The position numbers were made by a program, and so were the translations under genes. A model generated the notes under the pieces. The model ran no database searches. It was not told where the DNA came from and saw nothing but the letters and a program-made list of their open reading frames with translations. DNA of 64,000 nucleotides, from the NCBI RefSeq assembly GCF_026000775.1, contig NZ_AP026830.1, forward strand, positions 1,387,056 through 1,451,055. Direction: 5' to 3'. Source of the DNA: Vulcanisaeta souniana JCM 11219 (GTDB lineage Archaea; Thermoproteota; Thermoprotei; Thermoproteales; Thermocladiaceae). Below are positions 1 to 64,000 of this stretch, in pieces; the stretch's first letter is position 1, and every line of letters begins with the position of its first letter.

Positions 1-2673
1 GACTGCCAGGGCTGTTTGTGTTAGTTCCTGCCATTTTTCCTGCTCCTCCCTTGTTAGTCTTTGGTTTCTTCTTGCCTTCCTGGTTATCTCGTAGGTTTTA
101 GCTGGGTTTTCTCCGTACTTTAGTACGGCTATTTGTCTCATTCTGCATCTTGGGCATTTGACTTGTTCTGGTATGTATTTGACCTTCATTGTTGTGTGCC
201 ATCCGCAGTTTAGGCATAGTAGTGTTACTTCCCTTTCCTCGATTCTTTTCTTTAGTAGTTGTAGTATTGTGGTTGTTGGTATCCCCTGGACTGCTGCGTC
301 TATTTTGCTGGCTTGGTTTATGATGTGTTGGGCTATTGGTGTGTATTGTTCTGCCTTGATGATCCTTATTGTTGTTTTTCCCTTCTTAATGCTATTTATG
401 AGTTGCCTGAGTGGTGTTGGGTTTATTTTTTCGGTGAGTATTTCCCTGGTGATTTCTTTGTCTACCACGGTGTCCCTGAGCGCCGCTGCCAGCCTTTCGA
501 TGTTTACGTCAACAGACTCCTTGGGTAGTATCCCGAATCTCCTGGCGACGTGTATGAATCTGTACTTGTAGAGTCTTGTGCCTCTTACGGCCTCCCTTAA
601 CTCCTCCTCTACGTAGTCTGGGCTTTGGTTTAGGGCTTCGGTTATTGCCTGGGGTGGTATGCTTATTGGTGTTGTTATGAGTACCCTGTATGGGTCTGTC
701 ACGTAGGTTGCGACTACCCTGTATCTCTGGCTTATGTATCTGGCTAGGTATATGGCTAGTGCTTGGTTTCCCTTTGTGCCTAGGCAGGCGTGGATTACGG
801 CGTCTCTTCCTCTCCACTCTATTGTTACTGTGTCAGTGAATTTCGTTACTTCTGTCTTGGCTTGTTGTCCTAGTTCCTCGATTACGTCTGTTGGTGTTTG
901 GTTCGCTGGGTAATTAATGAATATTCCCGTTGTTTCCTGCCCGTTATTTACGGCGCTTATTAGTTCCTGTCTTAATTGGCAGGTTTCCTGCGCCACCTCT
1001 GTGGGTACTGGTATTTCCTCGCCGACCCACGTGGGTACTGCGTTTAGGACTTGGTTCAGTGGTTCTAGCACGACCTCGCCCTTTTCGTGGTCTGTGCTTA
1101 TTATTCTCCAGGGTCTGCCTGCCAGTATTACCTGTGTGCCTGTCTCGGTGGTTTCCACGAACTCTTCGTCTAATTCGCCGATCACTCTATTTGTCACCAT
1201 GTCCCTGGCCCTGTAGTGTTTTTGGTCTGGTATCATGGATATGTTCTCGAAGTAGTATCTGTGGAGTCCTCTCCTTGGTGTTATGGTACCGTCCTCGTTG
1301 ATCCTAATGAACCTACTGCTTTCCATGAATTTTAGGACCTCGAGTAACTCCTCGGGTGTTAACTCCCTGTATGGGTGTGCTTTCCTCACTGTGTTTAGGA
1401 TCTCGTTTATCGTCAATGCCCTGCCCTCTATCTTGGTCTCAATGACTATGCCGGCGATTTGGTGGTGGAGTACGTCGAGCGCCTTCTTGTGGTACTCAAC
1501 TTCCCGCTCTAGTTCGTTGTTTAGGGCCCTCCTGGCTATTACGAGGGATTCTAGGTAGTCGTCGGTGTCCCTTGTTATTACGTAGCCAACGGCCCTTCTA
1601 CCAAGCCTGTGCCCACTCCTGCCGACTCTCTGGATTAGCTTTGTGACCTGTCTGGGGCTTGAGTATTGGATTACGGCGTCTATGTGGCCTATGTCTATGC
1701 CTAGTTCGAGGCTTGACGTGGTCACTACTGCCCTGATCCTGCCGTTTCTCAGGCCCTCCTCGAGCTCCTCCCTTTCCTCCCTGTCCAGTGAGCCGTGGTA
1801 GACGCCCACGGCGTTGTCGCCGAGCACTCTACCTAGTCTATGCCCTAGTAGTTCGGCTTCCTCCCTGGTGTTTGTGAATACGAGGGTTGTCCTGTGGTTG
1901 TTTATTATTTCCGTGATCCTCCTGAGCCTTGCCGCAGTCTCTGGCAAGGTGTTTAATTCCTCGGCTAGTCCCACGTCCTCCTCAGTGGTTTCTGGGTATT
2001 CAACGCTTATCTCCACTTCCCTACTCACGTCAGCGCTCACCACCTCCACTGGCCTGCCTATGCCGGCTAGGAATTGGCTGGCCAGTTCGGTGTTTCCTAT
2101 TGTCGCGGAGAGCCCAATCCTCTGGTACTCACCGGTTATGTTGACTAGTCTCTCCAGGGCTATGGATAGTTGGGCACCTCTCTCGTCATTCATCAACTCA
2201 TGGAGCTCGTCAATCACTACCCACTTGACGTTCCTAAGCGCCCTCCTCATGTTCCTCATGGTTAATATTACCTGGAGTGTCTCCGGTGTTGTTATGAGTA
2301 TCAGGGGTGGCTCCCTAACCTGCCTCCTACGTTCGCTCTCTGGGGTGTCGCCGTGCCTAACCGCCGTGGTTATGCCAAGCCTACTGGCTATTTCCCTGAG
2401 CCTAATGTTCACGTCCCTATTTAGGGCCCTCGCGGGCGTTATGTAGATGACCGCGACGCCGCTTGTTAAACCCTCACTAAGTATTTTGCTCATTATTGGG
2501 AATATCGCTGCCTCGGTCTTTCCACTACCCGTGGGTGCCGTGATTAAAACATGAACGCCGCTGAGCACCCTGGGTATTGCCTCTACTTGAATAGGCGTCG
2601 GCTCTAGGTAACCAAATTCCCCAAGGATCCCTACAAGCCTTGGATTTAGGTACCTCCTCCAAAAACTGTTCAT
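1..2673 (-). CDS. lhr: Lhr-family ATP-dependent helicase, C-terminus cut by window edge
   Basis: Superfamily 2 DNA/RNA helicase of the Lhr type, a 3'-5' translocase linked to DNA repair and RNA handling. About 890 codons are visible and the frame stays open to base 1. Reading from the start: Q-motif region ending PTPIQ, Walker A TAPTGSGKT, the DEAH-box variant DELH, the SAT motif, and motif VI QRVGRSGHR, followed by the long winged-helix and Lhr core region and, near the left edge, a zinc-finger-like CLNC...CPRC pair. The start is taken at ATG (MNSFWRRYL). The frame is open about 33 codons upstream with coding-like residues (PVWVDRLIKP), so a longer N-terminus from a GTG is possible. It stands alone, with no operon partner in view. 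Confidence 0.9.
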   Translation of the reverse strand, partial: MNSFWRRYLNPRLVGILGEFGYLEPTPIQVEAIPRVLSGVHVLITAPTGSGKTEAAIFPIMSKILSEGLTSGVAVIYITPARALNRDVNIRLREIASRLGITTAVRHGDTPESERRRQVREPPLILITTPETLQVILTMRNMRRALRNVKWVVIDELHELMNDERGAQLSIALERLVNITGEYQRIGLSATIGNTELASQFLAGIGRPVEVVSADVSREVEISVEYPETTEEDVGLAEELNTLPETAARLRRITEIINNHRTTLVFTNTREEAELLGHRLGRVLGDNAVGVYHGSLDREEREELEEGLRNGRIRAVVTTSSLELGIDIGHIDAVIQYSSPRQVTKLIQRVGRSGHRLGRRAVGYVITRDTDDYLESLVIARRALNNELEREVEYHKKALDVLHHQIAGIVIETKIEGRALTINEILNTVRKAHPYRELTPEELLEVLKFMESSRFIRINEDGTITPRRGLHRYYFENISMIPDQKHYRARDMVTNRVIGELDEEFVETTETGTQVILAGRPWRIISTDHEKGEVVLEPLNQVLNAVPTWVGEEIPVPTEVAQETCQLRQELISAVNNGQETTGIFINYPANQTPTDVIEELGQQAKTEVTKFTDTVTIEWRGRDAVIHACLGTKGNQALAIYLARYISQRYRVVATYVTDPYRVLITTPISIPPQAITEALNQSPDYVEEELREAVRGTRLYKYRFIHVARRFGILPKESVDVNIERLAAALRDTVVDKEITREILTEKINPTPLRQLINSIKKGKTTIRIIKAEQYTPIAQHIINQASKIDAAVQGIPTTTILQLLKKRIEEREVTLLCLNCGWHTTMKVKYIPEQVKCPRCRMRQIAVLKYGENPAKTYEITRKARRNQRLTREEQEKWQELTQTALAV

Positions 2674-2910
2674 CGGCACGCCCGACGTGGCTAATGCGTT
2701 TCTGGGCTTTATGAGTCTGTCTACCCATACTGGGCGCCACCACGGATGCGGCGGTGGGCTTGGTGGGTAACGTTAGTCCCAGTGTTCTTAATTACTGGGT
2801 CAATGGCTTAAAAGCCGTGTTATTGGTGGTGCGTTGTTATAAGGGGTATATGCATTAAGGGGATGGCTTGGGTTGGTGGCGTTTCCTGAAGTTCCATGTC
2901 TCTGAGTTAA

Positions 2911-3574
2911 GTGTGCCCTAGGAACAGGTCTATAAGTGTTGTTAAAGGAGTTGATGTGTATTATGAGTCATCTGCGGTGCTCATAATCTTTAGGGTTAAG
3001 CCTGAGGACACTTTTGAGGAATTAATCCCAATTCCCCTCCCTGAATTCCAAGGACTTTCCACAATACGCAGTGGAAATAGCCCTAGAGGCAGGATATGCT
3101 GGAGAGCTAGAGCTACTTAGGGAGCAATTTACCATTCTTATTTCTCTGTATCATTTCTTGAATAATAAGAGATTAAGCAAAATAGAGGAGGAATACGAGG
3201 CACTGGTGGAAACGGAGAATAGAATATATAGAAAATTAATGGAGCTAAATGTACTGGATGTTGCAGTATACGAGTCCACTAGAAGGGTAATTGAGTATGG
3301 CCAGAGGAGGATGAGAATAACGGATCTTTACGCAAAGGTCAGGGATGCATTGGTGAGCATAAACAGGGAGCTGGATGTTAAGTATCAGTTGGCGGAGAAT
3401 AAGAAGCTAGAAAGATTGGAGTACATACTATTGGTATTAACTGCGGTCCAAGCTGTTGAGGCAAGCTTAAACATTCCGAAGGTGGTTAGCCTTCAACTTG
3501 AATTAATCATGGTAATCTTCCTTACGGCGGTTTCGGTGTTTATCTACATCATTATAACTAGGATGAGACCATGA
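2911..3574 (+). pseudogene. Frameshifted membrane-anchored coiled-coil protein
   Basis: Two reading frames join into one protein. The first (GTG at 2911) encodes a beta-rich N-terminus ending ELIPIPLPEF. The second picks up with KDFPQYAVEIALEAGYAGE, so one extra base lies near 3045-3056 at GAATTCC. The rest is a charged helical region (about 100 residues) followed by two hydrophobic segments, LEYILLVLTAVQA and ELIMVIFLTAVSVFIYIII, at the C-terminus. The layout (globular N-part, coiled coil, two C-terminal helices) recalls RMD1/DUF155 proteins, but I cannot assign the family. Its end overlaps the next broken gene by four bases, so the pair was probably an operon. Confidence 0.6.
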
Positions 3575-4411
3575 AAAGTAACCTAATGGGCTACATGGCA
3601 TCTCTACTCTCTTCCCTTACCTACTCAGTCTGGTTTCTAGTATCCCAGGAAATAGTACCCAGTGGTAGTCCTCAAGGATCATTGTTTGTGGTTATGATGA
3701 TCGCCTTGGGATTCTCTGCCTTACTCAACATAAGGGGGATGAAGAGAATTAGGTTCAAGCCATTTCTAGTCAGCATGGGTGGTGGAATCCTATTCGTATT
3801 AGGAAACATCATCTTCTACTACCTAATTCCGAAGGATGGAATAGGGGGCTGCAAGTGCCTTCTCATCGATAAATCTACTATTCTTTTCAATATTAACCCT
3901 TCCCAAGTCCAAACCTAAAAGCCTAACTCTTTACTTCATAGGAATACTACTCTGTGTATTAGGCATGGCTGGGTTCTATTACACGCCCCAAGGAGGGCTA
4001 TCATAATGCCAAGAAATATTTCGTAAAACGATAGCCCTCCTCTACGCACTAGGAACCTTTATTCTTTACTCAGTCATATCCTCCTCATGGATATCTACCT
4101 CAACCCTGGGAATTTTCTCCGGTGAGGTCTTATTCTTTTTCCCATTTTACATCAGGGATCCAAACCTCCTGACTCTAGGTTGGGACGTTATAGCAGGAGT
4201 AAGTCTCGCCACCGCACTGAACTTGGAAGCAAGAGGATTTAAGATCCTAACCCCAAAGAGAAAGGAGAACATTGTTAACGTGATCTCTAACTTAGAACTA
4301 CTACCTATTGCCATATATTACTTGGTGGTTTACGGGTACCCATATATCTCATACGCTCTCATGTTAGGGATAATTGCTGTAGGTTTAATAATACTAAGTA
4401 TGGCAACATGA
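3571..4411 (+). pseudogene. Decayed multi-pass transporter (DMT/EamA-like)
   Basis: Three readable pieces form one polytopic membrane protein. Piece 1 (3571 to about 3846) holds three hydrophobic helices. An extra G in a run of five G at about 3846 shifts the frame. Piece 2 continues AASAFSSINLLFFS and runs to an in-frame TAA at about 4003. Piece 3 continues in that same frame (TIALLYALGTFILYS) to 4411. With 9-10 hydrophobic helices in all it resembles drug/metabolite transporters of the EamA group; this family call is by topology only. An inverted repeat lies over the internal stop. Confidence 0.6.
3991..4041. repeat. Perfect 12-base inverted repeat, 27-base loop
   Basis: Left arm AGGAGGGCTATC (3991-4002) and right arm GATAGCCCTCCT (4030-4041) are exact reverse complements around an A/T-rich loop. 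The repeat sits inside the decayed transporter gene and spans its internal stop codon. It could be a small insertion with terminal inverted repeats, or a duplication-inversion scar. Confidence 0.6.
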
Positions 4412-4900
4412 GGCAATGAGCTCCGGGAGAGACTAGCCCGCTTTTTCTTAGTGGTATGAGATTTATGGTACCGCTGAGAATTTTTAAACGTGAAGGAAAT
4501 TAAATATAGCTAGGCTTAGAGATTGTGGGTACTGCCGTAGTTGCTTCGAGAAGGGGTGGGGCTACGTAGTGGGCGTGGTTTGCACTTAAATTGCGGTTGT
4601 GATCCTACACGGGGAGTACTCCGGGTTGTTGCAACTAACCCATGCAGGATCATCAGGAATGCAAAGGCGGCTATTACCTGGAGGTCAAGGTTGCTAGGCA
4701 AGTAAAGGCTTGGGCAATGACATAGCCAAACAAAGATGCAAGGTCACGTATGTATTAATGAGCGGTAAACCCAGGGCAGTCACGAGGGGGTGGCCACAGG
4801 CACAAACCAAGGCATGGCCGATAATACCCTCGCAAAACCCCAGAGGGCAAACCGAAAGTGATTTAAGTACTACATTAAGGTCGTCATAACCGGAACCAAA
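4412..4900. other. Gene-free stretch of 489 bases
   Basis: No convincing coding region. Only a 61-codon minus-strand frame and a plus-strand frame of about 53 codons are open, and neither resembles a known family. A TATA-like TTTTTAAAC occurs near 4480. The GC-rich part at 4520-4720 could be a remnant of a lost gene or an RNA; I could not recognise either. Confidence 0.4.
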
Positions 4901-5689
4901 ATGCTAATACTGGTGGCCAGTGGCAGTAAGGGAGGTACAGGGAAGAGTACGGTTGCCCTTGGTTTGTCAGCCATACTTTCGCTTAGGGGCTTTAGTCATG
5001 AGTTGTTTGATTACTCGTGCAACCTGGGCGTGTGTACTGGCGTTTATTACTACCTAAGTGACTTCGTTGATGGCGTTAATAGGTTGTCGAGGTTGGTGAA
5101 GATCAAGCAGGGCCTGCCTCCACAGGACTACGGGGGCCTGGCTATTGTTGACCTGCCGCCAATGAGCCTCGCCCAGCCCGAGTTCGTTGATTTGCTCAGT
5201 AGGGCTGATGCCCTTGTTGTGGTTAGTTCCTATGAGCCGGACTCCGTGGTTTCCATGGAGAGAGTTCTCGAGGCTTACCCTGGCAGTAGGATTGTTAAGG
5301 TTTGTAATAGGGCCTCCATGGAGGGCTGTAGGCACTACCTCAAGGTTACCCCTGAGTCCCCCTTCTTTGTTGTCGGTGAGCCCACTAACTTCAGAACCTT
5401 CCTTAGGCTCACGGATGACCTGGGCTTCACAGGTGAGGCCAGGTTTGAGAGGGTTAGTAGGGAGTTTGGGGCTGATGGTGTTAAGGCGAAGCTTGTCTAT
5501 AGGTGGGACCCGTACGCCATAATTGGCGTTGAGATCTCCCTGAAGTGGTACTACGCCTTAATGCCTTACACGAAACCCATTGAGGAACTGGTGACGACTG
5601 CCAAAAACCTACTCGGCCCAAGCTACCTGAATAGACTTGGCTTCGCTGATAACGCACTAAACAAACTGTTCAGGGCCATTAGGCACTAG
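4901..5689 (+). CDS. ParA/MinD-like ATPase A of pilus locus
   Basis: P-loop ATPase of the SIMIBI class. The N-terminus carries a full deviant Walker A motif, GSKGGTGKST, with the signature lysine, and a Walker B strand IVDLPP near residue 88. The region after Walker A reads LFDYSCNLGVC where ParA proteins usually have a D-x-D-P motif, so it differs from plasmid-partition ParA. At 262 residues it has the usual length. It is followed after 78 bases by a small membrane protein in the same direction. In bacterial Tad pili a MinD-like protein (CpaE/TadZ) places the pilus at the pole; a similar role here is inferred from context. Confidence 0.75.
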   Translation: MLILVASGSKGGTGKSTVALGLSAILSLRGFSHELFDYSCNLGVCTGVYYYLSDFVDGVNRLSRLVKIKQGLPPQDYGGLAIVDLPPMSLAQPEFVDLLSRADALVVVSSYEPDSVVSMERVLEAYPGSRIVKVCNRASMEGCRHYLKVTPESPFFVVGEPTNFRTFLRLTDDLGFTGEARFERVSREFGADGVKAKLVYRWDPYAIIGVEISLKWYYALMPYTKPIEELVTTAKNLLGPSYLNRLGFADNALNKLFRAIRH

Positions 5690-5767
5690 GGAATCACACT
5701 GATTCTGGTGCATTGTGGTTCCTACGTTGTTTAACCTTAATTAAGGACTTAGTGGTCATTAAATGCC

Positions 5768-6133
5768 ATGACAATACTGCTCAGTGTAAATGCAACAAAT
5801 CCCTTCACCACTGCCGAGGGTGCCATTCAGGGTATTGTGAATAATGCAATTAATTTCATGGCATTCGTGGCCGCCGTACTCATACTAATAACCATAGCTG
5901 GCTTGGTCCTAGTTGGTTTTCTCGCCCTTGTTCAATCCTTGATTGGGTACTCACTCATTGAATGGTCCAGCATTAGGCGAATAATAGGCTCAATGGTTAC
6001 GATGGGCGTGGTTCTCGTCTTATTAATGGGCATACTGCCTGCCGTACTTAACTCAGTGGGTTTGACGACAATAGCCACCGCACTTAATAACTTCATGAAC
6101 ATGGTCATGAACCACCTATCATCCTTGATTTAA
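5768..6133 (+). CDS. Small membrane protein with two long hydrophobic segments
   Basis: A 121-residue protein with a short polar N-terminus (about 25 residues), a long hydrophobic stretch at about 28-62, a short polar link with EWSSIRR, a second hydrophobic helix at about 73-95, and an amphipathic tail. No cysteines or catalytic motifs. It lies between two ParA-like genes, converges with the second (5-base gap), and is probably co-transcribed with the first. Size and topology recall VirB2/TrbC or the CedA1/TedC pilins of archaeal DNA-import machines, but I see no sequence motif that proves this. It could equally be an inner-membrane subunit of the pilus. Confidence 0.65.
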   Translation: MTILLSVNATNPFTTAEGAIQGIVNNAINFMAFVAAVLILITIAGLVLVGFLALVQSLIGYSLIEWSSIRRIIGSMVTMGVVLVLLMGILPAVLNSVGLTTIATALNNFMNMVMNHLSSLI

Positions 6134-6137
6134 CCAG

Positions 6138-6770
6138 TTACCCAAGGGCCACCTTTATTAAATTCCTCACATAACTTCTAATCCTCTCAGCGACTTCAAG
6201 TTGATTATTCGTGCCATCCACGTACGGTATTACCGCCGCGGCGTCGTACTTTAGGTCCTCCTTAACCATGTTCATGGCATAGATCATGTGTTTAGTGCCC
6301 ACCCTGGGTATCGTCCTCCTCACTAATTCCTCCCTCCCGCTGATCAGTGGTATTAATAACCTGTCAGCTGCCTCTATTGCACCCAGTGATAACCCTATGT
6401 TTACCACACTCATTGTGTCTATTACGAGGTTTTCCACATTGTATTTATTAATTAGCGTCCTTTCCAGGGACTTTAATGCCCGCTGCATATCCTGCGGTGT
6501 GATCGCGGATAACTGCCTGATCTCTGGGTACTCCCTATGCCTTATTGGCATTACTATATTGCCATCCCTCATGTACATCATGTACCTCCCACCACGCACA
6601 CTATCTATTACATCAGACCTTGGGTTTAGGCCAAGGAGAAGGGATAGAGAACGATTGTCAGGACTCAGGTCCATATAGGCCACATTCCTTGTGCTCATTA
6701 GTAGGGCTAATGTAATGGTTGTTTTCCCTGCTCCCCCAATATTACCACTAGTTACTGTTATTATGGTCAT
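6138..6770 (-). CDS. ParA/MinD-like ATPase B with altered Walker A
   Basis: A 210-residue P-loop protein. The nucleotide loop reads GNIGGAGKTT, so the GGxGKT core is kept while the signature lysine of the KGGxGKT deviant Walker A is replaced by Ile. Other ParA marks remain: a D-x-S-P-D sequence (MDLSPDNRS) near residue 33 and a Walker B-like LVIDTMS near residue 115. Its start overlaps the stop of the upstream coiled-coil gene by four bases (ATGA), which implies translational coupling. It may bind ATP without the usual dimer-dependent hydrolysis; that is inference. Confidence 0.75.
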   Translation of the reverse strand: MTIITVTSGNIGGAGKTTITLALLMSTRNVAYMDLSPDNRSLSLLLGLNPRSDVIDSVRGGRYMMYMRDGNIVMPIRHREYPEIRQLSAITPQDMQRALKSLERTLINKYNVENLVIDTMSVVNIGLSLGAIEAADRLLIPLISGREELVRRTIPRVGTKHMIYAMNMVKEDLKYDAAAVIPYVDGTNNQLEVAERIRSYVRNLIKVALG

Positions 6771-7123
6771 AGCCTTTTCCTTAACTCCTCAAGTTTGTTC
6801 AGTAGGTTATTGATCTCGGTGAGTATTTTTATGACCTCATTTAGGGTGCTTATGTAGTTCTCTATCGTGGGTTTTATCTGAATCAGTTTATCCATTTCAT
6901 TCCTTATGTTAGCCACCTCCTCAATCCTCCTACTCAACTCATCAATGTAATTCCTCAGATCCACTAGGTCTTGGTGGCGGGTCATTGGTGACTGTGCATT
7001 AATTGGTTGTGGTGGTTGCGTATTGAGCCCGAATTCATCCTTGCCCTCTTCCTCTATTACGAGCTCCTCCTCAATCTCCTCATTACTTGGTAGCTTTCTT
7101 TTCCTGTTACCCGGTTTTAACAT
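6767..7123 (-). CDS. Coiled-coil partner protein
   Basis: A 118-residue soluble protein: a basic N-terminus (KPGNRKRKLP), an acidic patch (EEIEEELVIEEE), a Pro/Gln-rich linker, and a C-terminal coiled coil of about 65 residues (from DLRNYIDEL on). It is the first gene of a two-gene unit with ParA-like ATPase B, overlapping it by four bases. It diverges from the secretion ATPase gene at 7199, so the 75 bases between them hold both promoters. It is probably an adaptor for the ParA-like protein; the family is not recognised. Confidence 0.65.
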   Translation of the reverse strand: MLKPGNRKRKLPSNEEIEEELVIEEEGKDEFGLNTQPPQPINAQSPMTRHQDLVDLRNYIDELSRRIEEVANIRNEMDKLIQIKPTIENYISTLNEVIKILTEINNLLNKLEELRKRL

Positions 7124-7198
7124 GATCCTTTAGTCACGCCTCTCATTAATTAGTTTTACCCTCCAACAACTTATTAAGGGGTTTGTTGAGGGTTCAGT

Positions 7199-8710
7199 AT
7201 GGGTTTGTTTTATGGTCGTTCCGTGGGTGCCGTGGATGGTGAAGTTGTTTTTAGCCGTAGGGTTTCTTTTCAGGGCTTCCCAAGCTCGGTTGTAGTCTAC
7301 AGTACTACCTGGGGAACTGGTTGTTTTGTTGATGTGGGTGATGCGGCTCTACCTGGTGTTGATGATTTTAATCTTGAGCGTTTCATCACACGCCACATGC
7401 CTAGGGTCAGGGACTCCGTGATTAGGGGTGTTTCAGCGGGCTTGGGCTTTAAGGACTCCGTGATTAATGCACTAAGGACTGAGGTTAATACGTACCTGAG
7501 GGGTGTTGGCGTTAATGCATCAGGTGATGACCTCAACAGGTGGGCATCTCTCCTTTTTAGGGGCCTTTACGGCTATGGCACCCTGGAGCCCATTATAATG
7601 ACTGGCGATGAGGTTGGCCTTACGGATATTTACGTGACTCCGGGGGCTAGGGTTCATGTTAAGTTAAGTAGTCTTGGTGATTGCCAAACGGGTATTGTGC
7701 CGAGTGCGTCTGAGGTTGATTTGCTCATTAACGTAATTGGCGATAGAACCGGAGCCTACCCGACTTACTACGGTCCATCCATTGAGACCTATGATAGGGC
7801 CCACAGGCCAATGCTTAGGGTAAGCGTGGATTCCTTCGATGTGACGGATAGGACTAGGGTCAGTATTAGGGTTTTCCCCACCAGGGCCTGGAAGCTCATT
7901 GACGTGGTTAGGTTAGGCTCCATTGACGTAAGGCTAGCGGCCTACCTATGGCTGGCGCTCGAGATCGGTTACCCAATACTAATGATCGGTCCTGCTGGGT
8001 CCGGGAAGACCAGTATGTCCGCGGCCCTTATGTCGGCGTTGCCCCCTAGCACGGTGATTGCCAAGGTTGAGGATATCGACGAGGTCCTGCTACCCCAGGA
8101 GTTGGTTAGTGATTACGCCAGTAGTGTCATTCCGCTGCTTAGTCGTGAGGGTCATGGGGCGGGTGTCAGGCCCATACCGCTCTTCCAGAGGCTTGTTCAT
8201 GCGCTTAGGGTTGGTGCTGATTACATATTTGTTAATGAGGTTAGGGGTCCGGAGGACACTAGGGCGTGGCTTCACGCCATAATGAGTGGGCAGGTGGGTG
8301 GTGCAACCACGATGCATGCCGGCGGTGTTGAGGAGGCGCTGGTGAGGCTTAGGGAGTATGGTGTACCCATCGAGGAGATTAAGTTGCTTGTCGTTCTAAT
8401 GGGTAGGTCTGAGGAGGGTAATAGGGTTGTTAGGAGGGTTGTGGGTGTGTGGGTTGTGGATGGTGGTAAGCCATTGGTTGCCTGGGATGGGGCTTTGCGT
8501 GAGGATGTCCTGGTTAAGTTCCTGGGTGGGCGTGTTGGTGAGGACTTCGTGATTAGGGAGGTGGGTGATAGGGAGGCGTTTCTTGGGCATTACTCGGGCT
8601 TTGACGTTGATGAGGCAGAGTGGGTTAGGTTAATAGCCCTGTTTCATAGGGCTAGGAACTTGGTCATGCCCAGGGAGGTCAGGAGTGACGTTGTCTTTGA
8701 GGAGCCCTGA
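7199..8710 (+). CDS. Type IV pilus/type II secretion ATPase (VirB11/TadA/GspE family)
   Basis: Motor ATPase that powers pilus assembly or secretion from the cytoplasmic side. The N-terminal half (about residues 50-230) is the N1/N2 domain with the PRVRDSV and GYGTLEP elements seen in TadA-type proteins. Walker A GPAGSGKT lies at about 264-271, an acidic Asp box KVEDIDE at about 289-295, a Walker B region DYIFVNEVRG at about 348-357 and a His box TTMHAGG near 382. At 503 residues it matches archaeal members. In Walker B, VNEVRG stands where VGEVRG is usual. It pairs logically with the GspF-like gene at 9821 and the prepilin at 10993. Its end overlaps a convergent gene by 32 bases. Confidence 0.9.
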   Translation: MGLFYGRSVGAVDGEVVFSRRVSFQGFPSSVVVYSTTWGTGCFVDVGDAALPGVDDFNLERFITRHMPRVRDSVIRGVSAGLGFKDSVINALRTEVNTYLRGVGVNASGDDLNRWASLLFRGLYGYGTLEPIIMTGDEVGLTDIYVTPGARVHVKLSSLGDCQTGIVPSASEVDLLINVIGDRTGAYPTYYGPSIETYDRAHRPMLRVSVDSFDVTDRTRVSIRVFPTRAWKLIDVVRLGSIDVRLAAYLWLALEIGYPILMIGPAGSGKTSMSAALMSALPPSTVIAKVEDIDEVLLPQELVSDYASSVIPLLSREGHGAGVRPIPLFQRLVHALRVGADYIFVNEVRGPEDTRAWLHAIMSGQVGGATTMHAGGVEEALVRLREYGVPIEEIKLLVVLMGRSEEGNRVVRRVVGVWVVDGGKPLVAWDGALREDVLVKFLGGRVGEDFVIREVGDREAFLGHYSGFDVDEAEWVRLIALFHRARNLVMPREVRSDVVFEEP

Positions 8711-9005
8711 CCCTAGCCAGCAATTGTCTTGCCAACTCATTAATGTCGAGTTGGTTTGGGTAATTACTAATCAGAACTTCCTTGCCAGTCCTCAACGACC
8801 TCCTAACCTCATCATCACCTGCGCCCAAATCCCTCAAAGCCCGTTCTAGGAGCCTCAACCCGTTACTCACGTACACCTCCACTGCATCCCTACTTGGCTT
8901 GCCGCCCTCAGTCCTGAACCTCGGCCTGTTGTTGATCCTCCTCATGAGCCTCGTTATTTCCTCATCCTCGTCTAATGCCGTGGTCTTCCTACGCAGGAAC
9001 CTCAT
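8679..9005 (-). CDS. Small basic protein coupled to ParA-like ATPase C
   Basis: A protein of 108 residues from ATG at 9005 (MRFLRRKTT); this ATG overlaps the TGA of the ParA-like gene upstream as ATGA, which decides the start over the longer option at 9017. It is charged and helical, with a basic N-terminus and RQRH near the C-terminus, and no cysteines. No family recognised. The tight coupling parallels the coiled-coil/ATPase B pair, so each unit may be an ATPase plus a small partner. Its 3' end overlaps the secretion ATPase gene on the opposite strand. Confidence 0.65.
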   Translation of the reverse strand: MRFLRRKTTALDEDEEITRLMRRINNRPRFRTEGGKPSRDAVEVYVSNGLRLLERALRDLGAGDDEVRRSLRTGKEVLISNYPNQLDINELARQLLARVRAPQRQRHS

Positions 9006-9781
9006 GGACTCACCCAAACCCTCTCCGCATTCAGTCTCTCCAGTAATGCCGTTAACTCATCAATCGCCTTCCTAAATTGACCAAGCTCCGGGTCCTTGAC
9101 CAGGTAAGGTATTGAGCCCAGTCGCCATGCCGCCTCAATGGCTGGGTTCCTGAGTATCTTCACCACGTTCTTAACGCCAATGTCCAGGTTACCCCTTATA
9201 CTCGATAACTTATTCAGCACCACAATGCCCTCCTTCCCTGGGCCCATTGTTGACGCGTACTCAAGCATGTTACCGAGCCATCCCATGCCGCCAGGCTCGT
9301 CTGTGGCCACCAGTGTTATCACATCGGCATTGCCTATCAACGCCATCATGAGCCCCGGGTTTAGGGCCAGTGATAGGGCTGGTGTGTCTATCAGTATGAA
9401 GTTGGGCCTAACCCTGTAATTGCCTATTCCCTTAATCAGTGATGATATCCTCGAGCTCAGGACCGTGGTGCTCGGTAATGCAGTGTATGGGTTCGTGATG
9501 GGCGAGGCACCGGGTGGTATGACCTTTATGTTCCCCACAACCCCATCCTCAATGAACGCCGTCGAGGTTCTAACGGCCTTCGTAATCCCCATCATGTACG
9601 TCAAGGCACCATTAACACTACCTGGGTTGTTCACGCCTAGTACCCTAGAGGCCGTGGCGTTTGGGTCCAGGTCAATGAACCAAGTCCTGTAACCACTAAT
9701 TGCCAGTGCTGTGGCTAGGCTCGTGGTTATTAATGTCTTGCCAACACCGCCCTTCTGGCTTAGGAACAATACTGTTAACAT
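9002..9781 (-). CDS. ParA/MinD-like ATPase C, canonical
   Basis: The most typical of the three: deviant Walker A QKGGVGKT at residues 9-16, Walker A' FIDLDPNATAS, and Walker B ILIDTPA near residue 133. 259 residues, the usual length for Soj/ParA/MinD. A single copy beside a replication origin would suggest chromosome partition, but here it sits between a secretion ATPase and its membrane platform, so a role in placing or counting pili, as for CpaE/TadZ, is the better guess. The downstream small gene overlaps its stop; the GspF-like gene lies 39 bases upstream in the same direction, suggesting one transcript 10942 to 8679. Confidence 0.85.
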   Translation of the reverse strand: MLTVLFLSQKGGVGKTLITTSLATALAISGYRTWFIDLDPNATASRVLGVNNPGSVNGALTYMMGITKAVRTSTAFIEDGVVGNIKVIPPGASPITNPYTALPSTTVLSSRISSLIKGIGNYRVRPNFILIDTPALSLALNPGLMMALIGNADVITLVATDEPGGMGWLGNMLEYASTMGPGKEGIVVLNKLSSIRGNLDIGVKNVVKILRNPAIEAAWRLGSIPYLVKDPELGQFRKAIDELTALLERLNAERVWVSP

Positions 9782-9820
9782 AGGTTGTAACTATGCATGG
9801 CATTATTAAGGTTTTACCCG

Positions 9821-10942
9821 CTAAGTCATTGTCAGGGCTATGTACGTGATCACCAGTGGTACCGTGGTGTAGATGCCCGTGACCACAGAGTCAAGCACGT
9901 AACCACTCATGAAGCCCCCAAGTATGACTGTTGGAAGCATTAGCTGTAGCATGGCTGCACCCCCAGCCACTTGGGTTGCTATCAACCTGGTTATCACAAG
10001 CATGACCTCCATGAGGGATATAGACACAATAACAGAGGCGTACCCAATCCTCCTGGATTCCATTATGGTGTTTATTACGTGGGTTAATGACGTAACTGCC
10101 ACGTTAATTACGTCAGGTCTCCCCATACCCGTTATGGCCACCGCCCTCGTATACTCATTAATGAAGCCCTCGAGCCAATTCCTTGACCGTGCATCGCCGA
10201 GCCTAAGCGTGACCGCGGCCCTCATCACCCTATTAATTGCCGTGTGCCTCACCTCATTGATTATCCTAACCTTCCCAACGTACCAGTTGAGGCTTAGGCC
10301 TAGGAAGGCCGTGGAGAACGCAAGCCATGCCAACTCAATAGACCTGGTAACTACGTAGGCAGGTACCGCTGGTATTAACGCGGCTCCCATGTACATGATT
10401 AATTCATTGTCAATAACCACTAGCCCCGGGTCCAAGCTCCAGCCCAGCAATGCGGTTATTGGGGCCGCTGAGACGTATGTCGTTACTAAGTACATTGTTG
10501 GGTCTATGCCTATGGCCCTACTCACTAGGACTATTGTCATTGGCATTATGGCTAATGTAATTACCGTGAGCATGTCGAGCAGCATTACCAAGTCTCTATG
10601 GTCATTCCTAAGCCTTCCCAAGTAGTCGTCGAGCTCTCTTAGTATGTGGAGCACGGCGGTACTCGGTTCAATACCTAGCCTCTCAGTATTAACCATGGTT
10701 TCAAGCACACTGCCTAGACTACCCACGTACTTCGTGATAGGCTCATTCATTGAAATCACAGCCCCAGCCATTAATAATCGTTTAATTAAGGGACGGTTAA
10801 AACCGAGTCTTTGGGCCTCACTGACTAGGGTATCAATGACCCTACCCACTGGCTGGGCTAGGAATAGGGGTGTTGCGAGTGTTATGAGCAATGCCTCCTC
10901 AAGCCTAGCCCTGAACCAAGGCTTGACTGTGGCTAAGCCCAT
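9821..10942 (-). CDS. Pilus membrane platform protein (GspF/TadB/TadC/FlaJ-like)
   Basis: Multi-pass membrane protein of 373 residues. An N-terminal helical domain with the RLLMAGAVISMNEPI region is followed by four or more hydrophobic segments: VMLLDMLTVITLAIMPMTI, a pair near residues 150-215, and VSISLMEVMLVITRLIA to the end. This arrangement of cytoplasmic helical bundles between membrane helices is that of the TadB/TadC and archaeal FlaJ platform, which is rotated or moved by the secretion ATPase. I call it by topology and by its neighbours, the ATPase and prepilin. It diverges from the prepilin gene. Confidence 0.75.
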   Translation of the reverse strand: MGLATVKPWFRARLEEALLITLATPLFLAQPVGRVIDTLVSEAQRLGFNRPLIKRLLMAGAVISMNEPITKYVGSLGSVLETMVNTERLGIEPSTAVLHILRELDDYLGRLRNDHRDLVMLLDMLTVITLAIMPMTIVLVSRAIGIDPTMYLVTTYVSAAPITALLGWSLDPGLVVIDNELIMYMGAALIPAVPAYVVTRSIELAWLAFSTAFLGLSLNWYVGKVRIINEVRHTAINRVMRAAVTLRLGDARSRNWLEGFINEYTRAVAITGMGRPDVINVAVTSLTHVINTIMESRRIGYASVIVSISLMEVMLVITRLIATQVAGGAAMLQLMLPTVILGGFMSGYVLDSVVTGIYTTVPLVITYIALTMT

Positions 10943-10961
10943 AGGTCTATGTATAGATAAT

Positions 10962-10970
10962 GCTTAATAA
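10962..10970 (+). promoter_or_regulatory. TATA box of the prepilin gene
   Basis: The A/T-rich GCTTAATAA is centred about 26 bases before ATG 10993, the spacing of leaderless crenarchaeal genes. It supports the 10993 start and argues against the ATG at 10960, which would overlap the box. Confidence 0.5.
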
Positions 10971-10992
10971 GGAGTACCTCTATAGACTTACT

Positions 10993-11418
10993 ATGCCTAG
11001 TCGTGGTGAGTTGTCACCGTTGGTTTCAGTTATCATTGCGGCGGTCCTCATCGTCGTTGGCGTAACTTTGATAATGCTTTTTTACCATGGTGCAAAATCA
11101 ATGAGCCAGCGCGCCCTTAACGCACCTGAGGCTGAGGCTTCGGGTAGTATTTCGGCGTCTACGGGTGTTGTCACGATTAATATCTATAATGCAGGTGCCA
11201 CGCAGCTCGCCATAAGTGGCGTTAAGATTTATGGATCTGATGGCACAGTACTTAACTGTTCATGGAACGGCATTGGCACCATTGTGGCGGCGGGTGGTAG
11301 TTACGGAATTGTTGGCCAGTGCAGTGGTGTTGGGGCTGGCGACACATACACAATAGTTGTTACGTTGAATGGCACCAGTGGTTCCTTAGCCGAGTCCCTC
11401 ACCGTTACTGCCTCATAG
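10993..11418 (+). CDS. Class III prepilin (type IV pilin-like)
   Basis: From ATG 10993 the protein starts MPSRGELSPLVSVII: a five-residue positive leader ending in Gly, then the LSPLVS start of a hydrophobic helix of about 24 residues (to LIMLFYHG). This is the archaeal prepilin/archaellin pattern cut by PibD-type peptidase, probably after RG. The rest is a Ser/Thr/Gly-rich beta domain of about 100 residues with two cysteines (NCSW and GQCSG) that could pair, and N-glycosylation sequons NCS and NGT. It is the only evident pilin with a signal of this kind in the window and likely forms the filament body. Confidence 0.85.
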   Translation: MPSRGELSPLVSVIIAAVLIVVGVTLIMLFYHGAKSMSQRALNAPEAEASGSISASTGVVTINIYNAGATQLAISGVKIYGSDGTVLNCSWNGIGTIVAAGGSYGIVGQCSGVGAGDTYTIVVTLNGTSGSLAESLTVTAS

Positions 11419-11495
11419 CCTTTGCCCGTGCCTTCGCGGGTTTAAAACCGTGTTGGTATGATCATTATTGCCGCCTAGGCCTGAGTTACCATGGG

Positions 11496-11792
11496 TTAGC
11501 CCTGTATTTTGTCCCGCCACTTATTTATTAATTCGTTTATTTTCCTCGCCATTTCTATGTCGAGTTGTGTAATCCCGCCCTCGTCGTGCGTCGTTAGTTT
11601 TAATGTTAGGTGTTTCCAGGTTATTATCATGTCTGGGTGGTGTTCCTCTGCCTCGGCTATTTGGGCTAGTTGGTTTATGAAGGTTATGCAGTCCATGAAT
11701 GCCTTGAACTCCAGTTCCCTGACTATGTAGTTGTCCTCTAGTCTCCAGCCCTGTGGTAGGGATTTCATGATTTCCTCCCTGGTGAGTAGCAC
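11496..11792 (-). CDS. Pterin-4a-carbinolamine dehydratase family protein
   Basis: 98 residues, the full length of the PCD/DCoH family. The diagnostic block EEHHPDMIITWKHLTLKL followed by THDEGGIT is present, including the His-His-Pro-Asp and the later His of the catalytic triad. The N-terminus LTREEIMKSLPQGW is typical. In archaea the family is thought to act on pterin or molybdopterin-related metabolites, since most lack aromatic hydroxylases; the substrate here is unknown. It is a single gene convergent with the prepilin. Confidence 0.9.
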   Translation of the reverse strand: MLLTREEIMKSLPQGWRLEDNYIVRELEFKAFMDCITFINQLAQIAEAEEHHPDMIITWKHLTLKLTTHDEGGITQLDIEMARKINELINKWRDKIQG

Positions 11793-11869
11793 ATGCCTTT
11801 GATGCGTATTACCTATTAAGTATTGGGTCTTTGTTCATGGGGTGTGGTAATGCCTTTCGAGGAGTTTAA

Positions 11870-12103
11870 TTAACCGCCAAGCCCATTGCAGTATATTAGG
11901 GTGTCTGTAAATCCGTAATCGACGCATATCGGTGTATCCACGGGGGGTTGGTCGTTGTAACTCTCAATGTCTCTTCCCTCTGTAATCACAAAGTTGGTCA
12001 TCATTAACTTACTCCTACTGTCGGTATTGCCGTAATTTACATTAACGCCGGAACTCAGTATTTGGGTGTTGGTTACCTGTATAGTGCCTGTGCCTTGGGT
12101 CAT
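11870..12103 (-). CDS. Short hypothetical protein, possible secreted-domain fragment
   Basis: A 77-codon frame from ATG at 12103: polar, rich in Thr, Asn and Gly, starting with beta-like TGTIQVTNTQILSS and with two cysteines in the C-terminal half (PICVDYGF, LIYCNGLGG). No signal peptide or membrane helix. It resembles a piece of an extracellular beta domain rather than a complete protein. It may be a remnant or a chance frame; codon use is compatible with coding. Confidence 0.35.
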   Translation of the reverse strand: MTQGTGTIQVTNTQILSSGVNVNYGNTDSRSKLMMTNFVITEGRDIESYNDQPPVDTPICVDYGFTDTLIYCNGLGG

Positions 12104-12429
12104 GGCCTCATCCCTGGCTGTGCTTATGAGGGAGCCTCATCAATCCCAGTGAGGGTTGCACCATTATTGACTGGGTTCGGGCCAGGTAGGGAGAGGCTTA
12201 AAATATATTGAGGTCTTGGTGGAGTTGACCTGGGGTGTTGTCCCGAGGCTTAACGGGGGTTTAGGTAAACGGGAGGTTGAATGAATTGGCTTAACTAGAG
12301 CCTGTTCATTAAGTGCTGTTTTCGTGTTTTTGGCCCGGAGGGTTGATGTATGTAGTATACACGGTGGCTCTTCATGCTGAAAATGAGGATTAATTCATAT
12401 TCAGTGGTTTTGTTTTTCCCCTTGTTGTA
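12104..12429. other. Intergenic stretch of 326 bases
   Basis: No gene recognised. A TATA-like TTAAAATATATTG lies near 12198-12210 and a palindromic GTATAC near 12355. Nothing else could be assigned. Confidence 0.4.
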
Positions 12430-13020
12430 TTAGGTTATTGTTGATATTGCCCAGAAGATTATGAGGGCTATTAGTGTTGGTATTAGTGTCTTGGTGGTGC
12501 TTGTTTCGTGGGTTTTGGCAAATATGTAGGCTAGGAGTAGTGAGCCTAATACCGTGAATGCAAAACCCACGGCAAGTAGCGCTGGTTCACCTAAGACTCC
12601 CCTGTGCATCGCCACTGCGTTTATTGAGTAGTTAAAGAGTGGTGTTGTTGCCGTAATGGCCGTCTGCACCACACTCACGTAGAAGTAGTTCCCGCTGTAT
12701 AGCCAGGTGTCTGTGAATCCTGCCTTAATCCCGAAGGCCCTTAGTAGGGCCATGAGTACCGCGGCCTCTATTAACCAACCAATCACCATGCCCACTAGGG
12801 TGGTTATTGGCATTACTGTGGTTAGGAAAGAAACAATGCCTGAAACCTCGCCTTGGTTTATCGATACACCCTCATTACTTAGTTGCGACTCTATTTGTTG
12901 CATTAGTATTGGGGTTATGGCGGGCATGAGTATGTGGGTGACGTATATGTACGTGGCTACGGCACTAATCATGAAGCCCGCGATACCGGTGAGCCTCAAT
13001 ATGCTCCTTGTGTCCATCAC
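12430..13020 (-). CDS. Polytopic membrane protein, Yip1-like topology
   Basis: 196 residues with about five hydrophobic helices: a first near 10-32, a loop with a soluble stretch (QQIESQLSNEGVSINQGE), a second and third at about 62-95, a fourth near 145-165 and a last at the C-terminus. The pattern of helices with a conserved-looking central GxxxG-rich pair recalls Yip1-domain membrane proteins; no motif proves it. It follows the ABC ATPase gene by 43 bases in the same direction, so it may be the membrane partner or accessory of that exporter. ATG 13017 is an alternative start. Confidence 0.65.
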   Translation of the reverse strand: MMDTRSILRLTGIAGFMISAVATYIYVTHILMPAITPILMQQIESQLSNEGVSINQGEVSGIVSFLTTVMPITTLVGMVIGWLIEAAVLMALLRAFGIKAGFTDTWLYSGNYFYVSVVQTAITATTPLFNYSINAVAMHRGVLGEPALLAVGFAFTVLGSLLLAYIFAKTHETSTTKTLIPTLIALIIFWAISTIT

Positions 13021-13063
13021 CTCTATTAATTCGGGCTTATCTTTTAATGGCTTTCCTAGGGGC

Positions 13064-13789
13064 CTACACCGTCGTCATTAACTCCCTAATTAGTGTGTCT
13101 AGGGTTTCGTGGGTTTGGGGTACGTCGTATGTCCTCGTTATTACACCATCACTTATCCTGGAGACCCTGTGGCAATTACCTATTATTTCCAGGTTGTGGG
13201 TTACCATGACTATGGTCATGCCGAGCTCCCTATTCAACTTACTGAATATGTCCATTATCACGGCCGCAGTCTTGCTATCCAGGTTACCGGTGGGTTCGTC
13301 GGCCAGTAGGAGCCTTGGTCTGGACACGATGGCCCTGGCGATTGCGACCCTCTGCTGCTCACCGCCACTGAGCTCGTTGGGTCTCCTCCTTGCCTTGTTC
13401 CGGAGGCCGACCATTTCAAGGGCCTCGAGTGCCAGCTTCCTCCTCCTGCCTGGGTCAACCCCCCTGGCTATCAGTGGTAGTTCCACGTTCTCGAGCACCG
13501 TCATCCTCGGTATTAGGTAGTATAGTTGGAATACGAAACCCAGAAACTCATTCCTATACCTATCTAGCTCCGTGTTGCTGAGTTTATGTAGTTCATACGG
13601 GCCAACCCTCAGGTAACCCCTACTGACCCTATCTAGACCGCCTATTAGGCTGAGTAGTGTCGTCTTGCCGCTGCCGCTTGGCCCAATTATGCACCTGAAC
13701 TCACCCTCTTTAATTTCGATATTCACACCACGAAGAGCTGGGTAATCACCATAGTACTTCCACACATCCCTAGCCTCTATGAATGACAC
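13064..13789 (-). CDS. ABC transporter ATP-binding protein, LolD/MacB type
   Basis: ATPase of the MacB/LolD exporter group: Walker A GPSGSGKTT, Q-loop FVFQLYYLIP, signature LSGGEQQRVAIARA, Walker B RLLLADEPTGNLDS, and the switch His in VTHNLE. The start is set at GTG 13789 (VSFIEARDVWKYYG) because a TATA box lies at about 26 bases upstream; a longer frame from ATG 13828 would place the TATA box inside the gene and adds 13 poorly conserved residues. The matching FtsX-type permease is on the other strand at 15546. Confidence 0.9.
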   Translation of the reverse strand: MSFIEARDVWKYYGDYPALRGVNIEIKEGEFRCIIGPSGSGKTTLLSLIGGLDRVSRGYLRVGPYELHKLSNTELDRYRNEFLGFVFQLYYLIPRMTVLENVELPLIARGVDPGRRRKLALEALEMVGLRNKARRRPNELSGGEQQRVAIARAIVSRPRLLLADEPTGNLDSKTAAVIMDIFSKLNRELGMTIVMVTHNLEIIGNCHRVSRISDGVITRTYDVPQTHETLDTLIRELMTTV

Positions 13790-13809
13790 AACGAAGGGGA
13801 ATGGTACCT

Positions 13810-13820
13810 CTTTAAAATAC
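13810..13820 (-). promoter_or_regulatory. TATA box for the ABC ATPase gene
   Basis: GTATTTTAAAG on the minus strand lies about 26 bases before GTG 13789. This spacing fits a leaderless mRNA. Confidence 0.5.
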
Positions 13821-13880
13821 ATACTCACCAGAATTCCGCATAGTGGGGCTGTGGTAATGATACCTTGTAAAGAGAGTATG

Positions 13881-13890
13881 GTTTATAAGA
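13881..13890 (+). promoter_or_regulatory. TATA box for the secreted protein/permease operon
   Basis: GTTTATAAGA lies about 26 bases before ATG 13912. It supports that start over GTG 13897 and a leaderless transcript. Confidence 0.5.
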
Positions 13891-13911
13891 TCATTCGTGG
13901 CCTCAAGCCCG

Positions 13912-15549
13912 ATGTCGAAAATGATAACTAATAGGTACACGTTAATAATGACCGCATTACTGGCGATGCTGGTTTTAATACCACTGGCGCACGCGCAGCA
14001 GTACTCAAACACTGCACCACCCTTCTCAATAGTCAGCGTCTCCTCAGTGCCATCACCCACGATCACCGGGGTCTCCAGGATAACGATAACCCTAATATAC
14101 ACGGGTGGTTACTACCTATACAACACGGAGTTCTCCCTAACGCCCTGCAGCGGAACCGTGGTTTCGCAGAACCCAGTATTCATTGGTTGGTTAAACCCTG
14201 GGCAGGAGGTCACTGTTACCTACCTAGTGAACTCCACACTGCCCATTAATTGCCAATCCACGCTTGCCATAAGTTGGGGTGCTGAGTACGAGACTTCAGC
14301 AAGGGCGCAGGTGACTACATACATTGAGGTAGCTGGCTCTGGTTCAATGAACATGAACTTCCCAATGGTCATTTACGGTTCACCAATAATCACGGCGTAC
14401 ACGAAGACCCAGTACCTGGTTAGTAACCTGGTTAATCCAGTGGGGCTTGTGGTGAGTAATAATGGTAGTGGCCCTATTTATGACCTGCAGGTTAACGTAG
14501 GGGTTAGTGGGGCCACGTTGGCCGCTGGCTCCAATACTGTGGTGATTGGTACCCTAAACCCAGGGAGTAACTACACAGTGGCTCTTTATGTGCTGCCGAC
14601 CAGTAGCGGCCCTGTTACAATCAACGTTGGTTACACGGGCCTTGACCAAGGTGGTAATACCGTTAGCGGCAGTATCTCAATAAGCATGAACGTGATCGCC
14701 GTATCCTCAAGCCAGGTGATTGTTTACCCAGTCAATTCCTCACTGAGCATTGGCTCTGGTGAACTAATCATTGGCATTAGGAATGTTAACCCAGTGCCCA
14801 TTTACAACGTGACCCTGGTGCTCACGTCAACCCAGGGACTAAGCCTAGCTGGTAATACAACCTACGACATTGCAGAGATACCGCCTGGGACAATTGACTA
14901 CGTCTACGTACCAGTCGCGGTGCCCATATCATCATCCTCAGCATCCATAACATACTCACTAACCTACCAATACACCGGTGGGTATCCGGGCAGTGTTCAG
15001 GGTACTATGACCGTCTCCGTACTAAATGAACCATCAATACTAGTCACTGGTTACCAGGTGGCGCCAACACCATTAACAATTGGTGATACGGGTTCCGTGT
15101 CCCTAAACTTCGTTAACACGGGGCCAGTATCCGCCTATAACCTGAATATAACGGCAATACCAGGTCCAGGAATTAAATTGGTTAGTCAGTCAAGCACGTA
15201 CATGGGCACGCTGAATTCCCAGCAATTAAGTGCTGTGGCCTTCAGTTTCACTGTGATGAGGGTGATGAACACCACCATAACCTTCCAAATACAGTACACT
15301 GACCAGTTTGGGCAACAACATGTGCAGTACTACACTGTGCCAATAACTGTGATTAGGAACGCAACACTACTCACGCAATCAGCCTCTCAACTCGGCTCGC
15401 AGGGCACCAATTACAGTGGATATTACTATTATACGCATCACAGGGCTAATTACTTCACTTACATAATAATTGCGTTGGCCGTAGTGGCCGTGGTCGTGAT
15501 CATTGCCGTGGTTCTGGTTCTACGTAGGAGGCACGGTGGCGAGTCATGA
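13912..15549 (+). CDS. Secreted, membrane-anchored beta-domain protein (CARDB/S-layer-like)
   Basis: 545 residues from ATG 13912. An N-terminal signal peptide (TLIMTALLAMLVLIPLAHA) is followed by four or so repeated Ig-like beta domains with NTGPVSAYNLNI-type motifs seen in CARDB/COG1361 proteins, many N-glycosylation sequons, and a C-terminal membrane helix ending in RRRHGGES. The C-terminal anchor faces the cytoplasm with its basic end. Its stop overlaps the start of the permease by four bases, so the two proteins likely act together as an extracellular partner of an ABC exporter. The substrate is unknown. Confidence 0.8.
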   Translation: MSKMITNRYTLIMTALLAMLVLIPLAHAQQYSNTAPPFSIVSVSSVPSPTITGVSRITITLIYTGGYYLYNTEFSLTPCSGTVVSQNPVFIGWLNPGQEVTVTYLVNSTLPINCQSTLAISWGAEYETSARAQVTTYIEVAGSGSMNMNFPMVIYGSPIITAYTKTQYLVSNLVNPVGLVVSNNGSGPIYDLQVNVGVSGATLAAGSNTVVIGTLNPGSNYTVALYVLPTSSGPVTINVGYTGLDQGGNTVSGSISISMNVIAVSSSQVIVYPVNSSLSIGSGELIIGIRNVNPVPIYNVTLVLTSTQGLSLAGNTTYDIAEIPPGTIDYVYVPVAVPISSSSASITYSLTYQYTGGYPGSVQGTMTVSVLNEPSILVTGYQVAPTPLTIGDTGSVSLNFVNTGPVSAYNLNITAIPGPGIKLVSQSSTYMGTLNSQQLSAVAFSFTVMRVMNTTITFQIQYTDQFGQQHVQYYTVPITVIRNATLLTQSASQLGSQGTNYSGYYYYTHHRANYFTYIIIALAVVAVVVIIAVVLVLRRRHGGES

Positions 15550-16793
15550 GGATTACCGACTACTTTAAACTTGCATGGAGCGCTGCCTGGGAGCGTAGGG
15601 GTAGGACGATAGGCGCCATTGTAGGCATAGTGATAGCCATAGTGGCCCTTGGCCTTGCCATTGGCATGGGGCAGGGCTATAAAACATTAACTACGAGCTT
15701 CTTCGAGAGGGTCTTCGGGACGAACACGGTGTTCCTATTCCCAGGGCAGAACTCGCAGTTAACGATTACCAGTGTTTATGAGGTTATGAATATACCGCAT
15801 GTGACAAATGCAATACCCATACTCTCCACGGTGGCTAGGGCGAATATCAATGGACATGAGGTTACCGCCACTATAATAGGGGCTACGGAACAAGAGATAA
15901 TGCAGCTCTACGGAGTGACCTCACTGAACAACGCCATACTAGCCGGTGCGCCTGTGCTTACGCCTGGCCTGGCCTTCGTCGGTTATGGCGTGGCCTTCAC
16001 AAGCACTGGGCAGCAGATTGCATACCCCGGGCAGGTAATGGTGATAACGACACCAGGGGGTTCCGAGCTTACTTACACGGTGGGCGCCGTAATGCAGCAA
16101 AGCGGCATTGGGGTTATTGGCCTGAACCCGAACAATGCCATATTCATTGATGAGAACACATTCCTATCCCAATTCGACCCGTCCGGGTTGGTGACTGGGG
16201 TAATCGTATACGTGGATTCGCCGAGCAATATTAATTACGTAACCAATGAGCTAAAGGCATTATTCCCAATGGACCAGGTGCTCAACCTGTCAACAGTTCT
16301 ATCAAGCATTAACCAGTTCTTCACAGTGCTCGAGCTCTTCCTGGCCTTCATAGCTGGGATAAGCTTCGTTATAATTGGTATTTGGATGTTTGACACGATG
16401 ATGATAAACGTGATTCAGAGGACTAGGGAGTTCGGTATAATGAGGGCGGTGGGCTTCAGCGGCAGGTCAATACCGCTACTCCTCATTATCGAGGCAACCA
16501 TGATAGCCATAATAGGGTCGGTAATAGGTGTCGCGCTACTAATGGTCATCGTTAGTGCCTTCCCAAGCCCATCATCATTCATGGGGACCGCCTTCGGCGG
16601 AGGGGCGGGCAGGGCAACCGCCAGGGCAGCCACAGCCGTCAGTTCATCATCAATAGCACTACCCATAACGCTTACGCCACTGGATTTCGCGGCAATATTC
16701 ATACTGCCAATTGCCATAAACATAATCGCAGCCCTGGTACCGGCGATAAGGGCCATGAGAATACCGCCAGCCCAGACCCTGCGCTATGAATGA
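15546..16793 (+). CDS. ABC transporter permease, FtsX/MacB/LolC type
   Basis: 415 residues with the family layout: one N-terminal helix (IGAIVGIVIAIVALGLAIGMG), a large external domain of about 220 residues, and three C-terminal helices (at about 262-285, 315-338 and 377-400) including the typical REFGIMRAVGFS coupling segment and the C-terminal PAIRAMRIPPAQTLRYE. It works with the ATPase encoded divergently at 13064. In MacB-like systems the external domain moves substrates outside the membrane rather than through it; the present substrate cannot be told. Confidence 0.9.
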   Translation: MRITDYFKLAWSAAWERRGRTIGAIVGIVIAIVALGLAIGMGQGYKTLTTSFFERVFGTNTVFLFPGQNSQLTITSVYEVMNIPHVTNAIPILSTVARANINGHEVTATIIGATEQEIMQLYGVTSLNNAILAGAPVLTPGLAFVGYGVAFTSTGQQIAYPGQVMVITTPGGSELTYTVGAVMQQSGIGVIGLNPNNAIFIDENTFLSQFDPSGLVTGVIVYVDSPSNINYVTNELKALFPMDQVLNLSTVLSSINQFFTVLELFLAFIAGISFVIIGIWMFDTMMINVIQRTREFGIMRAVGFSGRSIPLLLIIEATMIAIIGSVIGVALLMVIVSAFPSPSSFMGTAFGGGAGRATARAATAVSSSSIALPITLTPLDFAAIFILPIAINIIAALVPAIRAMRIPPAQTLRYE

Positions 16794-16831
16794 GGCGAAG
16801 GCATCGGCGGCATGACCTCAAAAGTAATGCG

Positions 16832-17923
16832 TCATAGCCTAAGTACGGCCCTCCTGAGTATTGGGTCTGCAATCACGTAATCCTCATCGGCCCTCTCCAC
16901 AATTCCGTGGTCGACTAACTCCCTGAGGAGCACGTACAATGACTTATCATTTATTGGCCTACCCTCTGCAGTCTCAAGCACCGCCTTAAGTTCCCTCCAA
17001 CTTCTTCTAACGAACAACTCCCTAAGCAATACCCTATGCCTGGGGCTCCTATTGGCTAGGAAGTTCCTAAGTTCATTAAGTGCCAAGGCCGTTGCGGATT
17101 CGAGGACCTCATCAAGTGATTGCCTACCCTCAACCACGTATTGGTGACCAATGTATGTTAACCAACCAATCACGCCATCGAGCTCATTCACGATGCGCAT
17201 CAACAACTCATCACTGAACCTAACCCCATACTGCTCAAAGCCCCTCCTCAGGAAGTCCAGGGACTCATCAGGACTAAGTCTCCCGGTGCTCACGAAGTGC
17301 ATGTATCTACCGAATAATGGAGCCTCTGGATCATTAACGCGTAGAAACTTATCCAGCACGCCAACCTCGGAACAGGATATGAGGAATTTCACGTATTTTA
17401 GATTATCGTAGGAATACGCGAGCAACGCATTGAAGTCTATCCAAGTCACCCTACTCAGTTCCTGGGCCTCGTCAATCGCGATGATTACGGGCTTGCCCAA
17501 CTCCGTGCCAAGGTCATTAATGGCATTAAGTAACTCGCCAATACTTAGCCTACGGAATTCACCCAGTTTAATCTCCACATGCATCGGTGATGCCCCAATC
17601 CTAACCCACCTAATCCTAGATAGGGCATCCCTAATCCTATCGATTATTGGCTTATTCCTGGCAAGGAAATCCTCAAGCCCACGCCTAATTAATTCAATGA
17701 GGTCTGCCTGCCTAGGTCTGCCCGTGAATCTCACGTCCAGGTAAATGTATGGGTAACCAACCTCATTAAGCGCAATCCTCATTAACGAGGTCTTGCCAGT
17801 CCTCCTTAAGCCCCTAATGACGGTTATCCTATCATTGATGATGCCATTAACTAAATTCCTCAACTCAGCCTCAAAGTCGTAAAGGTCCTCCCTCCTACTC
17901 TTAGGCTCAAGATCAAAGAGCAT
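16832..17923 (-). CDS. Archaeal ATPase family protein (STAND-like, PF01637 type)
   Basis: 363 residues. Walker A GLRRTGKTS lies near residue 43 after a FDLEPKSRREDLYDFEAEL lead-in typical of these proteins; Walker B VIIAIDEAQEL is near residue 145; a C-terminal winged-helix region follows (RSWRELKAVLETAEGRP). Such proteins are abundant and expand in Thermoproteales; their partners are mostly unknown and some sit beside nuclease genes. A decayed paralogue with the same motifs is at 60041. It is convergent with the permease gene. Confidence 0.85.
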   Translation of the reverse strand: MLFDLEPKSRREDLYDFEAELRNLVNGIINDRITVIRGLRRTGKTSLMRIALNEVGYPYIYLDVRFTGRPRQADLIELIRRGLEDFLARNKPIIDRIRDALSRIRWVRIGASPMHVEIKLGEFRRLSIGELLNAINDLGTELGKPVIIAIDEAQELSRVTWIDFNALLAYSYDNLKYVKFLISCSEVGVLDKFLRVNDPEAPLFGRYMHFVSTGRLSPDESLDFLRRGFEQYGVRFSDELLMRIVNELDGVIGWLTYIGHQYVVEGRQSLDEVLESATALALNELRNFLANRSPRHRVLLRELFVRRSWRELKAVLETAEGRPINDKSLYVLLRELVDHGIVERADEDYVIADPILRRAVLRL

Positions 17924-17960
17924 ATACCAGTAACTTACCTAGGTAAGCTTATTAACCCAA

Positions 17961-18251
17961 TTACCTCTTCGGCTTCAGCACAGCACCAAGTATAGCCAAT
18001 ATCACACCTATAATACCAATTACTATGCCCATGAGTTCGAATACACCACCAGTTCTTAGCCCGCTAATAATGTAGTATGTAACAGTTACGGGTATTGAAT
18101 AATTATTTATCAAATATAGGTTACCCTTACCGGATAATACGGCATAGGCAACAACGTAATAACCATTAACATATTTTTGGCTCCATTGCCCAGGGGCTGT
18201 AACGTAAATCTCTAGGGGCTTATTAATGGAGTCCGTGTAACTCACCGTCAA
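17961..18251 (-). CDS. C-terminally anchored membrane protein, probably 5'-truncated
   Basis: A beta-rich domain of about 65 residues followed by a C-terminal helix (FELMGIVIGIIGVILAILGAVL) and a short basic tail. The start TTG at 18251 is weak. The same frame is open a further 15 or so codons upstream (YFTLGTASPDRI) but has no start codon before a TAA. Related small crenarchaeal proteins usually have an N-terminal helix as well, so a 5' part may have been lost. Function not recognised. Confidence 0.45.
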   Translation of the reverse strand: MTVSYTDSINKPLEIYVTAPGQWSQKYVNGYYVVAYAVLSGKGNLYLINNYSIPVTVTYYIISGLRTGGVFELMGIVIGIIGVILAILGAVLKPKR

Positions 18252-18287
18252 TATCCTATCCGGACTTGCAGTACCTAGTGTAAAATA

Positions 18288-18535
18288 ATGTTATTCCAGA
18301 TATTATCAATGCTTGCCGCAGCCTTACTAACAGGAAATGCTCTTTCTATCTATTTCACGACGTATAGCGTACCTGGCGCTGTATTTGGCGGTATAAGTAC
18401 AGGTTTAGGACTTTTCTTCGGGCTGTACTAACTTATGCTGATGGTCCAATTACATGGGCCGTTATCGTTGGAACGGCTGCAGCATTAGGGCCAATTGGTT
18501 GGGGATTTATAATTGCCGTGGCTGTTACGGCTTAA
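18288..18535 (+). pseudogene. Frameshifted hydrophobic Gly/Ala-rich peptide (bacteriocin-like)
   Basis: From ATG 18288 the frame encodes MLFQILSMLAAALLTGNALS and on to GISTGLGLFFG, where a stop follows at about 18429. Restoring one base in a run of G near 18421 continues as AVLTYADGPITWAVIVGTAA to a natural TAA at 18535. The product would be about 82 residues, almost wholly hydrophobic, rich in Gly and Ala, with no cysteine: the composition of leaderless circular bacteriocin precursors. The following genes (M48 peptidase, membrane proteins, SpoIIM-like) fit a processing and immunity set. Function is inference; the frameshift is seen in the sequence. Confidence 0.5.
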
Positions 18536-18548
18536 GTGTGGTACTGAA

Positions 18549-19409
18549 ATGTATAAAATGTATAATCTTTCAAAAATACGTATAATCTTAGATGTATATC
18601 AAATAGGCTCTATTTTATCAATATTATTTTTAACATATTTAGTCGTAGTTATTAAACCTACGGTTGGTATTATAATTATCCCAATTGTTGAGTTTCTCTA
18701 TTTATTTTATATGTTCTATTTATCAAAAGTCATATTTGGGACATGGCTGAATCTATTGGTAAGGAATAAGCAAGTTGAAATAAGTTACGTAAATAATGTA
18801 CAGGTCTATGTAGTTAATGGTGAAATAAGTACAAAACTACCAAGTAAACCCATTGTAATATATAACGCCATTGTGCCTACGGGCCTTCCTATAATAATAA
18901 TTACAAGGCAGTACCTCGAATTATTAGATAAGGAGGAGTTAATGGCCGTTATAAAGATGAATATGCACATGTTTTAAACAAGGATTATTTATCAGCGTAC
19001 ATAATACTTATACCATATATGCTCATCACCTTTTTACCTATCACAACATACCTAGTTAAATACTTAAGGATTGGTATGTTCTCGTTACCGGTACTAATAA
19101 TCATTTACTTCTATCTCTTCTTAGTTGTAATTAGAAAGCAATATAATATTGCAAAGAGAAGCCGACTTACATGCCGTGAAGGCCGTGGGTAGGGAAGCTC
19201 TCAAATCAGCGCTTTATAAGGCTCGCAATCCTAAGTCATTGTTAAGTAAATTCTTCGACACTCATGACCCAATTGAGTTAAGGTATAAGATAAATGAGTC
19301 AAAACTAGGCCTTACCGCCCAGGTCCGAGTATTAATATACCCATTGTCGTTATTGACCGCCTTATTGATTCTTAAGTACTTAACTATATATCCATCTTTT
19401 TATGCATAA
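18549..19409 (+). pseudogene. M48-family metallopeptidase, two frameshifts
   Basis: Three pieces align into an HtpX/Ste24-like integral membrane zinc peptidase. Piece 1 (18549 to about 18955) has two N-terminal hydrophobic segments and ends EELMAVIK. Piece 2 then reads DEYAHVLNKDYLSAY, so a single lost base turned the HEYAH zinc site into an out-of-frame tail. Two more membrane helices follow. A second shift near 19155 leads to EADLHAVKAVG, the third zinc ligand region (E-x-x-AD-x-x-A) of the family. Start chosen at ATG 18549 (MYKMYNLSK). The order fits M48, so the call is firm although the gene is dead. Confidence 0.75.
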
Positions 19410-19430
19410 TTTGCGAGTAACATTATTGTA

Positions 19431-19766
19431 ATGGTAATATTTATATTAACGTACTTCGTGTCTGTCCTTACGTTCTTAATTGTGTATAGTTTTCTCGTGC
19501 TTAAACTATTGACAGCGTTGGACTACCCTCTATCATTGGCTAGGAAGTCATTACTATTTTACTTAACATTTATCTCACTGGGCTTCGCATGGCCTGTGCG
19601 GAACTTGGTGGTTTATGCCGTGAGTGACGCATTGGCGGTTGTTGGTGCATCGCTTATTTTAGGGAGGCCCATGGCTAAGTCCTTATTGGTTTGGATATTA
19701 CTGGCCCTAATACCTTCATTGGTGGCCGCACTATGGATAGGGCTATACCCATTGATTCCTCGTTAA
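19431..19766 (+). CDS. Small membrane protein in bacteriocin-like cluster
   Basis: 111 residues with three or four hydrophobic helices: TYFVSVLTFLIVYSFLVLKLL at the N-terminus, one near 42-62, and SLLVWILLALIPSLVAALWIG at the C-terminus. A central WPVRNLVVYAVSD segment is polar. No known family is recognised. It is the only intact frame of the cluster, and its 3' end overlaps the start of the SpoIIM-like gene by 34 bases, implying co-expression. It could be an immunity or transport subunit. Confidence 0.6.
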   Translation: MVIFILTYFVSVLTFLIVYSFLVLKLLTALDYPLSLARKSLLFYLTFISLGFAWPVRNLVVYAVSDALAVVGASLILGRPMAKSLLVWILLALIPSLVAALWIGLYPLIPR

Positions 19767-20165
19767 TTGCGTTATCGTATATCGTGGGTTCATTACTTGC
19801 CCTCACTCATCGCCTTAGTGTTTCTGTACATCCACTGACTTTACAGGACATCGCATCTATCTTCCTACATAATTACTTCATTTATGTAATCATATTTGTA
19901 CTGATTAGGTTAAACCTGAGCTATCTGTATAGATTAATCCTAACCCTAAATGGCGCTTTAGTTGGTTACTTCGTAGCAAGTGCAATACTTGGTATAGGCC
20001 TAACGTTGGGTTGGATTTACGTTTATTCTAAGCATTGCCGAATTACTCGGTTTCGTATTGTTACCTAGGATTAAGACTAATATTCCATGTAATTTACTAC
20101 TCGCCTCGGCTTATTACCTATCATTAGCCATTATCGAGGTATTCGTGTATAATCACCTAATTTAA
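19733..20165 (+). pseudogene. SpoIIM/DUF95-like membrane protein, frameshifted
   Basis: From ATG 19733 (MDRAIPIDSS) the frame gives a helix, the segment DIASIFLHNYFIYVIIFVL, then LNGALVGYFVASAILG, which follows the SpoIIM pattern of an N-rich amphipathic turn, a helix, and an NG-xx-xG motif. An extra T near 20012 breaks the frame; the other frame goes on GFTFILSIAELLGFVLLP and ends at TAA 20165 after one more hydrophobic helix. SpoIIM/DUF95 proteins occur in circular bacteriocin loci and there help secretion or immunity. The family call rests on pattern, not on a search. Confidence 0.55.
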
Positions 20166-20216
20166 TGAGTAGTTTTGTACATCACGAAAGGGCTATGGCT
20201 ATATCGCTATTCATAA

Positions 20217-20597
20217 ACTTATGGTATTGAGGATGAGGCGATTGATGTAATATCCTGGAGGCTTAGGGAGAAGCTCGGCATGGATATTAAGTTAAGTAGG
20301 CTTGTCGTCACCGAGGATGGTAGGGATGTCGTTGAGTTAAACATCTACGGAGTCTCAGACGACCTCTGCGTGGTTGGTGACGCAACCCTAGACTTCAGGG
20401 TTGGTAAGGTTGAGGAACTGATAAGGACTATTGATGAGTTAAGGAGTCGGTATTCCCAGTATTTAAGGCCTAGGATTATTAAGGTCCTCCACTGCATGAG
20501 GTACATCCCCAAGGCCATTGAAGAGGCTAGGAGGAGCAACGTATGGATACTCACCTGGAGGGAGGAATTAACACCACTTGAGGTGTCATCGACATAG
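20217..20597 (+). pseudogene. C-terminal fragment of a PD-(D/E)XK nuclease-like (DUF3782-type) protein
   Basis: The frame is open from 20217, after a TAA, with no good start before ATG 20280. The sequence (IDVISWRLREKLG, then ELNIYGVSDDLCVVGDA, KVEELIRTIDEL, YLRPRIIKVLHCMR and ending TWREELTPLEVSS) matches the C-terminal domain of crenarchaeal DUF3782/PD-(D/E)XK proteins as I remember them. The usual N-terminal coiled coil is missing. It could be translated as a 105-residue protein from 20280, but an N-terminally truncated relic is more likely. Confidence 0.5.
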
Positions 20598-20610
20598 CTC
20601 TTTGTAGAAG

Positions 20611-20620
20611 CTTTATAAGC
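20611..20620 (+). promoter_or_regulatory. TATA box of the retropepsin-like gene
   Basis: CTTTATAAGC lies 28-37 bases before ATG 20648. It favours that ATG over the upstream TTG at 20627, which would be only about 10 bases from the box. Confidence 0.5.
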
Positions 20621-20647
20621 GCTGCGTTGGTAGAATTGGTGAAGCGT

Positions 20648-20995
20648 ATGGGCCATGTTTGGGTTGACGCCGAATTAATAAGTGGGGATAGGGAAATCAG
20701 GGTGAAGGCTTTGGTGGATAGCGGCGCCACCTTAACCGTCATACCCAGGGCATTGGCCGTGGAGCTTGGGCTGAGGGTTACGGATAGGGGCGTGGTCATG
20801 ACCGCCGGCGGGCCTGTTAATGTTGAGTTCAGTGAGGTTAGGGTTAGGTTAATGGGTAGGGAGGCCACGGTCAGGGTCGTTATTAGTGACGTAATTGATA
20901 AGGTCCTCATAGGCATAACGACGCTGGAGATCCTAGGCCTAATGATAGACCCAACGACGGGCACACTCAAGGAGGCACCATACCTACTGTACTAG
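20648..20995 (+). CDS. Retropepsin-like (clan AA) aspartyl protease
   Basis: 115 residues from ATG 20648. The active-site block VDSGATLTVIP (DSG in place of DTG) is near residue 27, and the second family motif LIGITTLEILGLMID is near residue 90; both match single-domain retropepsin folds that work as dimers. N-terminal strand GHVWVDAEL and the GREATVRVVI strand complete the fold. Its stop overlaps the 3' end of mntA on the other strand by 12 bases. Role unknown. A decayed homologue with the same order of motifs lies at 29621, also next to toxin-antitoxin genes. Confidence 0.8.
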   Translation: MGHVWVDAELISGDREIRVKALVDSGATLTVIPRALAVELGLRVTDRGVVMTAGGPVNVEFSEVRVRLMGREATVRVVISDVIDKVLIGITTLEILGLMIDPTTGTLKEAPYLLY

Positions 20996-21385
20996 GTCTT
21001 CCTCGTGTCTCACCAGATAGAGTTCATCGAGGGCCTCGCTTACCAATGCCTCGTATAGGCCATCAACATCCTCGAGAATTACGATGCCGCGCTCCAGTAT
21101 TGAAAGCCTGAACTCGGGATCGACATCCATCAATGAAACCACATCCACCGGAATACCAAGGACCTCCTCGAGCCTGGCCCCAAGGCTTAATACCCTATTT
21201 AGGTCGATGCCCCTTCCATAAACCGCGATGTCTATGTCCCTAAACTCATCGAGGTCCACGAAGCTACCAAATACAATGCCTAGGGAGACGCCGTACTCCC
21301 TAAGGATGCCCCTAATCCTCGAAATTAATGATTCCCTCTCCTCACGACTCATTGAATGGTAGACATAACCCTCATTGAATGCCAT
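20984..21385 (-). CDS. mntA: MntA-type nucleotidyltransferase antitoxin
   Basis: Minimal nucleotidyltransferase of 133 residues with the GSFVDLDEFRDIDIAVYG block, that is GS followed by the D-x-D metal pair, and later an acidic PVDVVSL strand. In the MntA/HepT module the antitoxin adds AMP to a tyrosine of the HEPN toxin and so disarms it. The start overlaps the stop of hepT by 14 bases, in the same direction, which gives co-translation. A later ATG at 21352 (MSREERESL) is an alternative start. Confidence 0.9.
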   Translation of the reverse strand: MAFNEGYVYHSMSREERESLISRIRGILREYGVSLGIVFGSFVDLDEFRDIDIAVYGRGIDLNRVLSLGARLEEVLGIPVDVVSLMDVDPEFRLSILERGIVILEDVDGLYEALVSEALDELYLVRHEEDLVQ

Positions 21386-21791
21386 AGCGACTCCTCAGCC
21401 TATCTATAAAGCTCGTCAGGCTTTTAAAGTCCGACTTAATGTTTCGATATATTAAGTAATCGTCAATCACCCAGTACCTATGGACGAGGAGGTTCCTGAG
21501 CCTTACCAACTTCGTCAAGTCCTCGTACTCATTCATAGTCAGTAGGCCCCTGTCCCTGACAATCATTAACGCGTTTATGGGTGTCCTGGGCCTCTCGTTC
21601 AGGTCCCTACGCACTACGTGCATTACCAGGGTCATTAATGCCTCGGCAATGACGATCAACTCGTACCTAATGGCCATCTTATCCTCATCACTCAATTCAT
21701 CGTACGGCTTACTCACAATCCTACTAACCTCCCTTATTGCGTTCTCAATGTCCCTAGCGAGATTCCTAATGAATTCCCTGGAAACACCCAC
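21372..21791 (-). CDS. hepT: HepT-type HEPN toxin
   Basis: HEPN-domain ribonuclease toxin of 139 residues. The diagnostic R-x4-H-x-Y motif is seen as RNLLVHRYW near residue 107, following the KLVRL helix. The Tyr of this motif is the AMP acceptor in characterised modules. The all-helical N-terminal half is typical. It is the first gene of a two-gene unit with mntA, and starts 33 bases downstream of the end of the MFS gene, which lies in the same direction upstream. Confidence 0.9.
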   Translation of the reverse strand: MGVSREFIRNLARDIENAIREVSRIVSKPYDELSDEDKMAIRYELIVIAEALMTLVMHVVRRDLNERPRTPINALMIVRDRGLLTMNEYEDLTKLVRLRNLLVHRYWVIDDYLIYRNIKSDFKSLTSFIDRLRSRYGIQ

Positions 21792-21824
21792 ACAATCCCT
21801 ATGTTGAGGCTTGGTTTTAATGTA

Positions 21825-23216
21825 TCACGTTGCCAATTCCCCTGAGGATAGCTCCAGTGGCTTGCCCTTGGGTTCCTTTATAAACAATGCCGTGAATACT
21901 ACGCCAACTATTGCCATGGCCACAAGTATGAGTAATAGGTTTGACATGATTAGGTACTTAGCCGTTGCGCTTAATGCGCTACTTGTTATTGGGAAGAACA
22001 GTGGTATTAGTAGTGAGGCCAGTGTGGCTCCCAGTTTACCGCTGCCTGCGGCTATGCCGTGGCCAGTGGTCCTAAACCTCGTTGGGAACACCTCAGTCGG
22101 CAGTATGAATGTTGTTACATTAGGGCCAACATTAGTGAAGAATTGCGCCAACCCATAGAGCGCCAGTATCGTTGTTGGCATTACCATGCCGCTCCTAAGC
22201 ATTAACGCCGCTATTAAATACACAGTAGCCACTATTGAGAAACCCATTATTTGCATGGACTTCCTACCCATTTTATCCACTAGGAAGGCTGCCACGTAGT
22301 AGCCAGGGACCAGGAAGGCCAGGACCACGTATAGCTGTATGTATATGCCGGCCAGTGGGTTTTTGGCTAGGCCCATTGCTGAGGTTACGAAGGGACCAAA
22401 TATGTTTGTGCCGTAGAAGAACACGTCAAGTGCGAACCAGGGTATTGCAGTACCAAGTATTACCGGTAAGTACCTAAGTAAATTCCTGTAAATACCATTG
22501 TTGGCATTATTTGCTTTATTAATTTCCACATCATGCCTGAGCACGTCCTTAACGGCTTTCTTGGCGCCCTCAACATCACCCTTAACGAAGTACTCAAACC
22601 TAGGTGTTTCATGAACCCTACGCCTAAAGTAAATGACTAGGGCGGGCATCACTGCGCCGAACCCAAGTATTATTCTCCAGGCAGTGTCTGGGTTTATCTT
22701 GGCATTTAGTAGTCCGAGGCCGAGTAGTGCAGCTGTAACAATGCCCCATCCCTGCATTGAGAAGACGCCGGCTACGAATAATCCCCTATTCCTTGCCGGT
22801 GCGTATTCACTCATTAGCGTGGCGCTTATTGGGTAGTCACCACCAACTCCGAGACCCAGTATGAACCTTGTTATCCATAGCATTGTTGGGTTTATTGAGA
22901 ATGCCGAAACTATGGCGCCAGCCGCCAGTAACGCTGCCTCAACACCGTAAATGTACTTCCTGCCGAATACGTCGCCTATCCTGCCAAATATGAAGGGCCC
23001 TATAACAGCGCCGAACAGCGCAGCTGATGATATTAGGCTTATTTCCGAAGCCGTTAATGACCAGACCTGCTTTAGGAAAACTAGGGCTATTGATATTGCA
23101 AATAGGTCATAGGCATCCGCGAAGAAGCCTGCGCCTGATATGAATAATAGCTTTATGTGTCCTGGTGTTGGCTTCGACCAGTCAAGCGGTTCAAAGGGCG
23201 TTTTATTCGACATCAT
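21825..23216 (-). CDS. MFS transporter, sugar/phosphate-symporter-like
   Basis: 463 residues, 12 hydrophobic helices in two sets of six with a central loop of about 55 residues (RRRVHETPRFEYFVKG to about 240). The family motifs are visible: GDVFGRKYIYG between helices 2 and 3, LGVGGDYPISATLMSEY in helices 4-5, and DKMGRKSMQIMG in the second half. The GGDYP/LSATLMSEY part matches PHS phosphate symporters and related general organic-anion carriers, so the substrate may be phosphate or an organic acid. It stands alone. Confidence 0.85.
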   Translation of the reverse strand: MMSNKTPFEPLDWSKPTPGHIKLLFISGAGFFADAYDLFAISIALVFLKQVWSLTASEISLISSAALFGAVIGPFIFGRIGDVFGRKYIYGVEAALLAAGAIVSAFSINPTMLWITRFILGLGVGGDYPISATLMSEYAPARNRGLFVAGVFSMQGWGIVTAALLGLGLLNAKINPDTAWRIILGFGAVMPALVIYFRRRVHETPRFEYFVKGDVEGAKKAVKDVLRHDVEINKANNANNGIYRNLLRYLPVILGTAIPWFALDVFFYGTNIFGPFVTSAMGLAKNPLAGIYIQLYVVLAFLVPGYYVAAFLVDKMGRKSMQIMGFSIVATVYLIAALMLRSGMVMPTTILALYGLAQFFTNVGPNVTTFILPTEVFPTRFRTTGHGIAAGSGKLGATLASLLIPLFFPITSSALSATAKYLIMSNLLLILVAMAIVGVVFTALFIKEPKGKPLELSSGELAT

Positions 23217-23320
23217 GTATCGTGTGGCTGAACCCTTAATAGGGCTTTTGCCAGTAAAGTAATGATCACATTTATTAATAAATATTAATATATATCAACG
23301 CAACGCCCATGAGGCAAATT

Positions 23321-23330
23321 TTTATTAATG
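23321..23330 (+). promoter_or_regulatory. TATA box of rpl5
   Basis: TTTTATTAAT about 25 bases before ATG 23351 gives a leaderless transcript. Confidence 0.5.
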
Positions 23331-23350
23331 CTTATTAGCCACGTATAGCG

Positions 23351-23944
23351 ATGCCTGTCATAGACCTAGCGCAGGTGGATTTAAAGGCGTTAACCCCGGA
23401 CCAATTGGACTGGAGGAAGTTCGTATTACCCACAGACCACCCAATGAGGGTTATTAGGATTGAGAAGGTCGTTGCAAACATAGGCGTTGGACAAAGCGGT
23501 GAGAGGCTTGAGAGGGCTGCCAAGGTGCTTGAGGAATTGACGCAGCAGGAACCCAGTTATAGACTTGCCAAGAGGTCAATTAAGGACTGGGATGTCAGGA
23601 AGGGAGAACCAATCGGTGTGGCGGTTACCCTAAGGAGGAATAAGGCAGTTTGGTTCCTACTCAGGGCATTGGCCGCAGTGGACTTCACACTGAGGGAGGG
23701 CTCATTCGATGATTGGGGTAACGTGTCCTTTGGAATTAGGGAACACATAATGATACCTGGTACGAAGTATGAGCCTGCCGTGGGTGTCTGGGGACTGAAC
23801 GTGGTTACAGTCCTTGCGAGACCTGGGTTGAGGATCATGTATAGGAGGAGGGCTAGGAGCGATGTTGGTAGGGAGCATAGGGTCACCAGAGAGGAGGCAA
23901 TGAAGTACTTCCAGGAGGTACTTGGCGTAAAAATAATTAGGTAA
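23351..23944 (+). CDS. rpl5: 50S ribosomal protein L5 (uL5)
   Basis: 197 residues. The archaeal L5 pattern is clear: MRVIRIEKVVANIGVGQSGER, then AKVLEELTQQEPSYRLAKRSIKDW, the KGEPIGVAVTLRR segment, and the C-terminal REHIMIPGTKYEPAVGVWGL. The protein binds 5S rRNA in the central protuberance of the large subunit. It is usually within the S10/spc operon next to S14 and S8; here it stands alone with its own promoter and unrelated neighbours (MFS carrier and hotdog thioesterase). An N-terminal extension of about 30 residues (VDLKALTPDQLDWRKFVLP) is present. Confidence 0.95.
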   Translation: MPVIDLAQVDLKALTPDQLDWRKFVLPTDHPMRVIRIEKVVANIGVGQSGERLERAAKVLEELTQQEPSYRLAKRSIKDWDVRKGEPIGVAVTLRRNKAVWFLLRALAAVDFTLREGSFDDWGNVSFGIREHIMIPGTKYEPAVGVWGLNVVTVLARPGLRIMYRRRARSDVGREHRVTREEAMKYFQEVLGVKIIR

Positions 23945-24047
23945 CTTGATTGGAGCCCCATGCCGGAACCCCCGTGTTTATTCCTTGTGGCCGTTAATTG
24001 GCCCTGCTATATAATCTATTTATTACTATTTACGTAACAGCAGACCT

Positions 24048-24058
24048 TTACTTAAATA
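24048..24058 (+). promoter_or_regulatory. TATA box of the thioesterase gene
   Basis: TTACTTAAATA lies about 28 bases before GTG 24082. It supports that GTG as start of a leaderless message rather than ATG 23998. Confidence 0.45.
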
Positions 24059-24081
24059 GGGTTACTTGCTCCATAATAATC

Positions 24082-24597
24082 GTGTCAGCGTGGGAAGAGA
24101 TTATGAAGGCTGCTGGGCAGGTAAGTAGCATGAGGGAGTTATTCATTAAGGCCAGGTCGGCTGGGCTAAACGTAGCTGAACTAATGAACAAATACCTAAG
24201 CACTGAGCCGCTCTTTAATTTCATAGGTCTTCAATTTGTGGAGGTTGGTGACGGTATAGTTAAGGCTACGTTTCCATTCAAGCGGGAGATCCTTAGGCAG
24301 GGTGGTATGGTTCATGGCGGCGTCGTGATGACCGTGATAGATAGCGTGCTTGGCACCGCCGTGATGACCATCAATGATGGGATTAATCAATTTACCGCTG
24401 AGTTGAAGGTTCATTTCCTTGAGCCCTTGATCAACGGGCCATTCACTGTGGAGGGCAGGGTAATTAGGGCGGGTAGGCACTTGGCGGTTGCTGAGGGGCG
24501 TGTTTATGACGCTAACGGCAAGCTTTGCGCCCTGGGTGTTGGTACGTGGTTCATGGTGAAAAACAATAATAAAAATGGAACAAATGGATCACAGTAG
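24082..24597 (+). CDS. PaaI-type hotdog thioesterase
   Basis: 171 residues from GTG 24082 (VSAWEEIMKAAG). The hotdog core is plain: FIGLQFVEVGDGIVKATFP, then GGMVHGGVVMTVIDSVLGTAV, with the HGG(V) and the catalytic acid in the following helix, and KVHFLEPLINGPFTVEGRVI. The family hydrolyses acyl-CoA or aryl-CoA esters. The tail ends with Asn-rich KNNNKNGTNGSQ. A CoA-transferase gene follows after 52 bases in the same direction, so both may serve CoA-thioester turnover. A longer start at 23998 is ruled less likely by the promoter. Confidence 0.85.
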   Translation: MSAWEEIMKAAGQVSSMRELFIKARSAGLNVAELMNKYLSTEPLFNFIGLQFVEVGDGIVKATFPFKREILRQGGMVHGGVVMTVIDSVLGTAVMTINDGINQFTAELKVHFLEPLINGPFTVEGRVIRAGRHLAVAEGRVYDANGKLCALGVGTWFMVKNNNKNGTNGSQ

Positions 24598-24649
24598 GTA
24601 ATTCCTCAACGATGAATACTTTATTAATTAATACGCAAGGCACTGGGTA

Positions 24650-25717
24650 ATGTATAGGGTCCTGGATCTAACGAGGCTATACCCAGGTGGCGTGGCAACT
24701 AGGTTGTTGGCTGACCTTGGTTTTGATGTTATTAAGGTCGAGGACACCGAGGTCGGTGATTACCTCAGGGAGATCTCACCAAGGCTCTTTGATTGGTTGA
24801 ATGCTGGGAAGAGGAGCCTGGCAATTAACCTAAAGGATCCTAGGGGTAGGGAGGTTTTCTATAGATTAGTGAGGAAGAGCCATGTAGTGATTGAGGGGTT
24901 CAGGCCTGGCGTGGCGGAGAGGCTGGGTATTGATTATGAAACGCTTAGGGGCGTAAATAAGGGGATTGTTTATTGCTCAATAAATGGGTACGGTAACTCC
25001 GGGCCATACTCTGGGCTTTCAAATCATGACATTAACTGTGTTGGCGTGGCTGGTCTGTTGGACCCGAGCCTATTCAGTGATGGTGAACCTAGGCTGCTGA
25101 CTGCACAGGTGGCTGACGTGGGCTCCGCCCTACTGTGCGTCATAGGTGTTCTAGGCCTGCTGCTTAATGGCATCGGCGGCAGGATAGAGACCTCGATGTT
25201 GGAGGCGGCCCTGCTCTTTAATACCCTGAACATTGCCATGGCCTATGAAGGTAAGGAACCAACCCTAACGGGTAAGTACCCATTCTACAACGTTTATAGG
25301 TGTAGGGATGGTTACATAACCATTGGCGCCATAGAGAATAGGTTCTGGAGCAACCTATGCAGGGCGTTAAATCGTGAGGACTTAATCCATAGGCAATTCG
25401 ATAAGGAGGCAATTAATGAAGTCAACAAGGAACTTGCTAAGCATAGTGTAAATGAGGCCTTAAAAGTTCTCTGGGATCACGATGTACCAGCAGCCCCTCT
25501 GAATACAATAATGGGTCTCGAGAACGACCCCCAATTAACAAGCAGGGGCTTTAGCAGGGAAGGTTTCCTCAATCCACTAATGGTTAATGGAAGCAGGTTA
25601 ATGAGGCGGGGTAAGCCACCGAGGAGGGGTGAGGACACTGTGAAGATCCTAATGGAGCTTGGTTTAACGATTGATGAGGTGAATGAACTGGTTAGGTTGG
25701 GTATTGTTGCGAAGTGA
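24650..25717 (+). CDS. CaiB/BaiF family III CoA transferase
   Basis: 355 residues. Landmarks: the N-terminal VLDLTRLYPGGVATRLLADLGFDVIKVED, then DWLNAGKRSLAINLKDPRGRE, IEGFRPGVAERLGIDYETL, INGYGNSGPYSGLSNHDINCVG with the catalytic Asp, and the C-terminal ALLFNTLNI and PFYNVYRCRDGYITIGAIE. These define family III CoA transferases, which include alpha-methylacyl-CoA racemase and formyl- or succinyl-CoA transferases. The substrate is not shown by the sequence. It lies next to the thioesterase and is convergent with the mqn genes (8-base gap). Confidence 0.9.
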   Translation: MYRVLDLTRLYPGGVATRLLADLGFDVIKVEDTEVGDYLREISPRLFDWLNAGKRSLAINLKDPRGREVFYRLVRKSHVVIEGFRPGVAERLGIDYETLRGVNKGIVYCSINGYGNSGPYSGLSNHDINCVGVAGLLDPSLFSDGEPRLLTAQVADVGSALLCVIGVLGLLLNGIGGRIETSMLEAALLFNTLNIAMAYEGKEPTLTGKYPFYNVYRCRDGYITIGAIENRFWSNLCRALNREDLIHRQFDKEAINEVNKELAKHSVNEALKVLWDHDVPAAPLNTIMGLENDPQLTSRGFSREGFLNPLMVNGSRLMRRGKPPRRGEDTVKILMELGLTIDEVNELVRLGIVAK

Positions 25718-25724
25718 CCTTACC

Positions 25725-26564
25725 CTAAATAAAAACTAATTGATGCTCGGGTAATAATCCCCTTTCTCGCCCCATTTCAAGTAAAACCCTGATTGATTTC
25801 TCGCCATCGGCGCCCATGTCTACCGTGTATTCATTGACGTACATCCTGACGAATCTATCAGTATCATTGATGCTCAATCCCCTTGAGAACTCCGCGGCAT
25901 GCCTCAAGGCCTCATCCTTATGACCCATTGCATACCTAAGGGATTCCAGTAATGCTTCCTTGACCGCCCTAGCCATGTCAATGCCCAGGGACACCCTAAC
26001 AACGTCTAGCCCCAGGGGTGTTGGTAATTTTGTTTCCTCGTACCACCACTCACCTAGGTCAATTATTTTCCTGAGCCCATATCTCTCATAGGTTATTTGA
26101 CCCTCGTGTATTAGGGCACCGGCGTCAACAGCCCCTGCCCTTACGGCATCCATTATTTTATCGAAGGGTATTTCCACGGTTTTGGCGTTAGGCATTGCCA
26201 GCCTAACCAGTAGTGTCGCCGTGGTGTAGGTGCCAGGTACAGCCACTAATTCGGGCTTCGTGGTATTGCCCACCACCACCGGACCGTACCTAAGTCCCAT
26301 TGATGCACCAACCCTTAGTATGAAGTATTTGCTGCCTATGTAGGCCATGGCGTGGGTGCTCACTGCCGTGATATCGATCCTACCGTGAATGGCCAACTTA
26401 TTCAGTGTCTCAATATCCACCAGGAACTCCCTAATGGTAAATGGCGCCTTCACCAAGCCCTTCTTTAGGGCGTAGAACATGAAGGCATCGTCTGGGTCGG
26501 GACTGTGTCCAGTCAGTAACTCCATTAAGGTGTCAAGGCATTCAATGGTATTAAGTTTTACCAT
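25725..26564 (-). CDS. mqnD: 1,4-dihydroxy-6-naphthoate synthase
   Basis: Last of three minus-strand menaquinone genes. 279 residues, with the N-terminal SPDPDDAFMFYALKKG of MqnD, the TAVSTHAMAYI segment, VAVPGTYTTATLLVRL and DAGALIHEGQITYERYGL, all typical of this periplasmic-binding-fold enzyme. It cleaves the cyclic product made by MqnC. The gene follows mqnA by 7 bases. Confidence 0.9.
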   Translation of the reverse strand: MVKLNTIECLDTLMELLTGHSPDPDDAFMFYALKKGLVKAPFTIREFLVDIETLNKLAIHGRIDITAVSTHAMAYIGSKYFILRVGASMGLRYGPVVVGNTTKPELVAVPGTYTTATLLVRLAMPNAKTVEIPFDKIMDAVRAGAVDAGALIHEGQITYERYGLRKIIDLGEWWYEETKLPTPLGLDVVRVSLGIDMARAVKEALLESLRYAMGHKDEALRHAAEFSRGLSINDTDRFVRMYVNEYTVDMGADGEKSIRVLLEMGRERGLLPEHQLVFI

Positions 26565-26571
26565 GAAGGAC

Positions 26572-27303
26572 TCAATTAATAGTTAGGTACCGCAGGCAAT
26601 TGTTTATGTTGAATAACCTAAGTTCCTCATTAATACCCGAAATAACCCTATCATCAACCCTATACCTAATGGCACTGAAGTACTGCCTAATCAACTCCCT
26701 GGATACACCAAGCCTATTTGCCGTATACTGAATTACGGAACCCGGGTCTTTCTCAAATGCAGTAAGTGAATCCTCGATACCGTTAATCACTCGATCTAAG
26801 TCCTGCTCCCTGTAATTCCTGGTTACAACCATCACCGCATAAACCAGGGGCAAACCAACCCTCTCCCTCCATAATTCGCCAACATCAGCCACGTGTTGAT
26901 AACCAGCGTCAACCATCCTCAATGCGTCATCTCCAATAACCAACACGGCGCCAAACCTTTTCAGTGCTGTGTATGGATCATCGACTACCTCGAAATTTAT
27001 ACCCAGTAGTTTCTTCAGGGCCATGGCATTAACGCTTGTGTCGCTAACAGCGGCGTAACCAGTTCCCGAACCCCTGAACAGCCTTGCCGATATCACGGGC
27101 CCATCGCTGAATATCGCAAACCTAGGAACCACATAAAGTAAGTCGCAGTTTTGTGCAGTGTAGGTCAATGGCGTGAAGCCTACGCTGGCCCTACCCTCTA
27201 GAAGTAGTTTTATCGACTCATTATTACTGGCCCATATTGGGTTAAGCCCCGAGTGGTAGAACAGCGGGTCCGAGTGGGCATACCTCAGCCTGACAATACT
27301 CAT
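26572..27303 (-). CDS. mqnA: Chorismate dehydratase
   Basis: 243 residues. First committed step of the futalosine route: removes water from chorismate to give 3-enolpyruvyl-benzoate. Marks of the family: an N-terminal RLRYAHSDPLFYHSG, ASVGFTPLTY near residue 40 and GDDALRM near residue 122, with the YAAVSDTS segment between. It is shorter than many bacterial forms (about 270-280). It follows mqnE by 6 bases and precedes mqnD by 7 bases, so mqnE-mqnA-mqnD form an operon. Confidence 0.85.
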   Translation of the reverse strand: MSIVRLRYAHSDPLFYHSGLNPIWASNNESIKLLLEGRASVGFTPLTYTAQNCDLLYVVPRFAIFSDGPVISARLFRGSGTGYAAVSDTSVNAMALKKLLGINFEVVDDPYTALKRFGAVLVIGDDALRMVDAGYQHVADVGELWRERVGLPLVYAVMVVTRNYREQDLDRVINGIEDSLTAFEKDPGSVIQYTANRLGVSRELIRQYFSAIRYRVDDRVISGINEELRLFNINNCLRYLTIN

Positions 27304-27309
27304 TATTTA

Positions 27310-28419
27310 TCACCTAAACTGGTCAGGCGCTTTGATGAACACCTCGGTTATTACCCTGTGGAATGTGTCCCTTAGGAACAACCTAAGGCCCGCCTCATGG
27401 GCTATGTGGGCTAATTCACCGAGTGTTACTGATTCCCCGGAACCTGCCTGCCTAAGTACCTGTTCATTAACCATGGTACCCACAAGGTCATTAGCCCCAG
27501 CCATTAGTAATGTGGACGCCAACCTCTTTCCAGTGGAGATCCAGTAGGCGCCTATTCTCCTTATTGAGTCCCCAAGTATTAACCTGGAGATCGCCGTGAC
27601 CTTCACGTCATACTCCGTAGGGGCAGGCCCCTTGACTGACCCATCCCTAAACAGCCTAGTGTTCCAGGGAACAAACTTTATCGGTATGAACATTAGGATA
27701 CCGTGAGTCCTTTCCTGAACCTCCCTAATTGCAAAGACGTGCTCAATGATGTGGCTTGGCCTCTCTACATGCCCATAAAGCATCGTGGCATTAGTCATGA
27801 GCCCAACCCCGTGGGCCTCCTCCTGAACCCTAAGCCAAGTCTCGGCGTTGAATTTATAGGGTGTTATCAACCTCCTAACCTCCTCATTCAGTATCTCTGC
27901 GCCACCACCGCTAAGGGTGTCCAGCCCAGCAGTCCTGAACCTCTCAAGGACTTCCCTCGTACTCATCCTCCAGACCCTGGCATAGAAGTCTATTTCCGCA
28001 GCCGTGGGCCCCTTAATAACCACCTCAGGAGCCGCCTTCTTCACAGACCTGAAAACATCCTCAAAGTACTCAATGCCTAGGTCTGGGTTGAAACCACCAT
28101 TTATGTGTAGCTCAGTAACACCGAAACGCGCCCTGGCCTCCAGCACGCCCTTTGTTATCTCATCAGGAGTTCTAACGTAGGCCTCCGGGTGGCCCTTGGG
28201 CCTGTAGAAGGCGCATATTGGGCATTGCGCCACACAGACGTTTGAGTAGTTAATTACTACGTTATTAACCACAGTGGCCGTGTTGCCGGTTACCTTCCGT
28301 GTTAACTCATTCGCCACCTGGGCTAGGACCTTGAAATCACACTCCCTCATTAACTCCTCCGCATCGGCCTTGGTAATGCCATTGAGGATCGCATTACGTA
28401 CATCATCTATTGTACACAT
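27310..28419 (-). CDS. mqnE: Aminofutalosine synthase, radical SAM
   Basis: 369 residues. The radical SAM cluster CVAQCPICAF (C-x3-C-x2-C) is near residue 72. The MqnE pattern rather than MqnC is shown by TELHINGGFNPDL, VIKGPTAAEIDF, GLDTLSGGGAEIL and ILMFIPIKFVPWNT. The reaction joins 3-enolpyruvyl-benzoate to S-adenosylmethionine to make aminofutalosine. First gene of the minus-strand operon, divergent from mqnC across 94 bases that hold both promoters and a palindrome. A TATA-like CTTTTTAAGT lies about 28 bases upstream. Confidence 0.9.
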   Translation of the reverse strand: MCTIDDVRNAILNGITKADAEELMRECDFKVLAQVANELTRKVTGNTATVVNNVVINYSNVCVAQCPICAFYRPKGHPEAYVRTPDEITKGVLEARARFGVTELHINGGFNPDLGIEYFEDVFRSVKKAAPEVVIKGPTAAEIDFYARVWRMSTREVLERFRTAGLDTLSGGGAEILNEEVRRLITPYKFNAETWLRVQEEAHGVGLMTNATMLYGHVERPSHIIEHVFAIREVQERTHGILMFIPIKFVPWNTRLFRDGSVKGPAPTEYDVKVTAISRLILGDSIRRIGAYWISTGKRLASTLLMAGANDLVGTMVNEQVLRQAGSGESVTLGELAHIAHEAGLRLFLRDTFHRVITEVFIKAPDQFR

Positions 28420-28461
28420 AATGGTGCATTGAGCCCCGCGCCGCTTTTTAAGTATTGATTG

Positions 28462-28483
28462 CTATTTGCCAAATAGGCAATAG
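28462..28483. promoter_or_regulatory. Palindrome between divergent mqnE and mqnC promoters
   Basis: CTATTTGCC (28462-28470), spacer AAATA, and GGCAATAG (28476-28483) form a near-perfect inverted repeat whose core is TTGCC-N5-GGCAA. It lies 9-18 bases from the mqnE TATA box (28444-28453) and abuts the mqnC TATA box (GTTTAAATAA, from 28483). A dimeric regulator bound here would control both. Confidence 0.55.
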
Positions 28484-28492
28484 TTTAAATAA
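28483..28492 (+). promoter_or_regulatory. TATA box of mqnC
   Basis: GTTTAAATAA lies about 26 bases before ATG 28514, the leaderless spacing. Confidence 0.5.
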
Positions 28493-28513
28493 TCACAGGG
28501 AGACAGTAACGAT

Positions 28514-29602
28514 ATGCCCCAGGCCTGGGGCCCTATTGTGGAGAGGGCGATTTACGAGGATCGATTAAGCCCACGCGACATTGAAGAATTATTCAGAGCT
28601 GACCTCTGGGAACTCGGCGCCGCAGCCGAGTATTTAACAAGGAAGTACTTCGGTAACGTCATCACCTTCATACCAAACATGATCCTTAACTACACAAATG
28701 TGTGCACAATAGCCTGCAGGTTCTGCGCCTTCTATAGACCGCCCAACCATCCCGAGGCCTATACGTTGAGTGTTGAGGAGGCCATACGCAGAATCATGAA
28801 CATGAACAACAGACTCGGCATTAAGCAGGTACTGATTCAGGGAGGAATAAACCCTGAACTTAGTATTGAGTATTACGAGGAATTATTCAAGGCCTTGAAG
28901 GCTAAACTTCCTCACGTGGCCATTCACGGATTGAGCCCAATAGAGGTTGATTACCTGGCCAGGAAGCACAGGATGAGTTATGGCGAGGTTCTCGACAGGC
29001 TCAGGGGCGCCGGCATGGACACACTGGCTGGAGGAGGTGGCGAGATACTGGTTGATAGGGTGAGGAAGGTCATTGCGCCACACAAGATAGACACAGACAC
29101 CTGGCTCAACATAATGGAGACCGCCCATAAAATGGGCATAATGAGCAACGCAACCATGATGTATGGCCACGTGGAGACAATGAGCGACTGGGCTGAGCAC
29201 CTATACAGGATAATTGAGCTTCAGAGGAGGACCCACGGATTCCTATCATTCACCGCCTGGAACTTTGAACCGGGCAATAGCGAGTTGACTAGGGATGTCC
29301 CGTACCCACTGACCTCGGCTACGCTTTTGAGGGTCGTTGCCGTGGCCCGATTAGTCTTTAAGAATGAATTGCCCAACATACAGTCAAGTTGGTTGACGAA
29401 TGGGTTAGAGGTTGCGCAGCTGGCCCTTAAGTTCGGCGCCAATGACTTCGGCGGCACACTCTATGAGGAGAGGGTTATACCAGCCACAGGGCTTAAGATG
29501 CCCGTACTGACTAGGGATGCGGTAATTGATTTAATCAAGGGCCTAGGGTTAATACCTGCCGAGAGAGATAATTGGTACAAGGTGATCAAGGTATATAACT
29601 AA
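28514..29602 (+). CDS. mqnC: Cyclic dehypoxanthinyl futalosine synthase, radical SAM
   Basis: 362 residues. Radical SAM motif CTIACRFCAF (C-x3-C-x2-C) near residue 64. Distinguished from MqnE by QVLIQGGINPEL, AIHGLSPIEVDYL, LAGGGGEIL and SFTAWNFEPGNSEL. It cyclises dehypoxanthine futalosine to the precursor cut by MqnD. It is divergent from mqnE. No mqnB (futalosine hydrolase) is seen in this window. Confidence 0.92.
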   Translation: MPQAWGPIVERAIYEDRLSPRDIEELFRADLWELGAAAEYLTRKYFGNVITFIPNMILNYTNVCTIACRFCAFYRPPNHPEAYTLSVEEAIRRIMNMNNRLGIKQVLIQGGINPELSIEYYEELFKALKAKLPHVAIHGLSPIEVDYLARKHRMSYGEVLDRLRGAGMDTLAGGGGEILVDRVRKVIAPHKIDTDTWLNIMETAHKMGIMSNATMMYGHVETMSDWAEHLYRIIELQRRTHGFLSFTAWNFEPGNSELTRDVPYPLTSATLLRVVAVARLVFKNELPNIQSSWLTNGLEVAQLALKFGANDFGGTLYEERVIPATGLKMPVLTRDAVIDLIKGLGLIPAERDNWYKVIKVYN

Positions 29603-29620
29603 GTACCGCCTAGGTGGCTC

Positions 29621-29968
29621 ATGGACTTGATCCATATTAATGCCATGTATGAGCACGGGGATGAACCCGTACCAGTCAAACCAACTTGTTGATCCAGGGG
29701 CCATGTACACGGTTTAAGGAGAGACGTTCAGGAGCACCTTGGGATTAAGCCCATGGAGGGAGACGGAGTTTGTCCTTACTAACTGCGCAGTAATTAAGCG
29801 GTGGGACCCGGGGGACTGTGAATGAGTTAAGGGGCTATGGCGAGAGACCCGTGCTTGGTGATACGGAGGATGAGAACTTTCTCGGTACAACCATGCTAGG
29901 GATATTCGGATTAGTCTTAGACCTACCCAGGAGGGAATTACACCCAGCCAGGATGTTAATGAAGTAAG
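29621..29968 (+). pseudogene. Decayed retropepsin-like aspartyl protease
   Basis: Pieces in different frames reassemble the fold: MDLIHINA; then MNPYQSNQLVDPGAMYTV, where DPG stands for the active-site DTG; then LRRDVQEHLGIKPME; then RETEFVLTNCAVIKRWD; and finally GERPVLGDTEDENFLGTTM with FGLVLDLPRRELHPARMLM. At least three frame changes and two stops are needed. Motif order matches the intact gene at 20648. The gene is dead. Confidence 0.7.
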
Positions 29969-29996
29969 AAGCTTAATTTTGTATTACTGATGTGCG

Positions 29997-30285
29997 GTGG
30001 AGCTGAAGGAGACCATGGACAGGTACTCCAGCACCATTAATTTGGAGTGAGGGGATTAGGAATTTCATCATTAAGCGGATTACTGAGCTTCGACAGGAGG
30101 AGGCAATGCCGGAACCTGAGGGGCGGTATATGCGTTATGCCTTTACAATCGCAGTACGTGCTGGCATTACCACGTATGACTCCATATACATAGCCCAGGC
30201 ATTGAGGAGAAGAATCCTATTAACGAGTGATAAGGAGCGAACTAATACGGTTAAGGGATTGGGTATTCCCATAATCCTCATGTGA
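29997..30285 (+). pseudogene. vapBC toxin-antitoxin remnant
   Basis: The first part reads VELKETMDRYSSTIN and, one frame over, WSEGIRNFIIKRITELRQEE, which is a VapB antitoxin body. It runs straight into the C-terminal part of a PIN-domain toxin, AVRAGITTYDSIYIAQALRRR then ILLTSDKERTNTVKGLGIPI, with the late Asp of the PIN site. The start of the toxin is missing, so a deletion fused the two genes. Confidence 0.65.
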
Positions 30286-30362
30286 ACGCCCCTAACTAGT
30301 TATTTTGGATAGCCACTGTGCAACAAACTTAATTAATTAGTGCCTATGCCCTGGGTCTTGTC

Positions 30363-30704
30363 ATGTGGAAGAGAGTATCCATACTGGTTAAGGTCTTTGA
30401 AAGGAGGAACTCCGTGATTACCTGGGTCGATAATAAGCCAATACTCGTGGTTAAGTACGGCGATAATTACTACGGAATGCTCGCAATATGCGCCCACATG
30501 GGCTGTGCATTATTAACTGACACCAATGGTTACGTAGCCACGTGCCCAGCGCATTTGGCTAAGTATGATGTTAGGACCGGCGAGATGATCGAGAAACCGC
30601 AGGTTAGGCCTGATGTGAAGTGTGAGTATGCCGATGTGAAGGCGCCATTACCAACGTATAAGGTTAGGGTTACTCAGGATGGATTTCTCGAGATCGATGT
30701 TTAA
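30363..30704 (+). CDS. Rieske [2Fe-2S] ferredoxin-like protein
   Basis: 113 residues. Cluster ligands: C43-x-H45 in CAHMGC and C61-x2-H64 in CPAHLAKYD, with the usual spacing. No signal peptide or membrane anchor, so it should be a soluble cytoplasmic carrier of the Rieske-ferredoxin type, not a bc1 subunit. The end VTQDGFLEIDV completes the beta fold. It lies between two toxin-antitoxin remnants and has no redox partner next to it; the preceding region is AT-rich and may hold its promoter. Confidence 0.9.
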   Translation: MWKRVSILVKVFERRNSVITWVDNKPILVVKYGDNYYGMLAICAHMGCALLTDTNGYVATCPAHLAKYDVRTGEMIEKPQVRPDVKCEYADVKAPLPTYKVRVTQDGFLEIDV

Positions 30705-30734
30705 GAATTGATACTAAAAATTAAAATAAAAAGT

Positions 30735-31129
30735 TCATTTGGGTAATGTAGCAATACCCACTTTCTTAACTACCCTGGCTAGTTTAGTATTGAAGGTAGC
30801 AAATGGCCTATTTTCAGCAAGCGCATGTGCCAGTATTACCATGTCATTGTAATTCTTAATGCCCACTGTACGCATTAAATTAATTGCATTAGTACTTTAT
30901 CACCACATTCACAGGGTATTTCAGCCTTATCATTGATTATGTATTGTATTGCGTAATCAATGCGATCCTCAAACCCATGCCCTCTAAAAAGCCAAATAAG
31001 CTCATGGATAACAATAGGTGGTATAAGCCATTTTCTAACGAATTCATAAGCACGCTAGCCTCATTATGGGGATTCAGAATCAGTGAATAAGTCGAAAATT
31101 ATGACATTGGTATCAATTATCGCTTCCAT
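30735..31129 (-). pseudogene. PIN-domain toxin (VapC), frameshifted
   Basis: From ATG 31129, MEAIIDTNVIIFDLFTDSE carries the first PIN aspartate and ends at a stop. Shifted frames continue NEASVLMNSLE, KWLIPPIVIHELIWLFRGHG (the conserved E of PIN proteins), then IDYAIQYIINDKAEIP, and, in another frame, VGIKNYNDMVILAHALAENR and FNTKLARVVKKVGI. At least three indels are needed. The start overlaps the 3' end of the intact antitoxin gene by 17 bases. Confidence 0.7.
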
Positions 31130-31346
31130 TATTTAATACGCCTCTTTCAATACCAGCTTCAATGTCCTCAAGCGTTAACTTCCTACCAAATGTAAGTCTC
31201 TTTCTATTATCTGATAACTTCCTAAATACGATCTTATCGTCCTCAACATAAACAATTAATACATTACCTTCCTTAATCCCAAGTCTCTCCCTAATACCAG
31301 CGGGTATCGTGATCTGGTAATGCCTAGTAACCTTAACCTTCTCCAT
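31113..31346 (-). CDS. AbrB/MazE-type antitoxin (VapB)
   Basis: 77 residues. The swapped-hairpin DNA-binding domain is complete: KVTRHYQITIPAGIRERLGIKEGNVLIVYVEDDKIVF, followed by a C-terminal tail that would bind the toxin (RKLTLEDIEAGIERG). Reads as an intact partner of the broken PIN toxin downstream, so it no longer has a functional cognate toxin here. Confidence 0.85.
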   Translation of the reverse strand: MEKVKVTRHYQITIPAGIRERLGIKEGNVLIVYVEDDKIVFRKLSDNRKRLTFGRKLTLEDIEAGIERGVLNNGSDN

Positions 31347-31382
31347 ACTACTATATAATTTACTAAATCATTTTAAGTTTTA

Positions 31383-32792
31383 CTACCGAGATCCCATTGA
31401 GCCGGTAAAGAACATGTTGCTCTTTGTATTCAATACTCCCTTACTATCCAATGCAGCCTTTATTATTCGCAATATGTTAAGTGCGTTGCCAAGTTCATGA
31501 CCTAACCATCTAGACCTCACAATACCAACGCCATGGTGATGACTTATGGATCCGCCATTCCTTAATGTAACCTCCATGGCCCTACTCCATAACTCCCAGT
31601 AGGTATTTACACCCGGCTTGAATAGTACTGTGAAGTATATGCACGCGCCATTGATGTAGAGGTGTGATATGTGGGCCATGACACCCACAACACCATTAAC
31701 CTTAAGCAGGGATTCCCTGAAGTCCCTATACAATTGATTAATCTTGGACCAGGTGGTTGAGATCTCTATTGTGTCAAACCACAGACCGTACTTCTTAACC
31801 ATCTCTATCTCCTCCTCAACATTAAACCTAGTCCTTAACCAATCCTCGAAGTACCTACTCCCCACGTATTCTCCACCATGGCTCCTAATAATCTCATCAG
31901 CCCTCCTCCACAGTGATTGCACTAAATCGTCATAATAACCCTCAAAGCTAATTATCAGTAATGGTTCGTTAGCACTAAACCTAAGCGCTGCCTCATTACC
32001 ATCATATAACCTGGCAATGACAGGAATTATCCTCTTAATCATTAATTCCCTAAGGGCCTCCACGCCCTGCTCAAGGGTTTTAAATGAGTATGCGCCGTAT
32101 ATTGTGGATGTTGGTAATGACACAATCCTAAGCACAGCCTTTGTGATTACGCCTAGCATACCCTCCGAGCCTATGAATAGGTACTTCAGTGACGGGCCTG
32201 TGGATGCCCGGGGAGCATTATTGTTCCTTAGCCAGGTAATGTTGCCGTTGGGTAGGACGACCTCCATGTTTATTACCATGTCCTCTATATTACCGTATAA
32301 CGTACTATACTGACCCGAGCTCATTGTCGCTATTAAGCCGCCAATCGTCGCGTAATTGAACGACTGCGGAATATGCCTGAGGCTGTAACCCACCCCGTTT
32401 AGTTTATTCTCGACGTCCCTCAATTTAGCGCCTGCCTCAACGGTTACCAGCGAATCATAGGTGTTAATGTCTATTATCCTATTCAGCCTAGTCATGTCTA
32501 TGATTATTGATCCAGCCCCGTAGGATGCACCCGTGACGCTTGAGCCACCTCCATAAACGACCACGGGTACTGCATCACCGCTTTCATTGATTACCCTAAG
32601 GGTTAATGAAATGTCATCTACGCTCTCGGGGATGATGACAGCCAGGGGCTTCTGTAATTCCTCATTAAGCACCTGCTCACGCATTATCAACAACGGCCAA
32701 AAATCCCTGGAATACCTCCCCAGTACCTCGTCGCTTGTTATTACCTTGCCACTACCCAACGCGTTAATTAACCTGTTAATTACGCCCTGCAT
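31383..32792 (-). CDS. FAD-linked oxidase, AGPS/GlcD-like
   Basis: 469 residues of the vanillyl-alcohol-oxidase (PCMH) flavoprotein fold. The FAD domain shows VVYGGGSSVTGAS and IGGLIATMSSGQYSTLYG; the C-terminal domain contains GGSISHHHGVG, the histidine motif of alkyl-dihydroxyacetonephosphate synthase, plus a C-terminal LDSKGVLNTKS. Archaea do not use AGPS for their ethers, so this may act on a glycerol-derived or 2-hydroxyacid compound, possibly in ether-lipid breakdown. Last gene of the overlapping operon 38572-31383; its start overlaps the kinase gene by 13 bases. Confidence 0.8.
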   Translation of the reverse strand: MQGVINRLINALGSGKVITSDEVLGRYSRDFWPLLIMREQVLNEELQKPLAVIIPESVDDISLTLRVINESGDAVPVVVYGGGSSVTGASYGAGSIIIDMTRLNRIIDINTYDSLVTVEAGAKLRDVENKLNGVGYSLRHIPQSFNYATIGGLIATMSSGQYSTLYGNIEDMVINMEVVLPNGNITWLRNNNAPRASTGPSLKYLFIGSEGMLGVITKAVLRIVSLPTSTIYGAYSFKTLEQGVEALRELMIKRIIPVIARLYDGNEAALRFSANEPLLIISFEGYYDDLVQSLWRRADEIIRSHGGEYVGSRYFEDWLRTRFNVEEEIEMVKKYGLWFDTIEISTTWSKINQLYRDFRESLLKVNGVVGVMAHISHLYINGACIYFTVLFKPGVNTYWELWSRAMEVTLRNGGSISHHHGVGIVRSRWLGHELGNALNILRIIKAALDSKGVLNTKSNMFFTGSMGSR

Positions 32793-34186
32793 TTCATCCC
32801 CTCAACAATCCTCCTAACAGCATCCTTATTTAACGATAGCCTCTCCTCGCCAGGTTTAATGCGTAGCTCCACATTGACGTGAACACCCTTAACAATATCA
32901 TTTAGTGACCAATCACCCCTAAACACCTTCAGTAAAGCCGCAACCCCCCTAGCCGTCGTCTCCGTATCCCTCTGCCTCTCAATGGTAGTATCCAGTGCCG
33001 TAGCCAATAACCTAAGGAACAAAATGCTCCTTGATAACCCACCATCAACCCTAACAACATCTACCCTGGAATAATCCCTAATCCTATCAAATATAATGCC
33101 TATTAATTGAACAATACCCTCAATGACCGCCCTCACGAAAGTCTCCCTAGTTATGCCAAGCGTTAAACCGTCAATTAAACCCCTCGCACATGGCCTAGGC
33201 GGTACATTAATACCTGCTAATGCCGGCACAATAATTATACCGTGAGTATCCACGCCGGTTAAGCCATCCAACTCCTGCGGCGAGCCCAATAACCCAAGCT
33301 TAACTAACCAATCAATTACTGACCCAGTTGCTGGTAGGAAGCCCTCAACTCCATAAAATACGTCACCCCCGTACTTAAGTATGAGGAGCGGTAATAAGCC
33401 GTCACCAGCAAGCCTGAATCTATCAATAACTGCATCCACGAAGGAGCCCGTGCCATTCGTAATCTTACCACAGCCGACACTTAGACAACCCTCGCCAACC
33501 ATTGCAGCCTGTTGATCGGCGATTAAAACACCAATCATCATGCCATTGGCTTCGCCGAATTCATGAACATTATCAACAACCTCAGGGCCTACCTCCCTAG
33601 GTATCTTCAGAACATCATAAACTAGGTCGATCCTCCTTAAATTACCTGGATGCCAAAGGCCTGTCAATGCCTCATTACCAGCATCATTAACATACCTATT
33701 ACTAACGAGATACGCCAGGTATGAACTCAACGTACCAATGAACGCCTCCCCCTTTCTAACACGTTCAATTAAGTCCTGCCTATGCCTTAATAACCAAAGT
33801 ATTTGGGTGACGGGTGACGTTGGTATTAGTATACTGCTCAATAGTGGTAAACGCCTCATGAGTGAGCATGGAAACCCATTAACTACCTCTAAACCCCTCC
33901 TGTCTAACCACGTGATTATGTTAATGAGGGGATTACCTGACTTGTCCCAGGCAATGATCGACGCCCTATAGGTGGAGATCCCAAGGTACTTAACGCCCTT
34001 ATCTCTAGCCGTATTCACCAGATGCCTGAAGGCTGATCTAAGCGCATTGGCGTCCTGCTCAACGTAGTAATTACCTGGAAATAGCATCGGCACATTTATG
34101 GTTTCGGAATACCCCTGGTTAAGTTCATTGTCGTATATTATGAGCTTAATGTTAGTGGTCCCCACATCAACTACACCAAGACTCAT
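32780..34186 (-). CDS. FGGY-family carbohydrate/glycerol kinase-like
   Basis: 468 residues. The N-terminal MSLGVVDVGTTNIKLIIYD gives the ribonuclease-H fold phosphate loop; TWLDRRG, the GKITNGTGSFVDAV adenosine segment and DGGLSRSILFLRLLATALD are typical of FGGY kinases such as glycerol and xylulose kinases. The operon context (GlpA/GlpB-like genes) makes glycerol the first guess. Its start overlaps the GlpB-like gene by four bases. Confidence 0.85.
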   Translation of the reverse strand: MSLGVVDVGTTNIKLIIYDNELNQGYSETINVPMLFPGNYYVEQDANALRSAFRHLVNTARDKGVKYLGISTYRASIIAWDKSGNPLINIITWLDRRGLEVVNGFPCSLMRRLPLLSSILIPTSPVTQILWLLRHRQDLIERVRKGEAFIGTLSSYLAYLVSNRYVNDAGNEALTGLWHPGNLRRIDLVYDVLKIPREVGPEVVDNVHEFGEANGMMIGVLIADQQAAMVGEGCLSVGCGKITNGTGSFVDAVIDRFRLAGDGLLPLLILKYGGDVFYGVEGFLPATGSVIDWLVKLGLLGSPQELDGLTGVDTHGIIIVPALAGINVPPRPCARGLIDGLTLGITRETFVRAVIEGIVQLIGIIFDRIRDYSRVDVVRVDGGLSRSILFLRLLATALDTTIERQRDTETTARGVAALLKVFRGDWSLNDIVKGVHVNVELRIKPGEERLSLNKDAVRRIVEGMKCRA

Positions 34187-35121
34187 GAAATCACCCTCCT
34201 AATAATGACCCTCTCCGTATCCGGCAGTTCAATAACGGAGGCGTCACCGTTAATTACGTACTCCCTATCATTAACCATGACCCTACATCCCCTGCAGGGA
34301 ATGATTACCCTACGCACATCCCTACTAACCCTATTACCCGGGTAGATAGGTAAGTCGCTCTCTATAACCATGAACTCACCGGACCTACCCACGAGTTCGC
34401 CAGCCATTATTTTACTACTCTCAATGATGATTTGTGGGTCATAGGTCTCAATGACCGATTGACCAACAGCCCTGAGATCAGGGAATGGATTAAATGGCTT
34501 GAACATGGATATCACCAGTGTATCCGCAACAACCCACTCATTATTCACCAGGACCCTCTCAACCCTGCCCAGGCCCCTAACGTACCTAACCCTACCAATA
34601 ATTACCTTAACGTCATCACCCACAGCCCCATTATTCAGTTCCGTTGGTGACACGATGATGGCGGTAGCACCGTGCATTATTAACTCCCTAGCCAATGACA
34701 GGGCGTATGGATTATACCCATAGATCACCACGCTTCTGCCAGGTAATAAGTCGTAATGCAACATATCTAATACCGCATGATGCGGGTAAATACCGGCAGG
34801 TCTCTCACCGTAAATGCCCAATTCAGGCATTGTCATTACCCTGAATCCCGTGGCAACAATTGCATAATCATTAAGCCTCCTGTAACCGTTTCTCCAGGCC
34901 AGATATACGGTATCACCGCCCCTAATGGCTGTTGTGGCTAATTGAACATTAACCTTGCCCAACGCATCATTGATCATACTCCTAACCCCAGGGATTAATG
35001 CATGAATGCCACCAGCGTAGTCCCTATACTCAATGATCTCGGCATGAATGCCGAACTTAAGTAGTTCCATTGCCAGCGAAAGCCCGGACAAACCAGCACC
35101 AATTATCGTGTAACCAGCCAT
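34183..35121 (-). CDS. FAD/NAD(P)-binding oxidoreductase, GlpB-like
   Basis: 312 residues. N-terminal Rossmann motif IGAGLSGLSLAMELL and a second NAD-binding-like SVVIYGYNPYALSLARELI near residue 132. C-terminal residues IIPCRGCRVMVNDREYVING show a CxxC pair of unclear use. Size and context with the GlpA-like flavoprotein recall the second subunit of anaerobic glycerol-3-phosphate dehydrogenase or the small subunit of opine/hydrogen-cyanide-type amine oxidoreductases. Overlaps the upstream gene by 19 bases. Confidence 0.7.
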   Translation of the reverse strand: MAGYTIIGAGLSGLSLAMELLKFGIHAEIIEYRDYAGGIHALIPGVRSMINDALGKVNVQLATTAIRGGDTVYLAWRNGYRRLNDYAIVATGFRVMTMPELGIYGERPAGIYPHHAVLDMLHYDLLPGRSVVIYGYNPYALSLARELIMHGATAIIVSPTELNNGAVGDDVKVIIGRVRYVRGLGRVERVLVNNEWVVADTLVISMFKPFNPFPDLRAVGQSVIETYDPQIIIESSKIMAGELVGRSGEFMVIESDLPIYPGNRVSRDVRRVIIPCRGCRVMVNDREYVINGDASVIELPDTERVIIRRVIS

Positions 35122-36494
35122 GAATTACCACCCGATTTGGTTAATTCCCTTGGGTCAATCCCCAACTCCTCAGAGATAACCTTAATCGCCCTGCCAAGGC
35201 ACATGCCCTGGCAAATACCCATGCCTAAGCCGGTCCTGAAGGCAATACCGTCTAGTGTCCTGGCACCGTGCCTTATTGCCTCACGAATATCGGTCCTGGT
35301 AACCCCCATGCATGGGCAAATAACCTCACCCTGATCGCCCTTAATGGCTCCGCCGGACCCAATTACGTTCTTCATCATCACCATGGGCTCCACCTCCCTA
35401 ACATCATCTTTAGGTATCAACTCCGCACCGGCGTTCCTGAGCATGTCAATGACTCTCCTGGCTATTGCGGGTGCTGCGGTGAGTCCAGGTGATTCAATGC
35501 CGATTACGTGTACAATACGTTTACTTACCTTACTATGAGTTATTATGAAATCATCGCCCTCAGGTATTGGCCTGACTCCGGCATAGGCCCTTATTGGTGT
35601 GAACTTCCTGTCCCTCAATAAGCCACTGAACTTCCTATACAGGACATCGATGTCCCCCTCATTGACTGACCTGTCATCCCTACTGCCTATTGACAGGCTT
35701 GGCCCCCATATTGTGGTGCCGAACGCCGTGGGTATTATGGCGCCACCCTTCGTCTTAGGGTTCGGTATTAACTGAAGCGGTGTCACAATACTCTTGGTCT
35801 GTTCACCCCAGAACACAAGCATTACGCCCTTACCGAACTCAAGCCTATACTCATCACCAAATAACCTGGCAATGTCCGCTGAGTAAAGCCCAGCTGCATT
35901 AATGACGAACCTGGCCCTATACTCACCACTACTCGTGATGATGATCGCGCCGTCACCCAGTACCTTGGCGTCCTTGACCTCAGTACCTAGGGCGAAGTCA
36001 ACACCATTCAACCTGCAGAAGTTGTATAACTGCGATACTAATTCGAAGGAGTTTATGACTCCGTAGCCCTCGACCTCAATTGCGCCCAGGCCATTAACAT
36101 TGGGTTCAAGCCTTCGTAATCCCCGCGGTCCAAGGATCCTAACCCTAAATCCACGCCTACCGTACACGCGATTAAGGATTAACCACACGGCGGGTAGCGC
36201 AATTAATTGACCTGGGTTCCTAGCCACCAGTAATGTGCTTAACCTCCTGACCTTTACATGGAGTCTCCTGGCAACGTCATCGTATAGCCTATTACCCTCA
36301 ACGGCCAACCTACTCCTTAGTGAATTGAATGGTGGCTGAACAACATGGATGACGCCGGCATGGCCCCTTGAGACACCGAAACCAGGCTCAGCCTCCCTAT
36401 CAATAACAATAACCCTAACCCTGTAATGCGCCAGTTCATAGGCTATGAATAATCCAACAACGCCGGAACCCATTACTGCTACGTCATAGTTCAT
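35103..36494 (-). CDS. Glycerol-3-phosphate dehydrogenase-like flavoprotein, GlpA type
   Basis: 463 residues. DAO-fold FAD motif MGSGVVGLFIAYELA, the ATG-like GLYSADIARLFG and the substrate region; then a C-terminal BFD-like [2Fe-2S] domain with CPCMGVTRTDIREAIRHGAR and MGICQGMCLGRAI (four cysteines). This two-domain build is that of GlpA, which oxidises glycerol-3-phosphate in anaerobic respiration. Overlaps the phosphoesterase gene by four bases. Electrons would go to the quinone made by the mqn pathway; that link is inference. Confidence 0.8.
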   Translation of the reverse strand: MNYDVAVMGSGVVGLFIAYELAHYRVRVIVIDREAEPGFGVSRGHAGVIHVVQPPFNSLRSRLAVEGNRLYDDVARRLHVKVRRLSTLLVARNPGQLIALPAVWLILNRVYGRRGFRVRILGPRGLRRLEPNVNGLGAIEVEGYGVINSFELVSQLYNFCRLNGVDFALGTEVKDAKVLGDGAIIITSSGEYRARFVINAAGLYSADIARLFGDEYRLEFGKGVMLVFWGEQTKSIVTPLQLIPNPKTKGGAIIPTAFGTTIWGPSLSIGSRDDRSVNEGDIDVLYRKFSGLLRDRKFTPIRAYAGVRPIPEGDDFIITHSKVSKRIVHVIGIESPGLTAAPAIARRVIDMLRNAGAELIPKDDVREVEPMVMMKNVIGSGGAIKGDQGEVICPCMGVTRTDIREAIRHGARTLDGIAFRTGLGMGICQGMCLGRAIKVISEELGIDPRELTKSGGNSWLVTR

Positions 36495-38572
36495 TTACCA
36501 ACACCCCCTGTCCCTTTTATGATTATTACGAACCAAGCAACGGTCAGTAGGAGGCCTATTAATTCCGTGGGTAGTAACAATGTCGATAACCCTGGCTGGT
36601 ATAGCCTTATGTACATGGAGGCGATCATTAGCATTACTATGTAGGAAAGGAGCCCCACTGAAGCCGCATAGCCCAAGCCCACGGCCCAGGTATTATTACT
36701 TACATATGCCCTAAGCGTTAATAATGTAATTAGCATTACTGGCGCTGTGGATAGCAATCCGTAAATCAGTAAGGGCTCGTTGCTCATTAAGAAGGATTGA
36801 ATGGCTTGAACATAAATAAGTACGTACAGAAGTACTGGGATGATTATCGAAAGGGTTATCGATGCATGCAGGCCATACTTAATTCGCATCAGCACCAATC
36901 CAATTATTGAGAACAATACTAACCCCAGTAAATATCCCAGAAGTAACGGTGGCGCCTCGCCAGTGTTGCCCAAGTAATTAAGGAAGCCTGTTGTCAGGGT
37001 TATTAGTCCAATCATTGATGCCGTAACCACGGAACCATTAATAACGCTAAGCGTCTTCACGGGTAATGTCCTAAGCGTCTCCCTGCCTATGGGTAGTAAT
37101 GACACTGTTGTTAAGTCTATGATTAGGGCCATGATTAGCCATAGGAATAATGGTGTATAAATCACTGGTACATACGCAGAGTCCCCATTTACGTATATCG
37201 GTGATCCTAATTCAGCGAGCGTTATATTATTAAGGCCATACCTTGAGTATGGAAGCTCATTAAGCGGTATCTGCGGTGTTAATGGGAATAGGTTTGATAA
37301 ATCCCTATAGTTGGATGCGTTGGGTAATGAGTACACATTACCTATTAACGGGAACCCCTCCGATTCACTAAATATTATTGGCTCCCTGCTCATGTTGAAG
37401 TAGAAGAAGTCGAGGGGTATGTTGCTATTTAGCACGTACTTGTTCAGGGCAGGTAATTCCCAGTTATAATCAATGAAGGCTATCAATGAGGCATGCGTGA
37501 GTAGGGTATGTGATACATAATCCTCCTTGGCGTAGGGTGATATGACTATTAACGGGACCCTGACGCCCAGTGGCTCGCCGTTTACTATCGGTGGTGGTAC
37601 GTGGTCGTAGTAACCACCGAATTCATCCCAGGTTATGAAAATGACCGTTGAATTCCATATTGGGCTCTCCTCAACCGTATTAATTATGTAAAGAAGCCAA
37701 GCCTCACCATATAGTATGTTGCCCGGCGCGCCCATGTCGTTTACTGGGTTTGGCATAACCCATGAAACTGCTGGTAACGAACCGTTCATGATCTCACTAA
37801 TGAAGTCACTCCATGTCTGTAAATGCGATGAGTACTTATTAATGCCGTAGAAGTACTTAATGTCGAGGAGGTACGTGGGTTCCCTGGGATCCACGTAGTA
37901 ACCCCAACTCACTTGGTACTGGCATAGTTCAGCGAATATGTTCTCCTGGACCGGTATGTATGGTGGTGGCCCATAATCATCAATAACTGGTGTATACGCC
38001 GCGTATAGGAAGAGGTGGTTCGGCGCGCTTTCTGAGAGGTATGGCGTGAAGTAATTATCGGCAAGCCCATACTCCTCAGCCAGGTCCCAAAGGGGCGCCA
38101 CCTGGGCGACTGTGTAGTAATAAAGTGACTGCGGGCCTGAACCACTTACCCAGCCGTCCATTTTCCCGTAATCCCAATCAGTATGATATGGTATATACCC
38201 TTCATTCGGATTCTTCGTGTAGTAGGTACCTACAGATACGGGGCTTAGATAAGCAGGTACTTCACCCAGGGTAAGTAGGTTATTGGGAACCACTAGTTGG
38301 TTAACTAATGAGTTATTAAGCGTACCGTTGGTTGGATATGCACCGAAGAAATTGTCGAAGCTATGGTTCTCCAGGAATATTATGATCACGTGCTTAATGG
38401 GGGTTCTGGTACTCAATTGAGAGGCAGGTAGTGCTTGGCACTGCGGTGCTGAGGAAACCAGTAGATTGCCCTGGTATACACCGTATATAAAGAGACCAAG
38501 TAGCGCCAGGGTTAGTGCAACCGCCACGGTGATTATTATGGTCAATTTCAAACCATACATATTGATTAACAC
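36491..38572 (-). CDS. Phospholipase C/acid-phosphatase-type phosphoesterase, membrane-bound
   Basis: 693 residues. An N-terminal hydrophobic anchor (TIIITVAVALTLALLGLFIYG) is followed by the phosphoesterase domain starting HVIIIFLENHSFDNFFGAY, with the aspartate and histidine region FITWDEFGGYYDHVPPP and SPYAKEDYVSHT. About six C-terminal helices (from VYTPLFLWLIMALIIDL to the end) tether it to the membrane, with the catalytic domain outside. Family members cleave phosphodiesters such as phospholipid heads. The operon it leads suggests it frees glycerol phosphate for import. A TATA box lies about 26 bases upstream of ATG 38572. Confidence 0.85.
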   Translation of the reverse strand: MLINMYGLKLTIIITVAVALTLALLGLFIYGVYQGNLLVSSAPQCQALPASQLSTRTPIKHVIIIFLENHSFDNFFGAYPTNGTLNNSLVNQLVVPNNLLTLGEVPAYLSPVSVGTYYTKNPNEGYIPYHTDWDYGKMDGWVSGSGPQSLYYYTVAQVAPLWDLAEEYGLADNYFTPYLSESAPNHLFLYAAYTPVIDDYGPPPYIPVQENIFAELCQYQVSWGYYVDPREPTYLLDIKYFYGINKYSSHLQTWSDFISEIMNGSLPAVSWVMPNPVNDMGAPGNILYGEAWLLYIINTVEESPIWNSTVIFITWDEFGGYYDHVPPPIVNGEPLGVRVPLIVISPYAKEDYVSHTLLTHASLIAFIDYNWELPALNKYVLNSNIPLDFFYFNMSREPIIFSESEGFPLIGNVYSLPNASNYRDLSNLFPLTPQIPLNELPYSRYGLNNITLAELGSPIYVNGDSAYVPVIYTPLFLWLIMALIIDLTTVSLLPIGRETLRTLPVKTLSVINGSVVTASMIGLITLTTGFLNYLGNTGEAPPLLLGYLLGLVLFSIIGLVLMRIKYGLHASITLSIIIPVLLYVLIYVQAIQSFLMSNEPLLIYGLLSTAPVMLITLLTLRAYVSNNTWAVGLGYAASVGLLSYIVMLMIASMYIRLYQPGLSTLLLPTELIGLLLTVAWFVIIIKGTGGVGK

Positions 38573-38593
38573 AATATTGTTGTTTACGCATTA

Positions 38594-38603
38594 TTATTTA
38601 AAC
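38594..38603 (-). promoter_or_regulatory. TATA box of the phosphoesterase operon
   Basis: GTTTAAATAA (minus strand) about 26 bases before ATG 38572 gives a leaderless transcript reading all five genes to 31383. Confidence 0.5.
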
Positions 38604-38649
38604 ACTGGCAATACTTATTTATATACATAAACAACGTGTTATATTTAAT

Positions 38650-39423
38650 TCACTTACCCTGCGGCTTCCAATCATACAGATACCCACCGCTTATTATTGA
38701 AAGCACGGAACCCCATGTCAAGCCACCAGCAACTATTAACCACATCAATATGCCCAGGAAGATCATCACAAGCCCCAGCACTCTGCAAACCATGGGTTTG
38801 GGGTAGAACAACGGTATTAGGGAGAGTATGGTTACCACGCCACCAAGTATGAAGGAGTCCACCAGTGACATACTGACGAAAAGCACCCTGAAATACATTA
38901 CGGGTAGTAGCAATAGGATCAATGCCGATAATAAACCCAGGTAAATGCCCCAGAAGGGTATTCTGCTCCTGAGCGATCGCCATTTCTGCTTCATGAAGTA
39001 ACCCACGAGAGGCGGCACCAACACTGCAATCACCACGAAGGGCGTCAGGGGTAGCGCAAAGAGGAGTGCCATCATCACTATGAGGAGTGGTGGCGGTTTA
39101 ATAACAGCCATTAGCATCAAACTGACGTAAATAAACAGGACATAAATTACAATAATAGAGATGAATGAATTAAGCCCCATACTTCTGACAACATCAACCC
39201 TATAATTATTCTCCTCAATAATAGCCACCGGGATCACCCCTATGAAGATAACCGTGAGGAAGAGGGCCAGGGTAAGAACAATCAATGAGAAACCAAGTAA
39301 CGAGGGTTTGATCCAAAAATAAACCCAGGAAAGTAAATTTAATCCAAGGAGTGTTGGCAAGACGAGCGCCTTACGTTTCCATAGGTTTATCAGGATAAAA
39401 CCAAACTTTGTAAAGAGATCCAC
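38650..39423 (-). CDS. Polytopic membrane protein of unknown function
   Basis: 257 residues with seven or so hydrophobic helices. N-terminal cytoplasmic KFGFILINLWKRKALVLPT precedes the first helix; the C-terminus ends with a short polar GYLYDWKPQGK. The N-terminal pattern (an amphipathic segment then a leading helix) is seen in many crenarchaeal membrane proteins of the Yip1/DUF class. No function recognised. It lies downstream of two secreted proteins and may be unrelated to them. Confidence 0.6.
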   Translation of the reverse strand: MDLFTKFGFILINLWKRKALVLPTLLGLNLLSWVYFWIKPSLLGFSLIVLTLALFLTVIFIGVIPVAIIEENNYRVDVVRSMGLNSFISIIVIYVLFIYVSLMLMAVIKPPPLLIVMMALLFALPLTPFVVIAVLVPPLVGYFMKQKWRSLRSRIPFWGIYLGLLSALILLLLPVMYFRVLFVSMSLVDSFILGGVVTILSLIPLFYPKPMVCRVLGLVMIFLGILMWLIVAGGLTWGSVLSIISGGYLYDWKPQGK

Positions 39424-39545
39424 AGTAATTAACTGGGGAATTTCTTTAAAAGGTTAATCTATATATAGTCTTTTTAGATAAATATAATTACTATAAGAAT
39501 AGAAGGAAAATTATTTTAAGCAATTATACTTTTATAATTTATTCA

Positions 39546-40151
39546 CTAGGACCCAGGTACAATATTACTTGTTGACACCCCAGCGGTGTTGCAGGTAATT
39601 AGTGCTGGAGTAACGGTTACATCCAAATTACTGTATGACATACTACCAACACTAACATAATACGCATTAACGGTCAACCCATTCATTGTAGCACTACCAA
39701 TTGTCTGGTTAACAACATATGGTAAGCCAGAGGATACTATTAGAACATTGCTAAGAGAACCTGAGGTGGTTGTAATACCCGACGCATACACAAGTATATT
39801 ATTTAGGCTTGCGGTGCTCATGCTCAGTGACGCTGTTATTTTTACTGTCGAGCTTGGGCAATTTGGCATAAACAGGTTGGGTAGCGAGACGGTTACCGAC
39901 TTGCTAATGGTTTGACCCTGAGGTGCATTTATTGAGCCAATGCTCTGGGCTATTACGGGGGCATATTGATCGGGCGCCGTTGATGTTGAGTAAATCCAGC
40001 CGTACATCGTGACTCCATTTAACGTGGCTGTTGGGTAATAAATTGTTACAGGACCAGGTATACCTGCATCAGTGGAGATGCCAAATACTGAGGCTGCCAC
40101 GAGCAGTGCTATTACAAACCCCAGGCCTATCACCGTTAGTTTCCAGTTCAT
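39546..40151 (-). CDS. Secreted Ser/Thr-rich beta-domain protein
   Basis: 201 residues. N-terminal signal or anchor helix LTVIGLGFVIALLVAASVFGI, then a Ser/Thr-rich beta domain with short repeat-like NGVTMYGWIY, LNNILVYASG, LSNVLIVSSG units, and cysteines in NCPSS and TCNTAG. The end AYYVSVGSMSYSNLDVTVTP resembles the end of the neighbouring protein at 40281 (AYYINSTSISYSSINVYTG), so the two are probably paralogues. Candidate surface or filament subunit; no family recognised. Confidence 0.6.
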   Translation of the reverse strand: MNWKLTVIGLGFVIALLVAASVFGISTDAGIPGPVTIYYPTATLNGVTMYGWIYSTSTAPDQYAPVIAQSIGSINAPQGQTISKSVTVSLPNLFMPNCPSSTVKITASLSMSTASLNNILVYASGITTTSGSLSNVLIVSSGLPYVVNQTIGSATMNGLTVNAYYVSVGSMSYSNLDVTVTPALITCNTAGVSTSNIVPGS

Positions 40152-40280
40152 ACAAATTGAATTGCTTTGATTAAAATTTAAAAATCTACCTCATAAATAT
40201 GATATATATCCTTCATTATGAATTAAATCTTTGTAAAATAAGGCATTAAAACGGTCTATTCTTTGTTAAAAAATTTACAT

Positions 40281-40814
40281 TTATCCAGTGTATACGTTAA
40301 TCGAGGAGTACGAGATGGACGTTGAATTTATGTAATATGCATAGATCTTCACGTTATAGAGTGGTAGTAATTCTGAGGCTATTGTTGAGAGGATTGATAG
40401 TAGGTAAACGTTCTGTGGGGTTATCGTTATGGTAATTGGTATTATTACGTAGGCCGTTGCGGTTATGTTGGCCGCGTATATCGTAGCGTCGCTTATTTCA
40501 GCGGAGCTCATGGTAAGTGTTATGTTGTAGCTGGGGCCTATGCCTATTATAACCTGCCCGGAGGGCATGTAAAGGCTTCCAGCCTTGTAAATCACGACGG
40601 GTATACCATCATAATTACCTGCGGTGAACGATATAAAACCTGAGGCCTTAACCACGGGTGAGTTTATGTATATTATTGGGTCGCCTCCAGCTGCCAAGTT
40701 CTTCTGGCCTATTACGTGTTCATTTCTTAGTTGTGTTGTTAATAGCGCAATATACGTGAGGAGTGCTGTTAATATTATTCCAAGAACAAAGATTTTGATG
40801 CTTTTTCTATGCAT
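40281..40814 (-). CDS. Secreted beta-domain protein, paralogue of 39546
   Basis: 177 residues. N-terminal helix SIKIFVLGIILTALLTYIALL, then a beta-rich domain without cysteines. The last 20 residues share the AYY-x5-SxSYSxxxV pattern with the protein at 39546. The two genes run in the same direction with a 129-base AT-rich gap, so each may have its own promoter. No N-terminal prepilin signal of the kind seen at 10993, thus a different secretion path. Confidence 0.6.
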   Translation of the reverse strand: MHRKSIKIFVLGIILTALLTYIALLTTQLRNEHVIGQKNLAAGGDPIIYINSPVVKASGFISFTAGNYDGIPVVIYKAGSLYMPSGQVIIGIGPSYNITLTMSSAEISDATIYAANITATAYVIIPITITITPQNVYLLSILSTIASELLPLYNVKIYAYYINSTSISYSSINVYTG

Positions 40815-40908
40815 AGTCTTAATATTGATTATTTGAAAATAGTTAAAAGCTTTTGTAATTTATATGCTATATTCTAATTAATATAATTTTTATATACTAT
40901 ATATTTAA

Positions 40909-41706
40909 TTATTTCCAGGTAAGCTTCCACTCCCTGATGCTCCTGATGATCCCTAATTCCATATCACCCTCAATATAGAAACCTGCGATTACCCCATTTA
41001 CCTTAATATCATCAAGTGGGTCGAAAGGCGTACCTCCTAGTTTAACCCTGGTCTCGCCACTCCATATCTGTGGGTTCTCCCTTGGCATGAAGGTGAACTT
41101 TGCATACCACTGTATTAATTGGGCGATGCCGGGCGTGCCGTCAGGCAGTGGTGGTAGTGTCCTTATTGAGAGTAGGGGTAATGTAACGGTGTTATCTTTC
41201 CTAGGCATTAACGCCTTGAAGGTATCCAACTGCTCAAGGCCTAGTCTATTACTTATTGCGATCTCGATCCTCATTAATTCACCACCCCTATCTAACGTAC
41301 CTATCACTAATCCATAATCATTAATCACAAACCTAATGTCACCAAGCTTCTTAGGTGCACCTGCCAACTCCCTACCCGCTGCCATGGCCGCGTCGTTAGT
41401 TACGTAGATGTATGGTATGTAATAGGCAAGTTCAATGCCCTCAGTCCTCACGGGCAGCGCTATCAATACCTCCCTGTAGACCCCAACCGTCGATATCCCG
41501 TAATCACCAACCCAGAAGGCAGCCATCTCAAAGGCCAAGTCAACACCCTCTGGCAGTAATGGTTCCACGGACCTCGGTTCAATATTCGTAAGCGCCATGG
41601 CCACCTTAACCCTGCTATAATCGATCCTAGTCGCCGTAGTTGATGATGGGTATAAGGGTGCATTTAACGGTATTCCAAACCCCTTATCGCCGCCCTTTAG
41701 AACCAT
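40909..41706 (-). CDS. Acetoacetate decarboxylase family protein
   Basis: 265 residues. The Schiff-base region GRELAGAPKKLGDIRFV carries the lysine pair of acetoacetate decarboxylase. Other family landmarks are DLAFEMAAFWVGDYGISTVG and the central sheet. True ADC gives acetone from acetoacetate; homologues with other keto-acids exist. A thiolase and HBCD-type gene lie further along in the same acyl-CoA island, so acetoacetate or a related beta-keto acid is a sensible substrate. Confidence 0.8.
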   Translation of the reverse strand: MVLKGGDKGFGIPLNAPLYPSSTTATRIDYSRVKVAMALTNIEPRSVEPLLPEGVDLAFEMAAFWVGDYGISTVGVYREVLIALPVRTEGIELAYYIPYIYVTNDAAMAAGRELAGAPKKLGDIRFVINDYGLVIGTLDRGGELMRIEIAISNRLGLEQLDTFKALMPRKDNTVTLPLLSIRTLPPLPDGTPGIAQLIQWYAKFTFMPRENPQIWSGETRVKLGGTPFDPLDDIKVNGVIAGFYIEGDMELGIIRSIREWKLTWK

Positions 41707-41757
41707 ATATTTGAAATATATCTATATAAATTTAAGCATTATTACTATCTATACTAT

Positions 41758-43011
41758 TTATAAACCATAATTTCGGGCAATATCATCAGCAGCATCAAGG
41801 CTCAGTGCCTCCACCGTGCCATCCTCAATGAGCAACGCCCTAGCATCCCTAAACAACTTCTCAATAATGAATTCTCCACTGAGTCCATAGGCGCCAAATA
41901 TCTGTAAAGCATCATGAGCAACCTCAAAGGCAATCTTCTTGGCATACACCTGGGCGGCCCTGGCGTACCTGGGTGGTGTGGTGAAGGATTGGTCCACAAA
42001 GAACTTCGTGTAAACGAAGTCCATGGCCTTCCTAACGTAGTACCTAGCAGCCTCCACCCTCTCAAACATTTCATAAATCTTCAACTTAATGTTCTTATGC
42101 TCAATCAATGGCTTACCACCCTGTATCCTACTCCTCGCGTACTTTAGGGCCTCCTCAAAGGCTGCCCTGGCGAGACCCACAGAGAACGCGCCCATGTTAA
42201 CACTAGTTAAATTAAGTAATTGATCCGAGAATAACTCGTAAAACGGTGGCTGGGCAATTACGTAGTCGTCAGGCACACGCACGTTATCGAAGAACACCGG
42301 TCCCTGTGGGCATTCCCTATTGCCAAGCATGTCAACTGGCTCACCCTTCCTAACGCCCTTCAGGTTGAGAGGCACTATAACGAATGCGCCATCCCTAAGG
42401 CTCTTGCCATCCCTTAACTGCGCATGGAGGCCCATGTGGGTGCACACTGGCGCTGCTGATACCCAGGCAGACTTCTGTCCGTTTATGACCCATTCATCGC
42501 CATCGTGCTCGATAATCACGTTACCCATGCCGAAGGACTCCACGTCCTCATCCCTAAAGGCAAGTATGTAGTCACTGCCATGCTCGGGCTCGGTGACCCC
42601 CCAACAACCAATGTACTTACCCTCGGTATCCTCAATCCAGGGCTTAACAATTTCATCCCTAATTCCCTCCGAGCCAAATAATGCGGTTATTGTTAGTGGT
42701 ATTGCATCGACACCAATGAGTGTTGCAAACCCCAGACTACCCCAACCAAGCTCCTCATCAACCATGTACCTCTGCAAATTAGTTAGACCAAGGCCTCCGT
42801 TCTCCCTGGGTAAATGGATTCTGTGCAGTCCCATTCTCTTTAGTTCCCTAATTGCGTCAAATAATGGCGAGCCGGGGGCAACGCGATCCCTGGGTTTCAT
42901 TTTGTCTAACTTTATGGATAATGGCCTAAGGACCTCCTCAGCCAACCTACGTATGTTTTTTCTCATTAATTCGTCCTCGTCGTTCGTCCTATCGAGATCC
43001 ACAAAACTCAT
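41758..43011 (-). CDS. Acyl-CoA dehydrogenase
   Basis: 417 residues. Family landmarks: LPRENGGLGLTNLQRYMVDEELGWGS, YIGCWGVTEPEHGSDYI (FAD and substrate binding), VNMGAFSVGLARAAFEEAL, and QIFGAYGLSGEFIIEKLFRDARAL followed by IEDGTVEALSLDAADDIA. The last region holds the position of the catalytic glutamate. It makes trans-2-enoyl-CoA in beta-oxidation, feeding the hydratase/dehydrogenase at 48053. It diverges from the SCP2 gene. Confidence 0.92.
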   Translation of the reverse strand: MSFVDLDRTNDEDELMRKNIRRLAEEVLRPLSIKLDKMKPRDRVAPGSPLFDAIRELKRMGLHRIHLPRENGGLGLTNLQRYMVDEELGWGSLGFATLIGVDAIPLTITALFGSEGIRDEIVKPWIEDTEGKYIGCWGVTEPEHGSDYILAFRDEDVESFGMGNVIIEHDGDEWVINGQKSAWVSAAPVCTHMGLHAQLRDGKSLRDGAFVIVPLNLKGVRKGEPVDMLGNRECPQGPVFFDNVRVPDDYVIAQPPFYELFSDQLLNLTSVNMGAFSVGLARAAFEEALKYARSRIQGGKPLIEHKNIKLKIYEMFERVEAARYYVRKAMDFVYTKFFVDQSFTTPPRYARAAQVYAKKIAFEVAHDALQIFGAYGLSGEFIIEKLFRDARALLIEDGTVEALSLDAADDIARNYGL

Positions 43012-43135
43012 TAATTCTACTTATGTATAGATATTTTAAACGTAATTACTATATACTATATATTAGTTCATTATTAATAATATATAGCATTTATATTAAT
43101 AAATCTTTAATGCTGAAGGTATGTATTTATTATGT

Positions 43136-43666
43136 ATGTCAAGCGAGGGCTTTATATATCCAAGTCCCCAGTGGGCTGAGGCATTTTGTAAGGCGTTGAA
43201 TGAGAACCAGGAGTACAGGGAGGCCGCCAAGGACTGGAGGTGGGACGTAGCCTTCGTGGCGATGAACATTCCGGAAAACGTCGTTGATAAGCTATCAGAA
43301 ATTCTCGGATTACCCAAACCAAAGGACCTCGGGGTCAAGGTCGACTCCGGCGCAATAAAGCTCGTGCTCAGGAATGGAACATGCCAGGGCAGCGAGTTCT
43401 ACATTGACTTACCGATTAATCTACCGACGGAGATAAAGCTACCAGGGAATATAAAGATTGGTAAGGTGGATGCGGACTTCGTGCTAGAGGCTACGTACTC
43501 ACTATGGAAGGACCTAATCCTGGGTAAGGCTGATGCAGTCTCCTCATTACTCTCAAGGAAGATAAAGGTTAAGAAGGGTAGCTTCCTAACTCTAATGCAG
43601 TATTCATCAGCTGCGGTGAAGCTCGCGAACACCACAAGGAATGTACCAACAAAGTTCATAGACTAG
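43136..43666 (+). CDS. SCP2 sterol-carrier-domain protein (longer form)
   Basis: About 176 residues from ATG 43136 (MSSEGFIYPSPQWAEAFC); ATG 43121 is an upstream alternative. The C-terminal third, PTEIKLPGNIKIGKVDADFVLEAT and later LILGKADAVSSLLSRKIKVKKGS, is the SCP2-like lipid-binding fold that in such genes binds acyl-CoA or fatty acids. The smaller SCP2 protein at 47654 is a relative. Neighbours on both sides are acyl-CoA enzymes, which supports a carrier or chaperone role. Confidence 0.75.
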   Translation: MSSEGFIYPSPQWAEAFCKALNENQEYREAAKDWRWDVAFVAMNIPENVVDKLSEILGLPKPKDLGVKVDSGAIKLVLRNGTCQGSEFYIDLPINLPTEIKLPGNIKIGKVDADFVLEATYSLWKDLILGKADAVSSLLSRKIKVKKGSFLTLMQYSSAAVKLANTTRNVPTKFID

Positions 43667-43801
43667 GTGTGTAATTCAAGGTTCAAAATTAATAATTTTA
43701 AATTATTTTTATTCTTAAATTAATATAAGTTATCGATCATTAATATACGTGTTCTAAATATAAGCAAAACTAAAATCCTAAGATGTATTCAAGAGTGAAG
43801 T

Positions 43802-44848
43802 ATGAAGGCGGCAACCTTCAGAGGACCAAGCAGGCCATACCTAGAGATTAAGGATGTACCAACACCAAAACCAGGACCTGGGGAGATCCTTATCAGGGTA
43901 GCAAGCACAGGTATATGCCACAGCGACATACACCTATTCAAAGGGGACTTCGGACCCGTTGGACAGGGCTTCATACCCGGTCACGAAATCTCCGGCTGGG
44001 TTGAGGATTTGGGACCCGATGTTAAGAATCCATGGGGCTTAAGGAAGGGTGACCCTGTCATTGTTTCCTGGATTGTCCCAGATGGCATTTGCAAGTACTG
44101 CGCCAGTGGTAAGGAGAATTACTGCCCAGCCGCTGCAGGCAGGATGACAGGCCTTGTCGGACTTAATGGTGGACATGCTGAGTACTTAACAGTACCAGAG
44201 ATAGCCGTTATACCCCTCGAGAAGGGCGTTGACGTTTACTACGCGTCACCGATTGCCTGCGCCTACGGCACTGCGTACCGCGCACTCAGGGAGGCAGGCG
44301 TTGAACCAGGCACTAGCCTTGTTATTATAGGCGTCGGCGGCGTTGGTTTATCGGCCGTCCAACTGGCCAGTGCCATGGGTGCGTACCCAATAATTGCCGT
44401 GGACATCAGGGACTACGCACTAGATAAGGCTAGGGAACTCGGCGCTACCCACGTGATAAACTCAAGCAAGGAAGACCCAATTAGCAGGATAAGGGATATA
44501 CTACCTGACGGCGCTGACGTGGTACACGAGGCCAGGCCAGAGCCAGACCTTAAACTCGCTGTGGAGGCAGTAACCAGGGCTGGAACAATCGTCGTTACTG
44601 GGCTTGGTGGGCCAAAATCAACATTCAGCATTAATACACTGCCATTTGTCATAAATGGTACGAAGATCATTGGAAGCCTAGGCTACAGACCAAGACTTGA
44701 CTTACCCGAGATAATAAAATTAGTGGCCTCGGGCAAGATCGACATTAAGAAACTGGTTAGCCACGTATACAAACCTGAACAGATAAACGAGGCTTATGAA
44801 AACCTCGAGAAGGGACTACATGCAAGGGCAATCGTTAAGTGGGGTTAA
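43802..44848 (+). CDS. Zinc-dependent medium-chain alcohol dehydrogenase
   Basis: 348 residues, usual for the family. Catalytic zinc region GICHSDIHLFKGDF with Cys and the GHEISG motif with His; a structural zinc lobe CKYCASGKENYC with three cysteines; the nucleotide motif IIGVGGVGLSAVQLA, and the acid DIRDYALDKARELGATHVI. NAD(P)H-dependent oxidation of an alcohol is expected; substrate not known. The gene is alone on the plus strand between SCP2 and the TPP enzyme genes. Confidence 0.92.
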   Translation: MKAATFRGPSRPYLEIKDVPTPKPGPGEILIRVASTGICHSDIHLFKGDFGPVGQGFIPGHEISGWVEDLGPDVKNPWGLRKGDPVIVSWIVPDGICKYCASGKENYCPAAAGRMTGLVGLNGGHAEYLTVPEIAVIPLEKGVDVYYASPIACAYGTAYRALREAGVEPGTSLVIIGVGGVGLSAVQLASAMGAYPIIAVDIRDYALDKARELGATHVINSSKEDPISRIRDILPDGADVVHEARPEPDLKLAVEAVTRAGTIVVTGLGGPKSTFSINTLPFVINGTKIIGSLGYRPRLDLPEIIKLVASGKIDIKKLVSHVYKPEQINEAYENLEKGLHARAIVKWG

Positions 44849-44885
44849 TTAACAGGTTATTTTGCTAATGAATTAAAACTAAGTA

Positions 44886-46592
44886 TTATTGTCTTTTACC
44901 AAGGATTGTCATTAACTGTCTCGTTATAGGTATTGGTACAGCATCTGGGTTAACAAGGATATCCGCAATGCACGGTCCATTGGACTTATATATGCATCTC
45001 TCAAGCCCCGTTTCAAGTTCTCTCCTATCGTTAACCCTGACGCAATCCACGTTAAGTGACTCGGCGAATTTACAGAAGTCCATGGGGTATGTGTGCGACG
45101 CATAGACCTTACCGCCATAGAGAAGCCTCTGCTGTAGTTTCAAGACTCCCTGGGCCCTATCATTAAATATAACAAAGGCTATTCTAAGCCCTAATTCGGC
45201 GGCTGTGGCTATTTCCATGCCAGTCATGAAGAAGGCCGCATCACCCGTGGTAGCGACAACAGTGGCATCAGGCCTGGCCACCTTGGCGCCGATTGCAGCC
45301 GGTATTGCAAAACCCAGTGAGGTAAATCCCGCCGGGTTGAAGTAAGTCCTTGGCCTATAGACGGGTAATTGAAACATAGCTACCTGGTTACCCCCAGCAT
45401 CGCAGGTGACCACTGCCTTTCCCTCGTGCATGTCATTATCAATAACGTGGGCAAGAGCATTCACTAGGTCACTTGGGTTTATTTTGGATTCGTCATAACC
45501 AAGCTCCCTCAGATACTGATTACCGAAGGAAGCCTTGGCTTCACTAATCAGCTTAATGCCCCTATCCCTACCTGGGCCCTTGCCCCTGATCCTATCATAC
45601 AGTGCATTGAGGAATTCCAGCGCATCAGAGACTATTGCGAGGTCAGCCTTATAGTTCCTCCCAATGTCATGGGGGTCAACATTAACATGGATCAATCTTC
45701 CTCTTATCGGTAATGACCACATGCCAGTACCCAACTCACTGAACCTGGTGCCTATGGCAAGCACGATGTCCGCACCCTCAACAAGCTTAACGGCAGGTGG
45801 GTCCCCGAAGTAACCCGCGGCCAAACCACCGTGCAGTGGGTGATTAAAGGGTATTGCGCCTTTACCCATGACTGAGGTAACGACTGGGGCACCTAACTCT
45901 TCTGCGACCTTGATTAGGGCATCACTCGCATTAGCGGCTATGACGCCACCACCAACGTAGATAACAGGTCTTTCCGCATTAAGCAACTCCCTGGCGGCTA
46001 GATCCACTAAGTCCAGGTCAGGCTTGGTCCTGGTCGGCTCCTCCTTTATGTAACCAACCCACTCAGTCTCGCTCTCGATAATGTCCCTGGGCAACTCCAC
46101 ATAGACAGGGCCTGGCCTGCCCTCCTTAGCGGTCTTGAACGCCCTGGCAAGGATCCTGGGTATTTCCCTAGGATCCTCAACCCTAACGGCTAGTTTTGTA
46201 AACGACTTAAAAATACTTAACTGCGCATTAACATCCCTAAACTCATGGTAATAACCCCTACCTGCTGCCTTTATTGGGGTTAATCCAGCGAGCGCCACAA
46301 TTGGGGCTCCCTCCACAGCCGCCTGGGCGAGTGGTGTTACTAAACCCGTTGCGCCGGGGCCTGCGGTAACAACGACAACGCCAACCCTACCACTGGCCCT
46401 TGCATAGCCATCTGCCATGAACCCCATACTAGGCTCAAAACGGCCAAGCACATGCCTAAACCTATCGCTATAATCATGCAATGCTGCATAAAGTCCAAGT
46501 ACGTGTGTCCCAGGCAAACCAAAAATAGTGTCTATGCCCTCCTCAATTAGGGACCTGACTATGACCTCACCACCACTGACCACACCCATCAC
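44886..46592 (-). CDS. Thiamine-diphosphate enzyme, acetolactate-synthase-like
   Basis: 568 residues. Three-domain build: an N-terminal FGLPGTHVLGLYAALHD and DGYARASGRVGVVVVTAGPGAT pyrimidine-binding domain with the glutamate in GRFEPS, a central ANASDALIKVAEELGAPV, and the C-terminal pyrophosphate motif GDAAFFMTGMEIATAAELGLRI-(F)VIFND. It resembles the acetolactate synthase large subunit and related decarboxylases; no regulatory subunit is present. It overlaps the start of the 2-hydroxyacid dehydrogenase stop (TGATG), so the two are co-translated. Confidence 0.88.
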   Translation of the reverse strand: MMGVVSGGEVIVRSLIEEGIDTIFGLPGTHVLGLYAALHDYSDRFRHVLGRFEPSMGFMADGYARASGRVGVVVVTAGPGATGLVTPLAQAAVEGAPIVALAGLTPIKAAGRGYYHEFRDVNAQLSIFKSFTKLAVRVEDPREIPRILARAFKTAKEGRPGPVYVELPRDIIESETEWVGYIKEEPTRTKPDLDLVDLAARELLNAERPVIYVGGGVIAANASDALIKVAEELGAPVVTSVMGKGAIPFNHPLHGGLAAGYFGDPPAVKLVEGADIVLAIGTRFSELGTGMWSLPIRGRLIHVNVDPHDIGRNYKADLAIVSDALEFLNALYDRIRGKGPGRDRGIKLISEAKASFGNQYLRELGYDESKINPSDLVNALAHVIDNDMHEGKAVVTCDAGGNQVAMFQLPVYRPRTYFNPAGFTSLGFAIPAAIGAKVARPDATVVATTGDAAFFMTGMEIATAAELGLRIAFVIFNDRAQGVLKLQQRLLYGGKVYASHTYPMDFCKFAESLNVDCVRVNDRRELETGLERCIYKSNGPCIADILVNPDAVPIPITRQLMTILGKRQ

Positions 46593-47545
46593 CTCCTAAT
46601 CACCATCAATGCGTCCCTAACACCCTTCACAACATACAACGTATATCTTTTAACGGACTCCCGCGTAACCCCAGCAATGTGACTAGTCACAAACAAGTTG
46701 GGAATCTCACCCCTTTTAAAGGCCCTCAGTAGTGGTGATGACTCCTCGGTGGGTGGTTCACCGGTAAGCACGTCAGTTGCATAACCAGCGATCTTACCAT
46801 TCCTTAAACCGTCAAGAATCGCGTACTCATCAACAACCTCACCCCTAGCCGTATTAACAATGAAAACGCCATCCTTCATGAGCCCAACCTCCCTCCTACC
46901 GATTAGGCTTTTGCTTTCCCTGGTTAGTGACGTATGTATTGTTATAAAGTCCGACTGTTTGAGCAAGTCATCGATATTCTCGGACCTAACGGCATTAACC
47001 TCAATGAACTTCTCCCTATCGACAAATGGGTCATAGGCAAAAACCCTCATCCTGAAGGCATTGGCTATTGAAGCCACGTAGGAACCAATCCTACCAAAGC
47101 CAATCACGCCCAGTGCCTTGCCAAACAACTCAATACCAGGCGTTAACAATGAACCCCACTCACCACCCCTGACCCTGTTCATGTTCTCAGGGATTCTCTT
47201 AACCATCATTAGCAACAGACCAAAGGTGAACTCGGCCACGGAGTACGTTGACGCGCCAGCAGCGCTCACAACCTTAATACCCCTGCTCTCGGCGTACTCA
47301 ACGTCTATGTGGTCCGTGCCGACTGACGCTGTACCAATAACCCTGAGTTTCCTACCGGCGTCAATAACATCCCTGGTGATCCTATGCCAAACACTGACAA
47401 TTACTGCGTCATAATCACCAATGATCTCCCTCAATTGCTCGGTGGTCACGGGCCTAACATCAACCTCGCCAACCTCACTGAGCATTTTCATGGCCTGTGG
47501 GCCAACGTCTGGATCTGTAAGTGGTACTGTAACCAGGATTCTCAT
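46589..47545 (-). CDS. D-2-hydroxyacid dehydrogenase (NAD-dependent)
   Basis: 318 residues. N-terminal half with the VRPVTTEQLREIIGDYDAVIVSVW strand; the cofactor fold GKALGVIGFGRIGSYVASIA; the second half ARGEVVDEYAILDGLRNGKI with Arg and Glu of the catalytic triad, and the His in VTSHIAGVTRES. Members include phosphoglycerate and glyoxylate/hydroxypyruvate dehydrogenases. It is the first gene of a two-gene unit with the TPP enzyme. Confidence 0.88.
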   Translation of the reverse strand: MRILVTVPLTDPDVGPQAMKMLSEVGEVDVRPVTTEQLREIIGDYDAVIVSVWHRITRDVIDAGRKLRVIGTASVGTDHIDVEYAESRGIKVVSAAGASTYSVAEFTFGLLLMMVKRIPENMNRVRGGEWGSLLTPGIELFGKALGVIGFGRIGSYVASIANAFRMRVFAYDPFVDREKFIEVNAVRSENIDDLLKQSDFITIHTSLTRESKSLIGRREVGLMKDGVFIVNTARGEVVDEYAILDGLRNGKIAGYATDVLTGEPPTEESSPLLRAFKRGEIPNLFVTSHIAGVTRESVKRYTLYVVKGVRDALMVIRR

Positions 47546-47653
47546 ATGCCGCTTAATCCCTGAGTTGATAAATAAATGTTTATAATATATATGATATAGA
47601 ATTAAAGATTCTAGTAATTTTAAGTAATTAAGTTTGTTAATTTTACTTATTTA

Positions 47654-47992
47654 TTATGGCTTACGTGCAGTGTTAATAACGTCTATAAGTGATGCTGCGT
47701 CCATTATATTACCCATCACCTTAATCGCGCCTGAGAAGTAGGCCTGCATGGCATCGAGTTGTCCCTTAATCATCTTCAGCAGGTTGTCCTTATTCACCTG
47801 TATTGTGGCCGTTGGTGACTTGTGAGTACCCTTGGTGAGTTTCACGGTGCCTCCTCCAATCTCCACATAAAATGGTTCGTAGCCCTCCCCAGTAAATTGA
47901 AACACCTTAACAGGGCCGGTGACCTTACTGGCTATTTTTGGTAGTGCCTGTTGGGTCATTGAGTTTAGTAGTTCAAACGGGTCTTCGGGCAT
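47654..47992 (-). CDS. SCP2 sterol-carrier-domain protein (short form)
   Basis: 112 residues and a single domain: GYEPFYVEIGGGTVKLTKGTHKSPTATIQVNKDNLLKMI, then GQLDAMQAYFSGAIKVMGNIMDA. Typical of SCP2 proteins that bind lipids or acyl-CoA. It follows the HBCD gene region in the same direction with a 60-base gap and may carry substrates for the acyl-CoA enzymes around it. Confidence 0.88.
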   Translation of the reverse strand: MPEDPFELLNSMTQQALPKIASKVTGPVKVFQFTGEGYEPFYVEIGGGTVKLTKGTHKSPTATIQVNKDNLLKMIKGQLDAMQAYFSGAIKVMGNIMDAASLIDVINTARKP

Positions 47993-48052
47993 ACTATAAG
48001 GGTAGTAAAAGGGTATGTTTTAAGTAATGTTGCTACTTATACTATATACTTA

Positions 48053-50050
48053 TCATTCACCCTTAAACTCAGGCCTCCTCCTCATGGCAAAGGCCATAAC
48101 CCCCTCCTGGGCATCCTTCGTGTTTACGGCCATGCTGAAGAACGCTGCTTCAAGCATTAAACCAATGTCGACTGGTACCTGTGTTCCGAAGTTCACAGCG
48201 TACTTAGCATAGGTTAGGGCAACAGGGGGTCCCTGGGCGAGTCTCAACGCGAATGACCTAACCTCATCCTCAAACTTCTCCCTGGGTACAACCTTATTAA
48301 CTAGGCCTATCCTATAGGCTTCATCAGCCTTTATCCTGTCGCCGAGCATTATTAATTCCTTAGCTCTACCAAGGCCGACATACCTAATTAACCTCTGCGT
48401 GCCTCCTGCACCTGGTATTATGCCTAGGTTAATCTCGGGTTGACCAAGTTCTGATCTGTCCGTGGCTATCCTGAAGTCGCAAGCCATTGCAGTCTCTAAA
48501 CCGCCGCCAAGGGCGTAACCATCGATAGCCGCTATTACGGGCTTAGGGAACCTCTCAATCTTACTCACAGCTTCCTGGAACTTCCTATTGTAGACGAAGA
48601 AGTAGTACGTATGCAGCGGCCCCTGGAATGAAGTCACATCGGCACCGGCTGAAAATGCCCTGTCGCCAGCGCCCCTAATTATCACGACCCTAACCTCCTT
48701 ATCATCCCAAAGCATGTCAAGGGCCTTACTGACCTCATCAAGCATTGTCATGGTTAGGGTATTAAGCCTGTGCGGCCTGTTGAGTATTATCCAGGCGAGT
48801 GGTGGTTCCCTCTTGAGTATTATCTCCTTGAACTCCGTCACGCCGGTAGCGCCATAGTCGTAGAAGCCCTTACCACTCTTCTGGCCGAGCCTACCCTCCT
48901 GAACCATCTGCGTGAGTAATGGATCCGGCTTGAACAGGTCATAATTATACTTAGAGTATAACTGATTCAGTGCCTCCACTACCTTGTCGATGCCGAATTC
49001 ATCAGCGTACTCAAGAACACCCTTAGGCCAGCCAAGGCCCATCTTCACGCCCTTATCAATATCCTCCCTACTCGCTATACCCTCTCTGAGTAACCAAGCG
49101 GCCATGTTTATCGCCGGCGCAAATATCAGCACTAGGTCAACCTTCTCACCAGCCTCCCTGGGTATGTTAGCCCTCTCATACGGGCCACCCTTATACTCAT
49201 AGAAACCACGGCCGCTCTTCTGACCAAGCCAACCCTTCTTATACAACTCCTCAATCAGTGGGCACGGAACCCTAAGCATTGGGTCCCTAACGGCAACCGC
49301 AAAACCAACCAGGTAACCAACGTCTACACCAGTGAAGTCCTGAAGTTCGAAGATACCCATGGGTAAACCAGCCCTGTACTTAACGGCTGAGTCTATCTCA
49401 ACTATGGAGTAAACATTATTAGTGACCAACAGGCATGCAGCGGAGTTCAGGGCCACCAATATCCTATTCACCACAAATCCGGGTACGTCCTTATTAACCA
49501 TTATTGGTTCCTTACCAAGGCTCTTAACGAAGTCGTAAGCCCTCTTGGCGACCTCATCATTTGTTTGGGCACCCTTGATAACCTCAACAAGGGGCATTAA
49601 CACTGGTGGGTTAAAGAAGTGGATTCCAACAACTCTCTCGGGTCTCTTCGTGGCGCTGGCTATTTCGGTTATTGGCAGGCTACTCGTGTTCGTAGCCAGT
49701 ATTGCATGGGAAGGTGCATTGGCATCAGCCTCCGAGAAAATCTTCTTTTTTAAGTCAATGTTCTCAGGGACTGCCTCAATCATTAAATCAATATCCTTAA
49801 CGGCCTCCGTCACGGAGAGCGAAGTCTTTATGCGGCCCATAACCTCACTAACCTTCTCCTTACTAATGGTGCCCCTCTCGGCCAACTTATCAAGGCTCCA
49901 CTTAATCCTCTCCAGGGCTTTGTTAAGTAGGTCTTGTGCTACATCAACCATTACAACCTCATAACCAGCCAGGGCAGTTACTTCAGCTATTCCATGACCC
50001 ATCGTACCTGACCCTATGACTGCGACCTTCCTAATTTTCGTGCTCATCAA
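48053..50050 (-). CDS. Fused 3-hydroxyacyl-CoA dehydrogenase/enoyl-CoA hydratase (HBCD type)
   Basis: 665 residues. The N-terminal half has the NAD motif VIGSGTMGHGIAEVTALAGYEV, the HFFNPP signature and a doubled C-terminal dehydrogenase domain. The C-terminal ~250 residues are a crotonase with AFSAGADVTSFQGP and GYALGGGLETAMACDFRIAT, then INLGIIPGAGGTQRL. In Thermoproteales this fusion serves both beta-oxidation and the crotonyl-CoA to acetoacetyl-CoA step of the dicarboxylate/4-hydroxybutyrate cycle. Two starts, ATG 50050 and 50047, are open. Confidence 0.95.
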   Translation of the reverse strand: MMSTKIRKVAVIGSGTMGHGIAEVTALAGYEVVMVDVAQDLLNKALERIKWSLDKLAERGTISKEKVSEVMGRIKTSLSVTEAVKDIDLMIEAVPENIDLKKKIFSEADANAPSHAILATNTSSLPITEIASATKRPERVVGIHFFNPPVLMPLVEVIKGAQTNDEVAKRAYDFVKSLGKEPIMVNKDVPGFVVNRILVALNSAACLLVTNNVYSIVEIDSAVKYRAGLPMGIFELQDFTGVDVGYLVGFAVAVRDPMLRVPCPLIEELYKKGWLGQKSGRGFYEYKGGPYERANIPREAGEKVDLVLIFAPAINMAAWLLREGIASREDIDKGVKMGLGWPKGVLEYADEFGIDKVVEALNQLYSKYNYDLFKPDPLLTQMVQEGRLGQKSGKGFYDYGATGVTEFKEIILKREPPLAWIILNRPHRLNTLTMTMLDEVSKALDMLWDDKEVRVVIIRGAGDRAFSAGADVTSFQGPLHTYYFFVYNRKFQEAVSKIERFPKPVIAAIDGYALGGGLETAMACDFRIATDRSELGQPEINLGIIPGAGGTQRLIRYVGLGRAKELIMLGDRIKADEAYRIGLVNKVVPREKFEDEVRSFALRLAQGPPVALTYAKYAVNFGTQVPVDIGLMLEAAFFSMAVNTKDAQEGVMAFAMRRRPEFKGE

Positions 50051-50170
50051 TTGCTCTGGCTCCTAGGTAAGTTATTAAGTGCGATCTCAATTTACTCAAA
50101 TTATTTGTGTCGAGGGTGTATATAATGAATATAGTGATAATGGCTAAGCAATAATGAACAGAGGGGCATT

Positions 50171-50180
50171 ATTATTTAAG
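50171..50180 (+). promoter_or_regulatory. TATA box of the thiolase operon
   Basis: ATTATTTAAG lies 20-29 bases before ATG 50200; the short GAGGAGTAAT just before the ATG is also present, though the promoter spacing implies a leaderless message. Confidence 0.45.
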
Positions 50181-50199
50181 GCGTTTTTCGAGGAGTAAT

Positions 50200-51423
50200 A
50201 TGGGAATTATGAGGGAAGTTGCGGTTGTTGGGGTTGGCCATGCGAAATTTGGGCGTAGAACCGACACAACCCTGGGTGAATTGGCTTGGGAGGCCGTTAA
50301 GGAGGCCCTAGAGGATGCAAGGCTTGATCAGAGGGATATTCAGTACTTCGTCGTTGGTAACGCGGGTGGTTGGAGCGCCGAGTCCTTACCCGCCGTGGTT
50401 GTTGGCGAATACTGCGGGTTAAGTCCGAAGGGTACTATGAGGGTTGAGGCAGCATGTGCCACTGGTAGTGCTGCTCTCTATAATGCCTACTTAGCCGTGG
50501 CCTCAGGAATGGCTGACATAGCCATGGCCATCGGTGTGGAGAAGATGTACGAGTCACCAACACCAACAGTTGTTGAGTTCATTGGCAGGGCAGGTAATTA
50601 CTTCTGGGAATTTGAGAACTTCGGTTTAACGTTTCCAGGTTATTATGCACTATACATGACTGCCTACATGAACAGGTTTGGAGCCACCGAGGAGGACTTC
50701 TGCAAAGTAGCCGTTAAAAACCATCACTATGGTTCAATAAACCCAAAGGCCCAGTTCTATGGCACGAAAATAACCATCGACCAATGCCTTAAGTCCAGGT
50801 ATGTGGCCTGGCCCATCAAGCTCTACGACGCAAGCCCAATAACTGACGGGGCAGCCGCGGCGATACTAGTCAGTGAGGATTTGGCTAGGAAGATAACGGA
50901 TACGCCCGTGTGGATTAGGTCCGTAGGCGTCGCCACGGGCACGGCAAACCTAAGCAAGAGACCAGACTTCATAGGACTAGATGCCGCATACCAAGCAGCC
51001 GAACAAGCATTCAAGAGAATAGGCATCGAACACAAAGACACTTGGAAGTACTTCGATGTGGCTGACGTACATGACTGCTTCACAATAGCCGAAGTCATGG
51101 CATACGAAGACCTAGGCTTTGTGGAAAGAGGCATGGGCATACAATTAATTAGAAATGGGCAAACATATAAAGGCGGTTTGATACCTGTTAATTTAGACGG
51201 TGGACTAAAAGCAAAGGGGCATCCCATCGGCGCCACGGGTACGAGCATGGCTGTTGAGATGACTAAGCAGTTGAGACAGAGCGTTGAGCCTAGGGATAGG
51301 CAGGCCGATATCTATACTGGTTGGGCCCTGTCCCACAATGTTGGTGGTACTGGCCACTATGCATACATAACAATATACTCACTTGATAAGGATGGTTCAC
51401 CGAAGGTGAAGCCCAGGAGGTGA
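50200..51423 (+). CDS. Thiolase-family acetyl-CoA acetyltransferase (SCP-x-like)
   Basis: 407 residues. Nucleophile cysteine in EAACATGSAALYNA near residue 87; the second part contains CFTIAEVMAYEDLGF, GGLKAKGHPIGATG with the catalytic His, and ends NVGGTGHYAYITIY. The usual second catalytic cysteine of the CxGGGxG motif is replaced by N-V-G-G. That is common in archaeal thiolase-like proteins that work with a DUF35 partner; here such a partner gene overlaps its stop. Role in acetyl/acyl-CoA condensation or thiolysis. Confidence 0.9.
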   Translation: MGIMREVAVVGVGHAKFGRRTDTTLGELAWEAVKEALEDARLDQRDIQYFVVGNAGGWSAESLPAVVVGEYCGLSPKGTMRVEAACATGSAALYNAYLAVASGMADIAMAIGVEKMYESPTPTVVEFIGRAGNYFWEFENFGLTFPGYYALYMTAYMNRFGATEEDFCKVAVKNHHYGSINPKAQFYGTKITIDQCLKSRYVAWPIKLYDASPITDGAAAAILVSEDLARKITDTPVWIRSVGVATGTANLSKRPDFIGLDAAYQAAEQAFKRIGIEHKDTWKYFDVADVHDCFTIAEVMAYEDLGFVERGMGIQLIRNGQTYKGGLIPVNLDGGLKAKGHPIGATGTSMAVEMTKQLRQSVEPRDRQADIYTGWALSHNVGGTGHYAYITIYSLDKDGSPKVKPRR

Positions 51424-51968
51424 TGGTGATGTCCCTGGAGGCTAGGTATGAGGAGTTTTGGAGGCAATCTATTAAGCAGTTGAATGAGGTTGTCAAGGCC
51501 ACTGGCCTGCCCATAGCCCCTGATGAGAAGGGTCAGTATAGCCTGTGGTATGATGTTAGGGAGATGAGGCTTAGGTTCTCGATTAGTGTTGAGAGAATTA
51601 AGAGGTTCTTTGAGGGCTTGAGGGAGGGTAAGGTGTATACAACGAGGTGCAAGAGGTGTGGTAGGTATTACTTCCCGCCCCAGGCCGATTGCCCGTACTG
51701 TAAGGCCAGCGACATGGATTGGGTTGAGGTTAGTGGTGAGGGTGAATTACTGACGTACACCATAATAAACACGAAGCCATTAACGTACTCACACTACCCC
51801 GATTATGTAGTGGCTATTGCTAGGATGAGGGAGGGCTTCAATGTGTTGGCTTGGTTGAGGGTTGATGACTCCAGGAAGGTTAGGGTTGGTATGAAGGTTA
51901 AGCTTCAGGTTGTTAAGAGGGAGCCCGAGGGCTACTTAACGTATGAATTCATACCTGCGGAGCAATAG
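51420..51968 (+). CDS. DUF35 zinc-ribbon/OB-fold partner of the thiolase
   Basis: 182 residues (start open between GTG 51420 and ATG 51429). After an N-terminal helical part comes the rubredoxin-like zinc ribbon TTRCKRCGRYYFPPQADCPYCKAS with four cysteines, and then an OB-fold (VSGEGELLTYTIINTKPL). Such proteins bind acyl-CoA and bridge thiolase and HMG-CoA synthase in archaea. It overlaps the thiolase stop by four bases, the strongest operon sign. Confidence 0.9.
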   Translation: MMVMSLEARYEEFWRQSIKQLNEVVKATGLPIAPDEKGQYSLWYDVREMRLRFSISVERIKRFFEGLREGKVYTTRCKRCGRYYFPPQADCPYCKASDMDWVEVSGEGELLTYTIINTKPLTYSHYPDYVVAIARMREGFNVLAWLRVDDSRKVRVGMKVKLQVVKREPEGYLTYEFIPAEQ

Positions 51969-51978
51969 GTGATGCTGA

Positions 51979-52749
51979 ATGTATAGGTACATACTTATTG
52001 ATGATAGGGATTCCGTAACAATATTCACGCTCAATAGGCCAGAGAGGCTGAATGCATTAGGACCTGAACTCAGGGCTGAGTTACTGGATGCGCTACGTAA
52101 GTTTAATAATGACGCAAAAAAGAGGGTTGGCATAATAACTGGTTCTGGTAAGGCGTTCTCGGCTGGTGCTGAAATATCAACCAAGCCAAGTGGGCCTGGA
52201 ACAATCAATCTCGAGGATGAACTTAGGAATTCCTTCCACCTAATTCTGAAGGAGATAAGGTTTAGTGATAAGTTATTCATTGCGGCTATTAATGGCGTAG
52301 CAGCAGGTGCTGGTATTAGCCTTGCCGTGGCTTGCGACTTTGCCTTTGTCTCCAGGAACGCTAGGTTTGTTTTGGCCTTTCAGAATCTTGGTATTGCCCC
52401 CGACACGGGTTTGACGCTTATGATGGCTCGATTAGTTGGTGCCAGGGCGCTTAGGTACTTGCTCATTGGTGGTGAGTTCACGGCTGAGGAGGCGGAGGCC
52501 ATGGGCCTTGTTAAGGTTGTTGATGACCCACTGGGCGAGGCTTTGAAGTTCGCCAATGAGATCGTCCAGGGGCCCTTCAGGGCTTACTCGTATGGTAAGA
52601 GGTTGATTAATGAGGCGTTGTTTAAGGACCTTGATCAGTTCTTGGCTGTTGAGGCTAGGTTGCAGGGTGAGTTGGGTAATACTCATGACTTTGTTGAGGG
52701 TGTGAGCGCCTTCCTTGAGAAGAGGAGGCCGAGGTTCACTGGTTCTTGA
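51979..52749 (+). CDS. Enoyl-CoA hydratase/isomerase
   Basis: 256 residues of crotonase fold. FSAGAEISTKPSGPG, NGVAAGAGISLAVACDFAF with the oxyanion hole, and ALRYLLIGGEFTAEEAEAMGLV, ending with FLEKRRPRFTGS, match the family. The first catalytic Glu is not obvious; the second region LGIAPDTGLTLMM contains Asp. It follows the DUF35 gene after 10 bases, in the same operon. Confidence 0.9.
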   Translation: MYRYILIDDRDSVTIFTLNRPERLNALGPELRAELLDALRKFNNDAKKRVGIITGSGKAFSAGAEISTKPSGPGTINLEDELRNSFHLILKEIRFSDKLFIAAINGVAAGAGISLAVACDFAFVSRNARFVLAFQNLGIAPDTGLTLMMARLVGARALRYLLIGGEFTAEEAEAMGLVKVVDDPLGEALKFANEIVQGPFRAYSYGKRLINEALFKDLDQFLAVEARLQGELGNTHDFVEGVSAFLEKRRPRFTGS

Positions 52750-52822
52750 GTGTTTGTCTTATGTAAAAATATTTGAGTTAAGTAATTGAATTTATGGCTA
52801 TTGATTAAAATATTAGCGAATA

Positions 52823-52833
52823 ATTTTTAAATC
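52823..52833 (+). promoter_or_regulatory. TATA box of the amidohydrolase gene
   Basis: ATTTTTAAATC about 26 bases before ATG 52855, leaderless spacing. Confidence 0.45.
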
Positions 52834-52854
52834 CTAAGTGATATAGAGATTATA

Positions 52855-53787
52855 ATGCTGCATAATTACTTTATTGACTTTCATGTCCATCCTGGTGCAG
52901 AGCTCTGGGTATTGCAGGATAGGCTTCGCCGTATTGGTGCCGTTGCGTCCACACTATATCCAATTGATGTGGACCCAACACTTAGTCTCACGCTTAGTGG
53001 ATTATATAGGTTGGCTAGGGACCTGGGTATGTACATTGATGTTAAGTCCGTGGTTCGGGAGGTTTACGACTTAATCAATAAGTGGCCTGAGTATATGATT
53101 GACAATATGAAGCTTTGGTATGAGGTCTTTAAGGAGGGCGTCAGTGACTTCTTCATACCTTTCTCAAGCATTAACCCAAGCTTTGGCACTAGGTATGTTA
53201 AGCAGAAGATTAAGGAATTAGAGCACCTGGGCCTTAGGGGCGTGTTTGTTTCTCCAACTCTTCAATTTTTCAACCCGGCATATAGTCAGGCCTTCATGCA
53301 GTTAATGGAGTATGCTGAGAAGAATAATGTGTTGGTTGTGATGCACCTGGGTATGCCTAAGGATATTGATGAGAGGGTTATTACTCACATAATGCCTAAG
53401 AATCTGGCGGAGGTTCTTAGTGAGTTTAGGCCGTACATGGTGATCAGCGGACTTGGGACACCACCTGAGAGGTTTAGCCTTTGGATTAAGGAGGTCCTCA
53501 GGGTAATGAGGAAGTACGACAATACCTACCTTAGTACACCAGGGATTAATTGCTACCTGTTTAATAATGAGTCAGCGAAGCCCGTGTTGAATACCCTGGG
53601 CCCGGAGAGGATATTATTCGGTAGTGGTTATCCGTATAGGAGGTTTAGGGACCTGGTGGGTGATGTTAAGTGCGTCGATGGTAGTGATGGTGTTAGTAAT
53701 GTTGATAAGGAGATGATTATGATGAATAATGCAATTGACCTGTTTAAGTACCATGGGTTCAGAATCAACGAGAACCTAAGTACCTAA
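52855..53787 (+). CDS. Amidohydrolase-family TIM-barrel protein (ACMSD-like)
   Basis: 310 residues. IDFHVHPGAELWVL gives the metal-binding HxH at the first strand; VVMHLGMPKD and the second-half LFGSGYPYR with the catalytic Asp region follow the amidohydrolase_2 pattern used by aminocarboxymuconate-semialdehyde decarboxylase relatives. In archaea this family includes decarboxylases and hydrolases of aromatic acids. The substrate cannot be told; placement next to acyl-CoA genes suggests ring or side-chain breakdown. Its 3' end overlaps the MBL gene by 12 bases on the other strand. Confidence 0.8.
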   Translation: MLHNYFIDFHVHPGAELWVLQDRLRRIGAVASTLYPIDVDPTLSLTLSGLYRLARDLGMYIDVKSVVREVYDLINKWPEYMIDNMKLWYEVFKEGVSDFFIPFSSINPSFGTRYVKQKIKELEHLGLRGVFVSPTLQFFNPAYSQAFMQLMEYAEKNNVLVVMHLGMPKDIDERVITHIMPKNLAEVLSEFRPYMVISGLGTPPERFSLWIKEVLRVMRKYDNTYLSTPGINCYLFNNESAKPVLNTLGPERILFGSGYPYRRFRDLVGDVKCVDGSDGVSNVDKEMIMMNNAIDLFKYHGFRINENLST

Positions 53788-54357
53788 GCTTATTGGGCTT
53801 CCATGCCCCGGATAGATAGTCCTTGGCCTTAAACTAAGTAACTTATTGAAACTCTCCGTGGCCTTCCCCACATCCAGTGTGAACATCCTTGGCGGTAGCG
53901 CCGGTTTTCCTCCCCGCTCCACAACAGCATCTCCACTGAATAGTAGATCGCCCTTGAGGTATGCGGTACTGCCCGGTGTGTGGCCCGGCGCATATACTGC
54001 CCTGTAACCCTCTATGGCTTCACCGTCATTTACCTTAATATCCACGTTCACTGACTTAACCCTAACCATGGAGGAAAATAGTGATTGCAATAGCCCTGCG
54101 TTTCTTGGTTTTTCCCTGCCCTCGATGATCGCTGATTCAGGTATTGATGCGACCACCCTGCAATTAAAGGCCTTGGCTATGCTCCAGGCGTACCTAATGT
54201 GGTCTATGTGATAGTGTGTTATGAATAGGTACTTGATGCCTATTCCGTGTTCTTTGGTGGTTTTAATTACATTGTCGGCCTTCGCGCCAGCGTCTATTAG
54301 TACACCATCACTCGTTAGATAACTGTTAGACATGCCTTTTATTATGTAGACCTCCAT
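53776..54357 (-). CDS. Metallo-beta-lactamase-fold hydrolase
   Basis: 193 residues. The HxHxDH motif is present as THYHIDHIRYAW near residue 47, followed by YAPGHTPGSTAY, LFSGDAVV and IYPGHGSPI, which give the remaining zinc ligands. The small glyoxalase-II-like form hydrolyses thioesters in many lineages. N-terminal MEVYIIKGMSNSYLTSDGVLIDAGA is typical. Function within acyl-CoA metabolism is a guess from place. Confidence 0.85.
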   Translation of the reverse strand: MEVYIIKGMSNSYLTSDGVLIDAGAKADNVIKTTKEHGIGIKYLFITHYHIDHIRYAWSIAKAFNCRVVASIPESAIIEGREKPRNAGLLQSLFSSMVRVKSVNVDIKVNDGEAIEGYRAVYAPGHTPGSTAYLKGDLLFSGDAVVERGGKPALPPRMFTLDVGKATESFNKLLSLRPRTIYPGHGSPISLGT

Positions 54358-54398
54358 GATTATTTTTAATGGCCATTTTTAATTTATAGGCTTTAGTG

Positions 54399-56060
54399 TT
54401 AGTCAAGCGTTATTGAGAGCCTGTCCTTAAGCGCCTTCTTGTCTATTTTCCCTGTACTTGTCTTTGGCAGTTCTGAATTAACAATGATGACCTTGTCGGG
54501 TACCCACCACTTAGGCATTTTGCCTTCATTAACGAGTTCCATTAAGTACTTCCTTATCTCACCCTCGGTGATGTCTTGCCCGGGCTTTGGTACGACAATG
54601 GCCACGGGCCTCTCACCCCACTTTGGGTGTGGAGCTCCGATGACCGCCACCTCATAAACAGCTGGATGGGTGCTTATTAAGTCCTCGAGTCTTGTGCTTG
54701 ATATCCATTCGCCGCCGCTCTTGATCACATCCTTCGCCCTATCCATGATCCATACATAGCCCTCGCTATCCCAAACCGCTATATCGTCTGTGTGGAACCA
54801 ATCATCACGCCAAGCATTCCTAGTCTTCTCTGGGTCGCCTAGGTACTCCCTGGTTATCCATGGCGCCCTAACCACTAGTTCGCCCATCGTCTTTCCATCC
54901 CTGGGGACATCCCTGCCGTTTTCATCAACGACCCTTACGTCAACTAGGGGTATCGGCAGCCCTGCACTGAGTATTATTTCCCTCTTTCTTTCCTCCGGCC
55001 AATCTTTCATGTTTGATTTCTCCATTGTAAGTAGTATGACGGGAGCGGTCTCTGTTAGTCCGAAGCCCTGGACAACGCGTATACCCCTTCTGTTTGCTTC
55101 TTCGAGGAGTCCCCTAGGTAGTGCTGAGCCTCCTATTATGAACTTTAACCCACTTAGGTCATACTTTGGCGAGTCTGGGTGGTAGAGTAGGTTGTATAGT
55201 ATTGTTGGTACGCCATTTGTTATGGTCACCCCCTCCTCCTTGATTGTCTTTAGTACCCAACCCCAGTCAAATCGCCCTGGGTATACCTGCTTGATCCCCG
55301 TGAGTGCTGCTATGTATGGCAGTCCCCAGGCATGTACGTGGAACATGGGGACCAGGGGCATCGCCACATCGTATATGTTGGCGTTGATTGGTGGTGCAGA
55401 TAGTGACAGGGCCACCGACATTGCGTGGAGCACCAACTGCCTATGCGTGAAGTAGGTGCCCTTTGGCCTCCCCGTGGTTCCTGAGGTGAACATCATCGTG
55501 GCTACCATGTTCTCACTAAGCTCCTGGAAGTTGTAGGGTCTTGCGTCCCTGATGAGGTCCTCATACCAATAAACCTCGGCGCCGTCAAATGTCACCTCCT
55601 CGTGGTCTGGCTTGTTACTCATTATCACGACCTTCTTGATAGTCTTTATGAGTGAGGTGGCGACCCTTGCCAGTGATGTGAAGTCCTCGTTTATGAAGAG
55701 GATGTCGTCCTGTGCATGCATCATCGTGTATATTATGTCCTCTGGTGAGAGGAGTACGTTAACTGTGTGTAGCACGGCGCCGTACATGGGTACACCATAG
55801 TAAAGCTCGAAGTGCATTATGGTATTCCAATCAAGCACTGCAATCTTGCTGCCGAACTTACCTGGTTCACCAGGGATCGCGCCTAATTCCTCAAGCACCG
55901 AGCCCAGTCTCTGTATCCTGTCCCACTCCTTAGCATAATTTGACCTAATTATAGGCCCGCCTGGTGGTGCATGAACAACCTCTGTATTTGGGTATATCTG
56001 GGCTGCTTTACGTATTATTTTATCCAACGTTAACTGATACTCATAGTGTTGCGTATTCAT
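54399..56060 (-). CDS. Long-chain acyl-CoA synthetase (AMP-forming)
   Basis: 553 residues. Adenylation signature TSGTTGRPKGTYFTHRQLV near residue 195, then VPMFHVHAWGLPYIA, GLTETAPVIL, and the C-terminal DWFHTDDIAVWDSEGYVWIMDRAKDVIKSGGEWIS, with the catalytic lysine in LPKTSTGKIDKKALKD. It activates a carboxylic acid with ATP and CoA, entry to the beta-oxidation genes near by. The length and the conserved W-rich FHVHAWG segment fit medium- to long-chain fatty acid ligases. Confidence 0.93.
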   Translation of the reverse strand: MNTQHYEYQLTLDKIIRKAAQIYPNTEVVHAPPGGPIIRSNYAKEWDRIQRLGSVLEELGAIPGEPGKFGSKIAVLDWNTIMHFELYYGVPMYGAVLHTVNVLLSPEDIIYTMMHAQDDILFINEDFTSLARVATSLIKTIKKVVIMSNKPDHEEVTFDGAEVYWYEDLIRDARPYNFQELSENMVATMMFTSGTTGRPKGTYFTHRQLVLHAMSVALSLSAPPINANIYDVAMPLVPMFHVHAWGLPYIAALTGIKQVYPGRFDWGWVLKTIKEEGVTITNGVPTILYNLLYHPDSPKYDLSGLKFIIGGSALPRGLLEEANRRGIRVVQGFGLTETAPVILLTMEKSNMKDWPEERKREIILSAGLPIPLVDVRVVDENGRDVPRDGKTMGELVVRAPWITREYLGDPEKTRNAWRDDWFHTDDIAVWDSEGYVWIMDRAKDVIKSGGEWISSTRLEDLISTHPAVYEVAVIGAPHPKWGERPVAIVVPKPGQDITEGEIRKYLMELVNEGKMPKWWVPDKVIIVNSELPKTSTGKIDKKALKDRLSITLD

Positions 56061-56128
56061 TACTAATCACGGAATTACATTAGTTAAAGGTTGAATAATA
56101 AAGTATTATGTATATATTGATTATATAT

Positions 56129-56779
56129 TTACTTCCGTGATACTATGTAATAATTAGTAAATGCACCAACCCTAATAACACCACTCCTAATAATGCTAAA
56201 GCCTATCTTCAATGCCTCATCATCGAGCTCACCACCCCTAAAAAGCCTGTAGTACCTGTGGATTCTTTCACTGAGTCCGTGACTCCATGGTATATAACCC
56301 TCGCAATCACCAATGGGTATTAGCCTCCTTAGGGTGTTTTTGTCGCAACCCCACACAGTGGCTATAAATAACCCACCGGGTCTCAATGATTCGTAAACAC
56401 CACGTAAAACATGTCTCATTAATTCCCTGGGAACATGGTGCAATGCAGATATTGACATCACTAGATCAATAGATCCTGGTCTAGTGGGTAAATGCGTCGC
56501 TGAGCAGTTAACCCACTCAATGATTCCACCGGAGGCCCTTATCATACCCATGCTTAACTCACAACCGATATAAAGCGAATTACTCAAGCTGGTCCTCGTA
56601 ATGCCCAGGTTACCACCCGCACCGGCGCCAATATCAAGCACAACCCCAGGCGTCAAACCACTGATTAGATCCTTAACTTCCTCCAATAGTTTCCTGGCCA
56701 ACAACCCCCCTTCCCTGGTCTCTGGGTAAATCCTTGAAATGGCATCATAGGCATTCATTAATTTCCTCAAGTGCTCCAC
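56129..56779 (-). CDS. Class I SAM-dependent methyltransferase
   Basis: 216 residues. Motif I VVLDIGAGAGGNLG near residue 42; motif II-like NCSATHLPTRPGSIDLVMSISALHHVP; and motif III LRPGGLFIATVWG. A helical N-terminus precedes. UbiE-like fold, substrate unknown; menaquinone methylation is one option given the mqn genes, but distance and lack of a ubiE-specific signature make this weak. Confidence 0.85.
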   Translation of the reverse strand: MEHLRKLMNAYDAISRIYPETREGGLLARKLLEEVKDLISGLTPGVVLDIGAGAGGNLGITRTSLSNSLYIGCELSMGMIRASGGIIEWVNCSATHLPTRPGSIDLVMSISALHHVPRELMRHVLRGVYESLRPGGLFIATVWGCDKNTLRRLIPIGDCEGYIPWSHGLSERIHRYYRLFRGGELDDEALKIGFSIIRSGVIRVGAFTNYYIVSRK

Positions 56780-57251
56780 AGGGCCATTAACTACCCAGTC
56801 CCTCTTAACACTTCGCTATCAATGGGCTTAGGAATGCGGTAACGCATCCTTGGAGCCTTGCTTGATCACAATTTACGGCGTCCGCATAAAAATGCTCATG
56901 TGATCCCTTTCACGATAAAGGAAGCGCTGGGCCGCATTGGAGGTTAGGATCAGTGTGGTTACGGTCATGCAGGAACTAAGACCGAGGATTTGAGGTAAAT
57001 AACGCTAGGTCCAGTTACTGGGCTTCAGTGAGGAAACACCCCGGTAAAATGCGAAGGGGCATGAAGACCTAGAGGCCTACCTGTTTCTCAGTGATGGGGA
57101 TTAATTAAGGCGTGTACCACGGGTTCGACATAGTTAGGAATACCATTTCGAGGCTGGAGAGAGGAGTGGTATTGAAATTGGGATTTTTGATGATTAGAGG
57201 GCCAACGCATTGGGCGGTGCCTTTACCATCGTAAGTAACCTTAGGTTGTGC
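56780..57251. other. Gene-free stretch of 472 bases
   Basis: No intact gene. A plus-strand frame near 57110-57236 reads VYHGFDIVRNTISRLERGVVLKLG, and another at 57050-57110 reads HEDLEAYLFLSDGD; both look like coding debris in different frames, perhaps of a toxin-antitoxin type protein, but I cannot name the family. Confidence 0.4.
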
Positions 57252-57650
57252 CTATTCGCTCTTATCGTCCTGCAATGGTTTAAGCCACGTTAATTCACTT
57301 AGGTCAAGCCACTTACCGTACTTAATCACACTCAGCATGTTCCACATTATTAGGCCGGCAACAATGTGCTTGCAAACACTTCCCCTAATTACCGAGGCTT
57401 CGCAAGTGCATTTTGCACCGTATGGCCCCACTGACACGTAGTAAAGAATGTCGTCCCTGGTCTCTGATGGCACCTTAAGTCTTATACCACTTATTGAGTC
57501 GCCACTGTCTCTAACATCGATTATCACCGAGTGCTGCGCCAACCTGTATGAATCTAGCACCTTATCTATCCTCCAATTAAGTCTACTGGCTAGTTCCAGG
57601 AGCCACTCCTTCAATTTCTTGCTTAATTGTGATGTTAATTCCTCAGTCAA
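57252..57650 (-). CDS. SWIM zinc-finger protein
   Basis: 132 residues. The C-terminal part has the CxCx(n)CxH ligand set of the SWIM domain, seen as CTCEASVIRGSVCKHIVAGLIMW. The N-terminal half is helical (KKLKEWLLELASRLNWRIDKVL) with a beta strand VSVGPYGAK before the finger. SWIM domains bind DNA or proteins and occur beside recombination and helicase factors. No partner gene is apparent; a zinc-ribbon gene lies 82 bases upstream in the same direction. Confidence 0.88.
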   Translation of the reverse strand: MTEELTSQLSKKLKEWLLELASRLNWRIDKVLDSYRLAQHSVIIDVRDSGDSISGIRLKVPSETRDDILYYVSVGPYGAKCTCEASVIRGSVCKHIVAGLIMWNMLSVIKYGKWLDLSELTWLKPLQDDKSE

Positions 57651-57731
57651 ATTAAATCACCAAAGCTGTTTTGTCTATTATTGGTGGAGCATAAATTAAT
57701 CTTTCTAGTTCGTGAATTAATATTACCGGGG

Positions 57732-57959
57732 CTAGCGTATGCTTATTGCCAGTTCCAGGTAGAGTTCATCAATTACGGAGTTCCAATCAAATATTAATGA
57801 ACCGTCGATGTTCTTCAAGGCTCTCCTGGCGGCATCACGTAGCTTCCAACTGGCCCTAAGACCACATCTATTGCAGGTTATACTAACGCTTTCCCCATCT
57901 TCCTCCATGAACAGGGCACCGCCACATCTTGGGCACTCCAGGTTTAGTCTAATCCTCAT
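57732..57959 (-). CDS. Small zinc-ribbon protein
   Basis: 75 residues. CPRCGGALFMEEDGESVSITCNRCG is a C-x2-C ... C-x2-C zinc ribbon, followed by a helical C-terminus (SWKLRDAARRALK). Size and fold are like many archaeal transcription-related or ribosomal-associated ribbons; the name cannot be given. The frame is intact with a clear start. Confidence 0.75.
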   Translation of the reverse strand: MRIRLNLECPRCGGALFMEEDGESVSITCNRCGLRASWKLRDAARRALKNIDGSLIFDWNSVIDELYLELAISIR

Positions 57960-58033
57960 TACTTCCTACGTTAAGTAAACGTCTATTTAATACCTACTAG
58001 CTAATTATCTAATTAGAACAATGAAACTTTCAC

Positions 58034-58858
58034 TTAACTCCCGATCAACCTAAGGAACTCACCGGCAAAGTCACGCCTCCTACTAACAATTACACTAAAC
58101 CTCCTATCACTGCTCACCAACTCACCACCCAAGTCACCACCGCCCAAGGTGTATACACCGATCCCCATGGCCCTCGCTATTACGTATGCACCGGCAATAT
58201 CGAATATCCTAAGCCTACTCCTAAGATCCATGAAGGCAAGGAACCTACCGAGCGATGCCATGACCATCTCGAGACTTGCCGAACCAAGGCTCCTAATCTT
58301 AAACCTACCAAATCTACCATAGATTTCCCTAAGACCGAGCAGTAGTTTCTCATTGGCATCAGGTTCCACGTAAATGGATACCACGGGCCTGTCAATATCC
58401 TCACCAAGATCGCCCAGATCATCACCCCTGATGTCAATGCCCCTGGGGCCACCGTAATATAGGGCGTCCCTAGCCACGTAGTAAACAACACCGTCACTTA
58501 GGTCACTAAACCTGAACCCATTGCTGTACCTACCAACCGCAATCGATATTGAGTAGAAGGGAATGCCTAGGACGAAGTTGAGGGATCCGTCTAGTGGATC
58601 CACCACGAATATGTACCTAGGTTCGCCATCACCGATCTTGACGACACCCCTCTCTTCGGTACTGATGATGGCGTTTAATCCCTCCTTCTCTACACCCTTA
58701 ATTATAATATCCTCAACCTCCAGGTCGATGCGCCTTGAGACATCCGTTGAGCCCCTCTTCATTATCTGCCTGTAGCTAAGGTCATTAGACTTAGATTTAA
58801 CGAACGAACCAGCCCTGGTAGCTAGGTCCTTGATGAGTGATTCAAGGTTAACCTCCAC
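58034..58858 (-). CDS. Inositol monophosphatase/FBPase family phosphatase
   Basis: 274 residues. The metal site DPLDGSLNFVLGIPFYSISIAV is complete; ISTEERG precedes it and FDIAGAYVIARAMG with the third Asp follows. Archaeal members act as inositol-1-phosphatase and fructose-1,6-bisphosphatase. The N-terminus LATRAGSFVKSKSNDLSYRQIMKRGSTDVSRRIDLEVED is typical. Minus strand, 38 bases downstream of the metallophosphoesterase gene, possibly one transcript. Confidence 0.92.
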   Translation of the reverse strand: MEVNLESLIKDLATRAGSFVKSKSNDLSYRQIMKRGSTDVSRRIDLEVEDIIIKGVEKEGLNAIISTEERGVVKIGDGEPRYIFVVDPLDGSLNFVLGIPFYSISIAVGRYSNGFRFSDLSDGVVYYVARDALYYGGPRGIDIRGDDLGDLGEDIDRPVVSIYVEPDANEKLLLGLREIYGRFGRFKIRSLGSASLEMVMASLGRFLAFMDLRSRLRIFDIAGAYVIARAMGIGVYTLGGGDLGGELVSSDRRFSVIVSRRRDFAGEFLRLIGS

Positions 58859-58896
58859 GTTGATTTGTTCTCGATTTCTCTATTTAAAAATCCTAC

Positions 58897-59916
58897 CTAA
58901 CCCCTAAGTAGGAAGTAATTCTTCAACTTATTATCCTCAATTATTAGGTAAGCCATCCTAAGCACGCCCTCCGAGTACTCACTACCCGCATTGATGACGG
59001 GCACCTTGACACCGGCGTTACTCCTCACATAATCAATGCCAGGCGCCTCATGTATGTGCCCATGCATTCCCATTAATGGTGAGTACCCCTCAATCAAGGC
59101 CCTCACGGACTTACTACCTACGTGATTCCTCAAAACCTCACCACCCCTAACCACAGGCTTGAAGTCCTTGCTTAATTGATATGCCTGATCAATTAGTGTG
59201 TTATATGGTGGGTCATGAAGAACCATTATCAATTTGCCAAGCCTCGACTGATCGACATCCATAATTAACTTCTCAACCCTAGCCCTAAGCTCCTCCTCAC
59301 TGACCTCCCTTGGTGTGTTCCAGGGTGTCGGCGTTGAATAGCCAAAGCCAAGGAAGTAATAGCCGTTGAACTCGACCACGTCCTCATCAATTGGCACCAG
59401 TACGTCTGAGGCGTTCTTCTTCACGTAGTCCGCAATCTCTGGGTAATCATCATTACCGGGCATTACCAATAACTTAACGCCAGCCTCCCTATACCTAGTG
59501 ACTACCTTGCCCAGGTCCTCCTCTAGGGCGTTGATCATGAGTTTAACAAAGGTCTCCCTAACCCTATCCCTATTGCCCGCGAGTTCCTCATAACCAGCCT
59601 TATCAGTAACCAGTGGGTAGTAACCCCTGCCCCGCAGGTCCTTAATTACCTTATCAAGGTCCTTATCACCCACTGCCTTCACATCACCAAAGACATTAAC
59701 CAAGTACTTACTAACGCCGGAACCAAGGCTGAAGGAACCATCATCCCTAACGATGGGCACAAGGGCCTTACCAGTCAAGTCACCTGCGAAGACCACAACA
59801 TCAGCCCTATAGAACTTAATGGCATTAGACAACTTACCATAAGCCGCACTGGAACCATGCAGGTCCGAAACAAGCAAGATCCTTAACCTACCCACGGGGA
59901 ATCCCGTTTTAAACAA
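58897..59916 (-). CDS. Metallophosphoesterase (calcineurin-like)
   Basis: 339 residues. The metal motifs are plain: LLVSDLHGSSAAYGKL, VVFAGDLTGK, LLVMPGNDDYPEI, VLHDPPYN and MGMHGHIHEAPG, in order D-x-H, GD, GND, H and GHxH. The family includes phosphodiesterases and phosphatases. Gap regions with an extra helical insertion (residues 60-130) are longer than in small Icc proteins. No cofactors beyond two metals are expected. Confidence 0.92.
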   Translation of the reverse strand: MFKTGFPVGRLRILLVSDLHGSSAAYGKLSNAIKFYRADVVVFAGDLTGKALVPIVRDDGSFSLGSGVSKYLVNVFGDVKAVGDKDLDKVIKDLRGRGYYPLVTDKAGYEELAGNRDRVRETFVKLMINALEEDLGKVVTRYREAGVKLLVMPGNDDYPEIADYVKKNASDVLVPIDEDVVEFNGYYFLGFGYSTPTPWNTPREVSEEELRARVEKLIMDVDQSRLGKLIMVLHDPPYNTLIDQAYQLSKDFKPVVRGGEVLRNHVGSKSVRALIEGYSPLMGMHGHIHEAPGIDYVRSNAGVKVPVINAGSEYSEGVLRMAYLIIEDNKLKNYFLLRG

Positions 59917-60006
59917 TATTTAAACCTAACCCATCAAAACAAAGGAAATACAAACCAAGTCATTTAAACAAATAATTAAACAAAAAGTAAGGCAAGGAAT
60001 TATTAA

Positions 60007-60041
60007 CTGGTACCACCACCAGTAACTGGTAGTAGTACCAG
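60007..60041. repeat. Strong hairpin, 16-base arms
   Basis: CTGGTACCACCACCAG (60007-60022), spacer TAA, CTGGTAGTAGTACCAG (60026-60041). Fourteen of sixteen positions pair, and as RNA from the minus strand the other two are G-U pairs, so the stem would be complete. It lies about 90 bases upstream of the metallophosphoesterase start and abuts the first codons of the ATPase pseudogene. Confidence 0.6.
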
Positions 60042-61141
60042 CGTTTTTCGATTTAAAACCTAAGGAACGTGTTGAGGAATTATACGACTTCAAGAATGAA
60101 CTTGATCGGTTAATGTCGTGCTATAGGGATGGCAGGATTGCAGTGATTCTAGGCCTTAGGAGTATGGGCAAGTCTAGCCTGCTAAGGAGTTTCTTAAATA
60201 GTTATGGGGTGCCGCATATACTGATTTATGCAAGAAGAATAGTGACTAATGAGGGGAGGATGAGCATTAGGGATTCATGATTGAGCTTTCACAGGCATTA
60301 ACCAACTTCCTACGGCAGAGGTCTAATGCTAGGGATAGATTACTGGGTTTATTGCGTAACATTGATGGAATCTCAGTAAATACATTGCCACTGAGTGCAT
60401 CCGTATCATGGCATAGGGGCAGGGCCGTATTAACATCATTACTAGAGACTGTGAATAAAGTTGCGTAGGATCTAGGCGAAAGGGTTGTCCTAGCAATTGA
60501 TGAGGTTCAGGAACTGAGGGCCTTGGGACTTAATATACCCATGCTCCTGGCCTACATTTATGATAACCTGGACAATATAGTGAGCATGCTGACCAACTCG
60601 CAAGTCGGTATGGTTTATGACACACTAAGATTGAATGACCCTAAATCACCGCTTTACGGTAGGGCAATAATGGAAATTAAACTTAGGCGACTAATGGATG
60701 AGGAATACATGGACTTCCTGAGAAGTGGATTCAGGCAGTATGGGATTTACGTTGAGGATTATGTGCTTAGGACGGCCGTGAATAGGCTTGATGGAATAAT
60801 CGGTTGGTTAACCTTGTTTGGTTGGAATTACGTTCACGGTAATAAAGACTTGAACTCAATAATCGACACAGCGGCTAGAGACAGGAAATTGAGGGTAATC
60901 CTAATGAAATCAAGGGCTGAGGGTAGGTATAGGGTGATGCTAAGGACTATTGCAGAGGGGCCAAGGAGGTGGTCCGAGATAAAGAGGGCGGTGGAGGCTG
61001 AGGAGGGCGTCACCGTGGACAGTCACAACTTCAGACCTACTTAAGCAGTTAATTAAGATGAGCATAATCGAGAAACAAGGCGATACGTATAAAATAACAG
61101 ATCCAGTGCTGGAACACGCCATTAGGAAATATCTACTGTAA
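60041..61141 (+). pseudogene. Decayed archaeal ATPase (paralogue of 16832)
   Basis: The reading starts FFDLKPKERVEELYDFKNEL and has Walker A GLRSMGKSSLL. It is broken by a frame change near 60275, an in-frame TAG near 60468, and a further shift near 61030. The later parts keep VVLAIDEVQELR, GIYVEDYVLRTAVNRLDGIIGWL, and a winged-helix end ITDPVLEHAIRKYLL to TAA 61141. Order and motifs equal the intact protein at 16832. No start codon is clear. Confidence 0.75.
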
Positions 61142-61253
61142 CGACACAATTAAAGGCATTTACTGCCCTATTAAATAACGACACCGCGTACAACAAGTCA
61201 CACCTTAACCATCTAACTAAATAGGTTGAGAATGGTTATTACGAAAAACACGG

Positions 61254-62078
61254 TTAGCGCAATATATGTTGCTCCAGCACGTCAACACTAACATAGCCGA
61301 GACCCAACGCCCTATTCTTACCCACACCATAGGCATTAGCAACATCAAGAAGAAGCCTAAACAAGCCAGGCCTATCCGTATAAGTAACATACTCAGCGAC
61401 GCCACTAAACACAGGGAGTCTCCTACCCCTACCCAGGTTAATCACGAACCTCCTAACCCTCATGCCAAGAACCTCCGTGTTAAAGACCAAGTCCCTAACA
61501 AAACCCTTAAGATCAACATCACCAATAACACCAACCAAAGACTCACCACCCCTACCAACCAACAAATCAACATCCCTCAAAACCCTAGCAAGGGTAAGAC
61601 CAGCCGACGAGAAGAACCTAGCAGGACTAGGCCAAGCAACGTAATGACTCCTAAAAATAAAGGACGTAGGCCAAAACCTAACACGCCAACGAACAACAAC
61701 CCCATAATCACCACCCTCATACATGCCTAACCTGACCTCATCAACCTCAGCACTAACTACCTTAATGACCTCACCATCACTCAACTTAAGCTCACCCCTA
61801 GTAAATAAACTAGTTACGGCGGAACAATCAATTTCAGAACATATCAAGGAAACCCTAACATTATAGGGCTCGCCGGGCACGAGCCTACTAGCCACATTAC
61901 CCCTAAAGTCGAGTATTGGGGATGCTGTGAACGGCTTCTCCCTAGCGGTATGAGGCGCATTAAAGCCAGCACCACTAAGTACCTCACTAATTAAACGATT
62001 AACAAAACGACCACACCACGTATTAAACCTAACCTCCCAATCAACGGTAAAAGCAATTTTTATAAGCAGACCAATCAT
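61254..62078 (-). CDS. cas6: CRISPR-associated endoribonuclease Cas6
   Basis: 274 residues with two ferredoxin-like halves. The C-terminal glycine-rich loop GVGKNRALGLGYV near residue 253 is the family mark; the N-terminal KPFTASPI segment is also typical. His residues that may be catalytic are at THYHA-free positions near HYVAW; I cannot point to the catalytic one. It processes crRNA precursors. No array, spacer or other cas gene is visible in the window, so it is an orphan here or its partners lie beyond the right edge. Starts 3 bases from the divergent ATPase gene. Confidence 0.82.
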   Translation of the reverse strand: MIGLLIKIAFTVDWEVRFNTWCGRFVNRLISEVLSGAGFNAPHTAREKPFTASPILDFRGNVASRLVPGEPYNVRVSLICSEIDCSAVTSLFTRGELKLSDGEVIKVVSAEVDEVRLGMYEGGDYGVVVRWRVRFWPTSFIFRSHYVAWPSPARFFSSAGLTLARVLRDVDLLVGRGGESLVGVIGDVDLKGFVRDLVFNTEVLGMRVRRFVINLGRGRRLPVFSGVAEYVTYTDRPGLFRLLLDVANAYGVGKNRALGLGYVSVDVLEQHILR

Positions 62079-62110
62079 TACATGACTATGCTATACCTGC
62101 TAATAAGTAT
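62056..62110. promoter_or_regulatory. Overlapping divergent promoter of cas6 and the AAA gene
   Basis: A plus-strand TATA-like TTTTATAAG (62057-62065) lies inside the first codons of cas6, about 22 bases before ATG 62082. For cas6, a minus-strand ACTTATTAG at about 62102-62110 lies inside the ATPase gene, about 28 bases before its start. The start codons are only three bases apart, so both messages should be leaderless and their RNA polymerases would compete. Confidence 0.5.
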
Positions 62111-63095
62111 TTCAGGCAGGGAAGAAAAATTTCTGGACTGTGACTTTGAATTAAAACCACTCACAGTAATCATGGGACCACCTAGAAGCGGTAAATCCAT
62201 GTTACTGAGACTAATATTTAACATGGTCTATGCAGCACTGAACAAATTAACAACAACCAACGACTTAGTGGCGATGGCTAGTAACTACTTATCTGGTAAA
62301 TTAAGGGATGGCTCAATTATGTTAAGTATAGTCAACATAGCCGAGGATGAATTAGACGAATTCAAGAAGAATCCCGACGTTAGAACTTGGAGGGATAAAG
62401 GGATATTCTTAACGTGCTCTAATGTTGAGGAACCTAACTGTAAAGTTGAGTGGGGGTATAATCCATTCCATGACGTAATTCTTATACCAACTGATGTAGA
62501 GGCCATATTAAGGTATAGGTTTGTACCAACTATGGCAGAGCCTTACGCGCATCTAAGCCAATATATAAATGATTTAGTGCTAAGAGGAGTAATGCGTAAC
62601 GAGAAGATGCTTAAACAACTGCCATTCCTTAGTGAGGCAGTAGAACAATTAAGGGTTGATAAGGGTAGAATTATGATAATTGAGCACGTCGCTGGTGCAA
62701 CCATAGACGTTGCGTACTCTTCGAGCTATGTAAACATATTGTTAACACTTGAAGCATTTATGCTTAACGAATACATACATGAAGGTTCACTAGTGCTAAT
62801 AGATAATATCGATTCATACCTACATCCAGCAATGGGACAGGACAAATTAGCACTTATGCTCTGGGCCATGGTCAATAATGGCGTAACAGTGGTGCTATCA
62901 ACACACGATTTAATATTCCTGGACACACTCAGGCACATAAGGATTAAGGATTATAATGCCAACGTATATAAAGATTGGAGTGAAATGAGTATAGTGGTGC
63001 CTAAGCCCTGGCAGGGTTGCGTTATACAATCGCCTTTAACCAGTGATATTGAAACTTACAACGTTTATAGATTGTACGAAAAAACAGCATTGTGA
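62082..63095 (+). CDS. OLD/ABC-like ATPase, possible defence protein
   Basis: 337 residues. Walker A GPPRSGKSMLLRL near residue 31; Walker B LVLIDNIDSYLHPAMG near residue 240, where the usual LIDEPExxLHP has Asn for the catalytic Glu; and the switch-like VVLSTHDLIFLDTL. A signature-like SSSYVNILLTLEAF lies before Walker B. It lacks a TOPRIM domain, so it is the ATPase half of an OLD-like pair at most. Together with the next gene (6-base gap) it forms a tight two-gene operon, divergent from cas6. Such ATPase-plus-effector pairs are frequent in anti-phage systems. No name assigned. Confidence 0.75.
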   Translation: MTMLYLLISISGREEKFLDCDFELKPLTVIMGPPRSGKSMLLRLIFNMVYAALNKLTTTNDLVAMASNYLSGKLRDGSIMLSIVNIAEDELDEFKKNPDVRTWRDKGIFLTCSNVEEPNCKVEWGYNPFHDVILIPTDVEAILRYRFVPTMAEPYAHLSQYINDLVLRGVMRNEKMLKQLPFLSEAVEQLRVDKGRIMIIEHVAGATIDVAYSSSYVNILLTLEAFMLNEYIHEGSLVLIDNIDSYLHPAMGQDKLALMLWAMVNNGVTVVLSTHDLIFLDTLRHIRIKDYNANVYKDWSEMSIVVPKPWQGCVIQSPLTSDIETYNVYRLYEKTAL

Positions 63096-63101
63096 TTATA
63101 T

Positions 63102-63644
63102 ATGAATAATGGATGTATTTCATGCCTAGCACGCATTGGCATAATGATGAAAGAATATAAAACGCTTTACTTAAGGATACCATGCTTATATCTATGTGAT
63201 AAAAATGAGTACTGTCATTTTAAAAGAATACTTAATAATATTCTTAAAACGCTTAATGATAATAAATACTTTTTCTATGATATATCAATAGCATCTGAAC
63301 TATTAAATGGTAAATTATGTGAGTCTGAACATGATCAGGCTGTCGATTGTTTTATGAAGTATAATAATGATGTAATAGCGTTTGAATTTACTAATGGACT
63401 AAATATACAATGTGATGAATTACGTAATAAGTATTGTACCAAAGATGATAAGGCTAAAGTCTTCGTAATCATTGAGGTATCCGCCATTCGAACAATAATA
63501 GGATGCTTAAAAAGTGATAATGTTAAATGTGAATTTTTGCCAGGGATCAATCTAATGGATCTATGCAATGATAATATTATTAATAGTATTATAGATTTAA
63601 TTTCAAAAGGTAATAAATGCATAATAATAACAATTAAGCTATAG
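63102..63644 (+). CDS. Cys-rich protein, partner of the ATPase at 62082
   Basis: 180 residues, AT-rich codons, with ten cysteines, among them CISC near the start and CLYLCDKNEYC near residue 28. Acidic/basic strands NNDVIAFEFTNG and AKVFVIIEVSAI could form a nuclease-like core, but no catalytic set can be proven. Not recognised as HNH, TOPRIM or PIN. The gap of six bases after the ATPase gene implies a functional pair, perhaps a metal-binding effector. Confidence 0.6.
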   Translation: MNNGCISCLARIGIMMKEYKTLYLRIPCLYLCDKNEYCHFKRILNNILKTLNDNKYFFYDISIASELLNGKLCESEHDQAVDCFMKYNNDVIAFEFTNGLNIQCDELRNKYCTKDDKAKVFVIIEVSAIRTIIGCLKSDNVKCEFLPGINLMDLCNDNIINSIIDLISKGNKCIIITIKL

Positions 63645-63658
63645 TTTATATTAATTAA

Positions 63659-64000
63659 CTATAATTCCGCCAGTACATCGACTAATTTTTTTATGGCATC
63701 TAGGTGTGCTATGCATGTTTCTTTTTTCTTTAGGAATTCTACAATTTCTCTAGTAATGTTGTATATATTATCTTTTATTGTATTATTGATTATTGCTTCG
63801 CTTAATTCTGCGAGAATGATAGGCCCGTCTTCATTCTTAAGGAAGCAATCATTAAGGATTCTCGGCCATTGCGGTATGTGGTACTTAATGTCTGAGATAG
63901 CTTTCAATAATCCCTCTATATTAATCTGGATATAATTTGGTATTCTCATGAAGTTTCCACTCTTTTCATAGATCCATATTAGTGCATCCATGTTTTCGAA
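63659..64000 (-). CDS. Helical protein, 5' end beyond the window
   Basis: 114 codons visible to the right edge; the frame is open past ATG 63991 (F-E-N before it), so the start may lie outside the window. All-helical with NFMRIPNYIQINIEGLLKAI, and a C-terminal EIVEFLKKKETCIAHLDAIKK. Convergent with the Cys-rich gene (14-base gap). No family recognised; it could be part of the same island as cas6 and the ATPase. Confidence 0.55.
   Translation of the reverse strand, partial: FENMDALIWIYEKSGNFMRIPNYIQINIEGLLKAISDIKYHIPQWPRILNDCFLKNEDGPIILAELSEAIINNTIKDNIYNITREIVEFLKKKETCIAHLDAIKKLVDVLAEL

Follow-up and report, generated by a model that had tools for sequence, protein, structure and literature searches.

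A nine-gene locus of Vulcanisaeta encoding a divergent, putative type IV pilus and three distinct ParA/MinD-like ATPases

Introduction

Thermoproteales pili of subclade 4G (Makarova et al. 2016, PMC4858521) are accompanied by a distinct FleN/MinD ATPase, arCOG05608. CpaE/TadZ of bacterial Tad systems shows that a pilus machine can include an atypical ATPase (PMC13170226), and in Haloferax two MinD proteins, MinD2 and MinD4, jointly position one archaeal machine, the archaellum (PMC11588486). We found no description of a pilus with three ParA/MinD proteins.

Here we describe a 6.5-kb block of nine genes (A to I, Table 1) in Vulcanisaeta souniana JCM 11219, whose genome consists of one contig of 2,432,148 bases. 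The window analysed was a stretch of 64,000 nucleotides (NZ_AP026830.1, positions 1,387,056 to 1,451,055), and positions in the block are counted from its first letter. With the subclade 4G pili of Makarova et al. (2016) the block shares the order Thermoproteales, a divergent VirB11-type motor, a divergent TadC-type platform, a PilA-type pilin and one dedicated FleN/MinD-type ATPase encoded with motor and platform, here ParA3 in the unit H-G-F. It differs in having two further ParA-family genes with partners of their own, in lacking minor pilins and cysteine-rich secreted proteins, and in a motor that stands on a separate long branch. A single pilus-linked ParA is therefore already known; the pair of ParA2 with a coiled-coil protein and the linked pair of ParA1 with a membrane protein appear new, although the supplementary tables of that study may already list the locus. 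Bacterial Tad loci likewise combine a VirB11/TadA motor and a TadC platform with a ParA/MinD protein that has an atypical ATPase site and is encoded near the motor. However, they have one such protein instead of three, none of the three proteins encoded here has a receiver domain as in CpaE/TadZ, their P-loops lie within the first 20 residues, and the block contains no secretin gene. Haloferax resembles the present case in using more than one MinD-type ATPase for one archaeal surface machine, but its minD genes are, by their locus numbers, scattered in the genome outside any single machine locus (PMC11588486). Ted and Ced systems also have a ParA/MinD ATPase adjoining a small two-helix membrane protein.

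Table 1. Genes and intergenic regions of the nine-gene block (window positions)
Feature	Position	Strand	Description	Basis
A	4901..5689	+	ParA1, 262 aa; signature Lys kept (SKGGTGKST), catalytic Asp replaced (FDYSC)	CbiA, motifs
B	5768..6133	+	121-aa two-TM helical hairpin protein, A-B unit	orthologs in 7 Vulcanisaeta species
C	6138..6770	-	ParA2, 210 aa; without signature Lys (GNIGGAGKTT), without catalytic Asp (DLSP)	CbiA, motifs
D	6767..7123	-	118-aa coiled-coil protein, basic N-terminus	ATGA overlap with C; alignment, five species
D-C / E region	7124..7198	.	back-to-back promoter region, two conserved TATA-like boxes	alignment, five species
E	7199..8710	+	VirB11/TadA-type secretion ATPase, 503 aa	Pfam T2SSE
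F	8679..9005	-	108-aa basic protein, N-terminus MRFLRRK	orthologs; ATGA overlap with G; 32-bp convergent overlap with E
G	9002..9781	-	ParA3, 259 aa; canonical deviant Walker A QKGGVGKT, catalytic Asp DLDP	CbiA, alignment
H	9821..10942	-	divergent TadC/ArlJ-type platform, 373 aa, first gene of H-G-F	hhalign
H / I region	10943..10992	.	divergent region; CTTAAWAG box conserved ~27 bp before 10993	alignment, four loci
I	10993..11418	+	class III (type IV) prepilin, 141 aa	signal motif, profile matches

Results

A nine-gene block conserved within Vulcanisaeta

The preliminary description of this DNA had proposed a nine-gene, 6.5-kb block, and this was confirmed: all nine open reading frames are present at the positions it gave (ORF check, 4901-11418), and related species keep their order and orientation. 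Strands and gaps suggest five transcription units, A-B, D-C, E, H-G-F and I, of which A-B is convergent to C. Order and orientation are identical in two complete Vulcanisaeta relatives (G008 and G004), where the block is flanked by a helicase gene on one side and a pterin dehydratase gene on the other. The drafts G003 and G009 contain the nine genes in order, the copy in G009 being split over two contigs. A search of relatives for the nine-gene order found it within Vulcanisaeta, in five species, which all keep the orientation and both 4-base overlaps. The ATGA overlaps D/C and G/F are real and were found again in the orthologs, as was the 32-bp convergent overlap of E and F. Each of the nine genes is under purifying selection (dN/dS 0.06-0.21), and conservation of order and orientation among species that differ by a dS of about 0.4-2.4 argues that the arrangement is not due to chance. 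Broken reading frames in G003, G005 and G009 were not interpreted as pseudogenes, because the helicase neighbour is also broken in G005 and G009 and frameshifts occur in several genes of all three drafts. No ortholog-level match was found outside Vulcanisaeta among 81 genomes of the class; profile searches of these genomes with H, G, A and B gave only marginal matches outside the genus, while comparison of C, D, F and I was limited to the loci read.

The pilus core

The motor E matches Pfam T2SSE with 63.6 bits (cut-off 24.9; 1.7e-17) and has orthologs with 81-85% identity. In the tree it forms a Vulcanisaeta-only lineage alone on a long branch, so that its membership of subclade 4G is not established. 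The closest motor ATPases (32-41% identity) are encoded in Caldivirga and Thermocladium-like loci, which do not contain the other genes of the block.

H had no match in Pfam/NCBIfam. It aligned by hhalign to a Thermoproteales pilus platform family (profile built from 21 sequences) with a probability of 93.8% and a score of 58.3, colinear over most of its length, and none of 100 block shuffles reached this score (highest 30.3). Of five membrane-protein controls, four scored 15-20; the fifth, a ten-TM protein encoded beside another pilus locus and possibly a platform too, scored 42.9. An AlphaFold2 model of H alone was of no use (pLDDT 40).

The pilin I carries the class III signal RG|ELSPLVSVIIAAVLIV, a motif that is invariant in all orthologs. 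Its profile matches two pilins of the same genome (E-values 8e-7 and 7e-6), and it matches NCBIfam UpsA below the cut-off (2.1e-5). We placed its start at 10993 and not at 10960 because of the conserved TATA-like box upstream. The VirB11/TadA-type ATPase, GspF/TadC-like platform and class III prepilin named in the preliminary description were hence borne out by Pfam, by hhalign, and by signal motif and profile, respectively. On this evidence E, H and I form the core of a putative type IV pilus, a divergent example of the Thermoproteales pili described by Makarova et al. (2016).

Three dissimilar ParA proteins and their partners

Three ParA/MinD-like ATPases with small partners, two of them joined by 4-base overlaps, had been proposed and were recovered, those of A and C with family matches just below threshold. 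Against Pfam CbiA (cut-off 25.4), A scored 23.0 and C 22.8 bits; P-loop, switch I and switch II motifs are readable in both. G was well over the cut-off against CbiA/ParA (4.2e-13), also has a ParA-family match, and retains all canonical residues, including both the signature lysine and the catalytic aspartate, whose roles in MinD/ParA proteins are established. ParA1 has DYS where DxD is expected, a state kept in its orthologs. The ParA2 motifs GN[IV]GG[AV]GKTT and DLSP hold in four orthologs, and one draft copy has an extra G. We call ParA1 and ParA2 atypical and not dead, since altered Walker A motifs are also listed for BcsQ and for McdA, which lacks the signature lysine yet positions carboxysomes (PMC9178275). 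Tandem duplication was rejected as the origin of the three genes, their mutual profile E-values being 0.0015 or worse; the closest relative of each is another ParA elsewhere, different for all three. The suggestion that three such proteins take the place of a single CpaE/TadZ is right as to their number, whereas a simple triplication does not fit proteins that are mutually distant and of which two are catalytically atypical.

ParA1 ends in a basic amphipathic tail, ADNALNKLFRAIRH, and ParA2 has a tail of this type as well; both resemble the membrane anchor of MinD. Each was matched by 3/144 background tails, and the N-terminal charge of D (+4/+5 in all five species) was reached by 5/187 background ORFs, in tests that were picked after the sequences had been seen. 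Partners of ParA/MinD proteins generally bind via a positively charged N-terminus (PMC12204374). Neither D nor F, which starts at the ATG at 9005, belongs to a recognisable family. The AlphaFold2 model of B has three helices (pLDDT 67), and a fold search with it gave no match.

Links of the ParA genes to the pilus

A joint function of pilus and ParA genes, as first proposed, fared differently for each of the three. ParA3 shares the same-strand operon H-G-F with the platform and the basic protein, and a platform-ParA partnership also occurs in other Thermoproteales pilus loci, which supports a role of ParA3 in the spatial control of the pilus. Among the other VirB11-type loci of the genome that were read, those at ~2.108 and 1.215 Mb have exactly one ParA each, together with a platform, a motor and a pilin, and the others have no ParA. 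ParA2 is moderately tied to the pilus: the 75-bp region from which D-C and the motor gene diverge is an almost invariant block in five species, against ~50% synonymous difference in the genes, and ParA2 is intact only where the pilus genes are present.

The proposal that ParA1 and its membrane protein belong to the pilus was not supported. In Vulcanisaeta, nine species have A and seven have B, and motor, platform and ParA3 are present together in five and missing from the others; two species keep A-B after losing C-I and two more keep A alone. In G005, C is reduced to its final 19-20 codons next to B, the rest being replaced, and in G002 a decayed end of C is left beside B. A stands alone at the same helicase in G011 (99% complete) and alone at another place in G001; several of the genomes with missing genes are drafts, in which absences weigh less than in G011. 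Species counts and remnants of C together indicate that C-I behaves as one losable unit that is outlived by A-B. This comes close to what the preliminary description had itself named as speaking against it, namely ParA-like genes with no link to the pilus genes, and our best view is that only two of the three ParA proteins are tied to the pilus.

Alternative explanations

The same species counts, with the separate transcription of A-B, would also fit two modules: a pilus C-I with two ParA proteins of its own, and an unrelated ParA1 with a membrane protein that does another job, e.g. envelope or chromosome organising. However, A-B adjoins C-I wherever C-I exists, two species without C-I show loss and not independent origin, and the basic tail of ParA1 is of the same kind as that of ParA2, so we consider this account possible but somewhat unlikely. 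More doubtful is a three-part switch for one pilus, in which an active ParA3 and membrane-bound, hydrolysis-poor ParA1 and ParA2, each with an adaptor, would set position, number and orientation.

A DNA-uptake or conjugation machine, which the preliminary description had also considered, would be a fusion of pilus genes with a Ted-type system in which ParA1 is a VirC1-like ATPase and B serves as conjugative pilin. ParA/MinD ATPases are common in Ted loci (PMC9905601), B is a small two-helix membrane protein, and in two Vulcanisaeta genomes ParA1 adjoins a HerA-like gene cluster to which the P. calidifontis Ted locus is related. Yet this cluster is present in several copies in two genomes and lies in other places in others, so that the neighbourhood, which is the sole link of the locus with Ted, looks like an insertion, and we did not adopt it as evidence that ParA1 is a Ted ParA. 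The nine genes include neither an ORF nor a family match for TedA or TedB. B reached an hhalign probability of only 1.9% against a TedC profile, a comparison in which shallow alignments limit sensitivity, and in view of this value and the missing fold match B was rejected as a VirB2/TedC-type pilin. Moreover, a separate TedC/TedB locus of the same genome lies ~150 kb away, at 1.226-1.246 Mb, with a TedC relative at 1.238 Mb beside a TedB-like gene. A DNA-transfer machine is thus very unlikely.

An integrated plasmid or virus remnant with the ParA genes as partition genes is highly improbable, for although several clustered ParA genes are plasmid-like and G has a ParA-family match, A and H have no relatives in 2.9 million viral contigs and ParA3 matched only generic ParA, which led us to reject a viral origin, integrase, relaxase and ParB matches are absent among the nine proteins (including, in Pfam/NCBIfam, the ParA partners B, D and F), and the block has a GC content close to that of its surroundings and occupies the same chromosomal site in species with a dS near 1.

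Discussion

We favour, with a probability of about 60%, an archaeal type IV pilus that is specific to Vulcanisaeta, has evolved fast and is controlled by a layered set of ParA/MinD proteins. In this scheme, whose protein contacts and positioning role are all predicted from sequence, motor E and platform H would assemble the pilin I. ParA3 (G) would be the pilus' own ParA/MinD switch, binding and hydrolysing ATP, and could act through F to position the machines or limit their number, in a role like that of CpaE or FleN. ParA2 (C) would be made together with the motor from the shared promoter. Its basic C-terminal tail would keep it at the membrane, and the coiled-coil protein D would connect it with the machine; its missing lysine and aspartate suggest an ATP-binding scaffold and not a fast ATPase. 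ParA1 (A) with the membrane protein B would be an older ParA unit of its own that shares the chromosomal site and may serve the pilus without depending on it.

Little is known of how archaea place and count their surface machines, and MinD2/MinD4 of Haloferax is the only studied case that we found. The locus offers a compact natural set in which canonical and atypical ParA proteins, all with small partners of their own, are encoded next to a single motor, and the natural deletions, with species that have A only, A-B only or all nine genes, allow their roles to be separated.

Surroundings and cysteines of ParA1

The gap between the helicase gene and the gene of the ParA/MinD-like ATPase ParA1 spans ~2 kb here (window 2680-4900) versus 166 bp in V. 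distributa; the stretch, which holds two ORFs, looks like a strain-specific insertion. Four cysteines of ParA1 (window 4901-5689), C40, C45, C135 and C143, are invariant across three aligned orthologs and could possibly form a metal or disulfide site.

ORFs in the helicase-ParA1 gap
Feature	Window position	Location
Coiled-coil/TM ORF	3071-3574	inside gap
Short membrane ORF	3571-3918	inside gap

Related genes at other loci

No second copy of ParA1 was detected in the V. souniana genome; a further, truncated copy of its two-TM partner B lies at ~848,690-848,890 (L079:9191-9394) and covers residues 42-102 with 64% identity. At another pilus locus, a gene adjoining a pilin gene (L220:5109-6026) encodes a ParA-type protein with KGGVGTST, in which the P-loop lysine itself is replaced. 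Solitary genes in Vulcanisaeta and Pyrobaculum (L109:13811-14170 and L080:5185-5490) encode similar small proteins of pilin-like architecture, with a signal peptide and two TM.

The V. souniana genome encodes a TedC-like pilin (133 aa) and a TedB/VirB4-like ATPase of the archaeal DNA-exchange system Ted at ~1.238-1.241 Mb (L128:12068-14941), and no ParA was found among the ORFs read around them. Two Vulcanisaeta genomes each carry several copies of a HerA-like gene cluster that is related to the Ted locus, and its site differs among other Vulcanisaeta genomes; the copies lie on L109, L078, L130, L131, L132 and contigs of draft genome G003, and the cluster is possibly a mobile Ted-like element.
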